Virus record (IMG/VR): IMGVR_UViG_3300021962_000021
Span: 124,001 to 188,000 of that record
Reading direction: 5' to 3' (one strand)
DNA: 64,000 nt
Source of the DNA: a virus
Under the pieces are notes generated by a model that had not been told where the DNA came from, searched no databases, and saw only the letters and a list, made by a program, of their open reading frames with translations. The translations under genes were made by a program, and so were the position numbers. Positions 1-64,000 of the stretch are shown here, in pieces (position 1 is the stretch's first letter; every line of letters begins with the position of its first letter).

Positions 1-150
1 AAACTTACAGATGGTATGTATGATGAAGATAACCAAAAGTATTTAGCCGGTCACGATATTAAAAAACAATTGAAAGGTAAATTACAATTTATTATGCATT
101 GGGCAGACCACATGTCTACTGTGATTGAAAGACAAGATGTCAAAATTTAA
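1..150 (+). CDS. 3' end of an unidentified gene (partial)
   Basis: An open frame runs in from the left edge and encodes 49 residues before a TAA at 148-150. The fragment is hydrophilic (it contains GHDIKKQLKGKLQFIMHWAD) with several His and Asp residues, but no family can be named from this tail alone. The gap that follows is 77 nt and probably holds the promoter of the heat shock gene. The start codon lies outside the window. Confidence 0.6.
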   Translation, partial: KLTDGMYDEDNQKYLAGHDIKKQLKGKLQFIMHWADHMSTVIERQDVKI

Positions 151-172
151 TGACATTATTTCCTAAAAAAAG

Positions 173-206
173 TTTGGTATGATAGTTGAATAATAATAGT
201 ATATTG
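173..206 (+). promoter_or_regulatory. possible host-type promoter before the small heat shock gene
   Basis: TTTGG at 173-177 and TATATTG at 200-206 resemble the two boxes of a Bacteroidota promoter. The spacer after TTGG is 22 nt, against exactly 19 nt in the three other copies in this window, so this is the weakest of the set. It would place a transcript start about 15 nt before the ATG at 228. Confidence 0.25.
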
Positions 207-227
207 TTTAACAAAAAAATTAAAACT

Positions 228-623
228 ATGTATTACACAAATTTTGACAAAGTATTAGAATCTATTTTTGAAAGTAACTCTCCAGTTTGGGAAAACAAAT
301 CAACAACATTTGTTCCTTCTAAATTTGCAGTTGATGTAAAAGATGATAAAGCACACATTGCTTTAGCAGTGATAGGACATGACCCTAAAAACATTGAAAT
401 CAATTGTTATGAAGATAAAATTGAAGTTACTGCAACAAAAGAGAAAAAAGATTCACAAAACGCAGTTGACCAGTTGATTGGAAACATTAAAGAAACAATC
501 ACATTGGGTAAAGACTTAGATGGTAGAAATGCAAAAGCGGAAATTAAAAATGGTATCTTATCAATCTTAGTAGAAAGAAAAGAAGAATCCAAACCAAAAA
601 AATTAACCTTAAAAGTTGGTTAA
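228..623 (+). CDS. small heat shock protein (Hsp20/alpha-crystallin family)
   Basis: This 131-residue protein is an ATP-independent holdase chaperone that should bind unfolding proteins in the infected cell. The N-terminus (MYYTNFDKVLESIF) is the usual amphipathic arm. An alpha-crystallin domain follows from about residue 28 to 115 and ends in the family signature NGILSILVERK, then a basic tail with KKLTLKV. The ATG at 228 fits the family; a TTG at 186 in frame would add 14 residues with no similarity and would overlap the likely promoter. A strong terminator follows, so it is probably a single-gene unit. Hsp20 genes are known in T4-like phages, where a role in virion assembly has been proposed; that role here is inference. 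Confidence 0.9.
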   Translation: MYYTNFDKVLESIFESNSPVWENKSTTFVPSKFAVDVKDDKAHIALAVIGHDPKNIEINCYEDKIEVTATKEKKDSQNAVDQLIGNIKETITLGKDLDGRNAKAEIKNGILSILVERKEESKPKKLTLKVG

Positions 624-646
624 TTCAGTTATTTTTTGTATATTAC
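616..646 (+). promoter_or_regulatory. host-type promoter-like sequence overlapping the end of the heat shock gene
   Basis: TTGG at 616-619 is followed after 19 nt by TATATTAC at 639-646. The same boxes and the same 19-nt spacer occur before the UV endonuclease gene (2007-2037). Transcription from here would run at once into the hairpin at 648-673, so it may be an attenuated leader or a chance match. Confidence 0.35.
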
Positions 647-647
647 G

Positions 648-680
648 AAGGTAGGAGTTTTATAACTTCTACCTTTTTTT
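648..680 (+). terminator. rho-independent terminator after the heat shock gene
   Basis: GGTAGGAGTT (650-659) pairs with AACTTCTACC (664-673) through ten base pairs including one G-U, around a 4-nt loop. The stem can extend by two A-T pairs. Seven T residues follow at 674-680. It lies 25 nt past the heat shock stop codon and ahead of the late-type motif at 690. Confidence 0.85.
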
Positions 681-689
681 ATTTAATAA

Positions 690-698
690 AATATTTAT
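690..698 (+). promoter_or_regulatory. late-promoter-like motif AATATTTAT
   Basis: This is one of nine copies of the octamer ATATTTAT placed a short distance before gene starts in this window. Here it ends 4 nt before the ATG at 703. See the finding on the late promoter for the comparison with T4. Confidence 0.45.
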
Positions 699-702
699 TA
701 GT

Positions 703-879
703 ATGATATATAACGAAAAAATACAAAACTTATTAGAAGCGTTGAATGGTAAGTTGAGAATTATCCAGAATGTTGCAAATGGTGCACAACAACTTTCACC
801 ATCAGAAATTAATACGGTAATTGAAGATGCTAGGAAAATAGTAGAGCGTGCTTCTGAATTAGTATCAATCAATAGATAA
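703..879 (+). CDS. small hypothetical protein (58 aa)
   Basis: The gene encodes 58 residues beginning MIYNEKIQNLLEALNGKL and ending ELVSINR. It looks wholly alpha-helical, with leucines and isoleucines spaced as in a short coiled coil. It starts 4 nt after a late-promoter-like motif, and its TAA overlaps the ATG of the next gene by one base (TAATG), the coupling used throughout this genome, which supports it being real. I do not recognise a family. A small virion-associated or regulatory helical protein is possible. Confidence 0.7.
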   Translation: MIYNEKIQNLLEALNGKLRIIQNVANGAQQLSPSEINTVIEDARKIVERASELVSINR

Positions 880-2006
880 TGAATTGGCTTAAATATTTAG
901 TGGGATTTTCCGCACTAATTATTGCAGGATGTGCGGCTTATTTTTCTGTTACCGGATTAGGTGTTTTATTTGCAGGTGCTTCTTTATCGGTAATGATAAT
1001 GGCATCTTCGTTGGAACTTGCTAAATTGGTAGCGGCAACTTATTTAAAACAAAAATGGGATGAAATAAGTGGTTTTAACAAATGGTATCTAACTATTTCG
1101 GTTGGAGTTCTTATGTTAATTACTTCCGCCGGCATATTTGGATATCTTTCAAATGCATTTCAGGCACAATCACTTAAATTGCAAGTAGTTGATAGAGAAA
1201 TTTTAGTTTATCAAACAAAAATCGACCAAAATACCGCTCAAATTACTCAATTAAACGAACAATTGAACGGATTATCCCAAACGCAATCAACGATTTTAGA
1301 AAAAGGTAAAGTAAATTCTCGTTTACTGCGTAGTATTGACAGTAAAGACCGTCAGACTTCTCAAATTAACAAAAAAATTGAGGGTTTACAAACCGAAAAT
1401 GCAAAAAATACCGAAAAAATTAATGAAATTAAACTTGCTAACTTAGATTTAGAAAAAGAAGTTGGTGGATTTCGTTTTGTTGCAGAAGCATTTGGTATGG
1501 AATTGAAAAATGTTGTAAAATTCTTCATATTTTTGATTGTAATTGTGTTTGACCCTCTGGCAGTAGCACTTATCATCGCATTTAATGGATTAGTTGGTAA
1601 AAAAAATCGAAAAGAAGAAGAAAATTTAACAGAAAATGTAAAATTAAATCAATCAATTCTACAAAATTCCGAATTAGTGGAAAAAAATTACCAAATTTAC
1701 GGAGATAGTAGAAAAAATTCTACAAATGTAGAAGAAAATGAGGTTATAATGGAAAAAATTCCATCTGGACCAGTAAGAATACCAATTGATTTGGATGGTG
1801 ATGGAACGATTGATGGGTATGATACGGATGGAGATGGGATGATAGATGAGTGGGAAGAAAGTGGTGATGAAGAAAGACAAAGAGGTTTAAGAAACTCTAT
1901 ACCATACTACGCAAAAGAAGATTTTAATTGGGCAAATAAAGCCAGTTGGATAAATGACCAAAACGCAGTTAATTATTGGTTAGCATACAAAAAATCAAAG
2001 AAATAA
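879..2006 (+). CDS. membrane protein with coiled coil and calcium-binding-type repeats
   Basis: This 375-residue protein has two hydrophobic segments near the N-terminus (about residues 5-52), a third near 70-92 and a long one near 211-238. Between the third and fourth lies a polar, Gln/Asn-rich coiled coil (about 100-195). After the last membrane segment comes an acidic region with two Asp-rich loops, LDGDGTIDG and TDGDGMIDE (about residues 304-323), the DxDxDG pattern of EF-hand or thrombospondin-type calcium loops. The tail is Trp/Asn-rich. The family is not recognised. It probably sits in the host inner membrane; a role in lysis timing or host takeover is a guess. It is coupled to the 58-aa gene upstream. 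Confidence 0.75.
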   Translation: MNWLKYLVGFSALIIAGCAAYFSVTGLGVLFAGASLSVMIMASSLELAKLVAATYLKQKWDEISGFNKWYLTISVGVLMLITSAGIFGYLSNAFQAQSLKLQVVDREILVYQTKIDQNTAQITQLNEQLNGLSQTQSTILEKGKVNSRLLRSIDSKDRQTSQINKKIEGLQTENAKNTEKINEIKLANLDLEKEVGGFRFVAEAFGMELKNVVKFFIFLIVIVFDPLAVALIIAFNGLVGKKNRKEEENLTENVKLNQSILQNSELVEKNYQIYGDSRKNSTNVEENEVIMEKIPSGPVRIPIDLDGDGTIDGYDTDGDGMIDEWEESGDEERQRGLRNSIPYYAKEDFNWANKASWINDQNAVNYWLAYKKSKK

Positions 2007-2037
2007 TTGGTATTTTAATTTATTTTTCTTATATTAC
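2007..2037 (+). promoter_or_regulatory. host-type (Bacteroidota-like) promoter of the uvsE operon
   Basis: TTGG at 2007-2010 is followed after 19 nt by TATATTAC at 2030-2037, just 5 nt before the ATG at 2043. The boxes and the spacer match those at 616 and 25589. The transcript leader would be nearly absent, which suits an organism that does not rely on Shine-Dalgarno pairing. Confidence 0.6.
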
Positions 2038-2042
2038 ATTCT

Positions 2043-2930
2043 ATGAATATAGGATATGCTTGTATAAACCTTTCATTAGGTAAAAAAATAACTACAAATC
2101 GAACAATGATTAAAAAAACCTTTACGGAAAAAGGTTTGGATTATGTTTCTGATTTGGTATTACAAAATGTTGCCGATTTAGAACGAATCATTGATTGGAA
2201 TGAAGAAATGGGTATTAAATTATACCGAATGAGTTCAGAAATGTTCCCATGGGCTACCGAATACGAATTTACACAACTAAAAGATTGGAAAGCAATATCA
2301 AACATACTAAAAAGATGTGGTGATAAAGCATGGTTGTATGGACAACGCCTAACATTCCATCCAGGTCCGTTTAATGTATTGACTTCCCCAAAAGAAAGTG
2401 TAGTTTTGAATACAATTAAGGATTTAGAGGTGCATGGTAGAATTATGGATGCTATGGGATTATCTCAAACTCAATATAACGCAATTAATATTCATTGTAA
2501 TGGTGTTTACGGAGATAAAAACTCTGCGATGGATAGATTTATCAAAAACTTCCAAAGATGTTCTAATTCGGTTAAAAATAGGCTTACAATTGAGAATGAT
2601 GATAAAGCATCAATGTATTCAGTTAAAGATTTGATGTATATTCACAAAAATACGGGTATTCCGATTGTATTTGATTATCACCACCACAAATTTTGCACAG
2701 GTGATTTATCCGAAGAACAGGCACTTCAATTAGCAGCTACAACATGGCCGGCAAATATCAAACAATTGACACATTATTCGGAATCAAAATCATTACACGA
2801 AAATAATACAAAATTAAAACCCCAAGCTCACTCCGATTATATCAATGAATTACCAAATTCATATGGTGTTGATATTGATGTTGAGATTGAGGCAAAAGCA
2901 AAAGATTTAGCAATTATAAACTTTATATAA
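2043..2930 (+). CDS. uvsE: UV DNA damage endonuclease (UvsE/UVDE)
   Basis: This 295-residue enzyme nicks DNA 5' of UV photoproducts to start an alternative excision repair. It is a metal-dependent TIM-barrel enzyme. The family landmarks are in order: MNIGYACINLSLG at the N-terminus, RMSSEMFPWA (about 60), RLTFHPGPFNVL (about 100), INIHCNGVYGDK (about 150), LTIENDDK (about 180) and VFDYHHHKF (about 210). These His, Glu and Asp residues form the metal site in known UVDE structures. Length is normal for bacterial members. It is the first gene after a host-type promoter and abuts the next gene with no gap. It probably protects phage DNA from sunlight damage. Confidence is high. Confidence 0.93.
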   Translation: MNIGYACINLSLGKKITTNRTMIKKTFTEKGLDYVSDLVLQNVADLERIIDWNEEMGIKLYRMSSEMFPWATEYEFTQLKDWKAISNILKRCGDKAWLYGQRLTFHPGPFNVLTSPKESVVLNTIKDLEVHGRIMDAMGLSQTQYNAINIHCNGVYGDKNSAMDRFIKNFQRCSNSVKNRLTIENDDKASMYSVKDLMYIHKNTGIPIVFDYHHHKFCTGDLSEEQALQLAATTWPANIKQLTHYSESKSLHENNTKLKPQAHSDYINELPNSYGVDIDVEIEAKAKDLAIINFI

Positions 2931-3305
2931 ATGAAAAAATACGCATTATACATCGGAAGATGGCAAACGTGGCACGCAGGACATGAATGGTTGATTAGTC
3001 AGCAATTAGATAAAGGAAAAAATGTATGGGTAGCAATTAGAGATGTTCAAGTTGATGAAAACAATCCAAAATCAGCACAACAAGTTTTAATAGATTTATC
3101 TAAAGAAAAATTCTTTATTGATAATTCTGATAAAATTATGATTTCAATTATTCCAGATATTGAAAGTGTGAATTACGGTAGAGGTGTTGGATATGATGTT
3201 ATACATCATCACCCACCGGTTGATATAGAATTAATTAGTGGAACTAAAATTAGAAAAGGGTATATGGATACCGATGGAGATATTATAGAGTATGCCGTTG
3301 ATTAA
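2931..3305 (+). CDS. small nucleotidyltransferase (NMN adenylyltransferase-like)
   Basis: This 124-residue protein has the two signatures of the HxGH nucleotidyltransferase superfamily: GRWQTWHAGHEWL near the N-terminus, with the phosphate-binding WHAGH, and ISGTKIRKG near the C-terminus (the ISxTxxR motif). The middle is short: NadM-type enzymes are usually around 170 residues, so this is a compact form. It could make NAD or activate another substrate as a nucleotidyl derivative (such enzymes also include sulfate and sugar cytidylyltransferases). It starts directly at the uvsE stop, and its end overlaps the DUF2061 gene by 14 nt. Substrate is unknown. Confidence 0.75.
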   Translation: MKKYALYIGRWQTWHAGHEWLISQQLDKGKNVWVAIRDVQVDENNPKSAQQVLIDLSKEKFFIDNSDKIMISIIPDIESVNYGRGVGYDVIHHHPPVDIELISGTKIRKGYMDTDGDIIEYAVD

Positions 3306-3504
3306 AAGACATATAGTAAAAAGTGTTAGTTATCGTTTTATAGGAACTATAACTACTATAATTCTTACAGTTTCCGCAGGTCTACCTATAAAGTGGGCGG
3401 GTATGGTTGGTTTAGGAGAATTAATAATAAAACCAATAATTTACTTTCTACATGAAAGATTTTGGTATAAATTTATAAAATACGGATTAAAAAAAGAAAA
3501 ATGA
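3292..3504 (+). CDS. DUF2061-like small membrane protein
   Basis: A 70-residue protein with the DUF2061 pattern: a basic N-terminus (KRHIVKSVSYRFIGT), two hydrophobic segments (about 18-34 and 38-52) and the closing LHERFWYKFIKYG. In bacteria this family often lies next to sulfate-activation and nucleotidyltransferase genes, matching its 14-nt overlap with the nucleotidyltransferase upstream. Molecular function is not known. Its last bases overlap the deformylase start (ATGA). Confidence 0.8.
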   Translation: MPLIKRHIVKSVSYRFIGTITTIILTVSAGLPIKWAGMVGLGELIIKPIIYFLHERFWYKFIKYGLKKEK

Positions 3505-4136
3505 AATTGATTATTGACAAAGACAGTAGAGGATTTGAAACAAAGGAATTTAGAGAGTATCTAAAAACACCATGTCCGAAAACAGAAATTACGCAAAAAG
3601 AAGCTGATGAGTTAAGAACTCAATTAGAAGAAGGTATGAAACAATACCCGGGTTTAGGAATATCAGCTACTCAATTAGGTATTAAAAAAAGAGCATGTTT
3701 AATTAAATTTGGTGATGAAGAACTATTTTTAGTTAATCCTGTTATTAAAGAAAAATCTAAAGATGGATTTCTTTTTTATGAAGGTTGCCTATCAATACCC
3801 AGAACGGTTGAAAGGCCTATTAGAACAATTAGAGCTTGTAAAGTTGTAGTTGATACGGATAATTTGGGTGAATTAACATTTGAAATCAATCCAGAAGGAG
3901 ATAAGCAAAACGAACAGGTTTCAAAAGAAACAATGATGACCGTTATAGTTCAACACGAAATTGACCATTTAGATGGATTCACTATTAAGGATAGAGTTTA
4001 CACTACTACGGTTGTTAAACGACAAACTTATGGTAGAAACGATAAGATTGTAATGAAATCACCTGAAGGGGATTTAGTTGAAGTGAAATATAAAAAAGCA
4101 AACGATTATTTTTTAAAAGGATATGAAATAGTATAA
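3501..4136 (+). CDS. def: peptide deformylase
   Basis: This 211-residue metalloenzyme removes the formyl group from the N-terminal methionine of new proteins. All three motifs are intact: GLGISATQLG (about residue 52), EGCLSIP with the metal-binding Cys (about 95) and QHEIDHLDG with the HExxH metal site (about 152). It is longer than typical phage and bacterial deformylases, with an extra basic C-terminal stretch. The start overlaps the previous stop as ATGA. Deformylases are common in marine phages, where they are thought to keep up turnover of viral proteins during infection. Confidence 0.95.
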   Translation: MKLIIDKDSRGFETKEFREYLKTPCPKTEITQKEADELRTQLEEGMKQYPGLGISATQLGIKKRACLIKFGDEELFLVNPVIKEKSKDGFLFYEGCLSIPRTVERPIRTIRACKVVVDTDNLGELTFEINPEGDKQNEQVSKETMMTVIVQHEIDHLDGFTIKDRVYTTTVVKRQTYGRNDKIVMKSPEGDLVEVKYKKANDYFLKGYEIV

Positions 4137-4137
4137 T

Positions 4138-4401
4138 ATGGAATTAGTAACATTTATAACATCAGTTTTATTTTTTATATCATTGTATATTAATTTTAAT
4201 TTATTTAGAAAATTAGAAAAATACGAAGATTTAATTGACGAAAATAATCAATTCATAGATAAAGAGATTCAAAGAAACGAAGCATTGCTGGAAGCATTAA
4301 GACAAATTGACCAACGTCAGATGTTTGAGAAGGATGATGAAGTAGGTTCTATATTTTACCAAATAAAAGAAACTATTGAAAAATTCAAACAAATAAAATA
4401 A
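4138..4401 (+). CDS. small membrane-anchored coiled-coil protein
   Basis: The 87-residue product has one hydrophobic segment at residues 4-22 and then a charged helix likely to form a coiled coil, ending with DEVGSIFYQIKETIEKF. It lies 1 nt after the deformylase stop and 1 nt before the sigma factor gene, so it belongs to the same operon. I know similar small proteins from T4-like phages but no function for them. Confidence 0.75.
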   Translation: MELVTFITSVLFFISLYINFNLFRKLEKYEDLIDENNQFIDKEIQRNEALLEALRQIDQRQMFEKDDEVGSIFYQIKETIEKFKQIK

Positions 4402-4402
4402 T

Positions 4403-5095
4403 ATGCCCAGAAAAAGAGGTCCAAATAGACAATATTTTACCAAAGATACCGAAGATGCTATCATAGAATATAATTCAACTCAAGATCAATTTGTAAAAGA
4501 CAAATTATATAGAGAAAGAATTGATTCTGCATTTAAAAAATTAGCAGAGATAGTTTACAATAAATGGAAATTCACTTACTTTGATGATGACCCTCAGGAT
4601 GTAATGGCAGAAGTAGTTGCATTTATGATTGAGAAAATTCATATGTATAAAAATGGTAAAGGTAAAGCATTCTCATATTTTACGATTGTTGCAAGAAACT
4701 ATCTTATTTTAAATAACAATGCAAACTACAAACGATACAAAGATACGGATGTAATGTCATCAATGCCTGAAAATTGGGATACTGAAAATAATTTTAGACA
4801 AGAAGTTAGAAATGATGAACATAGAACATTTAATCAAAGAATGTTGGAATATTGGGATAAGCATTTAGAAAACTATTTTCCAAAGAAAAGAGATATGCAA
4901 ATTGCAGATGCTGTATTAGAATTATTTAGAAGAGCAGAGTATATAGAAAATTTCAATAAAAAATCACTTTATCTACTTATTAGAGAAATGACCGGTCACC
5001 CTACTCATTATATAACGAAAGTTGTCAATAAAATGAAAGAAAGACAAATGGAATTATATAATGAATTTGATAAAGAAGGTGATATAAAAATATAA
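4403..5095 (+). CDS. 55: late transcription sigma factor, T4 gp55-like
   Basis: This 230-residue protein resembles the gp55 family, highly divergent sigma-70 relatives that direct host RNA polymerase to late promoters. The best part is the region-2-like stretch at about 45-115, with TYFDDDPQDVMAEVVAFMI followed by GKGKAFSYFTIVARNYLI, the hallmark of gp55-like proteins in marine T4-like phages. A short C-terminal helix region (LREMTGHP-like, about 195-225) could act as a region-4 remnant or clamp contact. It is the best candidate to recognise the ATATTTAT motifs before the virion genes. No gp33 co-activator was recognised in the window. Confidence 0.85.
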   Translation: MPRKRGPNRQYFTKDTEDAIIEYNSTQDQFVKDKLYRERIDSAFKKLAEIVYNKWKFTYFDDDPQDVMAEVVAFMIEKIHMYKNGKGKAFSYFTIVARNYLILNNNANYKRYKDTDVMSSMPENWDTENNFRQEVRNDEHRTFNQRMLEYWDKHLENYFPKKRDMQIADAVLELFRRAEYIENFNKKSLYLLIREMTGHPTHYITKVVNKMKERQMELYNEFDKEGDIKI

Positions 5096-5098
5096 ACT

Positions 5099-6793
5099 AT
5101 GATACAATTAGGTTTATCAGGATTCTACCACGATTCAGCTGCAGCCTTAGTAATTGATGGTAAAGTAATAGCGGCAATTGAAGAAGAGAAACTATCTGGC
5201 ATTAAGCACGATAGTTCTTTTCCGTTTAAGGCAATACAATGGGTTTTACAATATGCACATATAACAATTGATGAAGTTGATATGGTTTGTTGGTATGAGG
5301 ACCCTCAATCAAAGTTTGATAGAGTTAAAAAGACAGTTGGTAAATTAAATGGATTTAGATATCCAAAGCAATGGAAGGCTTTCTTAAAAAGATGGAAAAT
5401 GGGTGAGGGTAATTTGAAAGGACTATTGGAATCAATTGGATATACGGGTATTATAGAATATACACCACATCATTTTTCACATTTAGCATTTTCATATTAT
5501 ACATCACCATTTGATAAAGCAATTGGGGTATCAATTGATGGTGTTGGTGAATTTAATACAATGCATGCTGTAATGTGTTATCCTGATAAATTTCATACAA
5601 TACAAACCCTACAATTTCCAAACTCATTAGGATTGGTTTATTCAGCGTTCACTGCATATTTAGGATTCAAACCAAACGAAGGTGAGTATAAAGTAATGGG
5701 ATTGGCACCATATGGTGATGCTTCAAAATATCAACAATTATTTGATAAAATAACTGGATGGGATAGATTGGGTGATATCGTTACAATTGACCAAAAATAC
5801 TTTACATATGTGACATCCGAAACTGATATGTTTAATCATAAATTAATTAATTTAATTGGATTTCCTCCTCGTTTTAGAGATGAACCAATAGAACAACATC
5901 ATAAAGATTTAGCTGCATCATTACAAAGATGGTATGAAAGTATGTTATATTATATTATCAATAATGTAACTAATAATTGGAATAGTGAAAATTTAGTATT
6001 AGGTGGTGGATGTGCATATAATGGAACTGCTAATGGTAAGATTAAAAAACATACATCAATAAAAAATATTTGGATTCCATTTGCACCATCAGATAGTGGT
6101 TCTGCTATTGGTGCATGTTTATATCATTGGCATCAAACATTGGGTCATCCTAAAGTAAAAGGTGGTGATAATCAATCACCATATTTAGGTCCTAAGTGGG
6201 AACTATCGGTTGGAGATATAGTTAAACAAAACAAAAAATTATGCGTTGAAGTTGCACAAGATGATGAAAGATTGTGTGAAATTGTTGCAAAATATATTAA
6301 GAAGGGAAAAATAGTAGGTTGGTTTCAAGGTAGGACTGAATTTGGTGCAAGAGCATTAGGTAATCGTTCCATATTGGGTAATCCACATCTATCTGATATT
6401 AGAGATAGAATTAATAAGGTTGTCAAAAAGAGAGAAATGTTTAGACCATTTGCTCCTTCGGTTACAATCGAAGATTATCAAAAGTATTTTAAATCAGAAG
6501 AAGATGTTCCGTATATGAATCAAGTTGTTCAAGTTATTTCCGAAACACCAATCCCTTCAGTAACACATGTGGATAATAGTGCAAGAATACAAACGGTAAC
6601 AAAGGAACAAAATCCACTTTATTACAAATTATTAAAGGAGTTTGAGAAACTAACAGGAACACCAATTCTATTAAACACATCATTCAATTTAAAAGACCAC
6701 ACAATGACAAATGACCCAAATAAAGCAATTTGGACATTTTTAAATTGTGATATGGATATATTAGTTATTAATAATTTTATAATTTATAAGTAA
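5099..6793 (+). CDS. carbamoyltransferase (NodU/CmcH/TobZ family)
   Basis: At 564 residues this matches the usual length of the family, which makes a carbamoyl-adenylate from carbamoyl phosphate and ATP and moves the carbamoyl group to a sugar hydroxyl. The N-terminal Kae1-like domain starts with GLSGFYHDSAAALV, and ISIDGVGE and LGGGCAYNGTANGK lie further along. The C-terminal YrdC-like half has GWFQGRTEFGARALGNRS and the closing LLNTSFNLKDH. The stop overlaps the ATG of the next gene. It probably carbamoylates a phage or host glycan, yet it lies 29 kb from the main sugar cassette and directly before the tail genes. Confidence 0.93.
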   Translation: MIQLGLSGFYHDSAAALVIDGKVIAAIEEEKLSGIKHDSSFPFKAIQWVLQYAHITIDEVDMVCWYEDPQSKFDRVKKTVGKLNGFRYPKQWKAFLKRWKMGEGNLKGLLESIGYTGIIEYTPHHFSHLAFSYYTSPFDKAIGVSIDGVGEFNTMHAVMCYPDKFHTIQTLQFPNSLGLVYSAFTAYLGFKPNEGEYKVMGLAPYGDASKYQQLFDKITGWDRLGDIVTIDQKYFTYVTSETDMFNHKLINLIGFPPRFRDEPIEQHHKDLAASLQRWYESMLYYIINNVTNNWNSENLVLGGGCAYNGTANGKIKKHTSIKNIWIPFAPSDSGSAIGACLYHWHQTLGHPKVKGGDNQSPYLGPKWELSVGDIVKQNKKLCVEVAQDDERLCEIVAKYIKKGKIVGWFQGRTEFGARALGNRSILGNPHLSDIRDRINKVVKKREMFRPFAPSVTIEDYQKYFKSEEDVPYMNQVVQVISETPIPSVTHVDNSARIQTVTKEQNPLYYKLLKEFEKLTGTPILLNTSFNLKDHTMTNDPNKAIWTFLNCDMDILVINNFIIYK

Positions 6794-7554
6794 TGATATT
6801 ACATGCATATGGAGATAGTTGGACAGAGGGTGAAGGTTGTAATATTAAAAAAGAAAAAAGTTTAAAAAACCAAGATTTAATAATATACCGAAATAACCAT
6901 TCTTGGGTAAAAACATTGGCGGAATCGCTTAATGTTAATTGGATTAATAATGGTAAAAGTGGTAATCCAAATGCGGTAATATTCAACTCCATAATAGATG
7001 ATGTTGTTACAGGCAGAATAAAAAAGAATGATTTGGTTATTATAATGTGGAGTTCATCTTTAAGAGATTATGCCGCATTTTTACCAAGACAACAATGGGT
7101 TAGTTGGTCTGTAAAACACTTATTAAATAAGCCTGAAAAATTTATAGAATCTTATAAAAGTAATGATAATGTATATGATTCATTTTTAAAAGAATATAAA
7201 TCATTCTTTTTAGAAAATCTTTTTAATCAAAATTATTACAACATTGTTAATCAAAATTATATTATTTTTTTACAAAAATTATTAGAATTTTATGAAATTA
7301 AATACATCATGTCTGATGCTTTTGATAAAATGGTAGATGTTGAAAATTTAAATTTAGATGATAATTATTTAGATTTGATTAATAAAAATTTATATTGGAA
7401 ATTTAGTGAAAAAACATTTAGAGATTTTTTAGAAGAAACCAACACAGATTGTTTTGAAGATACTAATGAACCTGGTAAACATCCTAATGCATTGGGGTAT
7501 AATCTAATAAGTCAGGAATTTTATAATTATATAGTAAAGAACAAAGTAATATAA
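6793..7554 (+). CDS. SGNH/GDSL hydrolase-like protein 1
   Basis: This 253-residue protein has the SGNH block pattern: AYGDSWTEGEG at the N-terminus (Ser in block I), NNGKSGNPNAVIFNSI (blocks II and III) and a C-terminal GKHPNALGYNLIS holding the catalytic-type His. Known members hydrolyse or transfer acyl groups, often O-acetyl groups of glycans. It is coupled to the carbamoyltransferase by a TAATG overlap, so both may modify the same sugar. Three related proteins occur in the cassette at 38121, 54607 and 55287. The Asp that usually pairs with the His was not located with certainty, so activity is not assured. Confidence 0.75.
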   Translation: MILHAYGDSWTEGEGCNIKKEKSLKNQDLIIYRNNHSWVKTLAESLNVNWINNGKSGNPNAVIFNSIIDDVVTGRIKKNDLVIIMWSSSLRDYAAFLPRQQWVSWSVKHLLNKPEKFIESYKSNDNVYDSFLKEYKSFFLENLFNQNYYNIVNQNYIIFLQKLLEFYEIKYIMSDAFDKMVDVENLNLDDNYLDLINKNLYWKFSEKTFRDFLEETNTDCFEDTNEPGKHPNALGYNLISQEFYNYIVKNKVI

Positions 7555-7961
7555 TGGCAACAGAATTTCAATTATTTGATGGTAAAAACTTATCATCATT
7601 ATTTAAAGATATATACGAAAACCAACAAAACAAAAAGAAAAACATTTCGGAATTGATTGAATCATTAAGAAAATTAATTAAGAATGTTGGTGAAGCAACT
7701 GTTATTGCTCCAATCATAAAAGACCTTATTGAGGTATCCGTTAAGAACGATGACCACTTAATTAAACTTGCAACAATTGCACAAAGATTAGCAGCTGCAG
7801 AAGCAAAGGGTATTGGTGAAGATGGTTGGTTGAGTGAAAATGAAAAAGCTCAATTGTTAGCTGATATGGAGGATACTATAAATGCCGTAGAAGAAAAAAA
7901 TAAAGAAAAGTTACAAGATATTGAAATTGAAATCGAAGAAATAAAAACTAAAGTAAAATAA
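7554..7961 (+). CDS. helical protein at the head of the tail module
   Basis: A 135-residue, mostly helical protein that begins MATEFQLFDGKNLSSLF and ends in a highly charged coiled coil (EEKNKEKLQDIEIEIEEI). It overlaps the genes on both sides by one base. Position just before the baseplate hub gene suggests a baseplate, hub-chaperone or tape-measure-associated role, but I recognise no family. Confidence 0.75.
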   Translation: MATEFQLFDGKNLSSLFKDIYENQQNKKKNISELIESLRKLIKNVGEATVIAPIIKDLIEVSVKNDDHLIKLATIAQRLAAAEAKGIGEDGWLSENEKAQLLADMEDTINAVEEKNKEKLQDIEIEIEEIKTKVK

Positions 7962-9178
7962 TGAATTCATTTTTAGCAACTGTAACAAAAGTTTTTTATA
8001 AGGAAGATGATTTTTTTAATACGGATAAAAAAAATGATTTTCTTTTAAAATACAATGATAATAAAAATTTTGCAGATAAAGATTCGAGATTTTTAGGAGC
8101 ATTATCTTATGCTAGAGAAACTCCGATTTTAATAGAAGCGTATGCGTTTCCTTTTGATAAAAATAATTTCACCTATCCAATCGTTGGTGAAACTGTTATT
8201 ATTTTAGAAATCGAAAATGAACATTTTTGGTTACCATATTCAACTACATTATATCCAAATTATAGAGAAGATTATAAAACTTCAGAGACAGCAAAAGAAA
8301 GAAAGCCTGAAACATCCAATACAAAATCTACGGCAAAGGATTATAAAGAAACAAAACAAACAGGAACAACAAACACACCAGCACCGGTTAAGAAATCAGA
8401 AAGCAAAAAATATAAGGTAAACGAAAAAATCAAATTTTTAAAACCTAAAGAGGGCGATACTATTATACAAGGTAGAGTAGGAAATACAATTAGATTTTCT
8501 GAGTTTTTTCTTACAGAAGATGATAAAACTTCATCACCTGGTATTTTTATAAGAAATAAACAAAATCCGGAATTAGATGATAAAAAAATTGGTGAGTTAA
8601 TTGAAGAAGATATAAATAAAGATGGAACATCCATTTATATAACATCTAATAAAATTAAAGTTCCATTTAAAGAAACGGTTGAAAAAACAAAAGTTGGATT
8701 TAAAGAATATCCAACATCAGATGATTTGAAAGGAGACCAGTTGTGGGTAAACTCCGATAGAATAGTTTTATCTGCAAAATCAAAAGAATTTATTATCTTT
8801 GGTAAAGGTAATGCGGGTATAATTACGGATGGTAATTTTTCTATTGATGCTGAAAAGGAAATATATTTTCATAATAAGAAAAATATAACAATTCATTCCG
8901 AAGGTTCTAATAACATATTCTTAAATTCCGATAGTGGTAAAATATATTTAGGAAAAGATAAAGGAGAAGGAGATGCGGGAGCATCCGTTCAAAAAATGGT
9001 ATTAGGTGGTGAATTAGTAAAGATATTAGAAGAATTGATAGATGCAATAACTAAACAAGTTTATTTAACACCAGCTGGTCCATCTGCAACCGGACCGACT
9101 AATGTTGCGCAATTCAATTCTATAAAATCAAAACTAAAAACATTATTATCAGCTAAAAACTATTTAAGTAAGAACTAA
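7961..9178 (+). CDS. baseplate hub/central spike protein, gp5-like
   Basis: This 405-residue protein is built like the T4 gp5 needle base. The N-terminal part (about 1-110) has the OB-fold features PIVGETVIILEIENEHFW. A low-complexity Thr/Lys linker (about 105-145) leads to QGRVGNTIRFSEFF, typical of phage hub OB domains. From about 255 to 330 there are short repeats with Ser/Gly/Asn turns (IDAEKEIYFHNKKNITIHSE), as in the gp5 and VgrG triple-stranded beta-helix. A helical tail follows. No lysozyme domain is present, unlike T4 gp5, so peptidoglycan cutting must be done elsewhere. Confidence in the spike/hub role is good. Confidence 0.8.
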   Translation: MNSFLATVTKVFYKEDDFFNTDKKNDFLLKYNDNKNFADKDSRFLGALSYARETPILIEAYAFPFDKNNFTYPIVGETVIILEIENEHFWLPYSTTLYPNYREDYKTSETAKERKPETSNTKSTAKDYKETKQTGTTNTPAPVKKSESKKYKVNEKIKFLKPKEGDTIIQGRVGNTIRFSEFFLTEDDKTSSPGIFIRNKQNPELDDKKIGELIEEDINKDGTSIYITSNKIKVPFKETVEKTKVGFKEYPTSDDLKGDQLWVNSDRIVLSAKSKEFIIFGKGNAGIITDGNFSIDAEKEIYFHNKKNITIHSEGSNNIFLNSDSGKIYLGKDKGEGDAGASVQKMVLGGELVKILEELIDAITKQVYLTPAGPSATGPTNVAQFNSIKSKLKTLLSAKNYLSKN

Positions 9179-9726
9179 TGTCTTGGAGTATATTTAAATC
9201 AACTTTATTACCTGCAATGCAATCCAATTCATTTGGCAACAATATGGCCGGATTTGCAAAAGCATTTACATTGGCATATGATACCGCAGTAAAAGCTGGT
9301 AGGGAAACAATTAGTCCAATTCCATTGATGCAAGGAAACCCAACGGCAATGGAAGCACAGATAGTTGCATTTTTATCTCAGACACAAATGTCAAATTCAT
9401 TAACGCTATTGGATGTTATAGGCCCCGCTGTGATAAGTTATTGGACGGGTGGTTTAATGATGCCAATCCCACCAATATTACCGCCGGCCGGAGCAATAAA
9501 AAGTATAGCATTAACACAGGGTATAGTTTTAAATCCAGGAGTATGGACACCAATACCTGTTCCACCAAATAATAACCCATCTACATTTTTAGATGCATTT
9601 GTTACATCTGCTAAGATACATTTAATGACAGTAAGTGGATTATATGTTGTTTTGGCACAATATCCACCACCTTCACCGCCTGCACCAGGAGTTTTACCTT
9701 GGAGTGGATATATTATACCAGATTAA
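9178..9726 (+). CDS. proline-rich baseplate/tail-associated protein
   Basis: This 182-residue protein starts MSWSIFKSTLLPAMQS and has a helical N-terminal third (to about 80). The rest is rich in Pro, Gly and Ile with runs such as MPIPPILPPAG and YPPPSPPAPG. It is coupled by a one-base overlap to the hub gene and lies just before the gp25-like operon, so it is probably a baseplate component. No family is recognised. Confidence 0.7.
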   Translation: MSWSIFKSTLLPAMQSNSFGNNMAGFAKAFTLAYDTAVKAGRETISPIPLMQGNPTAMEAQIVAFLSQTQMSNSLTLLDVIGPAVISYWTGGLMMPIPPILPPAGAIKSIALTQGIVLNPGVWTPIPVPPNNNPSTFLDAFVTSAKIHLMTVSGLYVVLAQYPPPSPPAPGVLPWSGYIIPD

Positions 9727-9738
9727 ATTAAAACTTTC

Positions 9739-9748
9739 AATATTTATT
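9739..9748 (+). promoter_or_regulatory. late-promoter-like motif AATATTTATT
   Basis: A copy of the ATATTTAT octamer sits in a 35-nt gap and ends 14 nt before the ATG at 9762. It would drive the gp25/gp6 baseplate operon (9762-16386), whose genes are otherwise almost gap-free. Confidence 0.55.
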
Positions 9749-9761
9749 AAAAACAATTATT

Positions 9762-10313
9762 ATGGATTCGAAATTATTAGTCGGATTAATCAAAGAAGTT
9801 GTAAAAAACGAAGTTAAACAGCAAGTTAAAGAAGAATTAGCTAAGTTGATTAAATCCGGTGCGGTTACATTGAACTCACAAAAGAAACAAACGGCTCCTA
9901 CATTAAAGGAAGCCATCAAATCGGTTGACCCGTTTACGGCAGCTACAGATGCTCTTAATAAAAGCAGACAGATTAATCAAAAACCCATTCAACAACCAAT
10001 GAAAGAATATACATCTAATGCGGCATTGAATGAGGTATTGAATATGACAACACCATTTACAGCTGCACAAAGAGCAGAAGGTGGTGCACCGGGAATGGTT
10101 GGTGGTAGTAGTGTATTAGACATGATGCAACCACAACAATATGAAGAAGATGGTTGGGATACGATGGATTACAGAGCACAACAAAGTATTCAGCAACAAA
10201 TACCATCAACTGGTAACGCTGGGTTGGATGCATTAACCAAAGCATTAAGTAGAGATTATAGTGATTTGGCAAAAGTGTTTTCAAAACAAGAAAAAGAAAA
10301 AGGATTAAGATAA
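9762..10313 (+). CDS. hypothetical baseplate-operon protein
   Basis: A 183-residue protein with a charged N-terminal helix (VGLIKEVVKNEVKQQVKEEL). A Gln/Ala/Met-rich, probably disordered middle follows, with a twice-used DPFTAA/TPFTAA motif (about 58 and 95), and then a short helical end. It is the first gene after a late-type motif, and 1 nt separates it from the gp25-like gene. It may be an assembly or scaffold-type factor. No family is recognised. Confidence 0.7.
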   Translation: MDSKLLVGLIKEVVKNEVKQQVKEELAKLIKSGAVTLNSQKKQTAPTLKEAIKSVDPFTAATDALNKSRQINQKPIQQPMKEYTSNAALNEVLNMTTPFTAAQRAEGGAPGMVGGSSVLDMMQPQQYEEDGWDTMDYRAQQSIQQQIPSTGNAGLDALTKALSRDYSDLAKVFSKQEKEKGLR

Positions 10314-10314
10314 A

Positions 10315-10752
10315 ATGGCTATAGAGCTTGGTAAAGTAAATGTAAATGACTTAAAAGTAAATGATTACAAAGTAATTGGTATTGGTATAGATAGAAGTTC
10401 CAACACCAATGGAATCTTTTCTGTCAATTTTTCAACAATTACACAAGCTAAAGATAATTTGAAAAATTTAATTATGACCAAAAAAGGAGAAAGAGTTATG
10501 TATCCTGATTTTGGTTGTGATGTATGGTCTCTACTATTTGAACCAATAATAACGGGTGAGATAGATGATAAAATAGAAGCATCTATAATTCGTGCGGTTA
10601 ATACTTGGATTCCATATATTAATATTGATGAAATCATATTTGATTATGATGATGAAGATATTGATAAACATCAAATTAATTTAGAAATTAAATTTTCATT
10701 GAAATCTAATGAAAATTTATCTGAAACAATAAATGTAAGTATAAAACAATAA
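10315..10752 (+). CDS. 25: baseplate wedge subunit, gp25-like
   Basis: This 145-residue protein belongs to the gp25/gpW baseplate family, the most conserved wedge component of contractile tails and type VI secretion. It shows the signature LIMTKKGERVMYPDFGCDVW followed by SLLFEP at about residues 52-80, and the family's alternating IDEIIFDYDDED strand near the C-terminus. T4 gp25 is 132 residues, so length agrees. In the assembled wedge it pairs with gp6 and gp53; the gp6-like gene is next, 3 nt downstream. Confidence 0.92.
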   Translation: MAIELGKVNVNDLKVNDYKVIGIGIDRSSNTNGIFSVNFSTITQAKDNLKNLIMTKKGERVMYPDFGCDVWSLLFEPIITGEIDDKIEASIIRAVNTWIPYINIDEIIFDYDDEDIDKHQINLEIKFSLKSNENLSETINVSIKQ

Positions 10753-10755
10753 TAA

Positions 10756-12786
10756 ATGGCACTTAAACCAATAGATAAAAATTGGAAAAATAATAACAGA
10801 GATATAAACTATGTTGGAAAAGATTTTGCCTCATTTAGACAAAATTTAGTTGATTATTCTAAGACATATTTTCCAAATACATTTTCCGATTTTAGTGAAG
10901 CATCACCTGGTGGCGTATTCTTAGATATGGCTGCGTTTGTTGGAGATGTTTTATCTTTTTATCAAGATACTCAGTTAAAAGAATCTTTATTATTACACGC
11001 AACGGAGAGAAAGAATGTTATGGCATTGGCTCAATCAATGGGATATAAACCAAAATTGACTACACCTGCAGTAACAACATTGACCGTTTATCAAACCGTT
11101 CCATCAATGGGAGCACCTGGATACGGACCTAATTCTACTTATTATTTTAAAATAAAAGATGGATTACAGGTTCAATCAAGATCAAATCCAAACATTGTAT
11201 TTAGAACAATTGATAATATTGATTTTTCAAATCCAACGGATAGAGAAATAGATGTGGCTGGAAGAGATGAACAAACGGGTGAACCAAATTTATACTTAAT
11301 TACAAAAAAAGTAAAAGCAGTATCCGCAGAAGAACGTGAGATACAAATTGAAATAACCGATAATACGGAATATCCAACGATTACATTAAACGATACAAAT
11401 ATTATATCAATAAGTTCTATTGTGGATTCTCAAGGAAACAAATGGTATGAAGTTCCTTATTTAGCACAAGAAAGTATCTTCGTTGAACAACCAAACACAG
11501 GAGCAAATACCGAATTATCTCAATATGCCGATACTGTTCCTTATGTTTTAGAAGTGCAAAAAGTTCCAAGAAGATTTTCGGTTAGAGTTAATTCCGATAG
11601 CACTATTGATTTACAATTTGGTAGTGGTAATAATTCAGCCGGTTATGAGGATGAAATTCTTTTACCAAACACAAAAAATGTTGGTTTAGGTTTAGCAAAT
11701 TCTATAAAAAGAACAAATGAAGGTATTGACCCATCTAACTTTTTGAAAACAAATACATTTGGAATATCACCGTTTGGAAAAACACTTACTATAAAATATT
11801 TAGTTGGTGGTGGAGTTGAATCCAATGTTAATTCAGAAGATTTAACAACAATAAGTAGAATAGAATTTGAAGAAGATATTTTGAGTTTATCGACAGCAGA
11901 AGCTGCATTATATGAATCAAACAAAGATTCTATTGCAGTTGAAAATTTAGAACCAGCTGTTGGTGGTAGGGGTGCAGAATCCATTGAAGAAATTAGACAA
12001 AATGCAATAGCTATGTTTGGTTCTCAAAATAGAGCGGTAACCAAACAAGACTATATGGTTAGAGCATTATCAATGCCAGAAAGATATGGTAGCGTTGCTA
12101 AAGTTTATGTATCTGCAGATGGTGAAATTGATAATGGTTCACCTGCATCAATTCTTGCTAATCCAAAAAATTTACAAGAGTTTTCAAATTTAGTAGAAAC
12201 GCTTAAAGGATTGTCTAAAGAAGATACGCAAAAAGAATTGGTAAAATACTTATCTCAAAAAAAATCAAATGTAAATGAATTAAATAATCCATTTGCAATC
12301 AATATGTATGTTTTGGGTTATGATTCTGAAAAGAAATTAACAAATTTAAATGATGCCGTTAAGGAAAATCTTAAAACCTATTTAGGAGAATATAGAGTAT
12401 TAACGGATGGTGTTAATATAATAAATGGATTTGTTGTAAATATTGGAGTTGATTTTGAAATAATCGCATATTCAAATTATAATAAAAGAGAAGTTTTAGC
12501 TAATTGTTTAGCTGAGTTGCAGGATTATTTCAATATAGATAATTGGACATTTAATAAGCCAATTAATATTTCTGAAGTAGAACTATTACTTGCAAATGTA
12601 GAAGGGGTTATGAGTGTTCCATCTGTAAAAATTTATAACATATGTGGTGATGGTGGAGCAGGATATTCTCCAAATAAGTATAATATGGATGAGGCAACTA
12701 AAGGTAAAATAATTTATCCATCTTTAGACCCGTGTGTTTTCGAAGTAAAATTCCCTAACAAAGATATAAAAGGAAGAGCTTTATAA
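10756..12786 (+). CDS. 6: baseplate wedge subunit, gp6-like
   Basis: This 676-residue protein matches T4 gp6 (660 residues), which forms the inner iris ring of the baseplate. The N-terminus carries the family pattern NYVGKDFASFRQNLVDYSKT, then SEASPGGVFLDMAAFVGDVL and ERKNVMALAQSMGYKP. The centre has the gpJ-like region TKQDYMVRALSMPERYG (about 435), and the C-terminal domain contains INISEVELLLANVEGV. It follows the gp25-like gene directly and is followed with a 1-nt gap by the next structural gene. Confidence 0.92.
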   Translation: MALKPIDKNWKNNNRDINYVGKDFASFRQNLVDYSKTYFPNTFSDFSEASPGGVFLDMAAFVGDVLSFYQDTQLKESLLLHATERKNVMALAQSMGYKPKLTTPAVTTLTVYQTVPSMGAPGYGPNSTYYFKIKDGLQVQSRSNPNIVFRTIDNIDFSNPTDREIDVAGRDEQTGEPNLYLITKKVKAVSAEEREIQIEITDNTEYPTITLNDTNIISISSIVDSQGNKWYEVPYLAQESIFVEQPNTGANTELSQYADTVPYVLEVQKVPRRFSVRVNSDSTIDLQFGSGNNSAGYEDEILLPNTKNVGLGLANSIKRTNEGIDPSNFLKTNTFGISPFGKTLTIKYLVGGGVESNVNSEDLTTISRIEFEEDILSLSTAEAALYESNKDSIAVENLEPAVGGRGAESIEEIRQNAIAMFGSQNRAVTKQDYMVRALSMPERYGSVAKVYVSADGEIDNGSPASILANPKNLQEFSNLVETLKGLSKEDTQKELVKYLSQKKSNVNELNNPFAINMYVLGYDSEKKLTNLNDAVKENLKTYLGEYRVLTDGVNIINGFVVNIGVDFEIIAYSNYNKREVLANCLAELQDYFNIDNWTFNKPINISEVELLLANVEGVMSVPSVKIYNICGDGGAGYSPNKYNMDEATKGKIIYPSLDPCVFEVKFPNKDIKGRAL

Positions 12787-12787
12787 T

Positions 12788-13885
12788 ATGCATAAATTTT
12801 TCACATCATCATACGATGCCAGTATCTACCTACAACAACCTGACCAAAACGCAGGTAGAGATGAGATATTAGAGGTTGGTAAACTTTACTATGGTTCTAT
12901 TAAAGATATAGCCAGAGCATTAATAAAGTTTGATACAGGTTCCATAAAAACAGAAATAGAAACGATAGGAACGGGTAGTTGGAAAACATACTTAGTTCTT
13001 CGTTCTGCTAATTCTTCTGAAATACCTTTGGAATATACGATTTATGCAAACGCAGTTTCGCAAAGTTGGACTATGGGAACTGGAACAAAATTTGATAATA
13101 TAACAACCGATGGTATTAGTTGGAAATATAGAGATGGTGATAGAAAGTGGCAAGAAAATACAATAGCCGGAACTGCGAATTATATAGGAAGTGGTGCAAC
13201 CGGTTCAGCAAATGCAGAAGGTGGAACTTGGTATACCGCATCGGAAGCATCGCAATCATATAACTATCAACCCGATGATGTTAGAATGGATGTTACAAAT
13301 ATTATTCATTTGTGGATAAGTGGTTCATTACCAAATAATGGATTTATTTTACATCATAGTTTAACTAACGAATATGGTAATAGTTTGGATTATGGTGTTC
13401 TTAAATTCTTTTCAAAAGAAACAAATACAATATACGAACCAAAATTGGAATTAGTATGGAACGACCAAATATTTTCAACGGGTAGTTTGTCTCCTGTGAC
13501 TGGTTCAACTTCAACCGATGCATTAGAAAATTCAAAAGTAGTTGTAACAAATCTGCAAAAAGAATATTTCCAAAATACAAAAACAAAAGTAAGAGTTAAA
13601 GGTAGAGATTTATATCCGGCCAAAACATTTGGTTCAACATTTGAATATGACCAATCAAAATATTTACCTACTTCATCTTATTATCAAATCGAAGATTATA
13701 AAACAAGTGAAATTATTGTTCCATTTGGTGAATATTCAAAATTGAGTTGTGATTCTAAATCTAATTACTTTTATTTAGATACGGCATCATATCCTATAAA
13801 CAGAAGTTATAGATTAAAATTAAAAGTTGTAGTAGATGGTGTTTCAAAAATAATTGATGACAAATTAATATTTGATGTTATATAA
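12788..13885 (+). CDS. tail/baseplate beta-rich protein (DNRLRE-like)
   Basis: A 365-residue, beta-rich protein. The N-terminal half has the features of DNRLRE-type carbohydrate-binding or adhesin domains: IARALIKFDTG, SQSWTMGTGTKFDN, DDVRMDVTNIIHLWISG and a closing PKLELVW (up to about 222). The C-terminal 140 residues form a second beta-rich part with VKGRDLYPAKTF. It sits between gp6-like and coiled-coil genes, so it is probably an exposed baseplate or short-fibre component. The domain name is from pattern memory and is not certain. Confidence 0.65.
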   Translation: MHKFFTSSYDASIYLQQPDQNAGRDEILEVGKLYYGSIKDIARALIKFDTGSIKTEIETIGTGSWKTYLVLRSANSSEIPLEYTIYANAVSQSWTMGTGTKFDNITTDGISWKYRDGDRKWQENTIAGTANYIGSGATGSANAEGGTWYTASEASQSYNYQPDDVRMDVTNIIHLWISGSLPNNGFILHHSLTNEYGNSLDYGVLKFFSKETNTIYEPKLELVWNDQIFSTGSLSPVTGSTSTDALENSKVVVTNLQKEYFQNTKTKVRVKGRDLYPAKTFGSTFEYDQSKYLPTSSYYQIEDYKTSEIIVPFGEYSKLSCDSKSNYFYLDTASYPINRSYRLKLKVVVDGVSKIIDDKLIFDVI

Positions 13886-15000
13886 TGACAAATTTAGAAG
13901 CTATAGCATTAAAATTGCAAGAAGAAAAGGATAAACGATTAGATGATATTCTAAAAGTATCAGGATCGGCTGCCATTTCTAAAACCGAATACAATGTTAA
14001 TATTGTAGATGATTCTAATCCCGCATCTTCATTGATATTTAAAAAATTGAACAAACCAAAATTAGATGAAGAAAGAATTGTAAAATCAATAGATGTAGAA
14101 TTAAAAGAATTAAAACCAAATATTCCAAAGCAAGTAAAAGATTTAGTTCCAAAACCATTATACGATGCCGTTGTTTTGGATAATGAAGATTTGAGATTAA
14201 AAGTTGAAAAACTTACTAATGATGTGGAAGAATTAAACGGAACTATAACTAATTTAAAATCACAAGTTCAAACTGAAATAAATAACAGATTAAATATTGA
14301 ACAAACCAATGATGCTTTGGCAAATCAATTAGATACGATTAATAAAACAATAGATGATTTTTCAAATCAGATTGCAACATCTTTACAAAAATCAGTTGAT
14401 GAATCTATATTGAGAGCAGCTTTACAATCACAAAATACAGGATTTAAAGCACAAATTAATGCATTAATAAAACAAATTGATTCATTAAACTCTATCATTG
14501 AAGGTTTACAATCTCAATTGGGTGCAGTTCAACAACAACAGGCAATTCAACAATCAACTGCAAATGTTGCATTGGCAAGTGGTGCAGATGTAGTTAATAG
14601 TGTAGTTGCCGTTAAAGTTACACCTAAAAAAGAAAAAGCCGAATATCCTGATTTTGATGCAAGAATAAATAATAAGGATAGTGCAACAAAGTGGATTTGT
14701 GGTAATACGATAGATATTACTAATAATGATACAAAAGAAGTTCAAATAGAAATAACAACCGAATTCGGAGAAGGACAAAAATGGATGAGTGTTCCAAAAA
14801 CCAATTTCAGTATTGCCGCAGGACAAAACGATAAATTAGCATTAACAATTACTCCTGGTGGTTGTAGATACGGAAAGAGAGATAAGAGTAAATATGTAGC
14901 TGGAACAATGAAAATTAAAGTAAAAAGAACATCCGATGGAAGTGAACAAACTAAAGAGTATAAAATGCAAATTGGTATAATGCACCCATCATCATATTAA
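13885..15000 (+). CDS. coiled-coil baseplate protein with C-terminal Ig-like domain
   Basis: The 371-residue protein has a charged N-terminus, then a long coiled coil from about 110 to 225 (LRLKVEKLTNDVEELNGTI to LQSQLGAVQQQQ). A C-terminal domain of about 110 residues follows, with beta-strand alternation and a core like IAAGQNDKLALTITPGGC, which resembles an Ig-like fold. The start overlaps the previous stop (TAATG). A trimeric connector or short fibre is likely. No named family is recognised. Confidence 0.75.
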   Translation: MTNLEAIALKLQEEKDKRLDDILKVSGSAAISKTEYNVNIVDDSNPASSLIFKKLNKPKLDEERIVKSIDVELKELKPNIPKQVKDLVPKPLYDAVVLDNEDLRLKVEKLTNDVEELNGTITNLKSQVQTEINNRLNIEQTNDALANQLDTINKTIDDFSNQIATSLQKSVDESILRAALQSQNTGFKAQINALIKQIDSLNSIIEGLQSQLGAVQQQQAIQQSTANVALASGADVVNSVVAVKVTPKKEKAEYPDFDARINNKDSATKWICGNTIDITNNDTKEVQIEITTEFGEGQKWMSVPKTNFSIAAGQNDKLALTITPGGCRYGKRDKSKYVAGTMKIKVKRTSDGSEQTKEYKMQIGIMHPSSY

Positions 15001-15006
15001 TAAATT

Positions 15007-16386
15007 ATGAGTATAAAGAAATATACAAATTTTGAAGATGTAAATTTAAAAAACACAAACGAAGGACAGTTTTTACAGGCTGAAGATTTTTTTATTGTCA
15101 CAAAAAATGAAGTAGAAGAAAGTTATTTCAGCGAATGTAAATACGATGTTATGGAAGTTGCTGTTTATGATATCAATAACAATCTTTTACCACAAACATC
15201 TGGAAACAATGTTGCATATATAAAATCGCAAAATATTGCACAATATATGAACAATGTTACAAATAAACAAGGTCAAAAAGAATTGGTAATAAATGCAGAA
15301 AAATTATTAAATGATTTAGGATTTACAAATGGTATACTTAAATTAAACATAAATTTTGTTCGTAATAGAGTCGGAAGTGATAATGAATTGGAAAGAGTTT
15401 GGATACATGAAATTTCTCCTTCAAGAGAAGAAATTAGAATTTTACCTCTAAAAACAAAATTTGAGAATATAAACGAAAAAAATTATAAAGAATTTAATGA
15501 TATAAATAAATTAACAAAGGATTTCGTATTCTATAAAAAAGAAATATTAAATTCTTTGGATTTATATGAAACACAATATATCGAAAAGATAGATACAGCT
15601 TTAGAAACCAAATTTGGTAAAGATTTTTTTGCAATACTTAAAAAAGATTTTGGATTATCAAAATTTGCAGATTTGAGAACAAAAATATTTTCAGATTTTA
15701 AAACATCTGTAACATATTATTTAGAAAATAGATACTATACATTGGGAGATTCTACTTATGGTAAACCATCGGAAATTCGTTTTGAAAATTGTGAAAAGTA
15801 TGAATTTGAATTAATATTAAATGATATTGAAAGTATATTATCGCATTCTGTAAATTTCAACATGTCATTTCTTAAAAGAAGAACTGAAGTTAAAAAAACT
15901 GTTCAAAGAGAATTTGCAAAAGTTGATATAAATAAAAAAGTAACAGATACTGCAGATATATTCAACAATCCTGTTAAAAATATACAGGTAGTTTTTGATA
16001 GTGAAAAAATAATAGATATTCCACCACCAAAATTACCAATTATACCGAATGCGCCCGAAATGCCAATTAAAGAAATTCCTGTTAAGGAAGAACCAATTGA
16101 CTTAGGACCAAAAGAAATAATAGAACCCCCAATTAAAACACCGATTAAACCAATTGAACCAATAGAAATAATTGATATGCCACCACCTCAATTTGATATC
16201 ATACCAAAAGAGGATTTACCGCCGGCACCAAAAGAATATATAGAACCTATAAAAATTATAGAACAACCAAAAGAATATGGTGGTGGTGGATATAGTGGCG
16301 GGGGTGGAGCTGTGGAAGAATATGGTGATAAAATCGGAAGAAATATTATTGATTTTGATATGAATCAAAGAGAAAACTTAAGATAA
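15007..16386 (+). CDS. baseplate-region structural protein with Pro-rich tail
   Basis: A 459-residue protein. The first 320 residues are mixed alpha/beta with a long helical part (about 170-300). From about 335 to 415 there are repeated Pro/Ile/Glu segments built on IEPIEIIDMPPPQFDIIP-like units, then a Gly-rich stretch (GGGGYSGGGG) and a short C-terminal motif NIIDFDMNQRENLR. The Pro-rich part is probably an extended linker that docks the C-terminal peptide. It ends the operon; a late-type motif follows at once. No family is recognised. Confidence 0.75.
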   Translation: MSIKKYTNFEDVNLKNTNEGQFLQAEDFFIVTKNEVEESYFSECKYDVMEVAVYDINNNLLPQTSGNNVAYIKSQNIAQYMNNVTNKQGQKELVINAEKLLNDLGFTNGILKLNINFVRNRVGSDNELERVWIHEISPSREEIRILPLKTKFENINEKNYKEFNDINKLTKDFVFYKKEILNSLDLYETQYIEKIDTALETKFGKDFFAILKKDFGLSKFADLRTKIFSDFKTSVTYYLENRYYTLGDSTYGKPSEIRFENCEKYEFELILNDIESILSHSVNFNMSFLKRRTEVKKTVQREFAKVDINKKVTDTADIFNNPVKNIQVVFDSEKIIDIPPPKLPIIPNAPEMPIKEIPVKEEPIDLGPKEIIEPPIKTPIKPIEPIEIIDMPPPQFDIIPKEDLPPAPKEYIEPIKIIEQPKEYGGGGYSGGGGAVEEYGDKIGRNIIDFDMNQRENLR

Positions 16387-16396
16387 AATATTTATA
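16387..16396 (+). promoter_or_regulatory. late-promoter-like motif AATATTTATA
   Basis: The motif starts at the base after the stop codon of the previous gene and its octamer ends 12 nt before the ATG at 16407, so it would drive the giant 1786-residue tail gene. Confidence 0.55.
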
Positions 16397-16406
16397 AAAA
16401 AAGTAG

Positions 16407-19400
16407 ATGGCAAGATATTATGACCCAAACGAATTAGGAGGAAACCAAATTGGTACACCATACGATGGTATTGGTGATTATAACCCGTTTGCCGGTCAAA
16501 ATTTGAGTGATTTAAATCAATTTGGCGGCGGCGGTGGTGGAACATATATCCCACCGGTTGAACCAAATCCAACATTCGTTCCACCCTCATATGTAGACCA
16601 AAATTCGGGTTCATTAAAAATAAATCTTACATCGGATGAACCAACTGAATTTTTGGAAAACGATATATTAGTTGGTCTGGGTTCATCGCAAACTGTAACA
16701 TACAATCCATCATTTACATTCACAGGCCCAAAGATATATAAAGCAAATATTGCAAACAAAATATCTAAAAATTATTATGAGATAAGTATTAAACGTGCTT
16801 TTCCTGGAATAAGAGATTTTAATAATCAAGATCAAAATATTATACCATTTGATGATATATCAAATACACCAAGAACATTGGTTGCAAATAACTTTGGATT
16901 TGATTCAAATATACCACAAATTGGAAGATTAAACTTCACAAACATACCACCGGATGATATATTAGGAGGAACACCAACAGCAAATGACTTATCATATAGA
17001 GAAGTTATAAAAATACAAGAATATATTTTAGATGAAACATCTAATCAATATACTTTAGGAAATTTATCCACACTACCAAGTCTAAATGGTGTTGTAAATT
17101 TAAACTTTTCTTTTAAACCAAAAACAACCGGCGGTGGTGGAACTGGAGATGGTGGTGGAGGAAACGGCGGTGGTGGAACTGGAGATGGTGGTGGAGATAA
17201 AACTATTGAATACAATGTAGAATTTATATCAAATTACACATCAGAATTAGGCGAATTTATAAAATTAAAATATGAAATAGTTTCTGCTGCAAATGATATT
17301 GTAGATTTTGGTGATTTAAAATTATCGGTTGGAAATATAGATACAAAAAGTGTAAAAGAATCTTTATTAACAAATGGAGAAGTAAATCTTAATATATTTG
17401 AATCATATGAAACTGCTAGATTAGTTTTAAATAATAATAATCTACCTGAAGGGTTTTCTTATTTAAAATTTTATTGGGCGCCAAAAGCAGTTGCTGCTGG
17501 TAATACCGATTATACGAAATGGAATGAAGTAAATAAATTCTTCAAAGTTACAGGAAAAGAATTTGCAAGTGGAATTGTAGTTGCTGCGTTATTTTCAAAA
17601 CAAGAAAGGGAGCAAATATTAAAACCAATAATTAATTTAGGTGATTTTACAAAAGAATATCAAGTAAAAGATTCCGATTCGGATAGAACAATACAAATTC
17701 CATTCTCATATACAAATATGGAATATGTAGATGTTTATATAACAGATACACCAATCAGAGTTCCGGCAATAAATCGTTTTGTAGAACTATCTTTTGCAAA
17801 AGATTTTTCAGGAGTTTATGGAAATAAAAAGATATATTTTGTACCAGTAAATAGATTTGGAATAGGTAATACGGTAGAAGAAGTTATTAGATTTACCGCT
17901 ATCAATGATTTTCCATCTATAACACAAATAACATTGGCAGAATCAATAGATGTACCTGTATTTTCTGATTTAAATGTTGAATTTGATGTTTCGTATAATA
18001 CCTTTGCGGCAACTTCCGTAGATATATTTGTTTTAAATAACGAAAAAAATAAAATTCCGTTATTATCATCTCAACCACCAAATGGAACTTTTACCGTAAA
18101 TTTAAAAACTATAATTGAAAAGTTTTTAGGTGGTAAAAAAATAGATTTGACTTTTGTATTTTTACCGATAAACAGAGGTGGTGAAAAAGAATTAATTGGT
18201 AATGAATATGAAATTACAACTTCTGTATTCTATCCTGAATTAGTTTTAGATGAATCAACAATAAAGACGGCAATTTTTAATATTATTTCCGATAGTCTTA
18301 AATTCAACGATTTAGGATTAGAAAGTAAATATTTAACCCATTTGGTTAATTTTGGAAATAACGAACAAATTATAGTTTCTTCTTGGGAAGAAGATGATTG
18401 GACATTATCGGAAAAAGTAGAAGATGAAATAGGTAATCTGGTTGTTAAAAATAAAGTAGATTCAATTCTTTTAAAATTATATTCACCACTACCTGCAAAC
18501 ATTGGAACAAATTCAACTCTTTGGATTACAAAATTAATGAGTAATCCGTTGATTGAAACGGTTGTATTGAATGAACAGGATGTTGTGAAATGTCCACCAA
18601 TAAAAGGACCTAATTTTAGTATAGAAGTAGATTTTGTTAGTGGAAAATCAACAGCATTTGAATCATTAGATAATTTAATACTAAGTGCATCGACATCATC
18701 ATCTGCCAATCTTATATCAACATATTTAAGTTCATCATTAATCAATACCGATGAATTAAATATAGAATATTATAGTGGTTCAAATTATTTAACAGGTTCA
18801 TTAGTTTGGGATAATTTTGTTCATTTTAGTTCTGCAAAAGAAAGAGTTGATAATTTTGTTTATAAAATTCAATTAATAGAAGCATACGAAACTTATATAG
18901 ACAATAGTTACAATGTAGGAAACTCAACAGCAGAACTTCAAGAAAGAGAAAGACAACTTTTAAAGAAAAATCAACTAATAAATAATTTTGATGGTTTTGA
19001 AAAATTCTTATATACATCATCATCGTTATATACAAATAGTGGAAGTAATTCTATAACATGGCCTTATGAAAATGGGGTTAGATTATTGAGTAACACCACA
19101 CAGGTTGCAACATGGTATGAAAATACGATAGAATTGGCAGATAATTATGATTCTGAAAACCAAAATTATTTAAAAAATAATATACCTGAATACATTTTGA
19201 ACAATACTGAGAATGATAATTTTTTATTATTCTTCTCAATGATTGGACATCACTTTGATAACATTTATTATTTTACCAAAGCTTTAGAAAAAAATAGAGG
19301 ACTTGGTTATAAATTAAAAGGTGGTATGCCTGATAAGTTGTTATTTGATACTTTGAAATCATTTGGTTGGGATGCTAAAAATCTTGCTGTTGATGAAAAT

Positions 19401-21767
19401 TTATGGAAGTATGTTTACGGACAAGATTCGAATGGTAATGTAAAAGAATCCAATCCTGCAAAAGCTAGAACAAATGAAATATGGAGAAGAATTATAAACA
19501 ACTTACCATATCTTTTAAAACACAAAGGAACAAGAAGAGGTATATATGCTATTATGGCATGTTATGGTGTTCCATCATCAAATCTTTCAATTTTAGAATT
19601 TGGTGGACCGGAAGCACCTAATAGATTTTCAGAAACGGAAGAAGTTGGAACTACAAAATTATTAATGGATAATACAACATATGCATTATCTATGATAAGT
19701 GGTTCAAAATTAGAAGTAGAATGGAAAACCACAAACACAGGTGAAAAACCGAAAACAATAGAAATGTTTTTAAAACCTGCGTATGCACAAAACACAACGA
19801 TAATATCTGGTTCTGCAGGTTGGAATGTGGAAATATCTGGATCAGTTGGTAGTGAATATGGTGTAGTAAAATATAATAGTGGTAGCACAAATTTAATTAC
19901 ATCGGATTCTATTCCAATTTTCAATGGTAGATTTTTTGGATTATGTATTTCATCAGGTTCATCAGGAATTAAAATGAATCTTAAACAAGTAGAAAAAGAT
20001 AGAAATATATTTGAAAATGCATATAGTTCTTCCTTATCTAATAATTTTGGTCCACAAACAAATAAAGTTTATTTTGGGTGGAATTATAGTGGTAGTGTGG
20101 ATGAAATAAGATTGTGGACAACACAATTATCAGCATCTGCTTTCCATAAACACGTTTATTTTCCTGAAGCCGTAAATGGTAACCACATTTCTTCTTCTAC
20201 TGAAGATTTGTATTTCCGTTTAGATTTTGAGTATCCAAAAAATCTAGCATTAACATCTTCTTTGATGAATGTTGATACCAATGTTTATTTTAGTGGAAGT
20301 TTGACAAGAAATGATTACGAAAATAGACCAATATTATCCGCATCTTTATATTCGGAAAATCCTTCACCATTGTTATATGCAACTGCAAGTAACTTTAGTT
20401 CTTCTACAATATATCCATATAATTTTGAAGTAGTAGAAAGAACAATTGCATTGGAAATTCCAAACATTGGTTCTAGTAGATACTCAACTAATAAAGTTCG
20501 TTTTGAAAACCAAACAGATGTATTTGGTAATGATGCATCACTTGGAATTAATCTTTCATCAAAAAGTAGAACAACTAAAAAAGCATTTGACCAATCACCT
20601 GTTGATAGTAATAGAATTGGATTATTCTTCTCTCCAACAAAAGAGATGAATATTGATATTGCAAAATCATTTGGTGGGGTTAATTTAGATAACTATATTG
20701 GTGACCCATCGGATGAATATCGTTCTAACTACAAATCATTAGAAAAATTAAGAAAATATTATTTTAATAGATTTGATGGTAGAGATATTTACCAATATGT
20801 TAATTTAATAAAATCATACGAAAAATCTTTATTTGAGGATATTAAAAAGATGTTGCCTGCAAGAGTTAGAGCAACAACTGGTTTATTGATTGAACCGCAC
20901 ATTTTAGAAAGAAGCAAGATTGAACAAAAGAAACCAACAGGAGCTGAATATCAAAATGAATCTTTAATATCTTATAAAGATGAGTTAGTAACATCGGCGG
21001 AAAACAATCAATTTGAAACTATTATTGAAAGTAATTTATCAAAAGATTTATTTGGTGAAAATAATCAATATGATGCAACAATCTATACGGCATCTTTAAA
21101 TAATACTTCTGCAGAAAATTATCAATATGATACTCCGATATATGTAAATGATGAGTTAAATACCAGTGGAGATTATTATCAAAAAGAAGTTATAATTGAA
21201 ACGGAATTAGATAAAGGTGGAATATTAACAGAAATAGATGTTTATGATATAAATACCATCGCAGGTCAATCTGAATTAGAAACAATTGGATTTGGTATTT
21301 ATGCACAAAGTGGTTCTGCTATTAGAACTTATTTTGATAAAGATGGTAGACGAGTTAAAGAAAGAATTAGAGTTAATTTAGTAACCGAACAAAAACAAAG
21401 AGATATTGTTAAATATAAAGTTGTAATAGGTGGAAAGGGAGACCCTAGAGGTGGGATGGAATTAACATCATCTTTATACACCGAAACCAAACTTAATATT
21501 CAACCATTTAGTGGTTCAGTTCAGCCTGTTGCAACGGGCAATATCATATCGGTAAAACCTGTTAGTGGTTATTTAGGAACACATTATAGAAATACATCCG
21601 ATTTGACAAGAGGATTACAAAATTCATTCTATAAGGGCAGTAAAAACACAGCTGCAACAACATTGGATGGAACTCCGCCTGTTGAAACATTTACAACTAA
21701 TCCTAACACATTGAGAGTAAACAAAGCGGGTAGAGATGCAAGTGAACCAATTTTGGAAATAGAATAA
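16407..21767 (+). CDS. giant baseplate/tail structural protein (1786 aa) with LamG-like region
   Basis: The largest virion gene here. A Gly-rich head (about 40-55) precedes beta-rich domains. A Gly/Thr/Asp linker at about 241-268 separates the N-terminal region from the rest. A well-ordered helical segment near 965-1055 (SMIGHHFDNIYYFTKALEKN, then NLPYLLKHKGTRRGIYAIMA) looks like the core of a conserved T4-like baseplate protein. After it comes a LamG/concanavalin-like region (about 1100-1260, with NYSGSVDEIRLWTTQLSA). Near 1531-1606 there are four imperfect repeats of about 20 residues with the core NQ(F/Y)(E/D). Its place suggests the gp7/gp10-type outer wedge role. That equivalence is inference. 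Confidence 0.8.
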   Translation: MARYYDPNELGGNQIGTPYDGIGDYNPFAGQNLSDLNQFGGGGGGTYIPPVEPNPTFVPPSYVDQNSGSLKINLTSDEPTEFLENDILVGLGSSQTVTYNPSFTFTGPKIYKANIANKISKNYYEISIKRAFPGIRDFNNQDQNIIPFDDISNTPRTLVANNFGFDSNIPQIGRLNFTNIPPDDILGGTPTANDLSYREVIKIQEYILDETSNQYTLGNLSTLPSLNGVVNLNFSFKPKTTGGGGTGDGGGGNGGGGTGDGGGDKTIEYNVEFISNYTSELGEFIKLKYEIVSAANDIVDFGDLKLSVGNIDTKSVKESLLTNGEVNLNIFESYETARLVLNNNNLPEGFSYLKFYWAPKAVAAGNTDYTKWNEVNKFFKVTGKEFASGIVVAALFSKQEREQILKPIINLGDFTKEYQVKDSDSDRTIQIPFSYTNMEYVDVYITDTPIRVPAINRFVELSFAKDFSGVYGNKKIYFVPVNRFGIGNTVEEVIRFTAINDFPSITQITLAESIDVPVFSDLNVEFDVSYNTFAATSVDIFVLNNEKNKIPLLSSQPPNGTFTVNLKTIIEKFLGGKKIDLTFVFLPINRGGEKELIGNEYEITTSVFYPELVLDESTIKTAIFNIISDSLKFNDLGLESKYLTHLVNFGNNEQIIVSSWEEDDWTLSEKVEDEIGNLVVKNKVDSILLKLYSPLPANIGTNSTLWITKLMSNPLIETVVLNEQDVVKCPPIKGPNFSIEVDFVSGKSTAFESLDNLILSASTSSSANLISTYLSSSLINTDELNIEYYSGSNYLTGSLVWDNFVHFSSAKERVDNFVYKIQLIEAYETYIDNSYNVGNSTAELQERERQLLKKNQLINNFDGFEKFLYTSSSLYTNSGSNSITWPYENGVRLLSNTTQVATWYENTIELADNYDSENQNYLKNNIPEYILNNTENDNFLLFFSMIGHHFDNIYYFTKALEKNRGLGYKLKGGMPDKLLFDTLKSFGWDAKNLAVDENLWKYVYGQDSNGNVKESNPAKARTNEIWRRIINNLPYLLKHKGTRRGIYAIMACYGVPSSNLSILEFGGPEAPNRFSETEEVGTTKLLMDNTTYALSMISGSKLEVEWKTTNTGEKPKTIEMFLKPAYAQNTTIISGSAGWNVEISGSVGSEYGVVKYNSGSTNLITSDSIPIFNGRFFGLCISSGSSGIKMNLKQVEKDRNIFENAYSSSLSNNFGPQTNKVYFGWNYSGSVDEIRLWTTQLSASAFHKHVYFPEAVNGNHISSSTEDLYFRLDFEYPKNLALTSSLMNVDTNVYFSGSLTRNDYENRPILSASLYSENPSPLLYATASNFSSSTIYPYNFEVVERTIALEIPNIGSSRYSTNKVRFENQTDVFGNDASLGINLSSKSRTTKKAFDQSPVDSNRIGLFFSPTKEMNIDIAKSFGGVNLDNYIGDPSDEYRSNYKSLEKLRKYYFNRFDGRDIYQYVNLIKSYEKSLFEDIKKMLPARVRATTGLLIEPHILERSKIEQKKPTGAEYQNESLISYKDELVTSAENNQFETIIESNLSKDLFGENNQYDATIYTASLNNTSAENYQYDTPIYVNDELNTSGDYYQKEVIIETELDKGGILTEIDVYDINTIAGQSELETIGFGIYAQSGSAIRTYFDKDGRRVKERIRVNLVTEQKQRDIVKYKVVIGGKGDPRGGMELTSSLYTETKLNIQPFSGSVQPVATGNIISVKPVSGYLGTHYRNTSDLTRGLQNSFYKGSKNTAATTLDGTPPVETFTTNPNTLRVNKAGRDASEPILEIE

Positions 21768-21785
21768 ACGGATTTTAAAAATAAT

Positions 21786-21795
21786 TATATTTATA
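21786..21795 (+). promoter_or_regulatory. late-promoter-like motif TATATTTATA
   Basis: This copy of the ATATTTAT octamer lies in the 50-nt gap before the ATG at 21818 and leaves 23 nt between motif and start, the longest spacing of the nine. Confidence 0.5.
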
Positions 21796-21817
21796 AACAA
21801 AAGAATAATACAATACT

Positions 21818-22441
21818 ATGGGATATTTAAGTAATACCGAATTGACAGTTGATGCTATCCTTACTAAAAAAGGTAGAGAAAAATTAGCAGCTGGGCAAGG
21901 TTTAAACATTACACAATTTGCATTGGCAGATGATGAAATAGATTACTCACTTTATGAACCAGCACATCCATTGGGTTCTGCTTATTATGATGCGGCAATT
22001 AAAAATATGCCTGTATTGGAAGCAAATCCTGATGAAACTCAAGTAATGAAATATAAGTTAGTAACTTTACCAAAAAATACTACAAGAATCCCAGTTGTAG
22101 AATTTGGTGTTCCTAATATTTCAGTAAATCAAAGAAGTGGTGAAGTATCACTTTCTCCAACCACATCTCCAGCTGGTAATAGAAGTTTGGGATATACATT
22201 AGTATTAGCAAACAAAAATGCAGGTGATATTGTAGGTGAAGGTGTTTCCGCAGCAGTTGGTTCAGTACCAGTATTTATTGGTGATGATGTATCTGCAACA
22301 GCAGCAATCGCTAAAGGTTTAACTTTCAAATTTATTCCAAACCCATCATTAACTTCGAATATCAGAACAACTATAACTGTTTATGGTAACGAAACGGGTG
22401 GTTCACAAACTATTCCAGTAACAGTAACATACGTTCAATAA
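21818..22441 (+). CDS. conserved tail/baseplate structural protein
   Basis: This 207-residue protein begins MGYLSNTELTVDAILTKKGR. This opening, with FALADDEIDYSLYEPAHPLG further along (about 45-65), I associate with structural proteins of uncultured T4-like phages. The rest is beta-rich with a C-terminal Ig-like end (TTITVYGNETGGSQTIPVTV). It shares a late-type promoter with the next gene, 8 nt downstream. The exact place in the virion is unknown. Confidence 0.75.
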   Translation: MGYLSNTELTVDAILTKKGREKLAAGQGLNITQFALADDEIDYSLYEPAHPLGSAYYDAAIKNMPVLEANPDETQVMKYKLVTLPKNTTRIPVVEFGVPNISVNQRSGEVSLSPTTSPAGNRSLGYTLVLANKNAGDIVGEGVSAAVGSVPVFIGDDVSATAAIAKGLTFKFIPNPSLTSNIRTTITVYGNETGGSQTIPVTVTYVQ

Positions 22442-22449
22442 TATAAACT

Positions 22450-23691
22450 ATGGCAGTAATAAGAGATAATAGAGGAGCCCTTTTAGCAAGTAATTTATCA
22501 CAATACTTAGCAGGTGCAGCTAACACCGCAGGAACTCCAATTGATTCAAACGAAGTCGTTAGAATCCTTAACCAATTTTTAGGAAGTGGTGAACAAATTA
22601 GCGGTGATATCACTACGATTAGTAATGGTATTTACAAAAAATTTGGTGCAATTGATAAAGTAACCAATAGAACGGAAATCGTAACTTCTGGAATATGGAG
22701 TGGTGATACTGGTTCTTTAGATGTTAAAGCAAACTTTACTTCATCTGCACAAGTTGTCGGTGTATCTGGTAAATATTATTTAGATGTTTATAATTCATTA
22801 ACATCTTCCGATGCAGCTGAAGTTCAATTTTCAATTGGATATGGTGATGTAAACGGATATGGTGCACCAACATTAACGCAAGATGATTCATCAACATTAC
22901 CTACTAAGGCTGTTTATAATCAATTTAAAAACGTATTGTTAGAAAGAACGGATGATTATTTTAGTGTTTACACAGGCTCAACTGCAGGTGGACACAACTT
23001 ACAAAATTTCTACGCAATTAATGTAAATAGAGCAAGATATAAAGAAAGACTTGATCCAGGTAATTTTTCTTTAGTTTTATCTGGTTCTATTAGAAGTATC
23101 ACTTTAATTGATGATAGTGGTGGAACCGATGAAAATGTAACAACTGCAGGAAGAGTTTACAACTTAGTTAGTGGTTCATTAAACATTGGTTCAGCATTAA
23201 CCGCATCAATCAATACATATACCGCATCAAACGGACAAGGTTGGGGATTATTCTATCCAGATATGGGTGTAATATTACTTAACCCATCAGCATTAGCTAC
23301 ATCTGTTGACCCATTCTTAGCACCTGCAAGTTCTTCAATCACATCTATTTATCACCAAAATAATGGTAATAAATCAGGATCGGTTGCATTACTTATGGCT
23401 ATAAGTGGTGGTGCAGATTTCCAAGCAAGAAGAACTGAAAATGTTTCTACATCTCACTACTTCGTAAGAGCAAACAATAGAGAATTTAATTTCTCAAATA
23501 ATCCAACATTCGTAACGGGTTCTATTGGTGAATTTTCGGTATCTAGTTTCGAAAGAGACCCTAAAGTTTACATAACTACGGTTGGACTTTATGATGATAC
23601 AAATGAATTATTGGCAGTTGCAAAAGTATCTAAACCAATTGAAAAATCATTTGATAAAGAAGTTGCAATTAAAGTTAAATTAGATTTCTAA
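22450..23691 (+). CDS. tail structural protein A (GLYDD C-terminal family)
   Basis: A 413-residue, Ser/Thr/Gly-rich beta protein starting MAVIRDNRGALLASNLSQYL. Its last 40 residues (TTVGLYDDTNELLAVAKVSK, then PIEKSFDKEVAIKVKLDF) closely match the end of the protein at 23767, so the two share a domain. The GLYDD and PI(E/K) elements resemble a short attachment or folding domain seen in phage tail proteins. A strong terminator follows, closing the 21818-23691 unit. It is probably a fibre-like or baseplate accessory protein. Confidence 0.75.
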   Translation: MAVIRDNRGALLASNLSQYLAGAANTAGTPIDSNEVVRILNQFLGSGEQISGDITTISNGIYKKFGAIDKVTNRTEIVTSGIWSGDTGSLDVKANFTSSAQVVGVSGKYYLDVYNSLTSSDAAEVQFSIGYGDVNGYGAPTLTQDDSSTLPTKAVYNQFKNVLLERTDDYFSVYTGSTAGGHNLQNFYAINVNRARYKERLDPGNFSLVLSGSIRSITLIDDSGGTDENVTTAGRVYNLVSGSLNIGSALTASINTYTASNGQGWGLFYPDMGVILLNPSALATSVDPFLAPASSSITSIYHQNNGNKSGSVALLMAISGGADFQARRTENVSTSHYFVRANNREFNFSNNPTFVTGSIGEFSVSSFERDPKVYITTVGLYDDTNELLAVAKVSKPIEKSFDKEVAIKVKLDF

Positions 23692-23716
23692 TCGGAGAAT
23701 AAATTAAAACCCTACT

Positions 23717-23742
23717 AACCCACCTTAATTTGGTGGGTTTTT
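23717..23742 (+). terminator. rho-independent terminator
   Basis: AACCCACC (23717-23724) pairs perfectly with GGTGGGTT (23732-23739) around a 7-nt loop, and the run of T residues 23738-23742 follows. It ends the unit 21818-23691, just before the next late-type motif at 23751. Confidence 0.9.
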
Positions 23743-23750
23743 AGTTTTAG

Positions 23751-23760
23751 AATATTTATA
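23751..23760 (+). promoter_or_regulatory. late-promoter-like motif AATATTTATA
   Basis: The motif sits 9 nt past the terminator, and its octamer ends 7 nt before the ATG at 23767. A terminator followed at once by the motif is the best single argument that the motif is a promoter. Confidence 0.65.
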
Positions 23761-23766
23761 TACGAT

Positions 23767-24921
23767 ATGTTAAAAAGAATACCAAAATCAGATATTAGTA
23801 TTAGACCATTCAAAGCTTATAAAGAATGGTCATTTGATAATACATCTGCAGATATTACATTATTAGAAGCTGATGCGGAATCGCAAGCATCATCATCATA
23901 TTTTCCAAAGAAATCTATTTTTGGACAATTAAAGGCACAGTTTTATAATGAGCATATTGATAATCCGTTTTTAAGATTTGGTGCAAAGAGTGTAGATTAT
24001 ACAACCGGATTGGGTTCGGAAAGATATATAAGTAGTTCTGCTAAAATATTATCAATTCCACAAATATATGTGGGTGAAGGAATTAAAAAAGGTTCTGTAA
24101 CTTTGATAGATAACGGTGTATCGTATATAGATGATGGTAACGGAAATTTAATTGGAGCTGCAGGTGACACTGTAAATTTTTCTATATTTAATAATGAAAC
24201 AGGAGATGCAACATTTACTGATTTTTTAAGTAATGTTTACAATATAGTAGTTACAACTATAAATTTTACAACTGGAGTAATTACAGGAACACATTTGGGA
24301 GACCCATTTTCCGCAAATATGGTATCTTTCGATATTCAAACCGGAGATATGTTGGTTGATAATTTTGATTTCTTAGAAGGTGCGGCCGGGTCGGATAAAG
24401 CTGGTAATATTTTTTACAATCAAGGATTAATTGTTTTAACGAGAACAATCAACGATAGATTAAATAGTAATTGGGATTTATCTTTTAAATCGACAAAAAC
24501 AATTTATGAACACGAATATCTGTTGATTGTAAATCCAGATGAATTTAATATATCACAAAACCCATCGGCTGTATCTGAGGTTGGGTTTGAATACCAATAC
24601 ATAACAGGTTCGGATAATAGAATATACAAAGTAAATACAAAAACAGGAGCTAGATACATTAGAAAACGATTGGAATTAGAAAACGGCGATGTATTGGACT
24701 ATAGATTTACATCATCTTATAACGGAACTACTAAAGGTGGATTTGATGATTGGGATTTAAATAGTTCGGTTGATTCAACGGGTTCATTCCTTGCACCATT
24801 TATAACAACAATCGGCTTATACGATGATGATATGGATTTAGTAGCAGTGGCAAAATTACCACAACCAATTAAATCAGAGCCAGATTTTCCTGTGAACTTT
24901 ATTATCCGATTTGATATTTAA
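23767..24921 (+). CDS. tail structural protein B (GLYDD C-terminal family)
   Basis: This 384-residue protein begins MLKRIPKSDISIRPFKAYKE and is beta-rich with many Ser, Asn and Asp turns. The end, ITTIGLYDDDMDLVAVAKLP with PVNFIIRFDI, parallels the last 40 residues of the neighbouring protein at 22450, although the N-terminal parts differ. It has its own terminator-bounded late-type promoter. It is probably a second member of the same baseplate or fibre-attachment class. Confidence 0.75.
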   Translation: MLKRIPKSDISIRPFKAYKEWSFDNTSADITLLEADAESQASSSYFPKKSIFGQLKAQFYNEHIDNPFLRFGAKSVDYTTGLGSERYISSSAKILSIPQIYVGEGIKKGSVTLIDNGVSYIDDGNGNLIGAAGDTVNFSIFNNETGDATFTDFLSNVYNIVVTTINFTTGVITGTHLGDPFSANMVSFDIQTGDMLVDNFDFLEGAAGSDKAGNIFYNQGLIVLTRTINDRLNSNWDLSFKSTKTIYEHEYLLIVNPDEFNISQNPSAVSEVGFEYQYITGSDNRIYKVNTKTGARYIRKRLELENGDVLDYRFTSSYNGTTKGGFDDWDLNSSVDSTGSFLAPFITTIGLYDDDMDLVAVAKLPQPIKSEPDFPVNFIIRFDI

Positions 24922-24923
24922 TT

Positions 24924-24933
24924 TATATTTATA
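24924..24933 (+). promoter_or_regulatory. late-promoter-like motif TATATTTATA
   Basis: Located in the 27-nt gap between 24921 and the ATG at 24949; the octamer ends 16 nt before that ATG. Confidence 0.5.
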
Positions 24934-24948
24934 GTAAAACAAAAAGAT

Positions 24949-25158
24949 ATGTCTAAAATTTTAGAATTATACGAAGCAAATAAATCAGCATTGGGTGTTG
25001 ATAAAATTTCATTTGAAGCAGGTGTTAATGCACAAACACCATATACTACCAATGATTTGAAAAAAGCAGATGACCAAGTATTAACTGCTGCAAAATTTAA
25101 AACAGGTAGAGGTGGAGAAGTAAATGAGAAAAAATACTCCGATTCTGTAAAGAAATAA
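24949..25158 (+). CDS. small hypothetical protein (69 aa)
   Basis: This 69-residue polar protein begins MSKILELYEANKSALGVDKI and has a basic, Gly-containing C-terminal half (KTGRGGEVNEKKYSDSVKK). It follows a late-type motif, which suggests a minor virion protein, and is 6 nt ahead of the endonuclease gene. No family is recognised. Confidence 0.7.
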   Translation: MSKILELYEANKSALGVDKISFEAGVNAQTPYTTNDLKKADDQVLTAAKFKTGRGGEVNEKKYSDSVKK

Positions 25159-25164
25159 TTTTCA

Positions 25165-25584
25165 ATGGCTAGAAAAAAAGTTACAAAAAAGAACAATCCT
25201 AAATGGGTTGCAAAAAAGTATGGGTTTAAATCAGGTCTTGAAGAAAACATTTCCAAACAAATTGAAGATAGAGGGATTGAGGTTCAATATGAGTCAGAAA
25301 AAGTGGCTTACACTATACCTGCTTCTGAACATACTTACAATCCTGATTTTAAGTTACCAAATGGAATAAGAGTAGAAACAAAAGGTAGATTTGTTCTTGC
25401 AGACCGTAAGAAACACTTATTAGTAAAGGAACAAAACCCTAATTTAGATATACGATTCGTATTTTCCAATTCAAAGAATAAAATCAACAAAAAATCTAAA
25501 ACTACATACGGAGATTGGTGCGATAAGCACGGATTTAAGTATGCGGATAAAGTAATACCGGATGAGTGGTTTTTAGAACCATAA
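25165..25584 (+). CDS. T7 endonuclease I-like Holliday junction resolvase
   Basis: This 139-residue nuclease cuts branched DNA. It aligns along nearly its whole length with T7 gp3: FKSGLEENISKQIEDRG carries the first catalytic Glu, YTIPASEHTYNPDFKLPNG the Asp, and VETKG the Glu-x-Lys of the PD-(D/E)xK core. DRKKHLLVKEQNPNLDIRFVF and the closing KHGFKYADKVIPDEW also follow the T7 pattern. T4 uses the unrelated endonuclease VII (gp49) for this job, so a T7-type enzyme is a replacement in an otherwise T4-like genome. It lies just before the primase and the gp46/47-type gene. Confidence 0.92.
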   Translation: MARKKVTKKNNPKWVAKKYGFKSGLEENISKQIEDRGIEVQYESEKVAYTIPASEHTYNPDFKLPNGIRVETKGRFVLADRKKHLLVKEQNPNLDIRFVFSNSKNKINKKSKTTYGDWCDKHGFKYADKVIPDEWFLEP

Positions 25585-25588
25585 AAAT

Positions 25589-25619
25589 TTGGTATTTTCA
25601 AATATTTGTTGTATATTTG
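25589..25619 (+). promoter_or_regulatory. host-type (Bacteroidota-like) promoter of the primase/recombination unit
   Basis: TTGG at 25589-25592 is followed after 19 nt by TATATTTG at 25612-25619, an exact match to TAnnTTTG at the spacing known for the Bacteroidota housekeeping sigma factor. Its position implies that the primase starts at a GTG or TTG just downstream. Confidence 0.7.
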
Positions 25620-25623
25620 GTTT

Positions 25624-26565
25624 GTGTTGAAGCAGACTGATAAAAATATCGTAATATCTACGCTGTCTAATGCGTTGGGTAGTTATTCCGCATTAAAGGG
25701 TAACGAATTAGCATTTTATTGTCCGTTTTGTAATCACCATAAACAAAAGTTACAAGTTAATACCGAAACTCAAAAATGGCATTGTTGGACTTGTAATAGT
25801 GGTGGTAAAAAATTGACATCCCTACTTCGTAAACTTGATGTGGACAGGAAAACTATATCCATAATCAGAGAAATATACGGAGATAGTAATTGGACACCAC
25901 AGCAAGAAGATGCCGATACAAAGGTATTTATTTCACTCCCAAAAGAATTTATTAGTTTAGCAGAAGAACCAAAAGGGTTTAATCCTGAATATAAGCACGC
26001 TATTCATTACCTTAACGAAAGAGGTATTACACAAAAAGATATAATCAAATATAACATAGGGTATTGTAAAGAAGGATTATATGCCCGTAGAGTAATAGTT
26101 CCATCATATAATTCCGATGGGTCATTGAATTACTTTGTTTCTCGTTCATATTATCCGGAAGAGAAGATGAAATACAAAAACCCACCAATCAGTAAGAATG
26201 TTATAGCATTTGAGTCACAGGTAAATTGGAATGAACCGATTATACTTTGTGAGGGTGTATTTGATGCAATCACAATTAAAAGAAACGCAATTCCACTATT
26301 AGGTAAGTTTCCTTCTAAACAATTAGTTGAGAAAATCTTTATGAGTGGTGTTAGTGATATCATCATCTCATTAGATAACGATGCGATGAGTGAAGCATTG
26401 AAAGCAGCAGAGTATTTTAGAAAGAATGGAATACAGGTTAAAATGATGTATTTAAAAGATAAAGATGCCGCCGATATGGGGTATGAAAAATTCTACGAAG
26501 AACTAAAGAAAACTAAAGAATTTACTTCGGAAGAATTATTGTTAAATAAAATAAAAAGTTTATGA
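25624..26565 (+). CDS. DNA primase (zinc finger plus TOPRIM)
   Basis: This protein of about 313 residues makes RNA primers for DNA synthesis. A CHC2-type zinc finger lies near the start (FYCPFCNHH, then WHCWTCNSGG about 25 residues later). A catalytic TOPRIM domain follows at about 185-275, with ILCEGVFDAITI and the acidic IISLDNDAMS. No helicase domain is attached, unlike T7 gp4. There is no ATG before the zinc finger: an upstream TTG at 25606 would overlap the promoter boxes, so GTG 25624 or TTG 25627 is the likelier start, nearly leaderless. The stop overlaps the next start as ATGA. Confidence 0.85.
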   Translation: MLKQTDKNIVISTLSNALGSYSALKGNELAFYCPFCNHHKQKLQVNTETQKWHCWTCNSGGKKLTSLLRKLDVDRKTISIIREIYGDSNWTPQQEDADTKVFISLPKEFISLAEEPKGFNPEYKHAIHYLNERGITQKDIIKYNIGYCKEGLYARRVIVPSYNSDGSLNYFVSRSYYPEEKMKYKNPPISKNVIAFESQVNWNEPIILCEGVFDAITIKRNAIPLLGKFPSKQLVEKIFMSGVSDIIISLDNDAMSEALKAAEYFRKNGIQVKMMYLKDKDAADMGYEKFYEELKKTKEFTSEELLLNKIKSL

Positions 26566-29500
26566 GTAAATTAAAAACGATTTACCATATTGCGGATGTT
26601 CATATCCGTAACGTGAAAAGACACAAAGAGTATAGACAAGTATTTGAAAAAATGTTTGAGGAAATCCGTAATAGAGGAACGGAAGATGCAATCATTTATT
26701 TAGCAGGTGATATTGCACATGCTAAATTGGAAATGTCTCCTGAATTAGTTAGAGAGATTAGTTGGTTATTTACGGAATGTGCTAAATTGGCACCTACAAT
26801 CCTTATCACAGGTAACCACGATTGTAATATGAACAATTTGGATAGAATTGATGTTCTTACTCCGATTGTTGAAGCATTGAATTTAGATAACTTTTATTAT
26901 TTAAGAGATACACAGGTTTGGAAACATGGTGATACCGCATTTGCTGTTTATTCTATTTTTGATAATAAGAATAATTGGCCAAAAGCAGAGGATATTGATG
27001 CAAAAACAAAGATTGCACTATTTCACGGACCTGTTGATAATTCTATAACGGATGTGGGTTATGTGGTTAGTAGTAGACACTTCACAACGGATATATTTGA
27101 TGGATATGATTTAGCTCTATTGGGTGATATTCATAAAAGACAAGAGATGATTTCTCCAAAAGGTTGTAAGGTAGTTTATGCCGGCTCATTGGTTCAACAA
27201 AACTTCGGTGAAACATTGGATAAGCACGGTTTCCTTATTTGGGATATAGATACCCTAACTTATGAAGCGATTGATATTCCAAATGAGTATGGTTATTATA
27301 CTTTGGATGTAGATAATGGTATAGTTCCGATTGTAAACAATATGCCAAAGCATGCAAGATTGAGAGTTCGTTTATCTAACACCGATACTGCCGATACAAA
27401 GAAAGTATTGACAGAAATTAAGATGAGATACGGACTTGAGGATTTTACAATCATTAGAACAGACTCACTTTCTAAATTAAAGACCGGAAATAGACAAAAC
27501 AAATTAGACTTTGAAGATATAACGGATGTAAACCATCAAAACTCTTTAATACATGATTATGTTAAGAGAATGATGCCATTTGTGACAGATGAAGATTTGT
27601 TCGAATTGGAAACAATTAATAGAGATGTAAATAGTAGAATTGTATTAGATGATGTTGCAAGAAATATCCAATGGAAACCTATCCGTTTTGAATTTTCTAA
27701 TATGTTCTCTTATGGTGAGGATAATGTTATTGATTTCAGTAAATTGAATGGTTTAATGGGATTATTTGCACCAAACGCAAGTGGTAAATCATCTCTATTT
27801 GACTCTATCTCATTTTGTTTATACGATAAGAGTAGTAGAGCATTCAAAGCAGCAAACATAATGAATAATCGTAAGACCGATTTCAAATGTAAATTGGAAT
27901 TCGATATAAATGGTGAAAGATACTTCATTGAGAGAAGTGCTAAAACAATCAACAAAGGAAAGAATGTAAAAGTGGATGTTGAGTTTTACAAAATGGAAGG
28001 AGATGAAAGAACATCACTAAACGGAACGGAACGTAGAGATACCAACGCAATCATTGAACAATATGTAGGAACGTATGAAGATTTCGTTCTAACTGCATTG
28101 AGTTTGCAAGGTAATAATGCCCTATTCATTGATAAATCCCAATCGGAAAGAAAAGATTTGTTAGCACAGTTTATGGGATTGAATATTTTTGATAAATTGT
28201 ATGATACTGCATTGGAAGATATTAGAGAAGTGAGTGTGCTTATCAAAAATTTTAAGAAAACCGACTTTACGACAGAATTGGCGAATAAGGGTATTGAGAT
28301 TAAAGATAGAAAAGGTGAATTAAAAGAATTACAACAACAATTAAATTCTGAAACAAAAATAAAAGAAGGAATTGAAGGTGAGGTATTGAATTTAACAAGA
28401 CAACTTGCACCAATCGACTCTAATTTGGATTTACCTACTTTGGAAGAGAAACGAAAATCAATTGGAAAACAAATTGAAAATTTAGAAACGGAGTATACAA
28501 ATACCGAAACCAAAATAGAAACACACAACGATACTCTTACAGAAATTTCTAAATCAATTGAAGAAAAGAAAACCTTTAATGGTTCGATTGATATAGAAAC
28601 TGCTTATTCAAATTATCAACGAGAGAAAACCAATTTAGTTGAAGCTACAAAAGTTTATGATACTGCAAAACTACATTTAAGTTTAGCAGAGGAAAAGATT
28701 TCACATTTGGATAAACACGAATATGACCCAAATTGTAAATTCTGTTGCAATAATGAATTCGTTAAAGATGCGATGAAAGCAAAAGAAGGATTACCTCAAT
28801 TTAAAGATGTAGTTAAACAGGCGATGATTGATTGTGTGGGTATTCAACAAACATTGGATACTATGGAAGGTGTGGAAGAACAATATAATCAATTGCAAGA
28901 ATTAAAAACAAGATATTCCAAATTGAAAGTGATATTAGAGAAAGCAGAAATGGAATATAAAGGATTGGAAACAAAAGAAGAATTATTACAAACTCAATTG
29001 GATAAAGTCGAAGAAGATATTGAGAAATATTACGAAAACGAAGATACGATTGAAACCAATAAAGAGTTAGAAAAACAAATCAAAGAAAAGGAAACTCTTA
29101 AATCGGAAGTTGATAAGGTAATAAGACAAATTAACAAAGATATAAACGATACAAATAGTGCTATAACGCAATTACAATCGTTTATAGACAACATCAAAGC
29201 AAAGATGGATGAAGTTAAGGATTTGGAAGAAAAGAACCGCCTATACACCTATTATTTAGATGCAGTGAAGCGTGATGGAGTTCCATATGAATTAATTTCC
29301 AAAGCATTACCAGTTATTCAAACGGAAGTAAATAATATATTAGGACAAGTTGTTGATTTCGGAGTTGTAATGGAAGTAGATGGTAAGAATATCAACGCAA
29401 AGATTGTTTATGAGGACCAGGAGTGGGCATTAGAAATGTGTAGTGGTATGGAGAAGTTTATTAGTGGACTAGCTATTAGAGTTGCTTTAATAAACATATG

Positions 29501-29711
29501 TGGATTACCTCGTCCAAACTTCTTAGTAATTGATGAGGGATTTGGAACATTGGATAGTGATAACCTTTCTTCTTTATTCGGAATGATGCAATATCTTAAA
29601 ACTCAATTTGATTTTATTTGGGTAATTTCTCACTTAGATGCTATGAGAGATATTGTAGATGGATTGATTGAGATTAAAAAGGAGAATGGATTTAGTAAGA
29701 TTGATTTTTAA
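26562..29711 (+). CDS. single-chain Mre11-Rad50 (gp47-gp46-like) recombination nuclease
   Basis: In T4 the nuclease gp47 and the ATPase gp46 are two genes; here one 1049-residue frame holds both. Residues 1-340 form the Mre11/SbcD part with the metallophosphatase motifs IADVHIRN (11-18), LAGDIAHAK (48-56) and GNHDCN (84-89). Residues 375-1049 are Rad50/SbcC: Walker A in LFAPNASGKSSLFDS (about 401-415), a long coiled coil interrupted by a zinc hook with Cys725-x-x-Cys728, then CSGMEKFISGLAIR (ABC signature) and FLVIDEGFGTLD (Walker B). The complex resects DNA ends for recombination-dependent replication and degrades host DNA. No internal stop or shift was seen. Confidence 0.92.
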   Translation: MSKLKTIYHIADVHIRNVKRHKEYRQVFEKMFEEIRNRGTEDAIIYLAGDIAHAKLEMSPELVREISWLFTECAKLAPTILITGNHDCNMNNLDRIDVLTPIVEALNLDNFYYLRDTQVWKHGDTAFAVYSIFDNKNNWPKAEDIDAKTKIALFHGPVDNSITDVGYVVSSRHFTTDIFDGYDLALLGDIHKRQEMISPKGCKVVYAGSLVQQNFGETLDKHGFLIWDIDTLTYEAIDIPNEYGYYTLDVDNGIVPIVNNMPKHARLRVRLSNTDTADTKKVLTEIKMRYGLEDFTIIRTDSLSKLKTGNRQNKLDFEDITDVNHQNSLIHDYVKRMMPFVTDEDLFELETINRDVNSRIVLDDVARNIQWKPIRFEFSNMFSYGEDNVIDFSKLNGLMGLFAPNASGKSSLFDSISFCLYDKSSRAFKAANIMNNRKTDFKCKLEFDINGERYFIERSAKTINKGKNVKVDVEFYKMEGDERTSLNGTERRDTNAIIEQYVGTYEDFVLTALSLQGNNALFIDKSQSERKDLLAQFMGLNIFDKLYDTALEDIREVSVLIKNFKKTDFTTELANKGIEIKDRKGELKELQQQLNSETKIKEGIEGEVLNLTRQLAPIDSNLDLPTLEEKRKSIGKQIENLETEYTNTETKIETHNDTLTEISKSIEEKKTFNGSIDIETAYSNYQREKTNLVEATKVYDTAKLHLSLAEEKISHLDKHEYDPNCKFCCNNEFVKDAMKAKEGLPQFKDVVKQAMIDCVGIQQTLDTMEGVEEQYNQLQELKTRYSKLKVILEKAEMEYKGLETKEELLQTQLDKVEEDIEKYYENEDTIETNKELEKQIKEKETLKSEVDKVIRQINKDINDTNSAITQLQSFIDNIKAKMDEVKDLEEKNRLYTYYLDAVKRDGVPYELISKALPVIQTEVNNILGQVVDFGVVMEVDGKNINAKIVYEDQEWALEMCSGMEKFISGLAIRVALINICGLPRPNFLVIDEGFGTLDSDNLSSLFGMMQYLKTQFDFIWVISHLDAMRDIVDGLIEIKKENGFSKIDF

Positions 29712-29719
29712 TATTTATT
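29710..29719 (+). promoter_or_regulatory. late-promoter-like motif AATATTTATT
   Basis: The motif overlaps the stop codon of the Mre11-Rad50 gene, and its octamer ends 4 nt before the ATG at 29723. It would start a separate transcript for the oxygenase gene. Confidence 0.45.
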
Positions 29720-29722
29720 ATT

Positions 29723-30448
29723 ATGATAAGTGTAGAACAATTTAGAGAACAAGGATATGTTTGTGATTCAATTGAAAAATATTCTGATTTAATTGATTTT
29801 AATGATTTAAAATCTATAAAAAATTCAATAGATTCAATTAATATAAAAAGACATTCAAAATACGATTATTGGTTTAAATATAAAGAATTATCATATATGG
29901 AAGAAATTGTATATGATGAACTTTTAAGAAATGATAAAAATTTGGATGTTGCTGATGAGGTTTATGAAAAAGGTCACGAATATCAAATCAAAAAAATAGA
30001 AGATTGTGGGTTTTATCCAACTTGGGTATTTGGAACTTCAATGTCTCCAGATATAACGCATATTTTACATAATGGTATTATAAATAAATTCCAAGAGAAT
30101 TTTTGTAAAAAATATTATGCGGATAAAGTAAATGATACTACAACATACATGCCAATGAATCGTTTACAATTTTACGATAAGGGGTGTGAAATAAAATTAC
30201 ATGATGATGGTAGCCCTGTTGATAGAATTTGTGTTTTTCTTTATTTTTTAAATTCAGAATGGAATACGGATAATGGTGGGCAATTGATTCTTCATACAAA
30301 TGAAAATGAAATTATAAAAATAAATCCAACATTTCCAAACTTTGTTGTATTAGACTCTGAAAAAAACTTATTTCATGAAGTAGAAAAAGTTAAAAATGAT
30401 ATGAAATATAATATGGTATCATTTCTATCATATAAAAATAATGGTTAG
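29723..30448 (+). CDS. 2-oxoglutarate/Fe(II)-dependent oxygenase
   Basis: The 241-residue protein has the prolyl-4-hydroxylase-like double-stranded beta-helix at its C-terminal half. IKLHDDGSPVDRICVFLYFL supplies the HxD iron ligands (about residue 156), GGQLILHTNE the conserved Gly-Gly strand, and LFHEVEKVKNDMKYNMVSFL the distal His and the basic residue that binds 2-oxoglutarate. Such enzymes hydroxylate proteins, nucleobases or small molecules; many T4-like phages encode several. The target is unknown. The neighbouring tail fibre or DNA would both be reasonable. Its end overlaps a convergent gene by 4 nt. Confidence 0.85.
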   Translation: MISVEQFREQGYVCDSIEKYSDLIDFNDLKSIKNSIDSINIKRHSKYDYWFKYKELSYMEEIVYDELLRNDKNLDVADEVYEKGHEYQIKKIEDCGFYPTWVFGTSMSPDITHILHNGIINKFQENFCKKYYADKVNDTTTYMPMNRLQFYDKGCEIKLHDDGSPVDRICVFLYFLNSEWNTDNGGQLILHTNENEIIKINPTFPNFVVLDSEKNLFHEVEKVKNDMKYNMVSFLSYKNNG

Positions 30449-30630
30449 GAAGAGTGAGTTCTAATAGAAACTTTATCAGCCTTCAACACACCTGATTGTT
30501 GTTTCACAACACCGACGTGTTTTTTAATTAGATTCTCAACCAAACTACCCATCTTAAACCCGTGTTCTTCACAATATGTTTTGAGAAGTTCATGGGTTTC
30601 TTTTTTGATTTGCAACATAGCGTATTTCAT
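30445..30630 (-). CDS. ribbon-helix-helix-like small DNA-binding protein
   Basis: This is the only gene I accept on the minus strand. It encodes 61 residues; the N-terminal MKYAMLQIKKETHELLKTYC gives one beta-strand followed by helix A, and GFKMGSLVENLIKKH gives helix B, the layout of MetJ/Arc-type regulators. A polar tail follows. It is transcribed away from the tail fibre gene, with 110 nt between the two starts that hold two 14-bp direct repeats. A role as repressor of the fibre/sugar operon or of itself is inferred from this layout. It overlaps the end of the oxygenase gene by 4 nt. Confidence 0.8.
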   Translation of the reverse strand: MKYAMLQIKKETHELLKTYCEEHGFKMGSLVENLIKKHVGVVKQQSGVLKADKVSIRTHSS

Positions 30631-30636
30631 AACTTA

Positions 30637-30690
30637 TTTATTTTTCTTTAGTTTTCTAAAATACAATATAGTATTTTTTATTTTTCTTTA
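30637..30690. repeat. two 14-bp direct repeats in the divergent control region
   Basis: TTTATTTTTCTTTA occurs at 30637-30650 and again at 30677-30690, exactly 40 bp apart, which is close to four helical turns. The pair lies between the regulator gene and the tail fibre gene, so it is a candidate operator. The sequence is of low complexity, which weakens the case. Confidence 0.5.
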
Positions 30691-30719
30691 TATAAATATG
30701 AAGGAATAATTTTTTTGGA

Positions 30720-30729
30720 AATATTTATT
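30720..30729 (+). promoter_or_regulatory. late-promoter-like motif AATATTTATT of the tail fibre/sugar operon
   Basis: The octamer ends 12 nt before the fibre ATG at 30741. No other gap longer than about 10 nt occurs until 57996, so this motif may drive more than 27 kb. A TATAAATA, identical to the T4 late box, also occurs at 30691-30698 on the + strand; read on the minus strand it is a second ATATTTATA facing the regulator gene. Confidence 0.55.
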
Positions 30730-30740
30730 TAAAAAGATTA

Positions 30741-33700
30741 ATGGCGGTTCTAAAGAAAACATTATTTCCTGAAAATTTAGAAAAGTATTCCGTTCTCATT
30801 CAAGATACGGATACCAATAGTAAGTATTTTAAAATTACAGAGTTACCCGATACCTTTACAGGAGGTAAAAATGCATTCTTAATTCAAGGTTCTGAATTTT
30901 TAGTTGCTGATACTATTGTAAAAATAGAAATCAAAGATTCTCAAGGTAATATAATTTATCACGAACCAGGTGAGGGTATACCCGAATATTATGAGGGAAC
31001 TTCAAAAGTTATAGCGGTTTACATTTATCCAGATACGGCATTTGGTCCATGTACAATTACAATATTGGGTGAAGTTTCGGAATATGTTGATGCAAATGGT
31101 ATAAAGCAACCCGTTCCGTTACAATATAGAGATACTTACAATGTAAGATGGCAGAAAGAAATAAATGTAAATCCATTTTTACAAAATAATACAAAAATTC
31201 GTTTTTACAAAAGACCGCAGGTAGAGATAACCGAAATTTTAAAACCTGTATTTACTATCACCGAAACAAGAATAGCACAAGGTGGTAATACATCTTTATA
31301 TCCAACGGATTATTATGTAAATAATACTTTTGGTAAATTTGGTGACCAATATATTTTACCAGATGATTTGGAATATTTTGCTACATTACTAAATGGACAA
31401 ACTTTTCAAAATAATATGTTGGGCGAAACTATGAGTTTTTCATCCTATCCAACTTATACTCCAGAAATATTAGAAATTATATCAGCTGATACTGCTAAAA
31501 TTAATCCTCCCTTAATAGAATCCGATATTGTTCAGACGGTTATGACAACACCATATTCTGTTACATATTTATCCGGTTCAGATAGAACGCAATCCGAATT
31601 TACATCATCATATGCAAATATAAAATTATCTCAATTGGAAACATTTGCGGGTGATGTAAAAAGAGTAAAAGTATTTAGACGTTCTAAAGGTAGTATTTCT
31701 GATTATGAATTGGTGCAAGATATTTTATTAGAATCGACAGAGTTATTGATTACATTGGAAGGTAGTAGTAGAGCAGTTCAATCTACTGGTATTTTTGATT
31801 CTGAAATTTTATCAAAATATTGGAATACTACGGAAACTTTAACATCCACTTTATCAAATTCAAGATTAGTAAATGGAGTTAAATTAAATGGTGGTGGTAA
31901 GTTTTTATATACATCATCTTTAGATTTAACATCCAAAACCGTTTATGAATTACAATTTGATGCGTTTTATAGTTCATCAACTGCATCGGATTTAGATATA
32001 TACATAAGTGGTTCAACTACAACAAATAGTTCATCTATTGGTGAATTAAAAATAGGAACTTTAACCGGTATATCACCGACTAAAAAATTTGAAAATCAAA
32101 TAGTTCAATTTAAATTGGATGTAACGGAACCATCGGCATCACTATATTTTAGCGCATCACAAGGTGAATGGCATCTATCAGATTTAAGTTTAGTTGTATC
32201 AGCAGAAACAGCATTTTCACCCGACTCTGTTGCATTTTTGACATCTGTTCCAACGACCGTTCCAAATGAAATATTTGAATTTAAATTTGAATTTTATGAT
32301 GTAAATAATAATTTCGTTCCAATAACGATATTAAAAGAAAAACAATTTTCAGGTGGAACAAATACAGTTATTGTTTTAACTCAATTGGCTTCATCATCGG
32401 TTGAGTTAAGTTCTTCGATTGCATCGGCATCTTTAGATTTAACAAACACAATATCTTCCGTTTCACAATCTATTAGTGGAACAGTCACAGTAAATAGTGC
32501 ATCTGCGTATACAACAATTACAAATGTAAGTAGTTCGGTTAGTGGTTCGATATTTAGTTTGAGTGGAAGTGTTAGTGGAACAATAGGCAGTGTGAGTGCA
32601 TCTGTAAGTGGGACTATCGGACAAGTTAGTAGTTCGGTAAGTGGAACAATAGGTAGTGTGAGTGCATCAGTGAGTGGGACTATTGGTCAAGTAAGTGGTT
32701 CAATTAGTGGTTCAATATATACATTAAGTGGAAGTGTTAGTGGTTCGATAGCAAATGTTAGTTCATCTATAAGTTCATCATTATCTACGGCAAATTCGCA
32801 ATCATTATATACCGTTTATTCGGCATCTGCATATTTGGATAAATTTATTTTTACGGATGAAAATGGTAAGGTAAAAAGACCACCAACCGCATCTGTATCT
32901 GGTCTTTATACGGGAGATACTCATTTAGGATTTTATGGTGGTGGTGTTTGGAAAACTTATATGGATAATCAGGGTGATTTTTATTTAACATCATCTGCGG
33001 TTAATGGTGGGTTTTTAGCATGGAGTTCGACACAAGGTAGATTACAAATCGCCGGAGATATAAATATTCAAGGTGGTAATGCCGCAACAACTACTGCTTT
33101 ATCATCTTCATTAAATGCAGTAAGTGGTGCCATAAATTCCGCAACCGCTTCTTTATCTACATCCGTTGCATCTACAACATTTACAACAGCAACTGGTTTA
33201 ATTGCAAAACCACCAACCGTATTAGTTGGTTCTACTGCCGGTCTTTATTTGGGAAGTTCTTATTTAGGATATTATAATGGAAGTGATTGGAAAACCTATA
33301 TGGCCAATAATGGTAACTTCTATTTAAGTGGAACAGGAACCGATTCATTAACTTGGAATGGTAGCACTTTAACAATCAATGGTGCAATAACTGTTACGGG
33401 TGGTAATGCTGCAACATCGGCAGCTTTAACATCTTCGTTATCATCCACATTAAGTTCTGCAAATTCGACTGCAGCTGGGTATGCTGCAAATGCGGTGACA
33501 TCTGGTTCAGTATCTGCGGCAGCTGCACAAACGGCTGCACAATTATTTGCAACAAGTATAGGAACTAACGCTGTAGCATCAGGTTCAGCTGCAGCATCTG
33601 CTGCACAGACTGCGGCAATAAATCAGGCCAAAACGGATGCATCCGCCTCTATTAATTTATTAGCTAATGGTAACTGGACAGGTGGTAGTGGAACATTTAT

Positions 33701-35822
33701 AACTGCTACATCTATTTCATCGCCTGTAATCGCAGGTAATGGTGGATATATTTCAGGTTTATTTGTAGTTGGAAGTGGTGGAGCAATAACATTGGATGGT
33801 GTAAATAAAAAAATGTATATTGGAACGGGAACATATAATAATACCAATACATCTTTTTATGTAGATAATTCGGGTCAATTTTCTTTAAAAGATAAATTAA
33901 CTTGGGATGGAACAACATTGACAGTAAATGGTGCCGTTAATATTACAGGAGGTAGTGCTGCCAGTGCAATAACAAATTTAAATAGTGCAACATCTTCATT
34001 AGCAAGTTCGGTATCAACTGCACAATCAACTGCAAATACAGCGGTATCAAATGCTTCAACGGCACAATCTACCGCAAATACTGCAAATACAAAAGCAGAT
34101 ACTGCACAATCACAATTAACAGCAATAGGTTCGCAATCTGGTTCTTGGGTAAATCCATCAAACTACAATTTCGGTGGAAGTGGATTTGCATTGGCAAACG
34201 CAGCACCTGCGGGCTCTGGATTATATTTGGGTGCAAATTATTTGGGGTATTATAATGGTAGTTCTTGGAAATCTTATATGGATAATTCGGGTAACTTTGG
34301 TTTACAAGGTAGTGCGGGTTATTTAACATGGACCGCCGCATCCGATGCATTGGCTATAAAAGGAGATATTACTGCAACGAATATAACAGCAACAAACACA
34401 GGAAATATTGCAGGGTGGACACTAAGTTCCGATTCTTTATCAAAATCAACGGGTAGTTTTAGTTTAAGATTAACAACTTCAGGAAACAAACCAGCTATTG
34501 TTATTAGAGAAACAAATAGTGTGGATTATTTGGATAGATTGAGAATTAATGCCGATTTAACCATTCCTGCAATTAATATTAGTGATACGGGATCGTTGGG
34601 GTATTCTAATAGTTCACAAATACTTGCAACCGTATATGGGTCGGATAATCCGCCATATCAAGATGGTAATACGGGATACGATATGGCTGCATATGGGCAT
34701 ATCAACTATGGATATGGGTATGGTATAATTGGTTTACAATACGCATCTGAAGAGATATTTGTGGAAGCGGACCAGTTTCCAAGCATATCAAATATTATTT
34801 CAGGCCAATGTGATTATCAGGAATCTATTACAGGATATTGGGATTGTTATTTAAGAGTTAGACAATTCCCATCGGCAGTAGATGCACAAAATGAAACAAA
34901 TGTAAATACTTCTTTTGGATTTGGTGGAGAACAATTAATATTGTTAGCTTCAGCGCAATATTATGAATATAGTGGTCAAGTATATACCGATGTTCAAAAT
35001 AAATACGGTGGAACAATTAAAGCACCAGGAGGTGGGGGTATTAACACGGTGGGGACAGCCGTTTGGTATAGAGTTGAAATCATACAATATTATTATGGAT
35101 ATGTGGATGGAACCGCAAATAGTTTTATAAGAATTAGAAGGCCGGCAGGAGATATTATTGTAAAATTTGGTAGAGTTGGTAATGGTTATTCGATATTCTC
35201 TCCGGGCGGTATACAGGTTTATCAGGGTTTTAAAAACTATATGAATGCGGCTGATGTTTCTGCAAAAGCAGCGGGTCTTGATTCGGAGGCAGCTGCGAAC
35301 ATAAACTTTTTTGAAGTAAAAGGAAAATCGGGTATAATTGGTTCATTATCAATATCGGAAGGTTTAACTGGAAAATATAAAAACTTTAAAATACAACATC
35401 CAATACATGAAAACAAATGGTTATATCATACAGCAATAGAAGGACCTAGAGCAGATTTGATGTATAGAGGGACCGTTGAATTGTTAAACGGAGAAGCAAT
35501 GTGTTCAATAGATTCTGCCTCAAAAATGACGGAAGGAACTTTTTATAATCTATCAAGAAATGCACAATTATTTTTACAAAACGAATCAGGATTTGATAGA
35601 ATTAAAGGAAATATTATTAGTGGTTCTATAAATATACAATGTGAAAATACTCAATCAACCGATGTGGTTAGTTGGTTAGTTGTTGCCGAAAGAAATGATC
35701 CAGATATAATAGATTCACCACTATATGATAGAAATAAAAATTATAGAACGGAAAAATATAAAAACGATTTTTTATTACAGGCTAAAAATGAATTAATACA
35801 AAGAATAAGTGGTAGTATATGA
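30741..35822 (+). CDS. long tail fibre/adhesin (1693 aa)
   Basis: This is probably the host-recognition fibre. The N-terminal 450 residues are beta-rich and should attach to the baseplate. Residues 599-675 are seven 11-residue repeats (SVSGTIGSVSA type). From about 715 to 1220 a module recurs four times, with YLGYYNGSDWKTYMANNGNF-like cores followed by a TWDG(T/S)TLTINGA-like strand. Ala/Ser-rich helical stretches separate the modules. The C-terminal domain (about 1545-1693, with FKIQHPIHENKWLYHTAIEG and VVAERNDPDI) matches a conserved fibre-tip domain of marine T4-like phages. The stop overlaps the first glycosyltransferase gene (ATGA). Ser/Thr/Gly richness makes it a possible glycosylation target, which is inference. 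Confidence 0.88.
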   Translation: MAVLKKTLFPENLEKYSVLIQDTDTNSKYFKITELPDTFTGGKNAFLIQGSEFLVADTIVKIEIKDSQGNIIYHEPGEGIPEYYEGTSKVIAVYIYPDTAFGPCTITILGEVSEYVDANGIKQPVPLQYRDTYNVRWQKEINVNPFLQNNTKIRFYKRPQVEITEILKPVFTITETRIAQGGNTSLYPTDYYVNNTFGKFGDQYILPDDLEYFATLLNGQTFQNNMLGETMSFSSYPTYTPEILEIISADTAKINPPLIESDIVQTVMTTPYSVTYLSGSDRTQSEFTSSYANIKLSQLETFAGDVKRVKVFRRSKGSISDYELVQDILLESTELLITLEGSSRAVQSTGIFDSEILSKYWNTTETLTSTLSNSRLVNGVKLNGGGKFLYTSSLDLTSKTVYELQFDAFYSSSTASDLDIYISGSTTTNSSSIGELKIGTLTGISPTKKFENQIVQFKLDVTEPSASLYFSASQGEWHLSDLSLVVSAETAFSPDSVAFLTSVPTTVPNEIFEFKFEFYDVNNNFVPITILKEKQFSGGTNTVIVLTQLASSSVELSSSIASASLDLTNTISSVSQSISGTVTVNSASAYTTITNVSSSVSGSIFSLSGSVSGTIGSVSASVSGTIGQVSSSVSGTIGSVSASVSGTIGQVSGSISGSIYTLSGSVSGSIANVSSSISSSLSTANSQSLYTVYSASAYLDKFIFTDENGKVKRPPTASVSGLYTGDTHLGFYGGGVWKTYMDNQGDFYLTSSAVNGGFLAWSSTQGRLQIAGDINIQGGNAATTTALSSSLNAVSGAINSATASLSTSVASTTFTTATGLIAKPPTVLVGSTAGLYLGSSYLGYYNGSDWKTYMANNGNFYLSGTGTDSLTWNGSTLTINGAITVTGGNAATSAALTSSLSSTLSSANSTAAGYAANAVTSGSVSAAAAQTAAQLFATSIGTNAVASGSAAASAAQTAAINQAKTDASASINLLANGNWTGGSGTFITATSISSPVIAGNGGYISGLFVVGSGGAITLDGVNKKMYIGTGTYNNTNTSFYVDNSGQFSLKDKLTWDGTTLTVNGAVNITGGSAASAITNLNSATSSLASSVSTAQSTANTAVSNASTAQSTANTANTKADTAQSQLTAIGSQSGSWVNPSNYNFGGSGFALANAAPAGSGLYLGANYLGYYNGSSWKSYMDNSGNFGLQGSAGYLTWTAASDALAIKGDITATNITATNTGNIAGWTLSSDSLSKSTGSFSLRLTTSGNKPAIVIRETNSVDYLDRLRINADLTIPAINISDTGSLGYSNSSQILATVYGSDNPPYQDGNTGYDMAAYGHINYGYGYGIIGLQYASEEIFVEADQFPSISNIISGQCDYQESITGYWDCYLRVRQFPSAVDAQNETNVNTSFGFGGEQLILLASAQYYEYSGQVYTDVQNKYGGTIKAPGGGGINTVGTAVWYRVEIIQYYYGYVDGTANSFIRIRRPAGDIIVKFGRVGNGYSIFSPGGIQVYQGFKNYMNAADVSAKAAGLDSEAAANINFFEVKGKSGIIGSLSISEGLTGKYKNFKIQHPIHENKWLYHTAIEGPRADLMYRGTVELLNGEAMCSIDSASKMTEGTFYNLSRNAQLFLQNESGFDRIKGNIISGSINIQCENTQSTDVVSWLVVAERNDPDIIDSPLYDRNKNYRTEKYKNDFLLQAKNELIQRISGSI
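32535..32765 (+). repeat. seven 33-bp repeats encoding 11-residue fibre units
   Basis: Seven in-frame units of 33 bp encode SVSGTIGSVSA-type peptides (residues 599-675 of the fibre), with a higher-order 66-bp period in the middle where units alternate GSVSA and GQVSS. Hydrophobic residues fall at positions 2, 6 and 9 of each unit, the spacing of a hendecad coiled coil. Confidence 0.9.
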
Positions 35823-36793
35823 TAGTATTCATAACAACGGGTTACGGAAAAAATGTTATAGGGGGTTCTGATATTTGGTGCAATAACTTTGTAGAAAATA
35901 TACTCCCTTTAATAAAAGAAGATTACAAAATAATTGTGGTTGGTAGACCTTTAATAAAAGAAGAAGGTGCAATTTATACATACGAAAACGAAGAAGAAGT
36001 AAAAAAAATATTAGATGAATGTGAAAAAATTGTTATCCTTCATCATCCATATAAAAAGTGGGAATTACTTCAAAATTACTTTCATAAAATACACACAACA
36101 TTTGTTCATGCTTTCATACCAGATGTAGTTGGATTGAATGATGAATACGAAAACCTAATGACAAGATTAGATTGGCATTGGCAAAAAGACCTTTTAGATA
36201 ATTCTAAAAACATAGTTTGGATTGGTTATGAGAGTGATACAATTCATACTTATTTTCCAAATACAATCACAATAACAAACTATTATGAATGGAAACACAA
36301 TAAACCATTTGTTCCAATAGTTAGTAATAGAATTGGTTATGCTGCAAGATGTGAAACGAGAAAGAATGCACATTATTTAGATAAAATACCCGCTTTCATA
36401 TTTTCAAACAAATATGATTACAAACGATTATTGGATGTATCTAAAATAAATTCGGAAGTTCATCAATTTATAGAATTTGATTATAAATTTCACAACAAAT
36501 TTTTTGAAAAGAATTTTCAAATATTTCATGGAGCATATACTAAAGAACCATTTGGTTATGCAATCTTCGATGCAATTGATAATGGTAAACTACCAATATT
36601 AGATACGAATTGGATGAAGGGAATTAAGTATCGTTATAGAGCAATGAATAAAGAACAATTTCATTATCAATATCTTCGTATACTTGAAGATGATTTTGAA
36701 AAAAATAAAAAACAATTTGATAGATTAAAAAAAGGTCTTGAAAAATATACAAACAAAGAAAAATGGATTACTGAAATATTAAAGGTTATATGA
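35819..36793 (+). CDS. GT-B fold glycosyltransferase (GT4-like)
   Basis: The 324-residue protein starts MIVFITTGYGKNVIGGSDIW, where the Gly-Gly loop is typical of the acceptor domain of GT4 enzymes. The C-terminal donor domain has GYAARCETRKNAHYL (about 180) and AYTKEPFGYAIFDAIDNGKL (about 240), matching the E-x7-E region that binds a nucleotide sugar. It should transfer a sugar from a nucleotide donor in the cytoplasm. Its ATG overlaps the fibre stop codon, so it is translated right after the fibre; that linkage points to a shared role. Donor and acceptor are unknown. Confidence 0.8.
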   Translation: MIVFITTGYGKNVIGGSDIWCNNFVENILPLIKEDYKIIVVGRPLIKEEGAIYTYENEEEVKKILDECEKIVILHHPYKKWELLQNYFHKIHTTFVHAFIPDVVGLNDEYENLMTRLDWHWQKDLLDNSKNIVWIGYESDTIHTYFPNTITITNYYEWKHNKPFVPIVSNRIGYAARCETRKNAHYLDKIPAFIFSNKYDYKRLLDVSKINSEVHQFIEFDYKFHNKFFEKNFQIFHGAYTKEPFGYAIFDAIDNGKLPILDTNWMKGIKYRYRAMNKEQFHYQYLRILEDDFEKNKKQFDRLKKGLEKYTNKEKWITEILKVI

Positions 36794-38124
36794 AATATAT
36801 AAATTTACTTTGCACCACAGCAGAATTACATTGTTTATTTCCAGATGCTAAACTTTTGGATTTGAATAAGGTAATGGATAATAAATTATCTGTATTAAAA
36901 ATAAAATCAAATGATAATACTATTACAATAAACCATCATTTGGATATGAATGTGTATTCCAAAATACAAAATACAAATGATTTGATAAATATGGATTCAT
37001 ATTATACAAATCCGATTGATGATTTAACAATAATATGTGATAGAAAACTTTGGTATGAATTATACTATCCATTATTAAAAAATAATAAAGAAGATTTTTT
37101 AAAATTAGAAAATCGTTATGTAGAAAAAAACATTACAGTTTTTTTTAATTTTGCATTTTTAGAAGCAGTAAATTATGAAGATGAATCCGATTTGTTTTTG
37201 TATAATTTTAAATTTAATCATATTAAATTAACAGATTATGAATTGTTTGCAAAGGAAAATAATTTTTATTATGATTCATTTTATTCTTTATTTCATATAT
37301 TAGGAGAAGGACAATTGATAACAACTTTATTTCCACATACAAAATATGGATGGAGTGAATATTTGGTTGATTTTAAAAAAATGTTTGAAAATTTTAACAT
37401 AAATAATAAATTATATAGAACTAATGTTTATTCACAAACTTGTCAAAAACCAAGATACCATAGAATAAAATTTTTATTAGAGGCATATAAAAATGATATA
37501 TTACAACATGGAAAAAATAATGTTAATATTAAATTTTTAGAAGAATATAAACAAGCCGTAAATGATAATTTTATTTATACGGATAACACCAAAAAACATA
37601 GTATTAATCATAAGAAATATTTTAATAAAGAATTTTTTAATGAATTTTTAAAAATTATTGACAAAATAAACATCACATCAGACAATGCTGATTTTTTATA
37701 TGACCATTTGAAATATTATTTTAAAGATGAAGAATATAATGATGCATGGATTGATGTAGTTGGTGAAACACATTGCATTTTTGATTTACAATACGGATTT
37801 TTTACAGAAAAATCAATAAAACCAATTATAGCTGAAAATTTTTGTATGATTTACGGTTCTAATAAAGTTTATGATTCTTTTAAAAAAATAGGAATAGACC
37901 TATTTTTAGATGAATTTGATTTAAATGGAATAGAATATAAAAATGAATTGGAGCAAATAGATATGATTGTAACTTCTTTAAAAAAATTAAATACTAAAGA
38001 ATTGCAAAAGTTATATATAAAAAATTATAATAGAATAAAAAATAATAAGGAAAATTTAATTAATCATTATTGTAATATAATGAATAATATTAATAAATTA
38101 CTTTTAAAAACAAATATAATATGA
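36790..38124 (+). CDS. putative glycosyltransferase-like protein (large, very A+T-rich gene)
   Basis: This 444-residue protein is rich in Asn, Lys, Tyr and Ile. A segment near 325-360 (DVVGETHCIFDLQYGFFTEK, then SIKPIIAENFCMIYG) matches in order the stretch VTETFFGRNVFLSEKIFKPL of the protein at 52212. That pattern (E-T, then SEKI-KP, then FI-x-G) is what I associate with exostosin/GT10-like transferases, where it lines the nucleotide-sugar site. The N-terminal half is not recognised. Overlaps of 4 nt on both sides (ATGA) place it inside the operon. Assignment is moderate. Confidence 0.5.
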   Translation: MKYINLLCTTAELHCLFPDAKLLDLNKVMDNKLSVLKIKSNDNTITINHHLDMNVYSKIQNTNDLINMDSYYTNPIDDLTIICDRKLWYELYYPLLKNNKEDFLKLENRYVEKNITVFFNFAFLEAVNYEDESDLFLYNFKFNHIKLTDYELFAKENNFYYDSFYSLFHILGEGQLITTLFPHTKYGWSEYLVDFKKMFENFNINNKLYRTNVYSQTCQKPRYHRIKFLLEAYKNDILQHGKNNVNIKFLEEYKQAVNDNFIYTDNTKKHSINHKKYFNKEFFNEFLKIIDKINITSDNADFLYDHLKYYFKDEEYNDAWIDVVGETHCIFDLQYGFFTEKSIKPIIAENFCMIYGSNKVYDSFKKIGIDLFLDEFDLNGIEYKNELEQIDMIVTSLKKLNTKELQKLYIKNYNRIKNNKENLINHYCNIMNNINKLLLKTNII

Positions 38125-39005
38125 TTTTAGTGAATGGGTGTTCTTTTTCTGCACCATCCGATGATAATGATAGTTGGGTATCGGGATTATATAATAAAGG
38201 ATTTGACCGTTATAATTATAAAATTCCAAGTAGTATAGAACAAAAATATGCAGTAAGAAATATTGCAGTTGGTGGTTCTTCTAATACTGTAATACGAAGA
38301 AAAACTTTTTGGTATTTAAATGATATATCGCATAAGCATATGCCTGATTATATGATTGTTCAATGGTCCACAATTGATAGATGGGATTATCCAATTTTTG
38401 TTTCAGAAGAAAAAGCAAATACATTTCCAAGAATAAAAGATATATCACCACATTGGGTAAATAAAATAAATTATATGTGTAATGGGACCGATACTATGGG
38501 ATATGCTAAAGATTTTTATGAAAAATATTATTCTTTTTATGGAGCAGTTTTGGATACATTAGAAAACATATATCACACACAACAATATTTGAATACAAAA
38601 GGTATACCATATAAAATGCTTACAATTGGTAATCTTTTCGATATGGATGTTAGTATTGAAAAATTAATAAAATTACAAACGGATAAAACGGGCCAAAGTG
38701 GTAATTATGCAACTTTAAAAACAAATAAAAGTATTTTTGATAAATTAGAACCGTTTGAGAATTCTTGGTATGAATTAGATACACTAAAAGCATTACTAAA
38801 TAAAATAGATTTTAGTAAATTTATATTTACAGATGATGTAAACATATCCGGATTTGGTGGTGGGATTATAGAATGGTTTTTAAATCAAAATGAAATGCTT
38901 AACGGAGGACAGTGGCATCCATCTGGAGAACAACACATTAGGTTTTTTAATGAATTTCTTTGGCCAAAAATAGAAAAAGAAGTAGAACAATATTCCAGAA
39001 AATGA
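38121..39005 (+). CDS. SGNH hydrolase-like protein 2
   Basis: A 294-residue protein with the block I variant VNGCSFSAPSDDNDSW, IAVGGSSNTVIRR as blocks II-III and a C-terminal WHPSGEQHIRFFNEFLWP with candidate catalytic His residues. It is a relative of the proteins at 6793, 54607 and 55287. In glycan operons this class commonly adds or removes acyl groups. The GCSF form, in place of GDS, is common in phage and lipopolysaccharide loci, so it probably has a specialised substrate. ATGA overlaps join it to both neighbours. Confidence 0.72.
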   Translation: MILVNGCSFSAPSDDNDSWVSGLYNKGFDRYNYKIPSSIEQKYAVRNIAVGGSSNTVIRRKTFWYLNDISHKHMPDYMIVQWSTIDRWDYPIFVSEEKANTFPRIKDISPHWVNKINYMCNGTDTMGYAKDFYEKYYSFYGAVLDTLENIYHTQQYLNTKGIPYKMLTIGNLFDMDVSIEKLIKLQTDKTGQSGNYATLKTNKSIFDKLEPFENSWYELDTLKALLNKIDFSKFIFTDDVNISGFGGGIIEWFLNQNEMLNGGQWHPSGEQHIRFFNEFLWPKIEKEVEQYSRK

Positions 39006-39760
39006 ACTTACTAAATCAAACACTAATTCAAAAATATTTAACAAATAATCATACTATTGATGAAAATGGTAATGTTAAATTGGAGCCTGTAAAGTATCGT
39101 TGGACACATGGTGCAACCGATTTACACTTAGGAGATGGGTTAATGATATATTCACTCATAATGTTTAATAGAGCAAAAATATGCGTTTGTATTGGAACAG
39201 GAGGAGGATTTATACCCCGTCTTATGACGCAAGCTAGAAAAGATTTATGGGAACAAAAAATATTCGAAGGGAATAATCAAACCGAATGGGGTGATATTGG
39301 AACAACTATAATTATAGATGCTTCAAATGGTATTGGAGGGTTTACTGATTGGACAGATGAAAATTCTTTTTTAAGACAACATTTTTCACCACAAGTTATT
39401 TTAGAAACATCAGAAAGGGCCTTTTATGATTATTTTGTAAGACAAGATATTAAGATTGATTATTTGCATATAGATGGCGACCATTCTTATGAAGGTGTTA
39501 AAAAAGATTTTGAATTGTATTCAACCATAATGTCAGAAAATGGAATTATAACAATACACGATACCGACCAAAATTATCATGATACTTTTATCGTTACTGA
39601 AGATGCTAAAAAGGATTTTGATAATTTTGATGGGCCGGCAAAATTTATTAAAGATTTAGAAAATAATTCTGATTGGAATTTGGTAAATTTAAAAAATTTT
39701 CGTATGTTTGATTCTTTAAAACCAACAACAACTGGATTGACAGTTCTGACAAGAAAATAA
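39002..39760 (+). CDS. class I SAM-dependent methyltransferase
   Basis: The 252-residue enzyme is of the Methyltransf_24 type. The SAM-binding motif I is ICVCIGTGGGFIPRLM (about residue 60), with the acidic motif at TTIIIDASNG; DYLHIDGDHSYEGVKKDFEL and GIITIHDTDQ are the post-I and metal-binding motifs. It probably methylates a sugar hydroxyl. A longer frame starts at 38960, but the ATG at 39002 overlaps the previous stop as ATGA, the pattern used all along this operon, so I choose it. Confidence 0.85.
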   Translation: MNLLNQTLIQKYLTNNHTIDENGNVKLEPVKYRWTHGATDLHLGDGLMIYSLIMFNRAKICVCIGTGGGFIPRLMTQARKDLWEQKIFEGNNQTEWGDIGTTIIIDASNGIGGFTDWTDENSFLRQHFSPQVILETSERAFYDYFVRQDIKIDYLHIDGDHSYEGVKKDFELYSTIMSENGIITIHDTDQNYHDTFIVTEDAKKDFDNFDGPAKFIKDLENNSDWNLVNLKNFRMFDSLKPTTTGLTVLTRK

Positions 39761-39762
39761 AA

Positions 39763-40629
39763 ATGAATAAAAAAATAAGATTAGTTACAGTAACAGGTTC
39801 GAGAACAGATACACTCGAATATATGATTAATCATTACTATGATTTGGTTGACGAGATTTATATTGTTGTTTATGATACAGGAAATGGACAATACGATAAA
39901 GTTAAAGAGATAACTGATAATTACAAAGACAAAATATTTTTATATAGGCACGATGATACTCAAGAATACAATTGGGAGACAGTTACAGCATTATACAATG
40001 AAATAAAAAATTTATATCCAAATGATTGGTGGGTTATTTCAGATGATGATGAATTTCATTTATATTCAAAACCATTAAGAGAAATAATAAATGATTGTGA
40101 TGAAAATAATTGGGATATAGTTAGAGGTGGTTTTATAGATAGAATTGGAGAAGATGGTAAATTTAAAGAAATTGAAAAATTCTCTAAAAAACAAAATATA
40201 TTTAGTCAATTTCCATATGCTGGATTTTTCAGATATCAAATGAGCAAAGCATGTCCTAATAAAATTTGTATTGTAAAGGGTTATATAGAAATAACTCCTG
40301 GTCAACATTATGCAAAGATAGATGGGCATACAACTTGGAGATGGCAAGGTTGGCAACACCCTTTAATTGCACCTGTAGATATTTACAATGTTCAGGTACA
40401 TCATTTTAAATGGGATAAAACAGTTGTTGATAGAATAAAAAAAGTAGCAGATATTAGAAAAGATTATGCATACTCAGATGAATATTTTAAAATGCATCAA
40501 TCATTAAGAAATTCAAATTTTGAATTGAATTTATTATCAGAAGATTATATGTTTGAATATTGTCCAGTTGCATCCTTTGAAAGTTACAAAAAATGGAAAA
40601 AATTATTTAATAAAATTATATCTATATAA
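39763..40629 (+). CDS. GT2-like glycosyltransferase (Glyco_tranf_2_4 type)
   Basis: This 288-residue protein begins IRLVTVTGSRTDTLEYMIN, the usual start of GT-A enzymes acting on unbranched acceptors. WWVISDDDEFHLY (about 90) gives the metal-binding DxD, and NVQVHHFKWDKTVVDRIKK (about 210) the His-rich end typical of this group. It should be a cytoplasmic inverting transferase. It follows the methyltransferase by 2 nt and precedes the first GT7-LamG gene. Confidence 0.82.
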   Translation: MNKKIRLVTVTGSRTDTLEYMINHYYDLVDEIYIVVYDTGNGQYDKVKEITDNYKDKIFLYRHDDTQEYNWETVTALYNEIKNLYPNDWWVISDDDEFHLYSKPLREIINDCDENNWDIVRGGFIDRIGEDGKFKEIEKFSKKQNIFSQFPYAGFFRYQMSKACPNKICIVKGYIEITPGQHYAKIDGHTTWRWQGWQHPLIAPVDIYNVQVHHFKWDKTVVDRIKKVADIRKDYAYSDEYFKMHQSLRNSNFELNLLSEDYMFEYCPVASFESYKKWKKLFNKIISI

Positions 40630-40637
40630 AAGGTTAT

Positions 40638-42086
40638 ATGCAAGATAAAAAGTTATCTATTATAGTTCCATATTCTGACCGTAAAGAACAAATGTATACA
40701 TTCATAGGTCATATGGAATATTTCCTTAAAGATAAGGTCAATTACGAAATACATTTCATAGAACAAAAAGATGCAGATGTTTATTTTAATTATGGTAAAC
40801 TATGTAATATTGGGTTTGATATAACCGCAGATACTTCTGATTATTATGTTTTTCAAGATATAGATTTATTACCAAAGCAAGATAATTGTGATTATACATA
40901 TACACATTATCCAACACATCTTGCTACAAATTTAAAACCATATGCAAATTGGATTGGTGGTAGTTTTAAAATAACAAAAGAAGATTTTATCAAAGTAAAT
41001 GGATTTAGTAATGATTATTGGGGTGGTATTTTTCATTGGGAAGATTTTCTATTTAGATTAAATAAACACAATCTATTGCCGGTTAAGAGATTCTTTACTA
41101 AAAATGTTTACAAACCACATAGATTAATTGATGTTGATGAGATAAATAAATTTAGTAAAAAAACAGTTTATCCATTTATTTCCGACCAAAATAATTGTGC
41201 TATTATAAAAGCAAATAAGAAAACTGATTATCTATTTGAAGATTCATTTACGATATCAATGGATATCTGGATAAACGATAATCAATCAACAAACGGGTGT
41301 ATAATTGGTAAGCAAGGATATGATATGGGTATTTTTGTTATGAAAAACCAGGCTATAGCTGTTCAAATCTGGGGAGATGATAATCAATTGTATAATATTT
41401 GGTTCGAACATAAAAACTATACAAATCAATGGATTAATTTAGCATTAAAAGTTGATATGGATTATAGAAAAGCATCTTTATTTGTAGATGGTAAATTGGT
41501 TGGTTGGAGTGAATTGCCAGATACATTAATGGATTTTAGAGGTAAAGATTTGTGGATAGGAAGTATGGCGTTTAGAGATTGTTTCGAAGGTAAAATATCA
41601 AATCTATTGTGCTTTGATTATGCATTAAACGATTCGGAAATAGAAAAAATATATGTTGATGGTTATAAAACAGATGATATTGTCAATACAAATTTTGAAT
41701 CTATAATAGACATAACATTTAGTAAAAAATTTGGAGATTTTTATGTAGATGAATCTAAATCAAAATCGCATGCAAGATTGATATCTACGGGATTACATAA
41801 CCAAATATATTCAGAAGAAATAACTCTTTCATACGAAACAAATATGCCAGAACAATCTTTGGGTAGATTTGAAGTTATGGAAGGAGAAGAAAAATTTTCT
41901 AAATTGGGTGTGTATAATTGGGTTGATAAGGATGGAAATTTTGTAGAAAATGAAAGTATATTTTTCTATGAAATAGCAAACAACACCCTAAACACAGACA
42001 ATTTTGGATTAAATACACTTTCATATGATTTATATGAAACAGAACAATTAAAAGATAATATATTTTTACACTCAATTAAAATTTAA
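40638..42086 (+). CDS. GT7-like transferase with inserted LamG domain, degenerate active site
   Basis: First of three tandem paralogues (482 residues). Residues 1-145 follow the beta-1,4-galactosyltransferase (GT7) pattern: IIVPYSDRKEQMYTF, NYGKLCNIGF, VFQDIDLLP (DxD) and GGSFKITKEDFIKVNGFSND. The catalytic WGWGxEDDD box, however, is WGGIFHWED, so activity is doubtful. A LamG-like domain spans about 185-375, with LKVDMDYRKASLFVDGKLVG and LWIGSMAFRDCFEG. The end (LGRFEVMEGEEKF, then NFGLNTLSYDLYE) aligns with the last part of the GT7 fold, so the lectin-like domain is nested in it. It may be a sugar-binding partner of the next two enzymes. Confidence 0.8.
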   Translation: MQDKKLSIIVPYSDRKEQMYTFIGHMEYFLKDKVNYEIHFIEQKDADVYFNYGKLCNIGFDITADTSDYYVFQDIDLLPKQDNCDYTYTHYPTHLATNLKPYANWIGGSFKITKEDFIKVNGFSNDYWGGIFHWEDFLFRLNKHNLLPVKRFFTKNVYKPHRLIDVDEINKFSKKTVYPFISDQNNCAIIKANKKTDYLFEDSFTISMDIWINDNQSTNGCIIGKQGYDMGIFVMKNQAIAVQIWGDDNQLYNIWFEHKNYTNQWINLALKVDMDYRKASLFVDGKLVGWSELPDTLMDFRGKDLWIGSMAFRDCFEGKISNLLCFDYALNDSEIEKIYVDGYKTDDIVNTNFESIIDITFSKKFGDFYVDESKSKSHARLISTGLHNQIYSEEITLSYETNMPEQSLGRFEVMEGEEKFSKLGVYNWVDKDGNFVENESIFFYEIANNTLNTDNFGLNTLSYDLYETEQLKDNIFLHSIKI

Positions 42087-42088
42087 AA

Positions 42089-42388
42089 ATGGCAAAAATT
42101 AAGTTACAAGAAGTAGAAACTCCAGAACAAAATTTAGAATCAGTTGTATTGGAAACAAGAAAAGTTAAAGCATTGGAAAAGATAGCAAATTCTTTGGATG
42201 CACTTACTATTTGGTTCGAAGAAATTGATAAGAAAGAATGGGGTGAAAGATTGGCATGGTATTTGTATGAATGGCATACAATGGCTAAAGCAAATTTTAG
42301 TGGGGAAGTTCCAACAACACAGGAAGAACAACAAACTCCACCACCACCAAGAAAAGTTAGACCAAAAAAAGATATAGAAAAAGTTTAA
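42089..42388 (+). CDS. small helical protein between GT7-LamG genes
   Basis: This 99-residue protein has one amphipathic helix region (VVLETRKVKALEKIANSLDA), a Trp-rich middle (KEWGERLAWYLYEWHTMAKA) and a Pro/Gln/Lys-rich tail. It lies 2 nt after one GT7-LamG gene and 3 nt before the next, so an adaptor or membrane-surface tether for these enzymes is possible. No family is recognised. Confidence 0.7.
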   Translation: MAKIKLQEVETPEQNLESVVLETRKVKALEKIANSLDALTIWFEEIDKKEWGERLAWYLYEWHTMAKANFSGEVPTTQEEQQTPPPPRKVRPKKDIEKV

Positions 42389-42391
42389 TAA

Positions 42392-43822
42392 ATGAAATTA
42401 GGAATCATCGTTCCATATAGAAATAGAGAGACTCATTTAAATAGGTTTATATCAGAAACAAAAAGTTATTTAAAATCTAAAAAAATAGATTCCGAAGTAA
42501 TAATAGTCGAACAATCCGATGATAAACCTTTTAATAGAGGAAAACTATTAAATGTTGGATATATAAAAGCAAAAGAGTTAGGTTGTGATTATATTGTATT
42601 TCACGATGTGGATATGATACCAATTGATGTTGATTATTCTTATTCGGAAGTTCCACTCCATCTTGCAACAAAATTTGAATTGGAATATGAAAAAGCTAAA
42701 AATTTAGAATTCGATGATTATTTTGGCGGAGTAACAATGATGTCAAATAAAACATTTGAAAAAATAAATGGTTATTCGAATTTATATTGGGGATGGGGAT
42801 TTGAGGATGATGACCTTCTATTTAGATGTGCAGAAAAGGGAATTATTTTAGATAGAAAAGTAATAGGAAAAAAAGAAGTTAAAAAAATATATGGTTTATA
42901 CTTCAATGGTAAAGATTCTCATATAAAGATTCCAAAAAAAGATTTATTTGATTTTAATAGGGATGCATCAATATTGATATCTTTTAAACCCGATGAAGTC
43001 ATATCTAATCCTATGAAAGAGTATGATGAATATACCGTATTCTCTATACCAGGGTATGATACTAATATATCTTATAATTCATTTAGAAGATATAAATGTG
43101 ATTTTTGGAATTCAAAAAATGAAAATTTATCTATTAATTCGGAAATACTTACAAATCACTTTACGCAAATTTGTATTACAATAAGTGTAAAAAATAAAGA
43201 AATTTCATTTTATAAAGATGGTGAATTGGTTGAATCAAAAAAATTAATAGGCGATTTCAAAAACTATTCAGATGAAGAATATTTTTATTTGGGCGTTGGC
43301 TCTCCTGAAAGATTAGATAACAACAATTATTTTTATGGTATAATTTCTGAATTTGCTATTTTTGATAAAGTATTAGATGAAAGAGAAATTGAAATACTTT
43401 CGGAAAATACATTAGAAAATTCTCTATTAGAAAATTTTAGAGCTTATAAATCTTCCGATAATTTAAAATTATATTACGATTTTAAATTCTACAAAAATAA
43501 AAAATTGATAGATTTATCAGGTAACGGAAATGATGGAGAAATTATCAATTCACATTTTATTAAATCAAACCAGCAATTGGGTAAAGAAATGATGGTTCCT
43601 TATAGAAGAGATAGTCTTTTCAAATTATTATCACACAAACCAAATAGTTGGAATGGTAAGAGTTGGGTTCATAGAGAAACCAGAATAAATCAATTGAGGT
43701 TTTTGAATGAAGTTAAAAAAAGATTATATAATATAGAATTAGATGGTTTAAATAGTTGTATGTATCAAATAATCGGAGAAGCAAAAAAAGAAAATATACA
43801 TCATTTATCAGTATTGTTATAG
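42392..43822 (+). CDS. GT7-like transferase with inserted LamG domain
   Basis: Second paralogue (476 residues). The GT7 half is canonical: IIVPYRNRETHLNRF, FNRGKLLNVGY (48-57), FHDVDMIP (DxD, about 70) and YWGWGFEDDDLLFRC (133-146), which binds the acceptor and supplies the catalytic acid residues. A LamG-like domain follows at about 165-395 (with IKIPKKDLFDFNRDASILIS and IISEFAIFDKVLDEREIEI). Residues 400-476 return to GT7: VPYRRDSLFKLLSHKP, then LDGLNSCMYQI at 450-460, the C-terminal signature of beta-1,4-galactosyltransferases. It probably transfers galactose or N-acetylgalactosamine; sugar specificity is not certain. Confidence 0.88.
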   Translation: MKLGIIVPYRNRETHLNRFISETKSYLKSKKIDSEVIIVEQSDDKPFNRGKLLNVGYIKAKELGCDYIVFHDVDMIPIDVDYSYSEVPLHLATKFELEYEKAKNLEFDDYFGGVTMMSNKTFEKINGYSNLYWGWGFEDDDLLFRCAEKGIILDRKVIGKKEVKKIYGLYFNGKDSHIKIPKKDLFDFNRDASILISFKPDEVISNPMKEYDEYTVFSIPGYDTNISYNSFRRYKCDFWNSKNENLSINSEILTNHFTQICITISVKNKEISFYKDGELVESKKLIGDFKNYSDEEYFYLGVGSPERLDNNNYFYGIISEFAIFDKVLDEREIEILSENTLENSLLENFRAYKSSDNLKLYYDFKFYKNKKLIDLSGNGNDGEIINSHFIKSNQQLGKEMMVPYRRDSLFKLLSHKPNSWNGKSWVHRETRINQLRFLNEVKKRLYNIELDGLNSCMYQIIGEAKKENIHHLSVLL

Positions 43823-43823
43823 T

Positions 43824-45281
43824 ATGAAATTAGGAGTTTGTGTTCCATATAGAAATCGACAAGAACATATGAATAAGTTTGTTCCTCATGTATCTAAATT
43901 TTTAGAAGATAGGGGAATTGAGCATACAATATATTTGGCACACCAATGTGATGAAAAATTATTTAACAGAGGTTTGATGAAAAACATTGCAGCCAAATAT
44001 GCATTTGATGATGGTTGTGATTATATAGTTTGGCATGATATTGATATGGTGCCAGAAGATGATAGTTGTGATTATTCATATAATCCAGATGCACCAAAGC
44101 ATTTGGCAGTTAGGATATCACAATCTGATTACGGATTAAAATATCAGGAATACTTTGGTGGTGCAGTGTTGTTTACAAAAGAACAAGTGATAAAAACCAA
44201 CGGATATTCTAATGGTTATTGGGATTGGGGTATGGAAGATGATGACTTATTTTGGAGATGTGTTTTAGAAGGATATGCCGATAAAAAAACATTAAATTAT
44301 AATAAAACAAAAACGGTTGGAGTATTTAATGGTAAATCATCATTTATAAAAATACCAAACCAACCTGATGATAAATTAAGACAATCTTTGAATTCTTGTC
44401 ATACCGTTTCTGTTTTAGTTAAAGCAGACCAGCAAATAGAAAAAGTTCCTATTTGGTTAATCGGTGATGATAAAAGAAAGTTTGTAGAATACCCTATAAT
44501 AAGAAAACCAGGATTTGATTGGGGATTATCTTTTAACAATAGTAGAGCATATACTGCAATGCTTTGGAATAATCATAGAGAACACATCTACCAATGGATA
44601 AAAAGATATGAAAATGAATGGAGTTGGGTTACTATGGTAGTGGATTCTAAAAGAAAAAGAATGCACTTATATATCAATGGTAGAGAAAGTGATGCAAGAA
44701 ATGGAATGGGAACACAATCACCAATCAGATATCAATATGATTTAAAAAGATATGGTAGTGAACCATTTTACATTGGACATACACCATCTGTTGCTGGATT
44801 TGAACCAAATGCATATTTTAAGGGCGAAATAGCGGATATAAAAATATGGAATAGAGCATTAGATGAAACCGAAGTTGAATTATTAAATAAACAATATTCA
44901 ACAAACGGATTAGTTTTACATTACAATTTTGATGATATAGAAAATGGATATCTAATAGACCAATCCGAATTAAATGATGGTTTTATAAATGATGTAAAAT
45001 TTGAAGAAAGAGATATTATAATACCTGATGTTGTATTACCACATAGACGAGATGGTAAATTCTTTTGTTTACCACATCAAACGGAAGGATTGATAAATGT
45101 TGGTGGAATAGAAAAGTGGGCAAAGGGTGAAACAACAGCAGCAAATGAAAGGAGATATGTATTAGAAATGCAACAAGGCAAAATAGATTATAAAAAAGAT
45201 GGTATAAATAGTATGAAATACACATACTTAAATACCCAAACAATATTTGAAAAACACAAAATGATTAACGTTCATTGTTAA
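43824..45281 (+). CDS. GT7-like transferase with inserted LamG domain
   Basis: Third paralogue (485 residues), with CVPYRNRQEHMNKF, FNRGLMKNIA, WHDIDMVPED (DxD at 72-74) and WDWGMEDDDLFWRC (133-146). The LamG-like region runs from about 165 to 395, with VTMVVDSKRKRMHLYINGRE and ADIKIWNRALDETEVELLNK. Residues 400-485 complete the GT7 fold with LPHRRDGKFFCLPHQ and YKKDGINSMKYTYL. The inserted domain thus lies between the catalytic acid box and the strand that carries the metal-binding His in galactosyltransferases. It is 1 nt from the previous paralogue; the array most likely arose by tandem duplication. Confidence 0.88.
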   Translation: MKLGVCVPYRNRQEHMNKFVPHVSKFLEDRGIEHTIYLAHQCDEKLFNRGLMKNIAAKYAFDDGCDYIVWHDIDMVPEDDSCDYSYNPDAPKHLAVRISQSDYGLKYQEYFGGAVLFTKEQVIKTNGYSNGYWDWGMEDDDLFWRCVLEGYADKKTLNYNKTKTVGVFNGKSSFIKIPNQPDDKLRQSLNSCHTVSVLVKADQQIEKVPIWLIGDDKRKFVEYPIIRKPGFDWGLSFNNSRAYTAMLWNNHREHIYQWIKRYENEWSWVTMVVDSKRKRMHLYINGRESDARNGMGTQSPIRYQYDLKRYGSEPFYIGHTPSVAGFEPNAYFKGEIADIKIWNRALDETEVELLNKQYSTNGLVLHYNFDDIENGYLIDQSELNDGFINDVKFEERDIIIPDVVLPHRRDGKFFCLPHQTEGLINVGGIEKWAKGETTAANERRYVLEMQQGKIDYKKDGINSMKYTYLNTQTIFEKHKMINVHC

Positions 45282-45285
45282 AATT

Positions 45286-46701
45286 ATGGCAGAGCAAAAA
45301 ACATACAAAGAAAATCCAATTTATTTAAGAGTAAAAGATGAACTTAATTCAGTTGGTCCAGGAATGTGTTTAGCAAAGTGGACACAAGTAACACTACAAT
45401 TGCAAAATGGACATAATCATTCATGTCACCATCCAAGAACACATAAAATTTCGGAACAAGAGATTGCACGAAACCCATCGGCACTTCATAATACGAGATA
45501 TAAAAAACTTCGTAGAAAAGAAATGTTACAAGGTAGTAGACCTGTTGAGTGTGATTATTGTTGGGGAGTAGAAGATAATTCTGACCGTTTTTCTGATAGA
45601 ATTTTTAAATCAGGAGAAAGTTGGTCTTATCCATTTATGAAAGAAATTACAGAATCAGATTGGAGAGATGATTACAATCCAAAATATGTAGAAGTAGCAT
45701 TCTCAAATGCATGTAATTTTAAATGTTCATATTGTGGACCCGCTTTCAGTTCAAAATGGGTAGAAGAAATAGAACAATATGGACATTATCCAACTCTTGA
45801 TAATTTCAACTCAACTGAGTGGATGAAAGTAGAAGATAAATTTCCAATTCCTGCTAGAGAACATAATCCTTATGTAGAAGCATTTTGGAAATGGTGGCCT
45901 GATTTATATAGAGATTTACACACCTTTAGAATTACAGGTGGAGAACCCCTAATGGCAAAAGATACTTGGAAAGTATTAGATTACATCATTGAACAAGAAA
46001 ACCCAAATACGGAATTAAAATTAGCGTTTAATTCGAATTTAGGTGTTCCTACCGAATTGGTTAAAAAATTTATTGAGAAGATAAAAAGAATTGAAGATGA
46101 AGGTAGAGCAAAAGAAGTTGTAATATTTACATCAGTTGATACTTGGGGAGAACAGGCAGAATATATTAGAACGGGATTAGAATTTAATCGTTTTTGGGAC
46201 CATGTTAATATGATATTGACAGAATGTCCTAGAGTTATTATTACATTTATGTCTACATACAACGCATTGAGTGTATTTAACTATGAACAATTAATTCACA
46301 ATGTATATACCTTAAAAGACCAATACGCATCATCTGATAGATATTGGAACTCAGCAGTATTTTTAGATTCATCATATTTAAGATATCCTTTACACCAAAC
46401 TGTGCAAGTTCTTCCTTATGATTTTTCTAAATATATTTTAGACCAATCTAAATTAATTACATATTATGCGGCACCATCATTTAGTCCTGAACACATTGGA
46501 TATAGTGATGTTGAAGTTCAAAAAGTAAAACGTATTTACGATTGGATGTTGGCACCACAAGATGCAACACAGCAAATGAAAAATAGATATAGTTTTTATC
46601 AGTATTTTTCAAATCACGATAAACGTAGAGGAACTAATTTTGTAAAAACATTCCCAGAATTGGAAGAGTTTTATAACTTTTGTAAAACAATAAAAATATG
46701 A
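45286..46701 (+). CDS. radical SAM protein with twitch-type auxiliary cluster region
   Basis: This 471-residue enzyme carries the radical SAM motif in SNACNFKCSYCGPAFSSKW (Cys143, Cys147, Cys150) and the partner motif FRITGGEPLMAKDTW (about 210). Before the motif lie more cysteines (HNHSCHHP near 47 and ECDYCWGVED at 89-92) that could hold an auxiliary iron-sulfur cluster, as in twitch-domain proteins common in marine T4-like phages. It should generate a 5'-deoxyadenosyl radical. In a sugar operon its task could be sugar epimerisation or dehydration, or peptide modification of an acceptor. The stop overlaps the next start (ATGA). Confidence 0.85.
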   Translation: MAEQKTYKENPIYLRVKDELNSVGPGMCLAKWTQVTLQLQNGHNHSCHHPRTHKISEQEIARNPSALHNTRYKKLRRKEMLQGSRPVECDYCWGVEDNSDRFSDRIFKSGESWSYPFMKEITESDWRDDYNPKYVEVAFSNACNFKCSYCGPAFSSKWVEEIEQYGHYPTLDNFNSTEWMKVEDKFPIPAREHNPYVEAFWKWWPDLYRDLHTFRITGGEPLMAKDTWKVLDYIIEQENPNTELKLAFNSNLGVPTELVKKFIEKIKRIEDEGRAKEVVIFTSVDTWGEQAEYIRTGLEFNRFWDHVNMILTECPRVIITFMSTYNALSVFNYEQLIHNVYTLKDQYASSDRYWNSAVFLDSSYLRYPLHQTVQVLPYDFSKYILDQSKLITYYAAPSFSPEHIGYSDVEVQKVKRIYDWMLAPQDATQQMKNRYSFYQYFSNHDKRRGTNFVKTFPELEEFYNFCKTIKI

Positions 46702-47447
46702 GTTTAAAAGTAGATAAGGATAATATATTTTTTATTTTACCTGAAAGTAGGTATTCTGTATCAAATAGAATTGATAAATGGATGGAAGAAGATTTTTCTT
46801 TACATCTATCCGCAAAAGTATTTTTAGAAGATTTGGATATTAATCAATCTTTTATGTTTGCAAGAAATGGAATGCATTCTGGGATATCGGCATTCAAAGA
46901 CCAATTTGATAATGTAAATGTTTCATTTAGTTATTGGTTTAGAACACCAAATGGAGAATCTGTTGTTAAGCAAGTATTTCATGGTTTACTTCCCGAAGAA
47001 GTTGGTGAATTTAATGAATACTCAATGATATGTGACCAGTTTGAAGATAGAAAGATAGATTGTTATTTTAATGGAAAATTGGTTGGAACCATACATTTTG
47101 GAGATGATGAAAAACAATCATATGAACATGCTTTTTATTGGTTTGGTTGTGGGAGTATGATAGGACCCGAAGAGCATAGGGGATATGGTAAGTTTGAATA
47201 CAAATTGTGTTTTCTATTAGATAAGAAATTAAAAATAGTTGAATTACAAGATATAGCAGATAACTACACAGATAAATACAGCCATACGGTTTTTAATGAT
47301 TTAAAGAAATTAAACTATGATTTTGCATTAAGACCGCATTTTGCATTTTTTTGTGATTTTAATCATCACAACCGATATAAAGTTTGGGATTTATCATTTA
47401 GCGGAAACTATCCACAATTTTATATAGAACACAATATATACTTTTAA
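46698..47447 (+). CDS. stand-alone LamG-like (concanavalin fold) protein
   Basis: The 249-residue protein shows the same LamG pattern as the inserts in the GT7 genes: DFSLHLSAKVFLEDLDINQS early, a central MICDQFEDRKIDCYFNGKLV (about 110-130) and FEYKLCFLLDKKLKIVEL near 175. No transferase motifs are present. It may be a soluble sugar-binding accessory protein. It overlaps the radical SAM gene by 4 nt. Confidence 0.7.
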   Translation: MSLKVDKDNIFFILPESRYSVSNRIDKWMEEDFSLHLSAKVFLEDLDINQSFMFARNGMHSGISAFKDQFDNVNVSFSYWFRTPNGESVVKQVFHGLLPEEVGEFNEYSMICDQFEDRKIDCYFNGKLVGTIHFGDDEKQSYEHAFYWFGCGSMIGPEEHRGYGKFEYKLCFLLDKKLKIVELQDIADNYTDKYSHTVFNDLKKLNYDFALRPHFAFFCDFNHHNRYKVWDLSFSGNYPQFYIEHNIYF

Positions 47448-47448
47448 T

Positions 47449-48420
47449 ATGAAGATTTTAATAACAGGTGGTGCCGGATATTTGGGTTCGGTTATTGTTG
47501 GTAAAATGTTAGAAGAAGGATATGATGTGGTTGTATTAGATAAATTATTATTTAATCAAACTTCGTTATTACAATATACTTCTAATTCAAAATTCAAATT
47601 TATTTACGGAGATGTTCGTAATGAGGTGTTATTGGAAAAACTATGTAATGAAGTTGATGTTATTATTCCATTAGCAGCAATTGTAGGATTTCCAGCATGT
47701 GCCGCAGACCCAAAATTAGCAAGAGAGATAAATTTTAATCAAATTGTAAATATAGTTAAATTTACAAATGGTAAAGATAAAAAAATTCTTTATCCAAATA
47801 CTAATAGTGGATATGGACTTGGGCAAGGACAAACGGAGTGTGATGAAGAATCGCCGTTGAATCCAATATCCGTTTACGGACAAACTAAATGTGAAGCTGA
47901 GAACTTTTTAAGAACATCTACGGATGCAATTATTTTCAGATTAGCAACTGTATTCGGAGTATCACCTAGAATGAGAACCGACCTATTGGTGAACGATTTT
48001 ACATATAAAGCAATTACAGACAAATACATTGTTGTGTTTGAAAAAAATTTTAAAAGAAACTATATACACATTGAAGATGTTGCAAATGTATTTCTTTTTA
48101 TGTTAAAAAATTATGATAAATATAAAAATGAAGTTTTTAATATAGGATTGAGTTCTGCAAATCTTTCAAAAAAAGAACTTTTGGAAAAAATACAATCTCA
48201 TGTAAAAGATTTTGCAATATCATATAATGATTATTACGAAGACCCGGATAAAAGAGATTATATAGTTTCCAATACAAAAGTAGAAGCTACGGGTTGGAAG
48301 CCAGAATGGGATTTGGATAGAGGAATAAAACAACTTATAATGGCATATCAAATGATTGTTCCAAAAATGGGAGCAGAATTTAGAAACGGATTTCCTTTAG
48401 GTTACGCAAATCAAACATAG
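47449..48420 (+). CDS. NAD(P)-dependent sugar epimerase/dehydratase (extended SDR)
   Basis: A 323-residue nucleotide-sugar enzyme. The Rossmann start ILITGGAGYLGSVIVGKM has GxxGxxG, DVIIPLAAIVG is the adenine-side strand, and YPNTNSGYG with SVYGQTKCEAENF gives the Ser/Thr-Tyr-Lys catalytic set (YxxxK intact). Members epimerise, dehydrate or reduce UDP-, GDP- or dTDP-sugars. It is placed just before the RfbC-like gene, as in deoxyhexose pathways. Exact reaction is unknown. Confidence 0.88.
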   Translation: MKILITGGAGYLGSVIVGKMLEEGYDVVVLDKLLFNQTSLLQYTSNSKFKFIYGDVRNEVLLEKLCNEVDVIIPLAAIVGFPACAADPKLAREINFNQIVNIVKFTNGKDKKILYPNTNSGYGLGQGQTECDEESPLNPISVYGQTKCEAENFLRTSTDAIIFRLATVFGVSPRMRTDLLVNDFTYKAITDKYIVVFEKNFKRNYIHIEDVANVFLFMLKNYDKYKNEVFNIGLSSANLSKKELLEKIQSHVKDFAISYNDYYEDPDKRDYIVSNTKVEATGWKPEWDLDRGIKQLIMAYQMIVPKMGAEFRNGFPLGYANQT

Positions 48421-48421
48421 T

Positions 48422-48967
48422 ATGAGTAATAAGTGGGATGAATTTATAGAAACACCATCTAAGAAATTTGGATATCAAGTTCCATCGTTTCAACCATCGG
48501 TGTTTAGAGAATATAGAGGTGAAATATTTACAACCTTTCATTCAGAAGAACATCCTGTAATGAGGCATATTCATTATGATAAAGAAGAAATTTCAATTCA
48601 CGGAAGATTTTCTCGTTCATACAAAGGTGTCCTAAGAGGATTACATTGGGATAAAAAGACATGGAAATTAGTTCAGGCAGTAGTAGGTGATATCTACTTA
48701 GTTGTTTTGGATATGAGAGAAACATCCGATACCTATGGTGAGTGGGAATCGTATATAATTTCAGAAAGATTGAGAAACCAGGTTTTAATTCCACCAGGAT
48801 TCGCAAACGGACACTACGCATTAACTGATTGTATGTTTCACTATAACTTATTTTACAAAGATGGTTATGTTGATGCAAACGAACAATATGTTGTGAAATG
48901 GAATGACCCGGAGTTTCAAATGGAATGGCCGACCGATAAACCTATATTACAAAAAAGAGATAGATAA
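48422..48967 (+). CDS. rfbC: dTDP-4-dehydrorhamnose 3,5-epimerase-like protein (RfbC family)
   Basis: This 181-residue cupin-fold enzyme has the family core VLRGLHWDKKTWKLVQAVVG with the catalytic His, then IYLVVLDMRETSDTYGEWES, VLIPPGFANGHYALTD with the conserved Gly-Phe-Ala-x-Gly-His (usually GFAHGF), and a C-terminal WNDPEFQMEWP (WNDPxxxIxWP). It epimerises a 4-keto deoxy sugar at C3 and C5. No RfbA, RfbB or RfbD set is visible in the window, so it may act on a host-made intermediate or another 4-keto sugar. It is joined to the next gene by TAATG. Confidence 0.92.
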   Translation: MSNKWDEFIETPSKKFGYQVPSFQPSVFREYRGEIFTTFHSEEHPVMRHIHYDKEEISIHGRFSRSYKGVLRGLHWDKKTWKLVQAVVGDIYLVVLDMRETSDTYGEWESYIISERLRNQVLIPPGFANGHYALTDCMFHYNLFYKDGYVDANEQYVVKWNDPEFQMEWPTDKPILQKRDR

Positions 48968-49596
48968 TGATAAAAAATTTAGAACAATATTCAATAGTTA
49001 GACCTATTGAACAAACTGCAGAAACATTAATTGATTTTGAAAATCTAATAGTAAAACATTGGGAAGAAGGAAAAATTAGAGGACCTATCCATCTTTCAAA
49101 CGGAAACGAAGAACAACTAATAGAAATTTTCAGTAGAATAAAAACTACCGATTGGGTATTTTCAACTTGGCGTTCTCATTACCATGCACTATTAAAGGGA
49201 GTTTGTCCCGTTTGGATTGAAGAAGAAATTCTAAAAGGAAAATCTATTACTCTTTGTAATATTGATGAAAAGTTTTATTCATCTGCAATAGTTGGTGGGA
49301 CATTATCCATTGCATTAGGCGTCGCAATGGGAATTAAAGAAAGGGGTAGTGATGAAAAAGTATTTGTATTTATAGGTGACATGTCTTTCGAAAGTGGTAT
49401 CTTCTATGAAGTTCACAAATATTCTAGAAACTTTAATTTACCAATTGTATTTGTTGTGGAAGATAATGGCGTTTCAACATACACACCGACCGAAGCAACT
49501 TGGAATGTAAAAAGAGAAATTCCATCGGATGTTATTCATTACACTTATAAATCAAAATATCCACATTACGGAAGTGGTAAGTGGGTAGTATTTTAA
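48967..49596 (+). CDS. TPP-dependent E1-type enzyme, alpha subunit (TPP-binding half)
   Basis: The 209-residue protein resembles the alpha subunit of pyruvate/acetoin dehydrogenase E1 but is about two thirds of its usual length. It has HLSNGNEEQ near residue 42, FSTWRSHYHALLKG near 66, and the thiamine pyrophosphate motif GDMSFESGIF ending 27 residues later in EDNG (GDx25-30N). The matching beta-type half is encoded 7.7 kb downstream at 57321. No lipoyl E2 partner is visible, so it is unlikely to be a true dehydrogenase complex. In a sugar operon, a two-carbon or acyl transfer onto a keto sugar is the more likely role; this is inference. Confidence 0.85.
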   Translation: MIKNLEQYSIVRPIEQTAETLIDFENLIVKHWEEGKIRGPIHLSNGNEEQLIEIFSRIKTTDWVFSTWRSHYHALLKGVCPVWIEEEILKGKSITLCNIDEKFYSSAIVGGTLSIALGVAMGIKERGSDEKVFVFIGDMSFESGIFYEVHKYSRNFNLPIVFVVEDNGVSTYTPTEATWNVKREIPSDVIHYTYKSKYPHYGSGKWVVF

Positions 49597-49597
49597 T

Positions 49598-50803
49598 ATG
49601 CTATACCAAAACGATATACATAATTTTGATAAATTCACAAAAGATTGGGATTTAGAAACCGAATATGTTTTATTTGGTGCAAGTAAGGAATGTGTCCAAT
49701 TTATTCGTAGTATGGATATATTAATGGGAGAAGGTGTATTGAAAATAAAATACATAGTTGACCATTCTATAAAAGATAAAGATACTTTGGATAACATAAA
49801 AGAAATAAGTTCGGCATATCACGAATCAAAAGTAATTCAATCAAATAGAAATAATTTAAAGTTGGTTAATATGGATGAATATGATTTCAATCTAAATCAA
49901 CAAATTATTATTACAACCGATGTATTTAAAAACAAATACAAAAAGTTATTGGATGAAAAAAATATAAAGTGGACTTGGTATAAACACATTGCTTCCATTT
50001 GGCCTTTCAAACATAAAAACAAAACTCATATATTTCAAACGGATGTATTGGTGACTGAAAAATGCACATTAAATTGTTCTCATTGTAATATGTTCATGCC
50101 ACATTTTGAAACACCAATTCATAGAGAAGTTGATACAATAAAGAACGATATTGATTCATTTTTTAATAAAGTGGATTATGTTAGTGTGTTTCATTTGGTA
50201 GGTGGAGAGCCATTTTTATATCCAAATATTGAAGATGTAGTTAGATATGTTATTACAAACTACATTCATAAAATTGATAAATTAATAATTACAACCAACG
50301 GAACAATTTTACCAAAAGATAGCATGCTTAATTTATTAAAAGTAAATGATGTTATTTTGAGTGTAAGTGATTATACCGATAAGCTGGAAAATATAAAAAA
50401 GAAAGTCACAAAGGTATTAGAAAAATATAAAGAAGTTGGAATCAATCATTATGTTAGAAATGAAATTGAATGGTATGATTTCGGAGATTTAAGAATAAAG
50501 GGTGGTAGAACAACGGAACAATTGATAAATCATTTTGATTCATGTACAGCACCATTTAGAGGATTAAATGATGGTAAGTTTTACTATTGTCACCTAAACA
50601 CATCGGCAGTTAGAACAAACTTATTTCCATTAAACGATAATGATTATGTTGATATAAAAATAATTTCAAACGAAGAACTATTAAAGTTTGATTTGGGTTA
50701 TACTGACTTAGGATATATTACATTTTGTGATAATTGCAATGGTTGCAACACCGGAATTAAAATACCTGTAAGTTACGAAAAGCAAGGAGTTAGAGATTTA
50801 TGA
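49598..50803 (+). CDS. radical SAM protein with SPASM-like C-terminal cysteines
   Basis: A 401-residue protein. The N-terminal 140 residues have a Rossmann-like opening EYVLFGASKECVQFIRSMDI and are not part of the radical SAM barrel. The barrel starts at TDVLVTEKCTLNCSHCNMFM (Cys156, Cys160, Cys163), with HLVGGEPFLYPN (about 200) and ITTNGTILP. The C-terminus has FCDNCNGCNTG and earlier single cysteines that could bind one or more auxiliary clusters, as in SPASM enzymes that modify peptides or sugars. Substrate is unknown. It overlaps the HAD gene by 4 nt. Confidence 0.85.
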   Translation: MLYQNDIHNFDKFTKDWDLETEYVLFGASKECVQFIRSMDILMGEGVLKIKYIVDHSIKDKDTLDNIKEISSAYHESKVIQSNRNNLKLVNMDEYDFNLNQQIIITTDVFKNKYKKLLDEKNIKWTWYKHIASIWPFKHKNKTHIFQTDVLVTEKCTLNCSHCNMFMPHFETPIHREVDTIKNDIDSFFNKVDYVSVFHLVGGEPFLYPNIEDVVRYVITNYIHKIDKLIITTNGTILPKDSMLNLLKVNDVILSVSDYTDKLENIKKKVTKVLEKYKEVGINHYVRNEIEWYDFGDLRIKGGRTTEQLINHFDSCTAPFRGLNDGKFYYCHLNTSAVRTNLFPLNDNDYVDIKIISNEELLKFDLGYTDLGYITFCDNCNGCNTGIKIPVSYEKQGVRDL

Positions 50804-51240
50804 AAGTAATAATTGATATAGATAATACACTTTGTATTAGTAATGAAAGATTTAGATTAGCAACAAAACCTGATGGAAAAATAGATTGGGATATTGCACA
50901 TAGAATAGACCTTATAGAAAAAGATAAACCAAACTGGCCAATGATTGATTTGGCAAAAAAATATAAGAAAGATGGATTCGAAGTTATTGTTTTAACAGGA
51001 AGACCAGAATCGGTTGAAAAGGTTACGGAAGAGTGGTTGGAAAAATATGGTGTAGAATATGACCAATTGATTATGAGAAATCGCAGTTCACATTTTTTAA
51101 AAGCTCCTGTTTATAAAGAGAAAGCATATAAAACTCTAATAAAATCAGATGTATTTTGTGCATATGATGATGAGGAAGAAATAATACAAATGTGGAATAG
51201 TTTGGGAATACCGGCATTTAAAGTTTATGGAATTGATTGA
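50800..51240 (+). CDS. HAD-superfamily phosphatase
   Basis: The 146-residue protein has HAD motif I at IIDIDNTLC (DxDNT, residues 5-9), motif II in VIVLTGRPE (about 65) and the acidic motif IV in FCAYDDEEE near 122. It is like the phosphatase half of T4 polynucleotide kinase and small sugar-phosphate phosphatases. In this place, removal of a sugar phosphate is more likely than DNA end repair, but both are open. It overlaps the next gene by 14 nt. Confidence 0.82.
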   Translation: MKVIIDIDNTLCISNERFRLATKPDGKIDWDIAHRIDLIEKDKPNWPMIDLAKKYKKDGFEVIVLTGRPESVEKVTEEWLEKYGVEYDQLIMRNRSSHFLKAPVYKEKAYKTLIKSDVFCAYDDEEEIIQMWNSLGIPAFKVYGID

Positions 51241-52210
51241 TAAACATATAAAATTATTGTTACAACACAGAGATTTACAAAACCCAAACTCTTTTGAAGA
51301 TTTGGGTTATAATTTTTTTGGACCAATCGTTTTTAATTTTTTTGATTGGTTGCGAAAAGAATTAGATGGTTGTGATTTGGTTTTATTTAATTCCAGAGAA
51401 GGATATTTTTTTATAAAAATATATGAATTGTTTAAAGAAAAGTATAATTTACCAAAATACGAATATTTTAAAACATCAAGAAAATTATCAACTATTGCAT
51501 CTTTAAAAACGGAACAAGATATATACGATACATTTAAACTACACCGATATTCTGGCAATTTAAATGGTTTATTGAAGAATAGATTTGGAATAGATATTGA
51601 GGATAATTTTGATATTGATACATCTAAAGAAATTCCAAATTTAAGTAAATATGTTAATGATATTTTGAACAACGCGAAAAGAGTTAGAAGTGAGTATGGA
51701 AAGTATGTAAAGGATGTTATAGGTAATTCTAAAAATGTAATTATGGTTGATAGTGGATTTCAGGGAACAACACAATACAATATTCAAAACACATTTGCAG
51801 TAGAGCTTAAAGGTAGATATATAACATACAAAGGAAATTTACCATTAAAAGATACAAAAGGTTTTTGTGAATTTTATAAAGCGAATTTTAAAGATAACAT
51901 AATATTTTTTGAAAGCGTTTTTACTGATAAAATTGGCACATATATTGATATTACTGATAATAAATTTGTAAATGAAAATATCGAAGTTTTATTTTTTGAT
52001 GAAAAAGAAAAAATTGTAAATGGAGTATTACAATTTATAAAAGATGTATTTGATTTACAAATGGATTACGAAATATCTTATGAATACCCTGATTATATTT
52101 TTGATTTAATGTGTAAGACTGGTTATATAAAAAATGATATATTATTTGATATTTTTTTGCACGATAATTATTATGTAAGAGATAGTATTAAAAAAGTTAA
52201 TAGAATATAA
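51227..52210 (+). CDS. HAD-like protein of the COG5610 type
   Basis: A 327-residue protein with the pattern GYNFFGPIVFNFFDWLRKEL, then LVLFNSREGYFFIKIYELF (about 50-70), YFKTSRKLSTIASL and VIMVDSGFQGTTQYNI (about 170). I know these segments from the C-terminal part of predicted HAD hydrolases (COG5610) that occur in bacterial glycan loci. The first HAD domain itself is absent, but the HAD phosphatase at 50800 lies just upstream and overlaps, so the two together may be a split version of the full-length protein. Function is unknown. Confidence 0.6.
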   Translation: MELIDKHIKLLLQHRDLQNPNSFEDLGYNFFGPIVFNFFDWLRKELDGCDLVLFNSREGYFFIKIYELFKEKYNLPKYEYFKTSRKLSTIASLKTEQDIYDTFKLHRYSGNLNGLLKNRFGIDIEDNFDIDTSKEIPNLSKYVNDILNNAKRVRSEYGKYVKDVIGNSKNVIMVDSGFQGTTQYNIQNTFAVELKGRYITYKGNLPLKDTKGFCEFYKANFKDNIIFFESVFTDKIGTYIDITDNKFVNENIEVLFFDEKEKIVNGVLQFIKDVFDLQMDYEISYEYPDYIFDLMCKTGYIKNDILFDIFLHDNYYVRDSIKKVNRI

Positions 52211-52211
52211 T

Positions 52212-53639
52212 ATGGAACATATGCATGGTTCTAAATTTAAATTAGTTTATACCGATTGGTATATACAGAGTGGTGAAAGAAAACCATTTGGTAATGGAAT
52301 TCATCCTGCAATAAGACAATTTATTCAATATGTTCATAGAAATAATTTGAATATAGATTATTATAGAATGTTACAATATGAACAAGAACAAAAAGGAATT
52401 CCATTTGACCATTCGGAATTATTAAATTATTTTGCAAGAAATTTTGAAAATAATATTATCAACATTACACAGATAGAAGATGATGAATATACATACATTT
52501 ATCCTTTAGAAATAAAAGCGACATTAAGTTATCTAACCGCAGAGAATAAATTTTTTTTAAATGATGTAAATTATGTTTGGAAACTAAAAGATATTATTCC
52601 AACGGAAATGATTGAATATTTTAAATCGGGAAAAGTAAAAATTTTAGTAAACATAATACACGACCCATTATATGATGATTACAATATAAGGGAGTTTGAA
52701 TTAGAAATGAACAAATTGGGTATAAATGGGTCTAATATTATTGTGTTAGGTGGTAGCGAATTTACAGAATATTATCAAAAACATCCACATAGTAAAGTAA
52801 AAATTTATAATGGCCATTTATTTATAAAGGGATATGCGGATATGATGAAAAAATTTCCAGAAAAGGGAGATTTAGGATATATTTGTGATTTGGCAAGAAT
52901 AGAAGATTTATCTGAAAATGCGATAAGACCTTACAAATTTTTGTGTAATAATAAAACAATGTCTAAACCACATAGAGTTGCAATGGCCTATTTTTCAATA
53001 AAATATGATTTACTATCGGAAGGGTTATTTTCTTTTATACAAAAATTATCAAAGGATGAATTATTGAGAAATGTTACATCTTTAATAGATAATCCAAATA
53101 AAGAATATATTGATACGATAGAATCAATGATACCATATGAATTGGATACACAAAATTTGGAAGAAAGACAAAAAGCACATTTCGGAGCAAAAAACAATAT
53201 GAAAGAATGGTATACGGATACATATATAAATTTAGTTACCGAAACTTTTTTTGGTAGAAATGTATTCTTATCGGAAAAAATATTTAAACCATTATCTAAT
53301 TTACAACCATTTATTGTATTAGGTGATTATGGAACATTGGCAGAATTAAAAAGATTAGGATTCAAAACATTTGAACCATTTATTGATGAGAGTTATGATT
53401 TAGAAATTGAAAGAAAAAAGAGAATTAAAAAAATTGAAATTGAAATTGAAAAATTAAAAAATAAATCAATAGAAGAAATACACAATTGGTATTATTCTAT
53501 AAAAGAAATACTTATACATAATCAGAATCATTTGTATACATTTGATAAATACGAATGTTTTGAAGAAATATTTCAAAAAATAAAATTAGATTACGAAAAA
53601 GAAAAGTTATGGAATTCTCAGGAAAAAAAGTTATTGTAA
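52212..53639 (+). CDS. putative glycosyltransferase (exostosin/GT10-like end)
   Basis: The 475-residue protein has an N-terminal part with KLVYTDWYIQSGERKPFGNG. A C-terminal region (about 330-395) follows with INLVTETFFGRNVFLSEKIF, KPLSNLQPFIVLGDYGT and LKRLGFKTF. The order E-T-F, S-E-K-x-x-K-P and G-F-x-T-F is typical of the donor-binding end of GT10/exostosin-like transferases, and a related segment occurs in the protein at 36790. It ends in a charged helix. The last 31 nt overlap the next gene. Confidence 0.65.
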   Translation: MEHMHGSKFKLVYTDWYIQSGERKPFGNGIHPAIRQFIQYVHRNNLNIDYYRMLQYEQEQKGIPFDHSELLNYFARNFENNIINITQIEDDEYTYIYPLEIKATLSYLTAENKFFLNDVNYVWKLKDIIPTEMIEYFKSGKVKILVNIIHDPLYDDYNIREFELEMNKLGINGSNIIVLGGSEFTEYYQKHPHSKVKIYNGHLFIKGYADMMKKFPEKGDLGYICDLARIEDLSENAIRPYKFLCNNKTMSKPHRVAMAYFSIKYDLLSEGLFSFIQKLSKDELLRNVTSLIDNPNKEYIDTIESMIPYELDTQNLEERQKAHFGAKNNMKEWYTDTYINLVTETFFGRNVFLSEKIFKPLSNLQPFIVLGDYGTLAELKRLGFKTFEPFIDESYDLEIERKKRIKKIEIEIEKLKNKSIEEIHNWYYSIKEILIHNQNHLYTFDKYECFEEIFQKIKLDYEKEKLWNSQEKKLL

Positions 53640-54607
53640 CCGGAGCAAACGGATTGGTCGGATTACCAGCAGTTAAAAAATGTTTAGAAGAAGGTGCTGC
53701 AAAAGTATACGCAGTTGACCTTAGATTTAGTGAAAATTTAAACTTTCTAAAAGGACAGCATCCTGATAGATTGGTATTAATTAAAACGGATTTAACTTAT
53801 CTTTCTCATTGTGAAGATTTATTCACTATGGATAAGATTGATATTGTATTACATATCGCGGGTGTAAAAGGTTCACCGGCTCGTTCATCAACGCAACCAG
53901 CAGATTACCTATTCCCAATGTTGATGTTCAATACTAATATGATTAAAGCATCATTTGATGCAAAGGTAGATTGGTTTGTATATCTTTCATCGGTTGGTGT
54001 ATATAAGCCGGCAGAAGTAATGAATGAAGAAGATACTTGGAATCAGGAAGAAACTTGGGCATCAACTCCATCTCGTTTAGATTGGCATCCAGGTTGGACA
54101 AAAAGAATGGGTGAATTAACATTGGATTCTTTAAGAGTTCAATATGGTTGGAAAAATTGGACAGTAATTAGACCTTCAAACATATATGGTATTAATGATA
54201 ACTTTGCACAAGATGCAACGGTGATTAGTTCTAATATTTGGAAATTATTTAATGTAGAGGGTGAGGAAATGGTATGTTGGGGTAATGGTTCTTCTCGTAG
54301 AGATTTCGTATTTGGTGATGATGTTGCACAAGCTACAATTGATGTAGTTAAAAAGGAAGTTAGTGATATTATCAACTTTGGATGTGCAGAAGCAGTAACT
54401 ATTAAAGAAACAATTGAAACTATTGTAGAATGTTATAAAGAATTAACAGGAGAAACCAAAACTATTGTATGGGATGAAACCAAAACAAATGGTGACCCAA
54501 TTAGATGTTTAGGTTCTAAAAAACAAAAACAATATAGTATTCTTCCACAAACATCATTAAAGGAAGGTATTATGAAATCTATTAAAGAATATAAGAGTAG
54601 ATTATAA
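53609..54607 (+). CDS. SDR sugar epimerase/reductase with altered catalytic Tyr
   Basis: This 332-residue GDP-fucose-synthase-like protein starts MEFSGKKVIVTGANGLVG (GxxGxxG). It has VLHIAGVKGSPARSS, the Ser of YLSSVGVYKP (127-128) and VIRPSNIYGINDNF. In most relatives the catalytic YxxxK is YGWTKRxGE or similar; here the line reads HPGWTKRMGE, putting Pro161 where Tyr is expected, with Lys165 kept. Cofactor binding should be intact, but the proton donor is missing or replaced. The start lies inside the previous gene; the Rossmann strand requires it. Confidence 0.82.
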   Translation: MEFSGKKVIVTGANGLVGLPAVKKCLEEGAAKVYAVDLRFSENLNFLKGQHPDRLVLIKTDLTYLSHCEDLFTMDKIDIVLHIAGVKGSPARSSTQPADYLFPMLMFNTNMIKASFDAKVDWFVYLSSVGVYKPAEVMNEEDTWNQEETWASTPSRLDWHPGWTKRMGELTLDSLRVQYGWKNWTVIRPSNIYGINDNFAQDATVISSNIWKLFNVEGEEMVCWGNGSSRRDFVFGDDVAQATIDVVKKEVSDIINFGCAEAVTIKETIETIVECYKELTGETKTIVWDETKTNGDPIRCLGSKKQKQYSILPQTSLKEGIMKSIKEYKSRL

Positions 54608-55290
54608 TGGAAATGTATGCATTTGGTTGCTCCTTTACGGATGGCGTTGGGTTGCAAAATAATAAAACAGAAGCATATCCCATATTATTGGGTAAAAAGT
54701 TGGGATTAAATGTTTATAATATGGGGTCTGCGGGACAATCTAATGATTATATTTTTAGAAATGTTTTTGCACATTTAAAAACTCATATAAAAAAAGATGA
54801 CATTATTTTAATTCAATGGACACATTATATAAGAAAAGAAATTCCAATACAATATAATAATAGAAATTTATATTTAGTTGCACCCAATTGTTTCAATGCA
54901 TTACAAACCGGAACAGCGGATAGTTTATCAAAAAATTGTGTAGGCCAGTATGTTAATCAAAATTTAGAAAGTGATAATGAAGAAATAAAAAAAGAGTATA
55001 AGGATTTTTATAATGAATATATTCTTAAAGCATTGCATGAGGAATATCAAATAACAACAACTGAAAATTATATAAATTCTTTATACACATATCTTGAACA
55101 TAATGGATATAAACACATTCATTTTTTTGGTTGGGATTCTTGTAAAGAACCTTTTAATTTTTATTTTAATAAAATATTAGAAGATACTTTTGGTGGATAC
55201 ACAAATACAAAAAATAATGACCATCCTGATAAAATTGGACATGAGAATTGGGCAAATTATTTAGAAGATAAAATAAAAAAAATGTTATGA
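54607..55290 (+). CDS. SGNH hydrolase-like protein 3
   Basis: The 227-residue protein opens with MEMYAFGCSFTDGVGLQNNK (block I Ser in GCSF), has NMGSAGQSNDYIFRN (blocks II-III) and a C-terminal DHPDKIGHENWANYLEDK with Asp and His in the DxxH-like position. It is closest in form to the following gene, which it overlaps by 4 nt. It is probably an O-acyl esterase or transferase acting on the phage-made glycan. Confidence 0.75.
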   Translation: MEMYAFGCSFTDGVGLQNNKTEAYPILLGKKLGLNVYNMGSAGQSNDYIFRNVFAHLKTHIKKDDIILIQWTHYIRKEIPIQYNNRNLYLVAPNCFNALQTGTADSLSKNCVGQYVNQNLESDNEEIKKEYKDFYNEYILKALHEEYQITTTENYINSLYTYLEHNGYKHIHFFGWDSCKEPFNFYFNKILEDTFGGYTNTKNNDHPDKIGHENWANYLEDKIKKML

Positions 55291-56324
55291 AACATATAGT
55301 AGTATCGGGTTGTTCATTTACAAATAATTTTAGAATTAATATAGGAGATGAAAGGAGATGGGAAAATGACCCAATAGAAGATTGGACATGGGCAAATTGG
55401 TTACAATATAATTTACAAAAGACTCATGTTTTACACAACTATGGTGCACTAACACATGATAATAAAAGTATTGTTCGTTCTATAATTTATAAAGTTACGG
55501 ATTTATTAAAAGAAGGAATTAATCCGGAAGATATATCAGTAATTGCACAATGGACAACATTGACAAGAAATTCTTTTTTTATTACTCCCGAAAAATACGA
55601 TAGTGTAAATCCTGCATTAAGATATCAAAAGTATAATGAAAGTTGGGCTCACACCACAGATTATCTGATAAACGGTAAAGATAAAGTATCACCGTATCAG
55701 CAGGGGTATTTTCACCTAACAGGTGGATTTAATCCTACAAATAATCCAATTAATATAGACCCGGTTACATTTGAATGGTTAGATAAAGTAATGACATATA
55801 ACGAAAGATATTTTGAATGGTTTGAATATATGAACATGCTTTTAGATTTTCTTCACAATAAAGGAATTACAAAAATTAAGTTTTTTTGTATGAATAATAA
55901 TTTTAGTAAAAAATATTTAGGTGAAGGAAGAACACCACCATATTATCATACACCAAAGGAAAAATCCGTATACGAATGTATTATAGAAAATAAAGATATT
56001 TGTAATACTTGGGAACAAAAAGAATTACAATTTGAAAATGCATATGTAAAATCATATGCCGATAAAATAGATTTCAAAAAATATTTTTGGTTTTTTGAAG
56101 AAAATTCCTTACATTTGTTTGGTGGTCTAATTGAATGGTCAATTAGAAATTTTGATTACAATATGGATAGTGATTTACCAAAAGTATTGTGGAGAGAAAT
56201 GAATGGAATGGATTTAGACGAACAAAAAAAATATTTAGAAAGAAGTTGGTATGGGCACACATCATCTATACTAACTAAAAAATTTGTTAATGATGTGGTA
56301 TTAAATTGGGATATTTTAAAATAA
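55287..56324 (+). CDS. SGNH hydrolase-like protein 4
   Basis: A 345-residue relative of the previous protein, beginning MKHIVVSGCSFTNNFRINI with NYGALTHDNKSIVRSIIYKV as blocks II-III. The middle (about 120-200) has an insert rich in Asn, Pro and Trp. The C-terminal HLFGGLIEWSIRNFDYNM is like the GGIIEWFL segment of the protein at 38121, so these two share more than the active-site blocks. I could not identify the catalytic Asp-His pair with confidence. Role as in the other SGNH-like proteins is inferred. Confidence 0.68.
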   Translation: MKHIVVSGCSFTNNFRINIGDERRWENDPIEDWTWANWLQYNLQKTHVLHNYGALTHDNKSIVRSIIYKVTDLLKEGINPEDISVIAQWTTLTRNSFFITPEKYDSVNPALRYQKYNESWAHTTDYLINGKDKVSPYQQGYFHLTGGFNPTNNPINIDPVTFEWLDKVMTYNERYFEWFEYMNMLLDFLHNKGITKIKFFCMNNNFSKKYLGEGRTPPYYHTPKEKSVYECIIENKDICNTWEQKELQFENAYVKSYADKIDFKKYFWFFEENSLHLFGGLIEWSIRNFDYNMDSDLPKVLWREMNGMDLDEQKKYLERSWYGHTSSILTKKFVNDVVLNWDILK

Positions 56325-56328
56325 ATTT

Positions 56329-57321
56329 ATGAATAAAACGGACAAGATTTTAGTTACAGGAGCAAGTGGTTTTATCGGCTCACACCTATTGAGATTATTA
56401 TGGGAAAAAGGATATAGAAACCTAAGAGCAACATCTTATAGTAGAGATTTAAAAAACGATTTCGAAGGAACATCGGAAGTTGAATTTTACAAAGGAAATT
56501 TACAAGATGCGGATTTTTGTAAAGAAGTTTCTAAAGATGTAAATGTAGTATTCCACTGCGCAGCAAACACATCAAACGCATTGGATACGAAAGAAAATCC
56601 ACTATTACATGTTACTCCAAATGTGGAAATGAATGTAAATTTAATGGAACAAAGTTGGAGAAATAGTGTAAGTAAATTCTTATTCATTTCATCTAATACT
56701 TCTTATCCTGATATGGGTAGTGATTGGTGCACAGAAGATATAAATGTTCATGCAACACCTACATTTCCAATTTATGGAGCAGTTGGTAATATGAAAAGAT
56801 ATGGTGAATTACTTTGTCATTTCTTCTCAAATCAAATTCATAACCCAATGCAATGTTTGATTGTTAGACCTTCAAATGCATTCGGACCAAACGACAAATT
56901 TGATTATGAAAAATGTCATGTTACTCCTGCAAACATCAGAAAAGTAGCAGATGGCTTAAATCCAATTCCAGTGTGGGGTGATGGAACGGAAGTTAGAGAT
57001 TTGTTGCATGTAGAAGATATGGCAGATGGTTTTATCTTTGTTGCAGAAAATAATGACAAGTATGATATATTTAATGTTTGTTATGGAGAAGGATTTAGTG
57101 TAAACGAAGTATTAAGTTGGATTAAAGAAGCAGATAACAACAATAATCCAGTTGAATATGTGAATAACAAAGCACCTATGATTCCGGTTAGATTAATGTC
57201 ATCTAAGAAAATAAACGCTGCAGGTTGGAAACCTAAGAGAGATTTAAAAACTGCTTTAAAAGAAACTATCGAATGGTATAAAGCAAATAAACATTTGTAT
57301 AATCCAAATTCAAAACCATAA
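56329..57321 (+). CDS. SDR sugar epimerase/dehydratase with shifted catalytic Tyr
   Basis: This 330-residue protein has KILVTGASGFIGSHLLRLLW (GxxGxxG), VVFHCAANTSN, FLFISSNTSYPDMG with the Ser set and IVRPSNAFGPNDKF. The Lys of the active site is probably in AVGNMKRYGELL (Lys156), where the Tyr position is Val152; the nearest Tyr is Tyr149, seven residues before the Lys. Downstream WGDGTEVRDLLHVEDMA and the sugar-binding end are normal. It should act on a nucleotide sugar. It is joined to the E1 beta gene by TAATG. Confidence 0.85.
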   Translation: MNKTDKILVTGASGFIGSHLLRLLWEKGYRNLRATSYSRDLKNDFEGTSEVEFYKGNLQDADFCKEVSKDVNVVFHCAANTSNALDTKENPLLHVTPNVEMNVNLMEQSWRNSVSKFLFISSNTSYPDMGSDWCTEDINVHATPTFPIYGAVGNMKRYGELLCHFFSNQIHNPMQCLIVRPSNAFGPNDKFDYEKCHVTPANIRKVADGLNPIPVWGDGTEVRDLLHVEDMADGFIFVAENNDKYDIFNVCYGEGFSVNEVLSWIKEADNNNNPVEYVNNKAPMIPVRLMSSKKINAAGWKPKRDLKTALKETIEWYKANKHLYNPNSKP

Positions 57322-57863
57322 TGAGTAAGCCAGAATTTTCACCATATAAGGATGAATTGACAAAAGCAATGAATTTTCTTTCTGAAAAAGAGGATACGGT
57401 TTTCATTGGACAGCAAATAGTTTATGCCGGAAATCCAATGTCAACTACATTGAATGATGTTCCAAAGGAAAAAATGATTGAAGTTCCTGTTATGGAAGAA
57501 ACACAAATGGGAATGAGTTTAGGACTTGCAATAACAGGTAAAACGGTAATATCATTTTATCCAAGATGGGATTTTTTAGTTTCCGCAGCAAATCAGTTAA
57601 TTAATCATGCTGATAAATTTGAACATATGACCGGTAAAAAGGTCAATGTTATTGTTAGAGTCGGTGTTGGTAGTAAAGACCCATTGGATCCAGGTATTCA
57701 GCATAGAAACGATTATACCGATGAATTCCAATCAATTCTTCAATTTACAAAAGTTCATAAATTAAAAAAAATAGAAGATATTTATAAAATATATACTGAA
57801 GCATATGAGCAAGGTGGTATTCATATAATAGTGGAATGGCCTGAATTATATTATAAAAACTAA
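57321..57863 (+). CDS. TPP-dependent E1-type enzyme, beta subunit (Pyr half)
   Basis: The 180-residue protein matches the pyrimidine-binding half of E1 beta/transketolase proteins. TVFIGQQIVYAGNP, the catalytic Glu region EVPVMEETQMGMSLGLAITG (about residues 52-71; this Glu activates the thiamine ring) and GKKVNVIVRVGVGSKDPLDP follow the family order. The C-terminal transketolase domain of normal E1 beta proteins (about 320 residues in full) is missing. Together with the alpha-type protein at 48967 it would make a minimal enzyme. It is the last large gene of the sugar cassette. Confidence 0.85.
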   Translation: MSKPEFSPYKDELTKAMNFLSEKEDTVFIGQQIVYAGNPMSTTLNDVPKEKMIEVPVMEETQMGMSLGLAITGKTVISFYPRWDFLVSAANQLINHADKFEHMTGKKVNVIVRVGVGSKDPLDPGIQHRNDYTDEFQSILQFTKVHKLKKIEDIYKIYTEAYEQGGIHIIVEWPELYYKN

Positions 57864-57866
57864 ATT

Positions 57867-57995
57867 ATGTTTAAAAAATTACCTATCATCTCATTTTTCA
57901 TTAAAAAATATGAAAATTATAAGATGAAAAAGAAAATTCAGAAAAAATTAGAGGAACTCAAAAAGAGAGACCCATTCGTTTATAAGAATTTCTAA
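57867..57995 (+). CDS. small basic protein (42 aa)
   Basis: The short frame starts MFKKLPIISFFIKKYENYKM and ends KRDPFVYKNF. It is basic and helical. It lies 3 nt past the E1 beta stop, and the closing RDPF(I/V)Y motif is one I associate with tiny conserved proteins of T4-like phages, so I take it as real. It occupies most of the otherwise empty stretch 57864-58016. Function is unknown. Confidence 0.6.
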   Translation: MFKKLPIISFFIKKYENYKMKKKIQKKLEELKKRDPFVYKNF

Positions 57996-58003
57996 TATTT
58001 TAG

Positions 58004-58013
58004 GATATTTATA
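58004..58013 (+). promoter_or_regulatory. late-promoter-like motif GATATTTATA
   Basis: A copy of the ATATTTAT octamer in the 21-nt gap after the small basic gene ends 4 nt before the ATG at 58017. It would separate the 1294-residue protein from the sugar operon. Confidence 0.5.
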
Positions 58014-58016
58014 TGT

Positions 58017-61000
58017 ATGAATTTAATAAACGAAGTAGATAAACCGGAAATTAAGAAAACTGTTGTAATATTTTCAGGCAGATTTCAACCCTTTCATAGA
58101 GGACATTATGCAACATATGAGCACTTAGTGTCAAAATTTGGTGCTGCAAATGTTTACATAGGAACATCAAATGACCAATCTGGTCCAAAATCTCCGTTTG
58201 GATTTAAAGAAAAAAAGGAAATTGCAACAAAGATGTTTGGTATTCCTTCAAATAGATTTATACAAATTCGTAATCCATATCAACCGATTGAAATACTTAA
58301 AAAATTCGATGGACAAACTACGCAATATATTGCAGCAGTAGGAGAGAAAGATGCAACAAGATTGCAAGGTAAATACTTTAAACCATATAAAGGCAAAGCT
58401 GGATATGGTTATGATGAAATTGGTTATGTTTATCCGGTACCAGCAGAACAAAATCCAATAAGCGGAACGGATGTTAGAAATGCATTAGGTAGTGGGAATG
58501 ATGAAAAAGCTAAAAAGTTTTTTCTAAAAGCATATCCAAAATTTGATAAAGAAATATATAAAATGATAACAGGAAAGTTAAATGAGAATTTTATAAAAGG
58601 TTATCCATCAAAAGAAGATGTTAAAAAAATCCAAAAGAAAAATGATGATATTCGTTCAGTAGCAACTACGGATGATTCATATGTATATGACCCAATTGCA
58701 GAATTAATTGGTAGAGTGGCAGCAGAAGAGATGTTTAATGAATTTATTTTAGAATATTTGGATGAAGCACCTAATAAAGCATTAGACCAAGACATCACTT
58801 ATACAAATAGTAAAGGCCAGCAAAAGAAAATTAAAGCCAGGGATGCATTAAGATTACCAAAAGACCATCCAGCTCACGTACAAGCAGCTAAAATAGCAGG
58901 ACCGGATGATGCACCTGTGAATGAACCAAAAGCAAAAAAAGAACCAGGAAAAGCAGCTCAAAAAGCAGCAGAACCATCTCAGCCTGGTCAACCAACCAAA
59001 AAAGACCAAACCCAACAAGGAAAAATAGATAAAGAAAAATCATCTACCAGTGCACAATCTGGAAAAGAACAAGGTCCACCACCTGAACAAAAATTAAGTG
59101 GAACTGAATTAAAATCTTCAGCAGAAACTACACCTAAAGACCAAAAAGCCGAAAAAGTAAAACAAGCATTGGATGGTGCAAGAAAAGAGTTATCAAAAGA
59201 AGATAACCAAACTATTGATAAAGTAAACAACCCACAATCTCCGGAAAGAAAAGGAATGATGGGTAACATTAAAAATGGTTTAAAAAAGATTGGTGATGGA
59301 TTAGGACATTGGGCAAAGCATAAGGCAGAAATGGTCGGTGGAACGGTTGATGCAGTAAAAGCATTAGCAAATGGACAGAAAATTGGTTCTACTAAAAATA
59401 AAGAAACAGGCGAATGGGAATACTCCGATGAAAAAAGAAAAGAACAGATAAAACATATAAAACACTTTGCATTGGATGCTGGATTGTTAATAGGTTCTAT
59501 GGCATTGGGTGGAGCTGGAGTTGCAGGAGTAAAAGCAGTGATGGCAGGTAAAGGAGCGGCCGCAGCGGGTTCTGCAGCATTACACGGCGCCGCTGGTGCA
59601 TTTACACATGGTGCCGTTGGATTTGGTGCACATTTGGGTAAAGATATTGCAAAACACGCCGCATTGGAAACATTAGGATTGGGAGGAGTTAGCGCAGCAG
59701 GTGGTGGAGCAGCGTTATCCATAGCAACGGGTGGGATATTGGAAATGATTAATGAAGAAATTGATGATAACAACAAATTTATATCAAACTTTATGAGAAA
59801 GGTTGTCGAAAAAATGGAAACATATCAACTTTCCGATGAACAACTACTCAAATCTATTGAAAATTATAAGAAAAATAAACCAAAACAAGATGCAGCCGAT
59901 TTGTTAAGAGAAAACCTTTCAGAAACAAAACAACAATCAATTCAACATTTTGTAGAGTTTGCAACTAAAAGATTAAAATTACAAGAAACACCAAAAGTTA
60001 ATTTAGTAGGTGGTGGAGAATTTGCAGAAATAAAAACCAGTTTAGGGGGATTTGACCCTGAAACAAAAGAAATATATGTTGCAACCGAAGGAAGATTAAC
60101 GGCGGATATTTTAAGAACTCTTGCACATGAAATGGTTCACAGAAAGCAAGATGAAATGGGATTGGTTAGAAATCCTATGAAAGATGGTGCAGATGGTTCT
60201 CCAATAGAAAACCAGGCGCATGCAGTTGCGGGTATTCTAATGAGGGAATATGGTAGAATTAACAAACAAATATATCAAGAAGGAAAAAACTCACCGGCAT
60301 ATAAAGGACCGGAAGGATACGATGATAGTTGCGATTGTTATCCAAATGAAGATATTAACTTAGATGTTGATAAGGGTGATACTTTATTGATGGGAAAGTT
60401 TAAAAACAAAAAAGTTACAGTAAAAGATATTGGTGTAGATGACCACGGAATGCCAACAATCAATGGTAAGCAAGCAACTACATTTCGTAAAGTAGATGAA
60501 ATGGGCAGTAAGGATATTCATTTTAAAAATATTTTAGATAAACTAAAAAACGGAAACTATACAACAAGAAAGAAGATAGCAATGGCAATTGTCGGTAAGT
60601 ATAATGCAAGTAGAGATACCATTGTAAGAGCTTTGCGTAATATGGGATATGATGATATTACAAATGTTGAAAAGCAAGCCGGAATAGAATTAAATGAAAA
60701 TTTATTATTAGAAGGTGGTGCATATGGACACATGTCGCATCCATTTGATGATATGGATTTAACATTTGGTGACCTTAAAAATATAATTACAGGAGCACTG
60801 AATGGTGATTTGGGTGTAGTAAGAGAGAAAACCGATGGACAAGCATTAGCTATCAGTTGGAAGAATGGTAGATTGATTGCAGCAAGAAACAAAGGACATT
60901 TAGCAAATGCTGGAGCAAATGCTATGGGTATTGAAGATGTTGCATCAAAGTTTGCCGGAAGAGGTGGATTAACCGATGCATACAATTTCGCAATGAGAGA

Positions 61001-61901
61001 TTTATCAGCTGCAATTAGTTCTCTATCAGAAGCACAAAGGAAAAAAATATTCAACGAAGGACAATGTTTTATGAATTTGGAAGTAATATGGCCAACTTCG
61101 GTAAATGTTATTCCTTATGGACAGGCTTTATTAGTATTCCACAATACAACATGTTATGATGAGAAAGGTGTTGCAATTGGAGCAGACCAAGGAGCATCAT
61201 CTACATTAGCAGGAATGATTAAGCAAGTAAATGCAGATGTTCAATCAAAATATACAATACAAGGCCCGCCTATTACTTCAATTCCAAAAGATGAAAACCT
61301 TTCTTCTAAACAAGGAAAGTATTTATCAAAATTAAGTAAACTACAATCTGAATTTAAATTATCCGATAGTGATACGGTTGCACTTTATCATCAGAGTTGG
61401 TGGGAAAATTTTATAGATAAAAAATCTCCAGTTAAAGTTGATAAATTAACAAAAGAAGCTTTAGTAAGAAGATGGGCATTTGGTGATAAATCGTTTAGAT
61501 TAAATACAATATCAAATCCTAAGTTACAAGAGTGGGCAATAGAGAACGATAAAGTAAATGTAGAAAAACAACAAAAAGAAAATATAAAACCATTTGAAGA
61601 AATATTTTTAAGTGTTGGAGCAGATGTATTAGATTTTGTAAGTTCAGTATTGACAGTTCATCCGGAAAAAGCAATAAGAGCAATAAAGAATAAATTTAAA
61701 TCAGTTGCATCTGAAGTTAGAGGGAGTGGAGATAAAACAAAAATACAAAAACTTAAATCGGAATTAAAAAGATTAAATGATTTAGGTGGAATTGATAGAA
61801 TAGTTGCATCTGAAGGTTTGGTATTTTTCTATAACGGAAAAACATATAAATTGACAGGAACATTCGCACCGTTAAATCAAATATTAGGATTATTTTATTA
61901 A
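58017..61901 (+). CDS. multidomain phage protein: nucleotidyltransferase, HExxH metalloprotease-like and KxDG ligase-like regions
   Basis: This 1294-residue protein holds three recognisable parts. Residues 12-185 are an NMN-adenylyltransferase-like domain with SGRFQPFHRGHYATYEHL (HxGH at 27-30) and NPISGTDVRNAL. A charged, Lys/Gln/Pro-rich linker (about 270-420) follows. A hydrophobic Gly/Ala segment (about 488-580) could insert into a membrane. Residues about 640-760 carry a zinc-protease site, TLAHEMVHRKQDEMG (H704-E-x-x-H708), with a possible third ligand Glu731. Residues about 900-1150 have VVREKTDGQALAISWKNGRL (K938-T-D-G), which looks like motif I of ligases and mRNA capping enzymes (DUF6267-like in my memory). 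A late-type motif precedes it, so it may be carried in the virion. Confidence 0.75.
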   Translation: MNLINEVDKPEIKKTVVIFSGRFQPFHRGHYATYEHLVSKFGAANVYIGTSNDQSGPKSPFGFKEKKEIATKMFGIPSNRFIQIRNPYQPIEILKKFDGQTTQYIAAVGEKDATRLQGKYFKPYKGKAGYGYDEIGYVYPVPAEQNPISGTDVRNALGSGNDEKAKKFFLKAYPKFDKEIYKMITGKLNENFIKGYPSKEDVKKIQKKNDDIRSVATTDDSYVYDPIAELIGRVAAEEMFNEFILEYLDEAPNKALDQDITYTNSKGQQKKIKARDALRLPKDHPAHVQAAKIAGPDDAPVNEPKAKKEPGKAAQKAAEPSQPGQPTKKDQTQQGKIDKEKSSTSAQSGKEQGPPPEQKLSGTELKSSAETTPKDQKAEKVKQALDGARKELSKEDNQTIDKVNNPQSPERKGMMGNIKNGLKKIGDGLGHWAKHKAEMVGGTVDAVKALANGQKIGSTKNKETGEWEYSDEKRKEQIKHIKHFALDAGLLIGSMALGGAGVAGVKAVMAGKGAAAAGSAALHGAAGAFTHGAVGFGAHLGKDIAKHAALETLGLGGVSAAGGGAALSIATGGILEMINEEIDDNNKFISNFMRKVVEKMETYQLSDEQLLKSIENYKKNKPKQDAADLLRENLSETKQQSIQHFVEFATKRLKLQETPKVNLVGGGEFAEIKTSLGGFDPETKEIYVATEGRLTADILRTLAHEMVHRKQDEMGLVRNPMKDGADGSPIENQAHAVAGILMREYGRINKQIYQEGKNSPAYKGPEGYDDSCDCYPNEDINLDVDKGDTLLMGKFKNKKVTVKDIGVDDHGMPTINGKQATTFRKVDEMGSKDIHFKNILDKLKNGNYTTRKKIAMAIVGKYNASRDTIVRALRNMGYDDITNVEKQAGIELNENLLLEGGAYGHMSHPFDDMDLTFGDLKNIITGALNGDLGVVREKTDGQALAISWKNGRLIAARNKGHLANAGANAMGIEDVASKFAGRGGLTDAYNFAMRDLSAAISSLSEAQRKKIFNEGQCFMNLEVIWPTSVNVIPYGQALLVFHNTTCYDEKGVAIGADQGASSTLAGMIKQVNADVQSKYTIQGPPITSIPKDENLSSKQGKYLSKLSKLQSEFKLSDSDTVALYHQSWWENFIDKKSPVKVDKLTKEALVRRWAFGDKSFRLNTISNPKLQEWAIENDKVNVEKQQKENIKPFEEIFLSVGADVLDFVSSVLTVHPEKAIRAIKNKFKSVASEVRGSGDKTKIQKLKSELKRLNDLGGIDRIVASEGLVFFYNGKTYKLTGTFAPLNQILGLFY

Positions 61902-61913
61902 AATTAAAAAGTT

Positions 61914-62585
61914 ATGCAAAAAAGAACCAGTTTTGACCAAAAAAACAAATACATTCACAAATCTCGTAAAAAGATTATTGATACCGTATTTGGTAGAGAA
62001 GATAATACACAAAGAGTCTTTGGTTATGAAAAAGTAGAAGATACTACAAAAAGAGAAGTTGGAGAAAAGTGGACTGATGCCGATGGTAAAGAGTGGGAGC
62101 AAAGAGAAGGATACAAAGTTGCCGTATCTCAAATGGATGATGTTAGAGATTATTTAAAAAAATTAACTACATGTAAAAATTCAGAATGTAAAACAACAAC
62201 TTATACCAAAGCCGATAAAAAACTTATAGTAAGAGCCGGTTATTGTATTAATTGTAATATTGAATTTGAAGCAAAATTGAAAAAAGAAGGTGTTTATCCA
62301 TTTTATGAAGATTACAAAATAACTTCTAATAAAATTGGATGGTTAAGAGATTATAAACAAAAAATGGAAGATAGTTTAAAATATATTACAAAAGATTATC
62401 AAATGGTTTATGAAAATGGACATGTTGAAAATTGGAATTGGGATATAGATATAGATAAGGTAAAAGCAGATTTAAAAAATGATATAGATAGTTCTTATGA
62501 AGCATTGGAATTATTAATACATAGAAAAAGGTTATTGGAAGATAAGTTACGAGAATTAAATTATGAAGAACTAATAAAAAATTAA
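61914..62585 (+). CDS. zinc-ribbon-containing hypothetical phage protein
   Basis: A 223-residue protein. The basic N-terminus (MQKRTSFDQKNKYIHKSRKK) is followed by a Glu/Lys-rich part. A probable four-Cys metal site lies near 84-120 (TTCKNSECKTTTY, then AGYCINCNIEFE). The C-terminal half is helical with a coiled-coil end. Its position ahead of the terminase suggests a packaging or head-linked role, but no family is recognised. Confidence 0.72.
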   Translation: MQKRTSFDQKNKYIHKSRKKIIDTVFGREDNTQRVFGYEKVEDTTKREVGEKWTDADGKEWEQREGYKVAVSQMDDVRDYLKKLTTCKNSECKTTTYTKADKKLIVRAGYCINCNIEFEAKLKKEGVYPFYEDYKITSNKIGWLRDYKQKMEDSLKYITKDYQMVYENGHVENWNWDIDIDKVKADLKNDIDSSYEALELLIHRKRLLEDKLRELNYEELIKN

Positions 62586-62587
62586 TT

Positions 62588-63244
62588 ATGAAAAAATTAT
62601 TGAATTTTAAAAACATTGCTATCGCAGCATTGATTATTTACATTTTATTACAATGGTTTAACCCAGGTGGAGTTATGCCAGGTGGAAGAACTATCAGAAT
62701 TGATGGTAAAAAATATGAAGTATTAAAGCACACAATCGACACGGTTGAAGTAGAAAAATTAAAAGTAGTTACTAAAAAAGGAAAAGATATTGTACATGAA
62801 GTAATTGATGTGGATACTTTAGTTTTAAAAGAATTGGTAAATGTAGATTCTGCAGCAATTCTTAAAGATTATTTATCAAAAGTAATTTATAAAGATACAT
62901 TATTCCTTCCTGATTCATTAGGAACTGTTTCATTAGTTGATACTATTACTAAAAACAGAATATTAGGTAGAACATTTGACGCAAAAGTAAAACAAAGAGA
63001 AATAAAAGAAACTCTTATTGTTAAAGAACCGGCTAAACACCAACTTTATTATGGTTTAAATGGTGGATTCAACAAAGCAGATGTGGTATCTCATGTAGGA
63101 GCAGGTTTAATGTTAAAAACCAAAAAAGATAAATTATATCAATTTGGTGTAGGTGTTACAAATAGAACAGTTGATGGAACAAATGGTTCATTATCACCGT
63201 TTATAAATTTTGGAACATATTGGAAAATTAAATTGAAAAAATAA
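62588..63244 (+). CDS. membrane-anchored protein with beta-barrel-like C-terminus
   Basis: The 218-residue protein has one N-terminal hydrophobic segment (about 10-22), a long polar middle rich in Val, Lys and Asp (about 40-150), and a C-terminal stretch with aromatic/Gly alternation, LYYGLNGGFNKADVVSHVGA, ending WKIKLKK. That looks like short beta-hairpins of outer-membrane proteins. Such a layout could span the periplasm and act in lysis (spanin-like) or superinfection exclusion; this is inference. It joins the terminase gene with a TAATG overlap. Confidence 0.65.
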   Translation: MKKLLNFKNIAIAALIIYILLQWFNPGGVMPGGRTIRIDGKKYEVLKHTIDTVEVEKLKVVTKKGKDIVHEVIDVDTLVLKELVNVDSAAILKDYLSKVIYKDTLFLPDSLGTVSLVDTITKNRILGRTFDAKVKQREIKETLIVKEPAKHQLYYGLNGGFNKADVVSHVGAGLMLKTKKDKLYQFGVGVTNRTVDGTNGSLSPFINFGTYWKIKLKK

Positions 63245-64000
63245 TGAGTGTTCAAGGGCAACCAAAGAAAACACTTAAAGAGATAATTGCTGATGAATAT
63301 CGTAGATGTGCGGGAGACCCCATCTACTTTATGAAAAAATATTGTATGATTCAGCACCCGGTGAGAGGTAAAATACCCTTTCACCTTTATCCTTTCCAGG
63401 AATCTTGTTTGACAGATTTTAAAGATAATCGTTTTAACATAATTCTTAAAAGTAGACAATTGGGTTTATCTACACTTTCTGCCGGTTATATTCTTTGGAA
63501 AATGATATTCAATCAGGATTTTAACGCCTTAGTAATTGCAACCAAAGTGACCGTTGCAAAAAACTTAGTAGAGAAAGTAAGAGTTATGCATGACCTCCTT
63601 CCTGTTTGGTTGAGAGATGGTGGAACAGCGGCAGCTGAAGATAATAAACTTTCTCTTAAATTAAAAAATGGTTCACAAGTAAAAGCAATCGCATCTTCTC
63701 CAGATGCCGGACGTTCGGAAGCCTTATCACTACTTGTTGTGGATGAGGCAGCTTTCATTAGAGATATTGATGAAATTTGGTTATCAGCACAATCAACCTT
63801 ATCAACGGGTGGTTCTGCTATTGTATTATCTACACCAAATGGTGTTGGTAACTGGTTTCATAAAATGTGGGTTGAAGGTGAAAATGGAACGAATGGATTT
63901 AATACGATAAAACTTCATTGGACAGTTCACCCAGAAAGAAATCAGGCTTGGAGAGATGAACAAACTCGTATCTTAGGAGTTAAGGGTGCAGCACAAGAAT
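63244..64000 (+). CDS. terL: terminase large subunit, gp17-like (5' part)
   Basis: The first 252 residues of the packaging motor ATPase are present; the frame is open at the window edge, so the nuclease domain lies outside. The ATPase core is clear: PFHLYPFQESCLTDF (adenine-binding region), IILKSRQLGLSTLSAGYIL (Walker A variant of T4-like terminases), LLVVDEAAFIRDIDE (Walker B and catalytic Glu) and VLSTPNGVGNWFHKMW (coupling motif). It pumps DNA into the prohead through the portal. The ATG at 63244 overlaps the previous TAA by one base. Confidence 0.95.
   Translation, partial: MSVQGQPKKTLKEIIADEYRRCAGDPIYFMKKYCMIQHPVRGKIPFHLYPFQESCLTDFKDNRFNIILKSRQLGLSTLSAGYILWKMIFNQDFNALVIATKVTVAKNLVEKVRVMHDLLPVWLRDGGTAAAEDNKLSLKLKNGSQVKAIASSPDAGRSEALSLLVVDEAAFIRDIDEIWLSAQSTLSTGGSAIVLSTPNGVGNWFHKMWVEGENGTNGFNTIKLHWTVHPERNQAWRDEQTRILGVKGAAQE

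Follow-up and report, generated by a model that had tools for sequence, protein, structure and literature searches.

Three neighbouring genes of a T4-like virus encode proteins of the GT7 glycosyltransferase type (family-7, B4GALT-like GT-A enzymes) whose catalytic fold is, at sequence level, split by a LamG domain. We think it rather probable that LamG was inserted in a GT7 beside its metal-binding histidine, that this protein was duplicated to three paralogues in which LamG holds the acceptor, and that the first of them, P1, is non-catalytic. The window, by which we mean the whole stretch of 64,000 nucleotides analysed, comprises bases 124001-188000 of a 238,219-base virus record. The gp23-type major capsid protein of this record is 51-55% identical to its counterparts in Flavobacterium phage immuto and Microcystis phage Mel-JY01, and the virus is therefore T4-like; a Bacteroidota host is possible. 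The three ORFs P1, P2 and P3 (482, 476 and 485 aa) all lie on the + strand, and each has matches to Glyco_transf_7N, Glyco_transf_7C and Laminin_G_3, every one above the curated Pfam cut-off (Table 1).

Table 1. Positions in the window of the GT7-LamG genes, their parts and the accompanying genes
Feature	Position	Strand	Evidence and remarks
GT2-like glycosyltransferase upstream in cassette	39763..40629	+	in 76/84 loci; Glyco_tranf_2_4 6e-6, just below cut-off
P1, GT7-LamG protein 1, 482 aa, probable pseudoenzyme in window lineage	40638..42086	+	Pfam GT7N 5e-15, GT7C 5e-7, Laminin_G_3 4e-13; AF2 pLDDT 89.8, pTM 0.79
P1 GT7 N-block	40638..41069	+	DxD (DID, 40857-40865) kept; xED position H-W (41034-41039)
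P1 nested LamG region	41151..41825	+	Pfam core residues 201-335; AF2
P1 GT7 C-block	41847..42083	+	C-His lost (GRFEVMEG); FGLNT instead of DGLNS
Conserved 99-aa gene between P1 and P2, no assigned function	42089..42388	+	in 77/84 related loci
P2, GT7-LamG protein 2, 476 aa, predicted active	42392..43822	+	GT7N 9e-21, GT7C 3e-18, Laminin_G_3 9e-13; B4GALT1 E 2e-28
P2 GT7 N-block	42392..42859	+	HDVD, YFGG, WGWGFEDDD
P2 nested LamG	42887..43591	+	Pfam
P2 GT7 C-block	43592..43819	+	metal-ligand C-His H415 at 43634-43636; DGLNS
P3, GT7-LamG protein 3, 485 aa, predicted active	43824..45281	+	GT7C 4e-19, GT7N 2e-17, Laminin_G_3 2e-13; AF2 pLDDT 91.1, pTM 0.84
P3 GT7 N-block	43824..44276	+	DxD D72/D74 at 44037-44045; xED E138-D139 at 44235-44240
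P3 nested LamG	44307..45023	+	flanked by long connecting strands, residues 152-169 and 392-406
P3 GT7 C-block	45033..45278	+	C-His H418 at 45075-45077; DGINS
Radical SAM protein accompanying cassette	45286..46701	+	in 83/84 related loci; Pfam Radical_SAM 3e-5, below curated cut-off
Stand-alone LamG-like protein adjoining cassette	46698..47447	+	weak Laminin_G_3; homologues in other loci match nested-LamG profile to 1e-18

The C-terminal block and the GT7 fold

The nesting depends on the block that follows LamG. Pfam alone is indecisive on it, since the GT7C match in P1-P3 ends at profile position 43-65 of 78, just past the WGWGxEDDD helix. The GT7 N- and C-region profiles (PF13733, PF02709) score above gathering in P2 and P3. 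A profile of 73 P3 and P2 sequences (A1), searched against PDB, matches the N-block of B4GALT1 with an i-E of 2.5e-46 and then, in order, its C-terminal KKNEPNPQRFDRIAHTKETMLSDGLNSLTYQVLDV stretch with a conditional E of 1.6e-4; the own i-E of this stretch is 28, and it therefore counts only as a second, colinear B4GALT1 stretch. We also ran an HMM of the C-block by itself on 684 ORFs from bacterial genome loci; it matched about 38 LamG-less bacterial GT7s, mostly 0-15 residues past the N-block and with E-values of about 1e-2 to 1e-8; among these 684 ORFs it gave no match to any without a GT7 N-block. With LamG excised, the viral and bacterial GT7s have L416, H418, G422, N441, D459 and G460 (P3 numbering) in common, and profile, HMM and alignment comparison show the segment after C-His in P2 and P3 to be homologous to B4GALT.

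The C-block of P1-P3 is thus the missing end of the GT7 fold, and from homology, conservation, the joint loss of residues in P1 and the pTM we infer that it packs on the GT7 core. That it is an unrelated tail carrying DGLNS by chance, behind GT7 fragments and LamG, might be argued from the early end of the Pfam match and from a single-sequence phmmer search of PDB with the P2 C-block, which found nothing, but we reject this as highly improbable, because the HMM finds uninterrupted GT7s at the right place, the B4GALT1 match is colinear, and C-His, N441 and G460 are conserved and common to bacterial GT7s.

AF2 models calculated on alignments are confident for both P3 and P1 (scores in Table 1), and in P3 one long strand (152-169) leads into LamG and another (392-406) out of it. 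For the N-block the best Foldseek matches in PDB were B4GALT7 and B4GALT1; the LamG insert best matched pentraxins and a putative carbohydrate-binding Bacteroides protein. Whole-model alignments cover either the GT7 N-block or LamG and give no common score for the split fold; longer GT7 alignments are few and have a high rmsd (7-15). None of the best 50 PDB or best 50 BFVD matches was to a protein whose description names both GT7 and LamG. The insert belongs to Laminin_G_3 by a profile score above the cut-off as well as by its jelly-roll fold, which is a fold assignment only; LamG domains are not always lectins, and sugar binding is putative here.

The initial annotation had read both flanking blocks as GT7, with LamG nested inside the fold. 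Both blocks are placed in GT7 by Pfam together with the C-block HMM, the hits on uninterrupted bacterial GT7s and the colinear B4GALT1 match being what bears on the C-block, and the nesting stands on the HMMs, the uninterrupted homologues, the colinear matches, the confident models and the alignment of an empty site described below.

The insertion site

In a LamG-less viral GT7 (L180) the residues GIQTYRKK are directly followed by CRYKSLDH, and the junction alignment, read without the rows L151 and L189 (wrong ORFs, picked by length), has LamG parting these two halves in P2 and P3. Homologues have only a short hairpin tip at this site. In the GT-A core, the C-terminal tail past strand beta-8 forms hypervariable region 3 (HV3), and the acceptor specificity of GT-A enzymes is carried by HV regions including HV3 (PMC7185993). 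The metal site of B4GALT1 consists of D254, M344 and H347 (PMC7565966). The histidine in the LDH, LPH or LSH that follows LamG aligns as the GT-A 'C-His', and would be His347 in B4GALT1. From the empty-site alignment, this equation and the description of the GT-A core, LamG is placed between strand beta-8 and the metal-binding C-His, just upstream of the mobile loop.

In B4GALT1 the metal site is part of a mobile loop that closes over the donor (PMC4202792). This loop begins at about the LamG junction, and in P1-P3 it runs uninterrupted within the C-block. The suggestion that LamG sits at the junction that holds this loop was accordingly right to within one strand, but the insert precedes the metal-ligand histidine and the loop itself is intact in the C-block.

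Catalytic residues

DxD, xED and C-His are invariant in the alignment, in all 62 P2 and all 61 P3 sequences, and so is, in both, the tyrosine (Y110) that aligns with Tyr289 of B4GALT1. In B4GALT1, Tyr289 favours UDP-Gal over UDP-GalNAc; the retained Y110 would fit UDP-Gal as the donor. The metal ligand of the Met344 type, three residues before C-His, is absent: the position is Cys in 60 of 61 P3, and Leu, Ser, Lys or Thr in P2. Proline is the commonest residue there in LamG-less bacterial GT7s, so methionine does not define the wider family. We predict P2 and P3 to be active, and assign them by their motifs and profiles to CAZy GT7 as B4GALT-like enzymes, which is not a claim that they are B4GALT1.

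P1 is different. In the window it has GGIFHWED in place of the WGWGxEDDD box, with H-W at xED, a glycine in the C-His column, and FGLNT. Of 24 P1 sequences, 12 retain the base D139 and 10 retain C-His, and a few are without DxD (counted by a regular-expression table, a few missed rows being read from the alignment), and some basal P1s retain all motifs. The rows that keep C-His also keep the D139 base, and those that have lost it have a broken xED or DxD; this joint decay argues that the C-block is tied to the active site, although the independent events are few. Comparison with two relatives gives a dN/dS of 0.11-0.14 in P1, and of 0.06-0.16 in P2 and P3. The LamG and GT7 parts are alike in this, and the ratios are approximate since dS is 0.6-0.95. 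P1 is maintained by purifying selection without the catalytic residues in the window lineage. As the base and C-His are lost and the gene is yet under such selection, P1 of this lineage is probably a pseudoenzyme.

All three proteins had been annotated as galactosyltransferase-like enzymes with DxD, WGWGxEDDD and DGLNS-type signatures. This applies to P2 and P3, which keep DxD, xED and C-His, with DGLNS in the former and DGINS in the latter, but of these features the P1 of the window shares only DxD.

Distribution and origin

Relatives of P3 are encoded in 240 IMG/VR stretches. In 84 loci that were read closely, LamG is present in every ORF with a GT7 N-block (201 of 201). Of 80 loci, 35 have the full tandem P1-P2-P3 and 39 have P2-P3 alone, counts that are limited by the 4 kb flank, some of the P2-P3 loci being cut by it or at contig ends. 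A search of 50,697 records of cultured phages gave no relatives of P1, P2 or P3, and the GT7-LamG family appears to be common in uncultured aquatic viruses. GT7-LamG pairs also occur in contigs that had been assigned to MAGs of Pelagibacterales and Flavobacteriales (L084, L085, L086); these contigs are probably viral and give a weak hint at hosts.

Viral GT7s in which the N- and C-blocks are joined without LamG amount to 43 ORFs. No other domain was found at the same site among the viral GT7s, which had short forms, LamG, or no C-block found (35 rows, many of them cut by the locus end). In trees the GT7s with LamG fall together, either beside or within the LamG-less viral ones, with an SH-aLRT support of 85 in one tree, and of 86/67 and 84% of bootstrap trees in another. 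The nested LamGs are separate from stand-alone LamGs in the tree, except for one long-branch row, and the pairwise identities of the GT and LamG parts correlate (r = 0.94 overall, 0.81-0.87 within paralogues). A single origin of the LamG insertion is moderately supported by the trees, and one insertion before the duplication would be the simplest reading; an independent insertion in each paralogue is disfavoured by the trees. The trees disagree on the order in which P1, P2 and P3 branched, and for that reason we propose none. A separate group of short viral GT7s (L132-L149) clusters with bacterial enzymes, apart from the other viral GT7s, which suggests an independent acquisition.

Comparison with known systems

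The best solved relatives are B4GALT1 and B4GALT7 of vertebrates and insects (CAZy GT7), with about 33-36% identity over 150 residues. They have FNR, DxD, YFGG, WGWGxEDDD, C-His, DGLNS and the metal-dependent active-site residues in common with the viral enzymes, but are Golgi type II enzymes with no domain between beta-8 and C-His and no lectin-type insert. Short bacterial GT7-like proteins (Azospirillum, Pelagibacteraceae and others) and the LamG-less viral GT7s have the same N- and C-blocks in the same order, but without LamG, with a core of about 210-260 aa and the blocks nearly adjacent.

A glycosyltransferase with a lectin module usually has it attached at one end of the chain. To our knowledge this is also the case in GT27 and GT54, where the lectin is a C-terminal appendage and not nested in the catalytic fold; these families share the combination of GT-A domain and lectin with P1-P3, and differ in where the lectin is placed. 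For the ppGalNAc-transferases (GT27) and GnT-IVa (GT54), the lectin is reported to influence acceptor use or activity (PMC4432651, PMC9296478). The splitting of a GT-A fold has a precedent in the GPI-GalNAc transferase PGAP4, a different GT-A enzyme interrupted by an inserted module (PMC5785973), which is a pair of transmembrane helices and not a lectin. Aureococcus anophagefferens virus has a putative beta-1,4-galactosyltransferase (AaV_274), and its particle packages both GT7 and LamG proteins, which are however described as separate proteins, the LamG ones without any other known domain (PMC7507832); the Foldseek alignment to this GT7 spans 160 columns only. In the open-access literature we found no description of GT7 together with LamG, or of a lectin or CBM nested in a GT-A enzyme.

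A proposed role of the nested LamG

We propose that a single LamG jelly-roll was inserted at the hairpin tip between beta-8 and the C-terminal strand that bears C-His, most likely once and in a viral GT7, and that duplication then gave three paralogues that travel as a cassette in T4-like viruses. P2 and P3 would be active, metal-dependent, inverting hexosyl transferases, probably galactosyl transferases. Their LamG would lie next to the active site on its acceptor side (HV3) and hold an acceptor glycan or glycoprotein, and P1 of the window lineage would be a non-catalytic partner or a sugar-binding paralogue. The three may build or decorate a virus-encoded glycan jointly with the GT2, nucleotide-sugar and methyltransferase genes around them. 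The suggestion that a nested LamG could gate or guide the acceptor is plausible.

The nesting could also be real and LamG uncoupled from catalysis, being a tether to a part of the virion, the host surface or a complex partner at a site that tolerates insertions. We regard this as rather unlikely. LamG does occur as a separate protein of the cassette and as part of a further viral protein, the hairpin tip is short in homologues, and P1 retains its LamG though catalysis is probably lost; on the other hand the site adjoins the active-site histidine and HV3, and by dN/dS selection constrains LamG to the same degree as the catalytic part.

Chondroitin polymerising factor supports chondroitin synthase, and in a similar way P1, P2 and P3 might make up one hetero-oligomer in which an inactive P1 supports the active P2 and P3. 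The co-conserved tandem order would agree with this, as would an intact P1 under purifying selection without xED or C-His, but many loci have only P2-P3, if some of them by truncation, and there are basal P1s with every motif in place, and we find such a complex unlikely.

Still more doubtful is a stronger version of acceptor holding, where LamG is a moving clamp coupled to loop closure, the acceptor polymer switches on catalysis, and P1 is a sugar-holding subunit of the same complex. Since LamG hangs from the C-His hairpin that leads into the mobile loop, the binding of a ligand would on this proposal be mechanically coupled to closure of the loop.

In P1-P3 the domain stands within a catalytic fold, beside the metal-binding histidine and the loop that closes over the substrates, and homologues that naturally lack LamG are at hand for comparison. 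It can therefore be tested directly whether a GT-A enzyme is steered or switched by a sugar-binding domain set into its fold.

Gene neighbourhood

Among the neighbouring genes are those for a GT2-like enzyme, a methyltransferase, epimerases, an RmlC-like isomerase and a Nol-like carbamoyltransferase, a set consistent with a glycan encoded by the virus. Two radical SAM proteins lie in this glycan-type cluster, at 45286-46701 and 49598-50803 of the window, and the near-constant presence of the former (Table 1) suggests that it is functionally linked to the cassette. Many related loci have LamG-like genes at a position similar to that of the stand-alone LamG gene of the window. Farther downstream, at 58017-61901, a protein of 1294 aa has an N-terminal cytidylyltransferase-like domain (Pfam CTP_transf_like 1e-4) and a remainder without assignment. 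A protein of 586 aa (L130:208-1968; G000 ~217171-217599, outside the window) combines a Hint/intein-like segment in its middle (CLLFGTKVTKANGTEV ... TISHNKG) with a C-terminal LamG, and is possibly a self-processing virion or adhesin protein.
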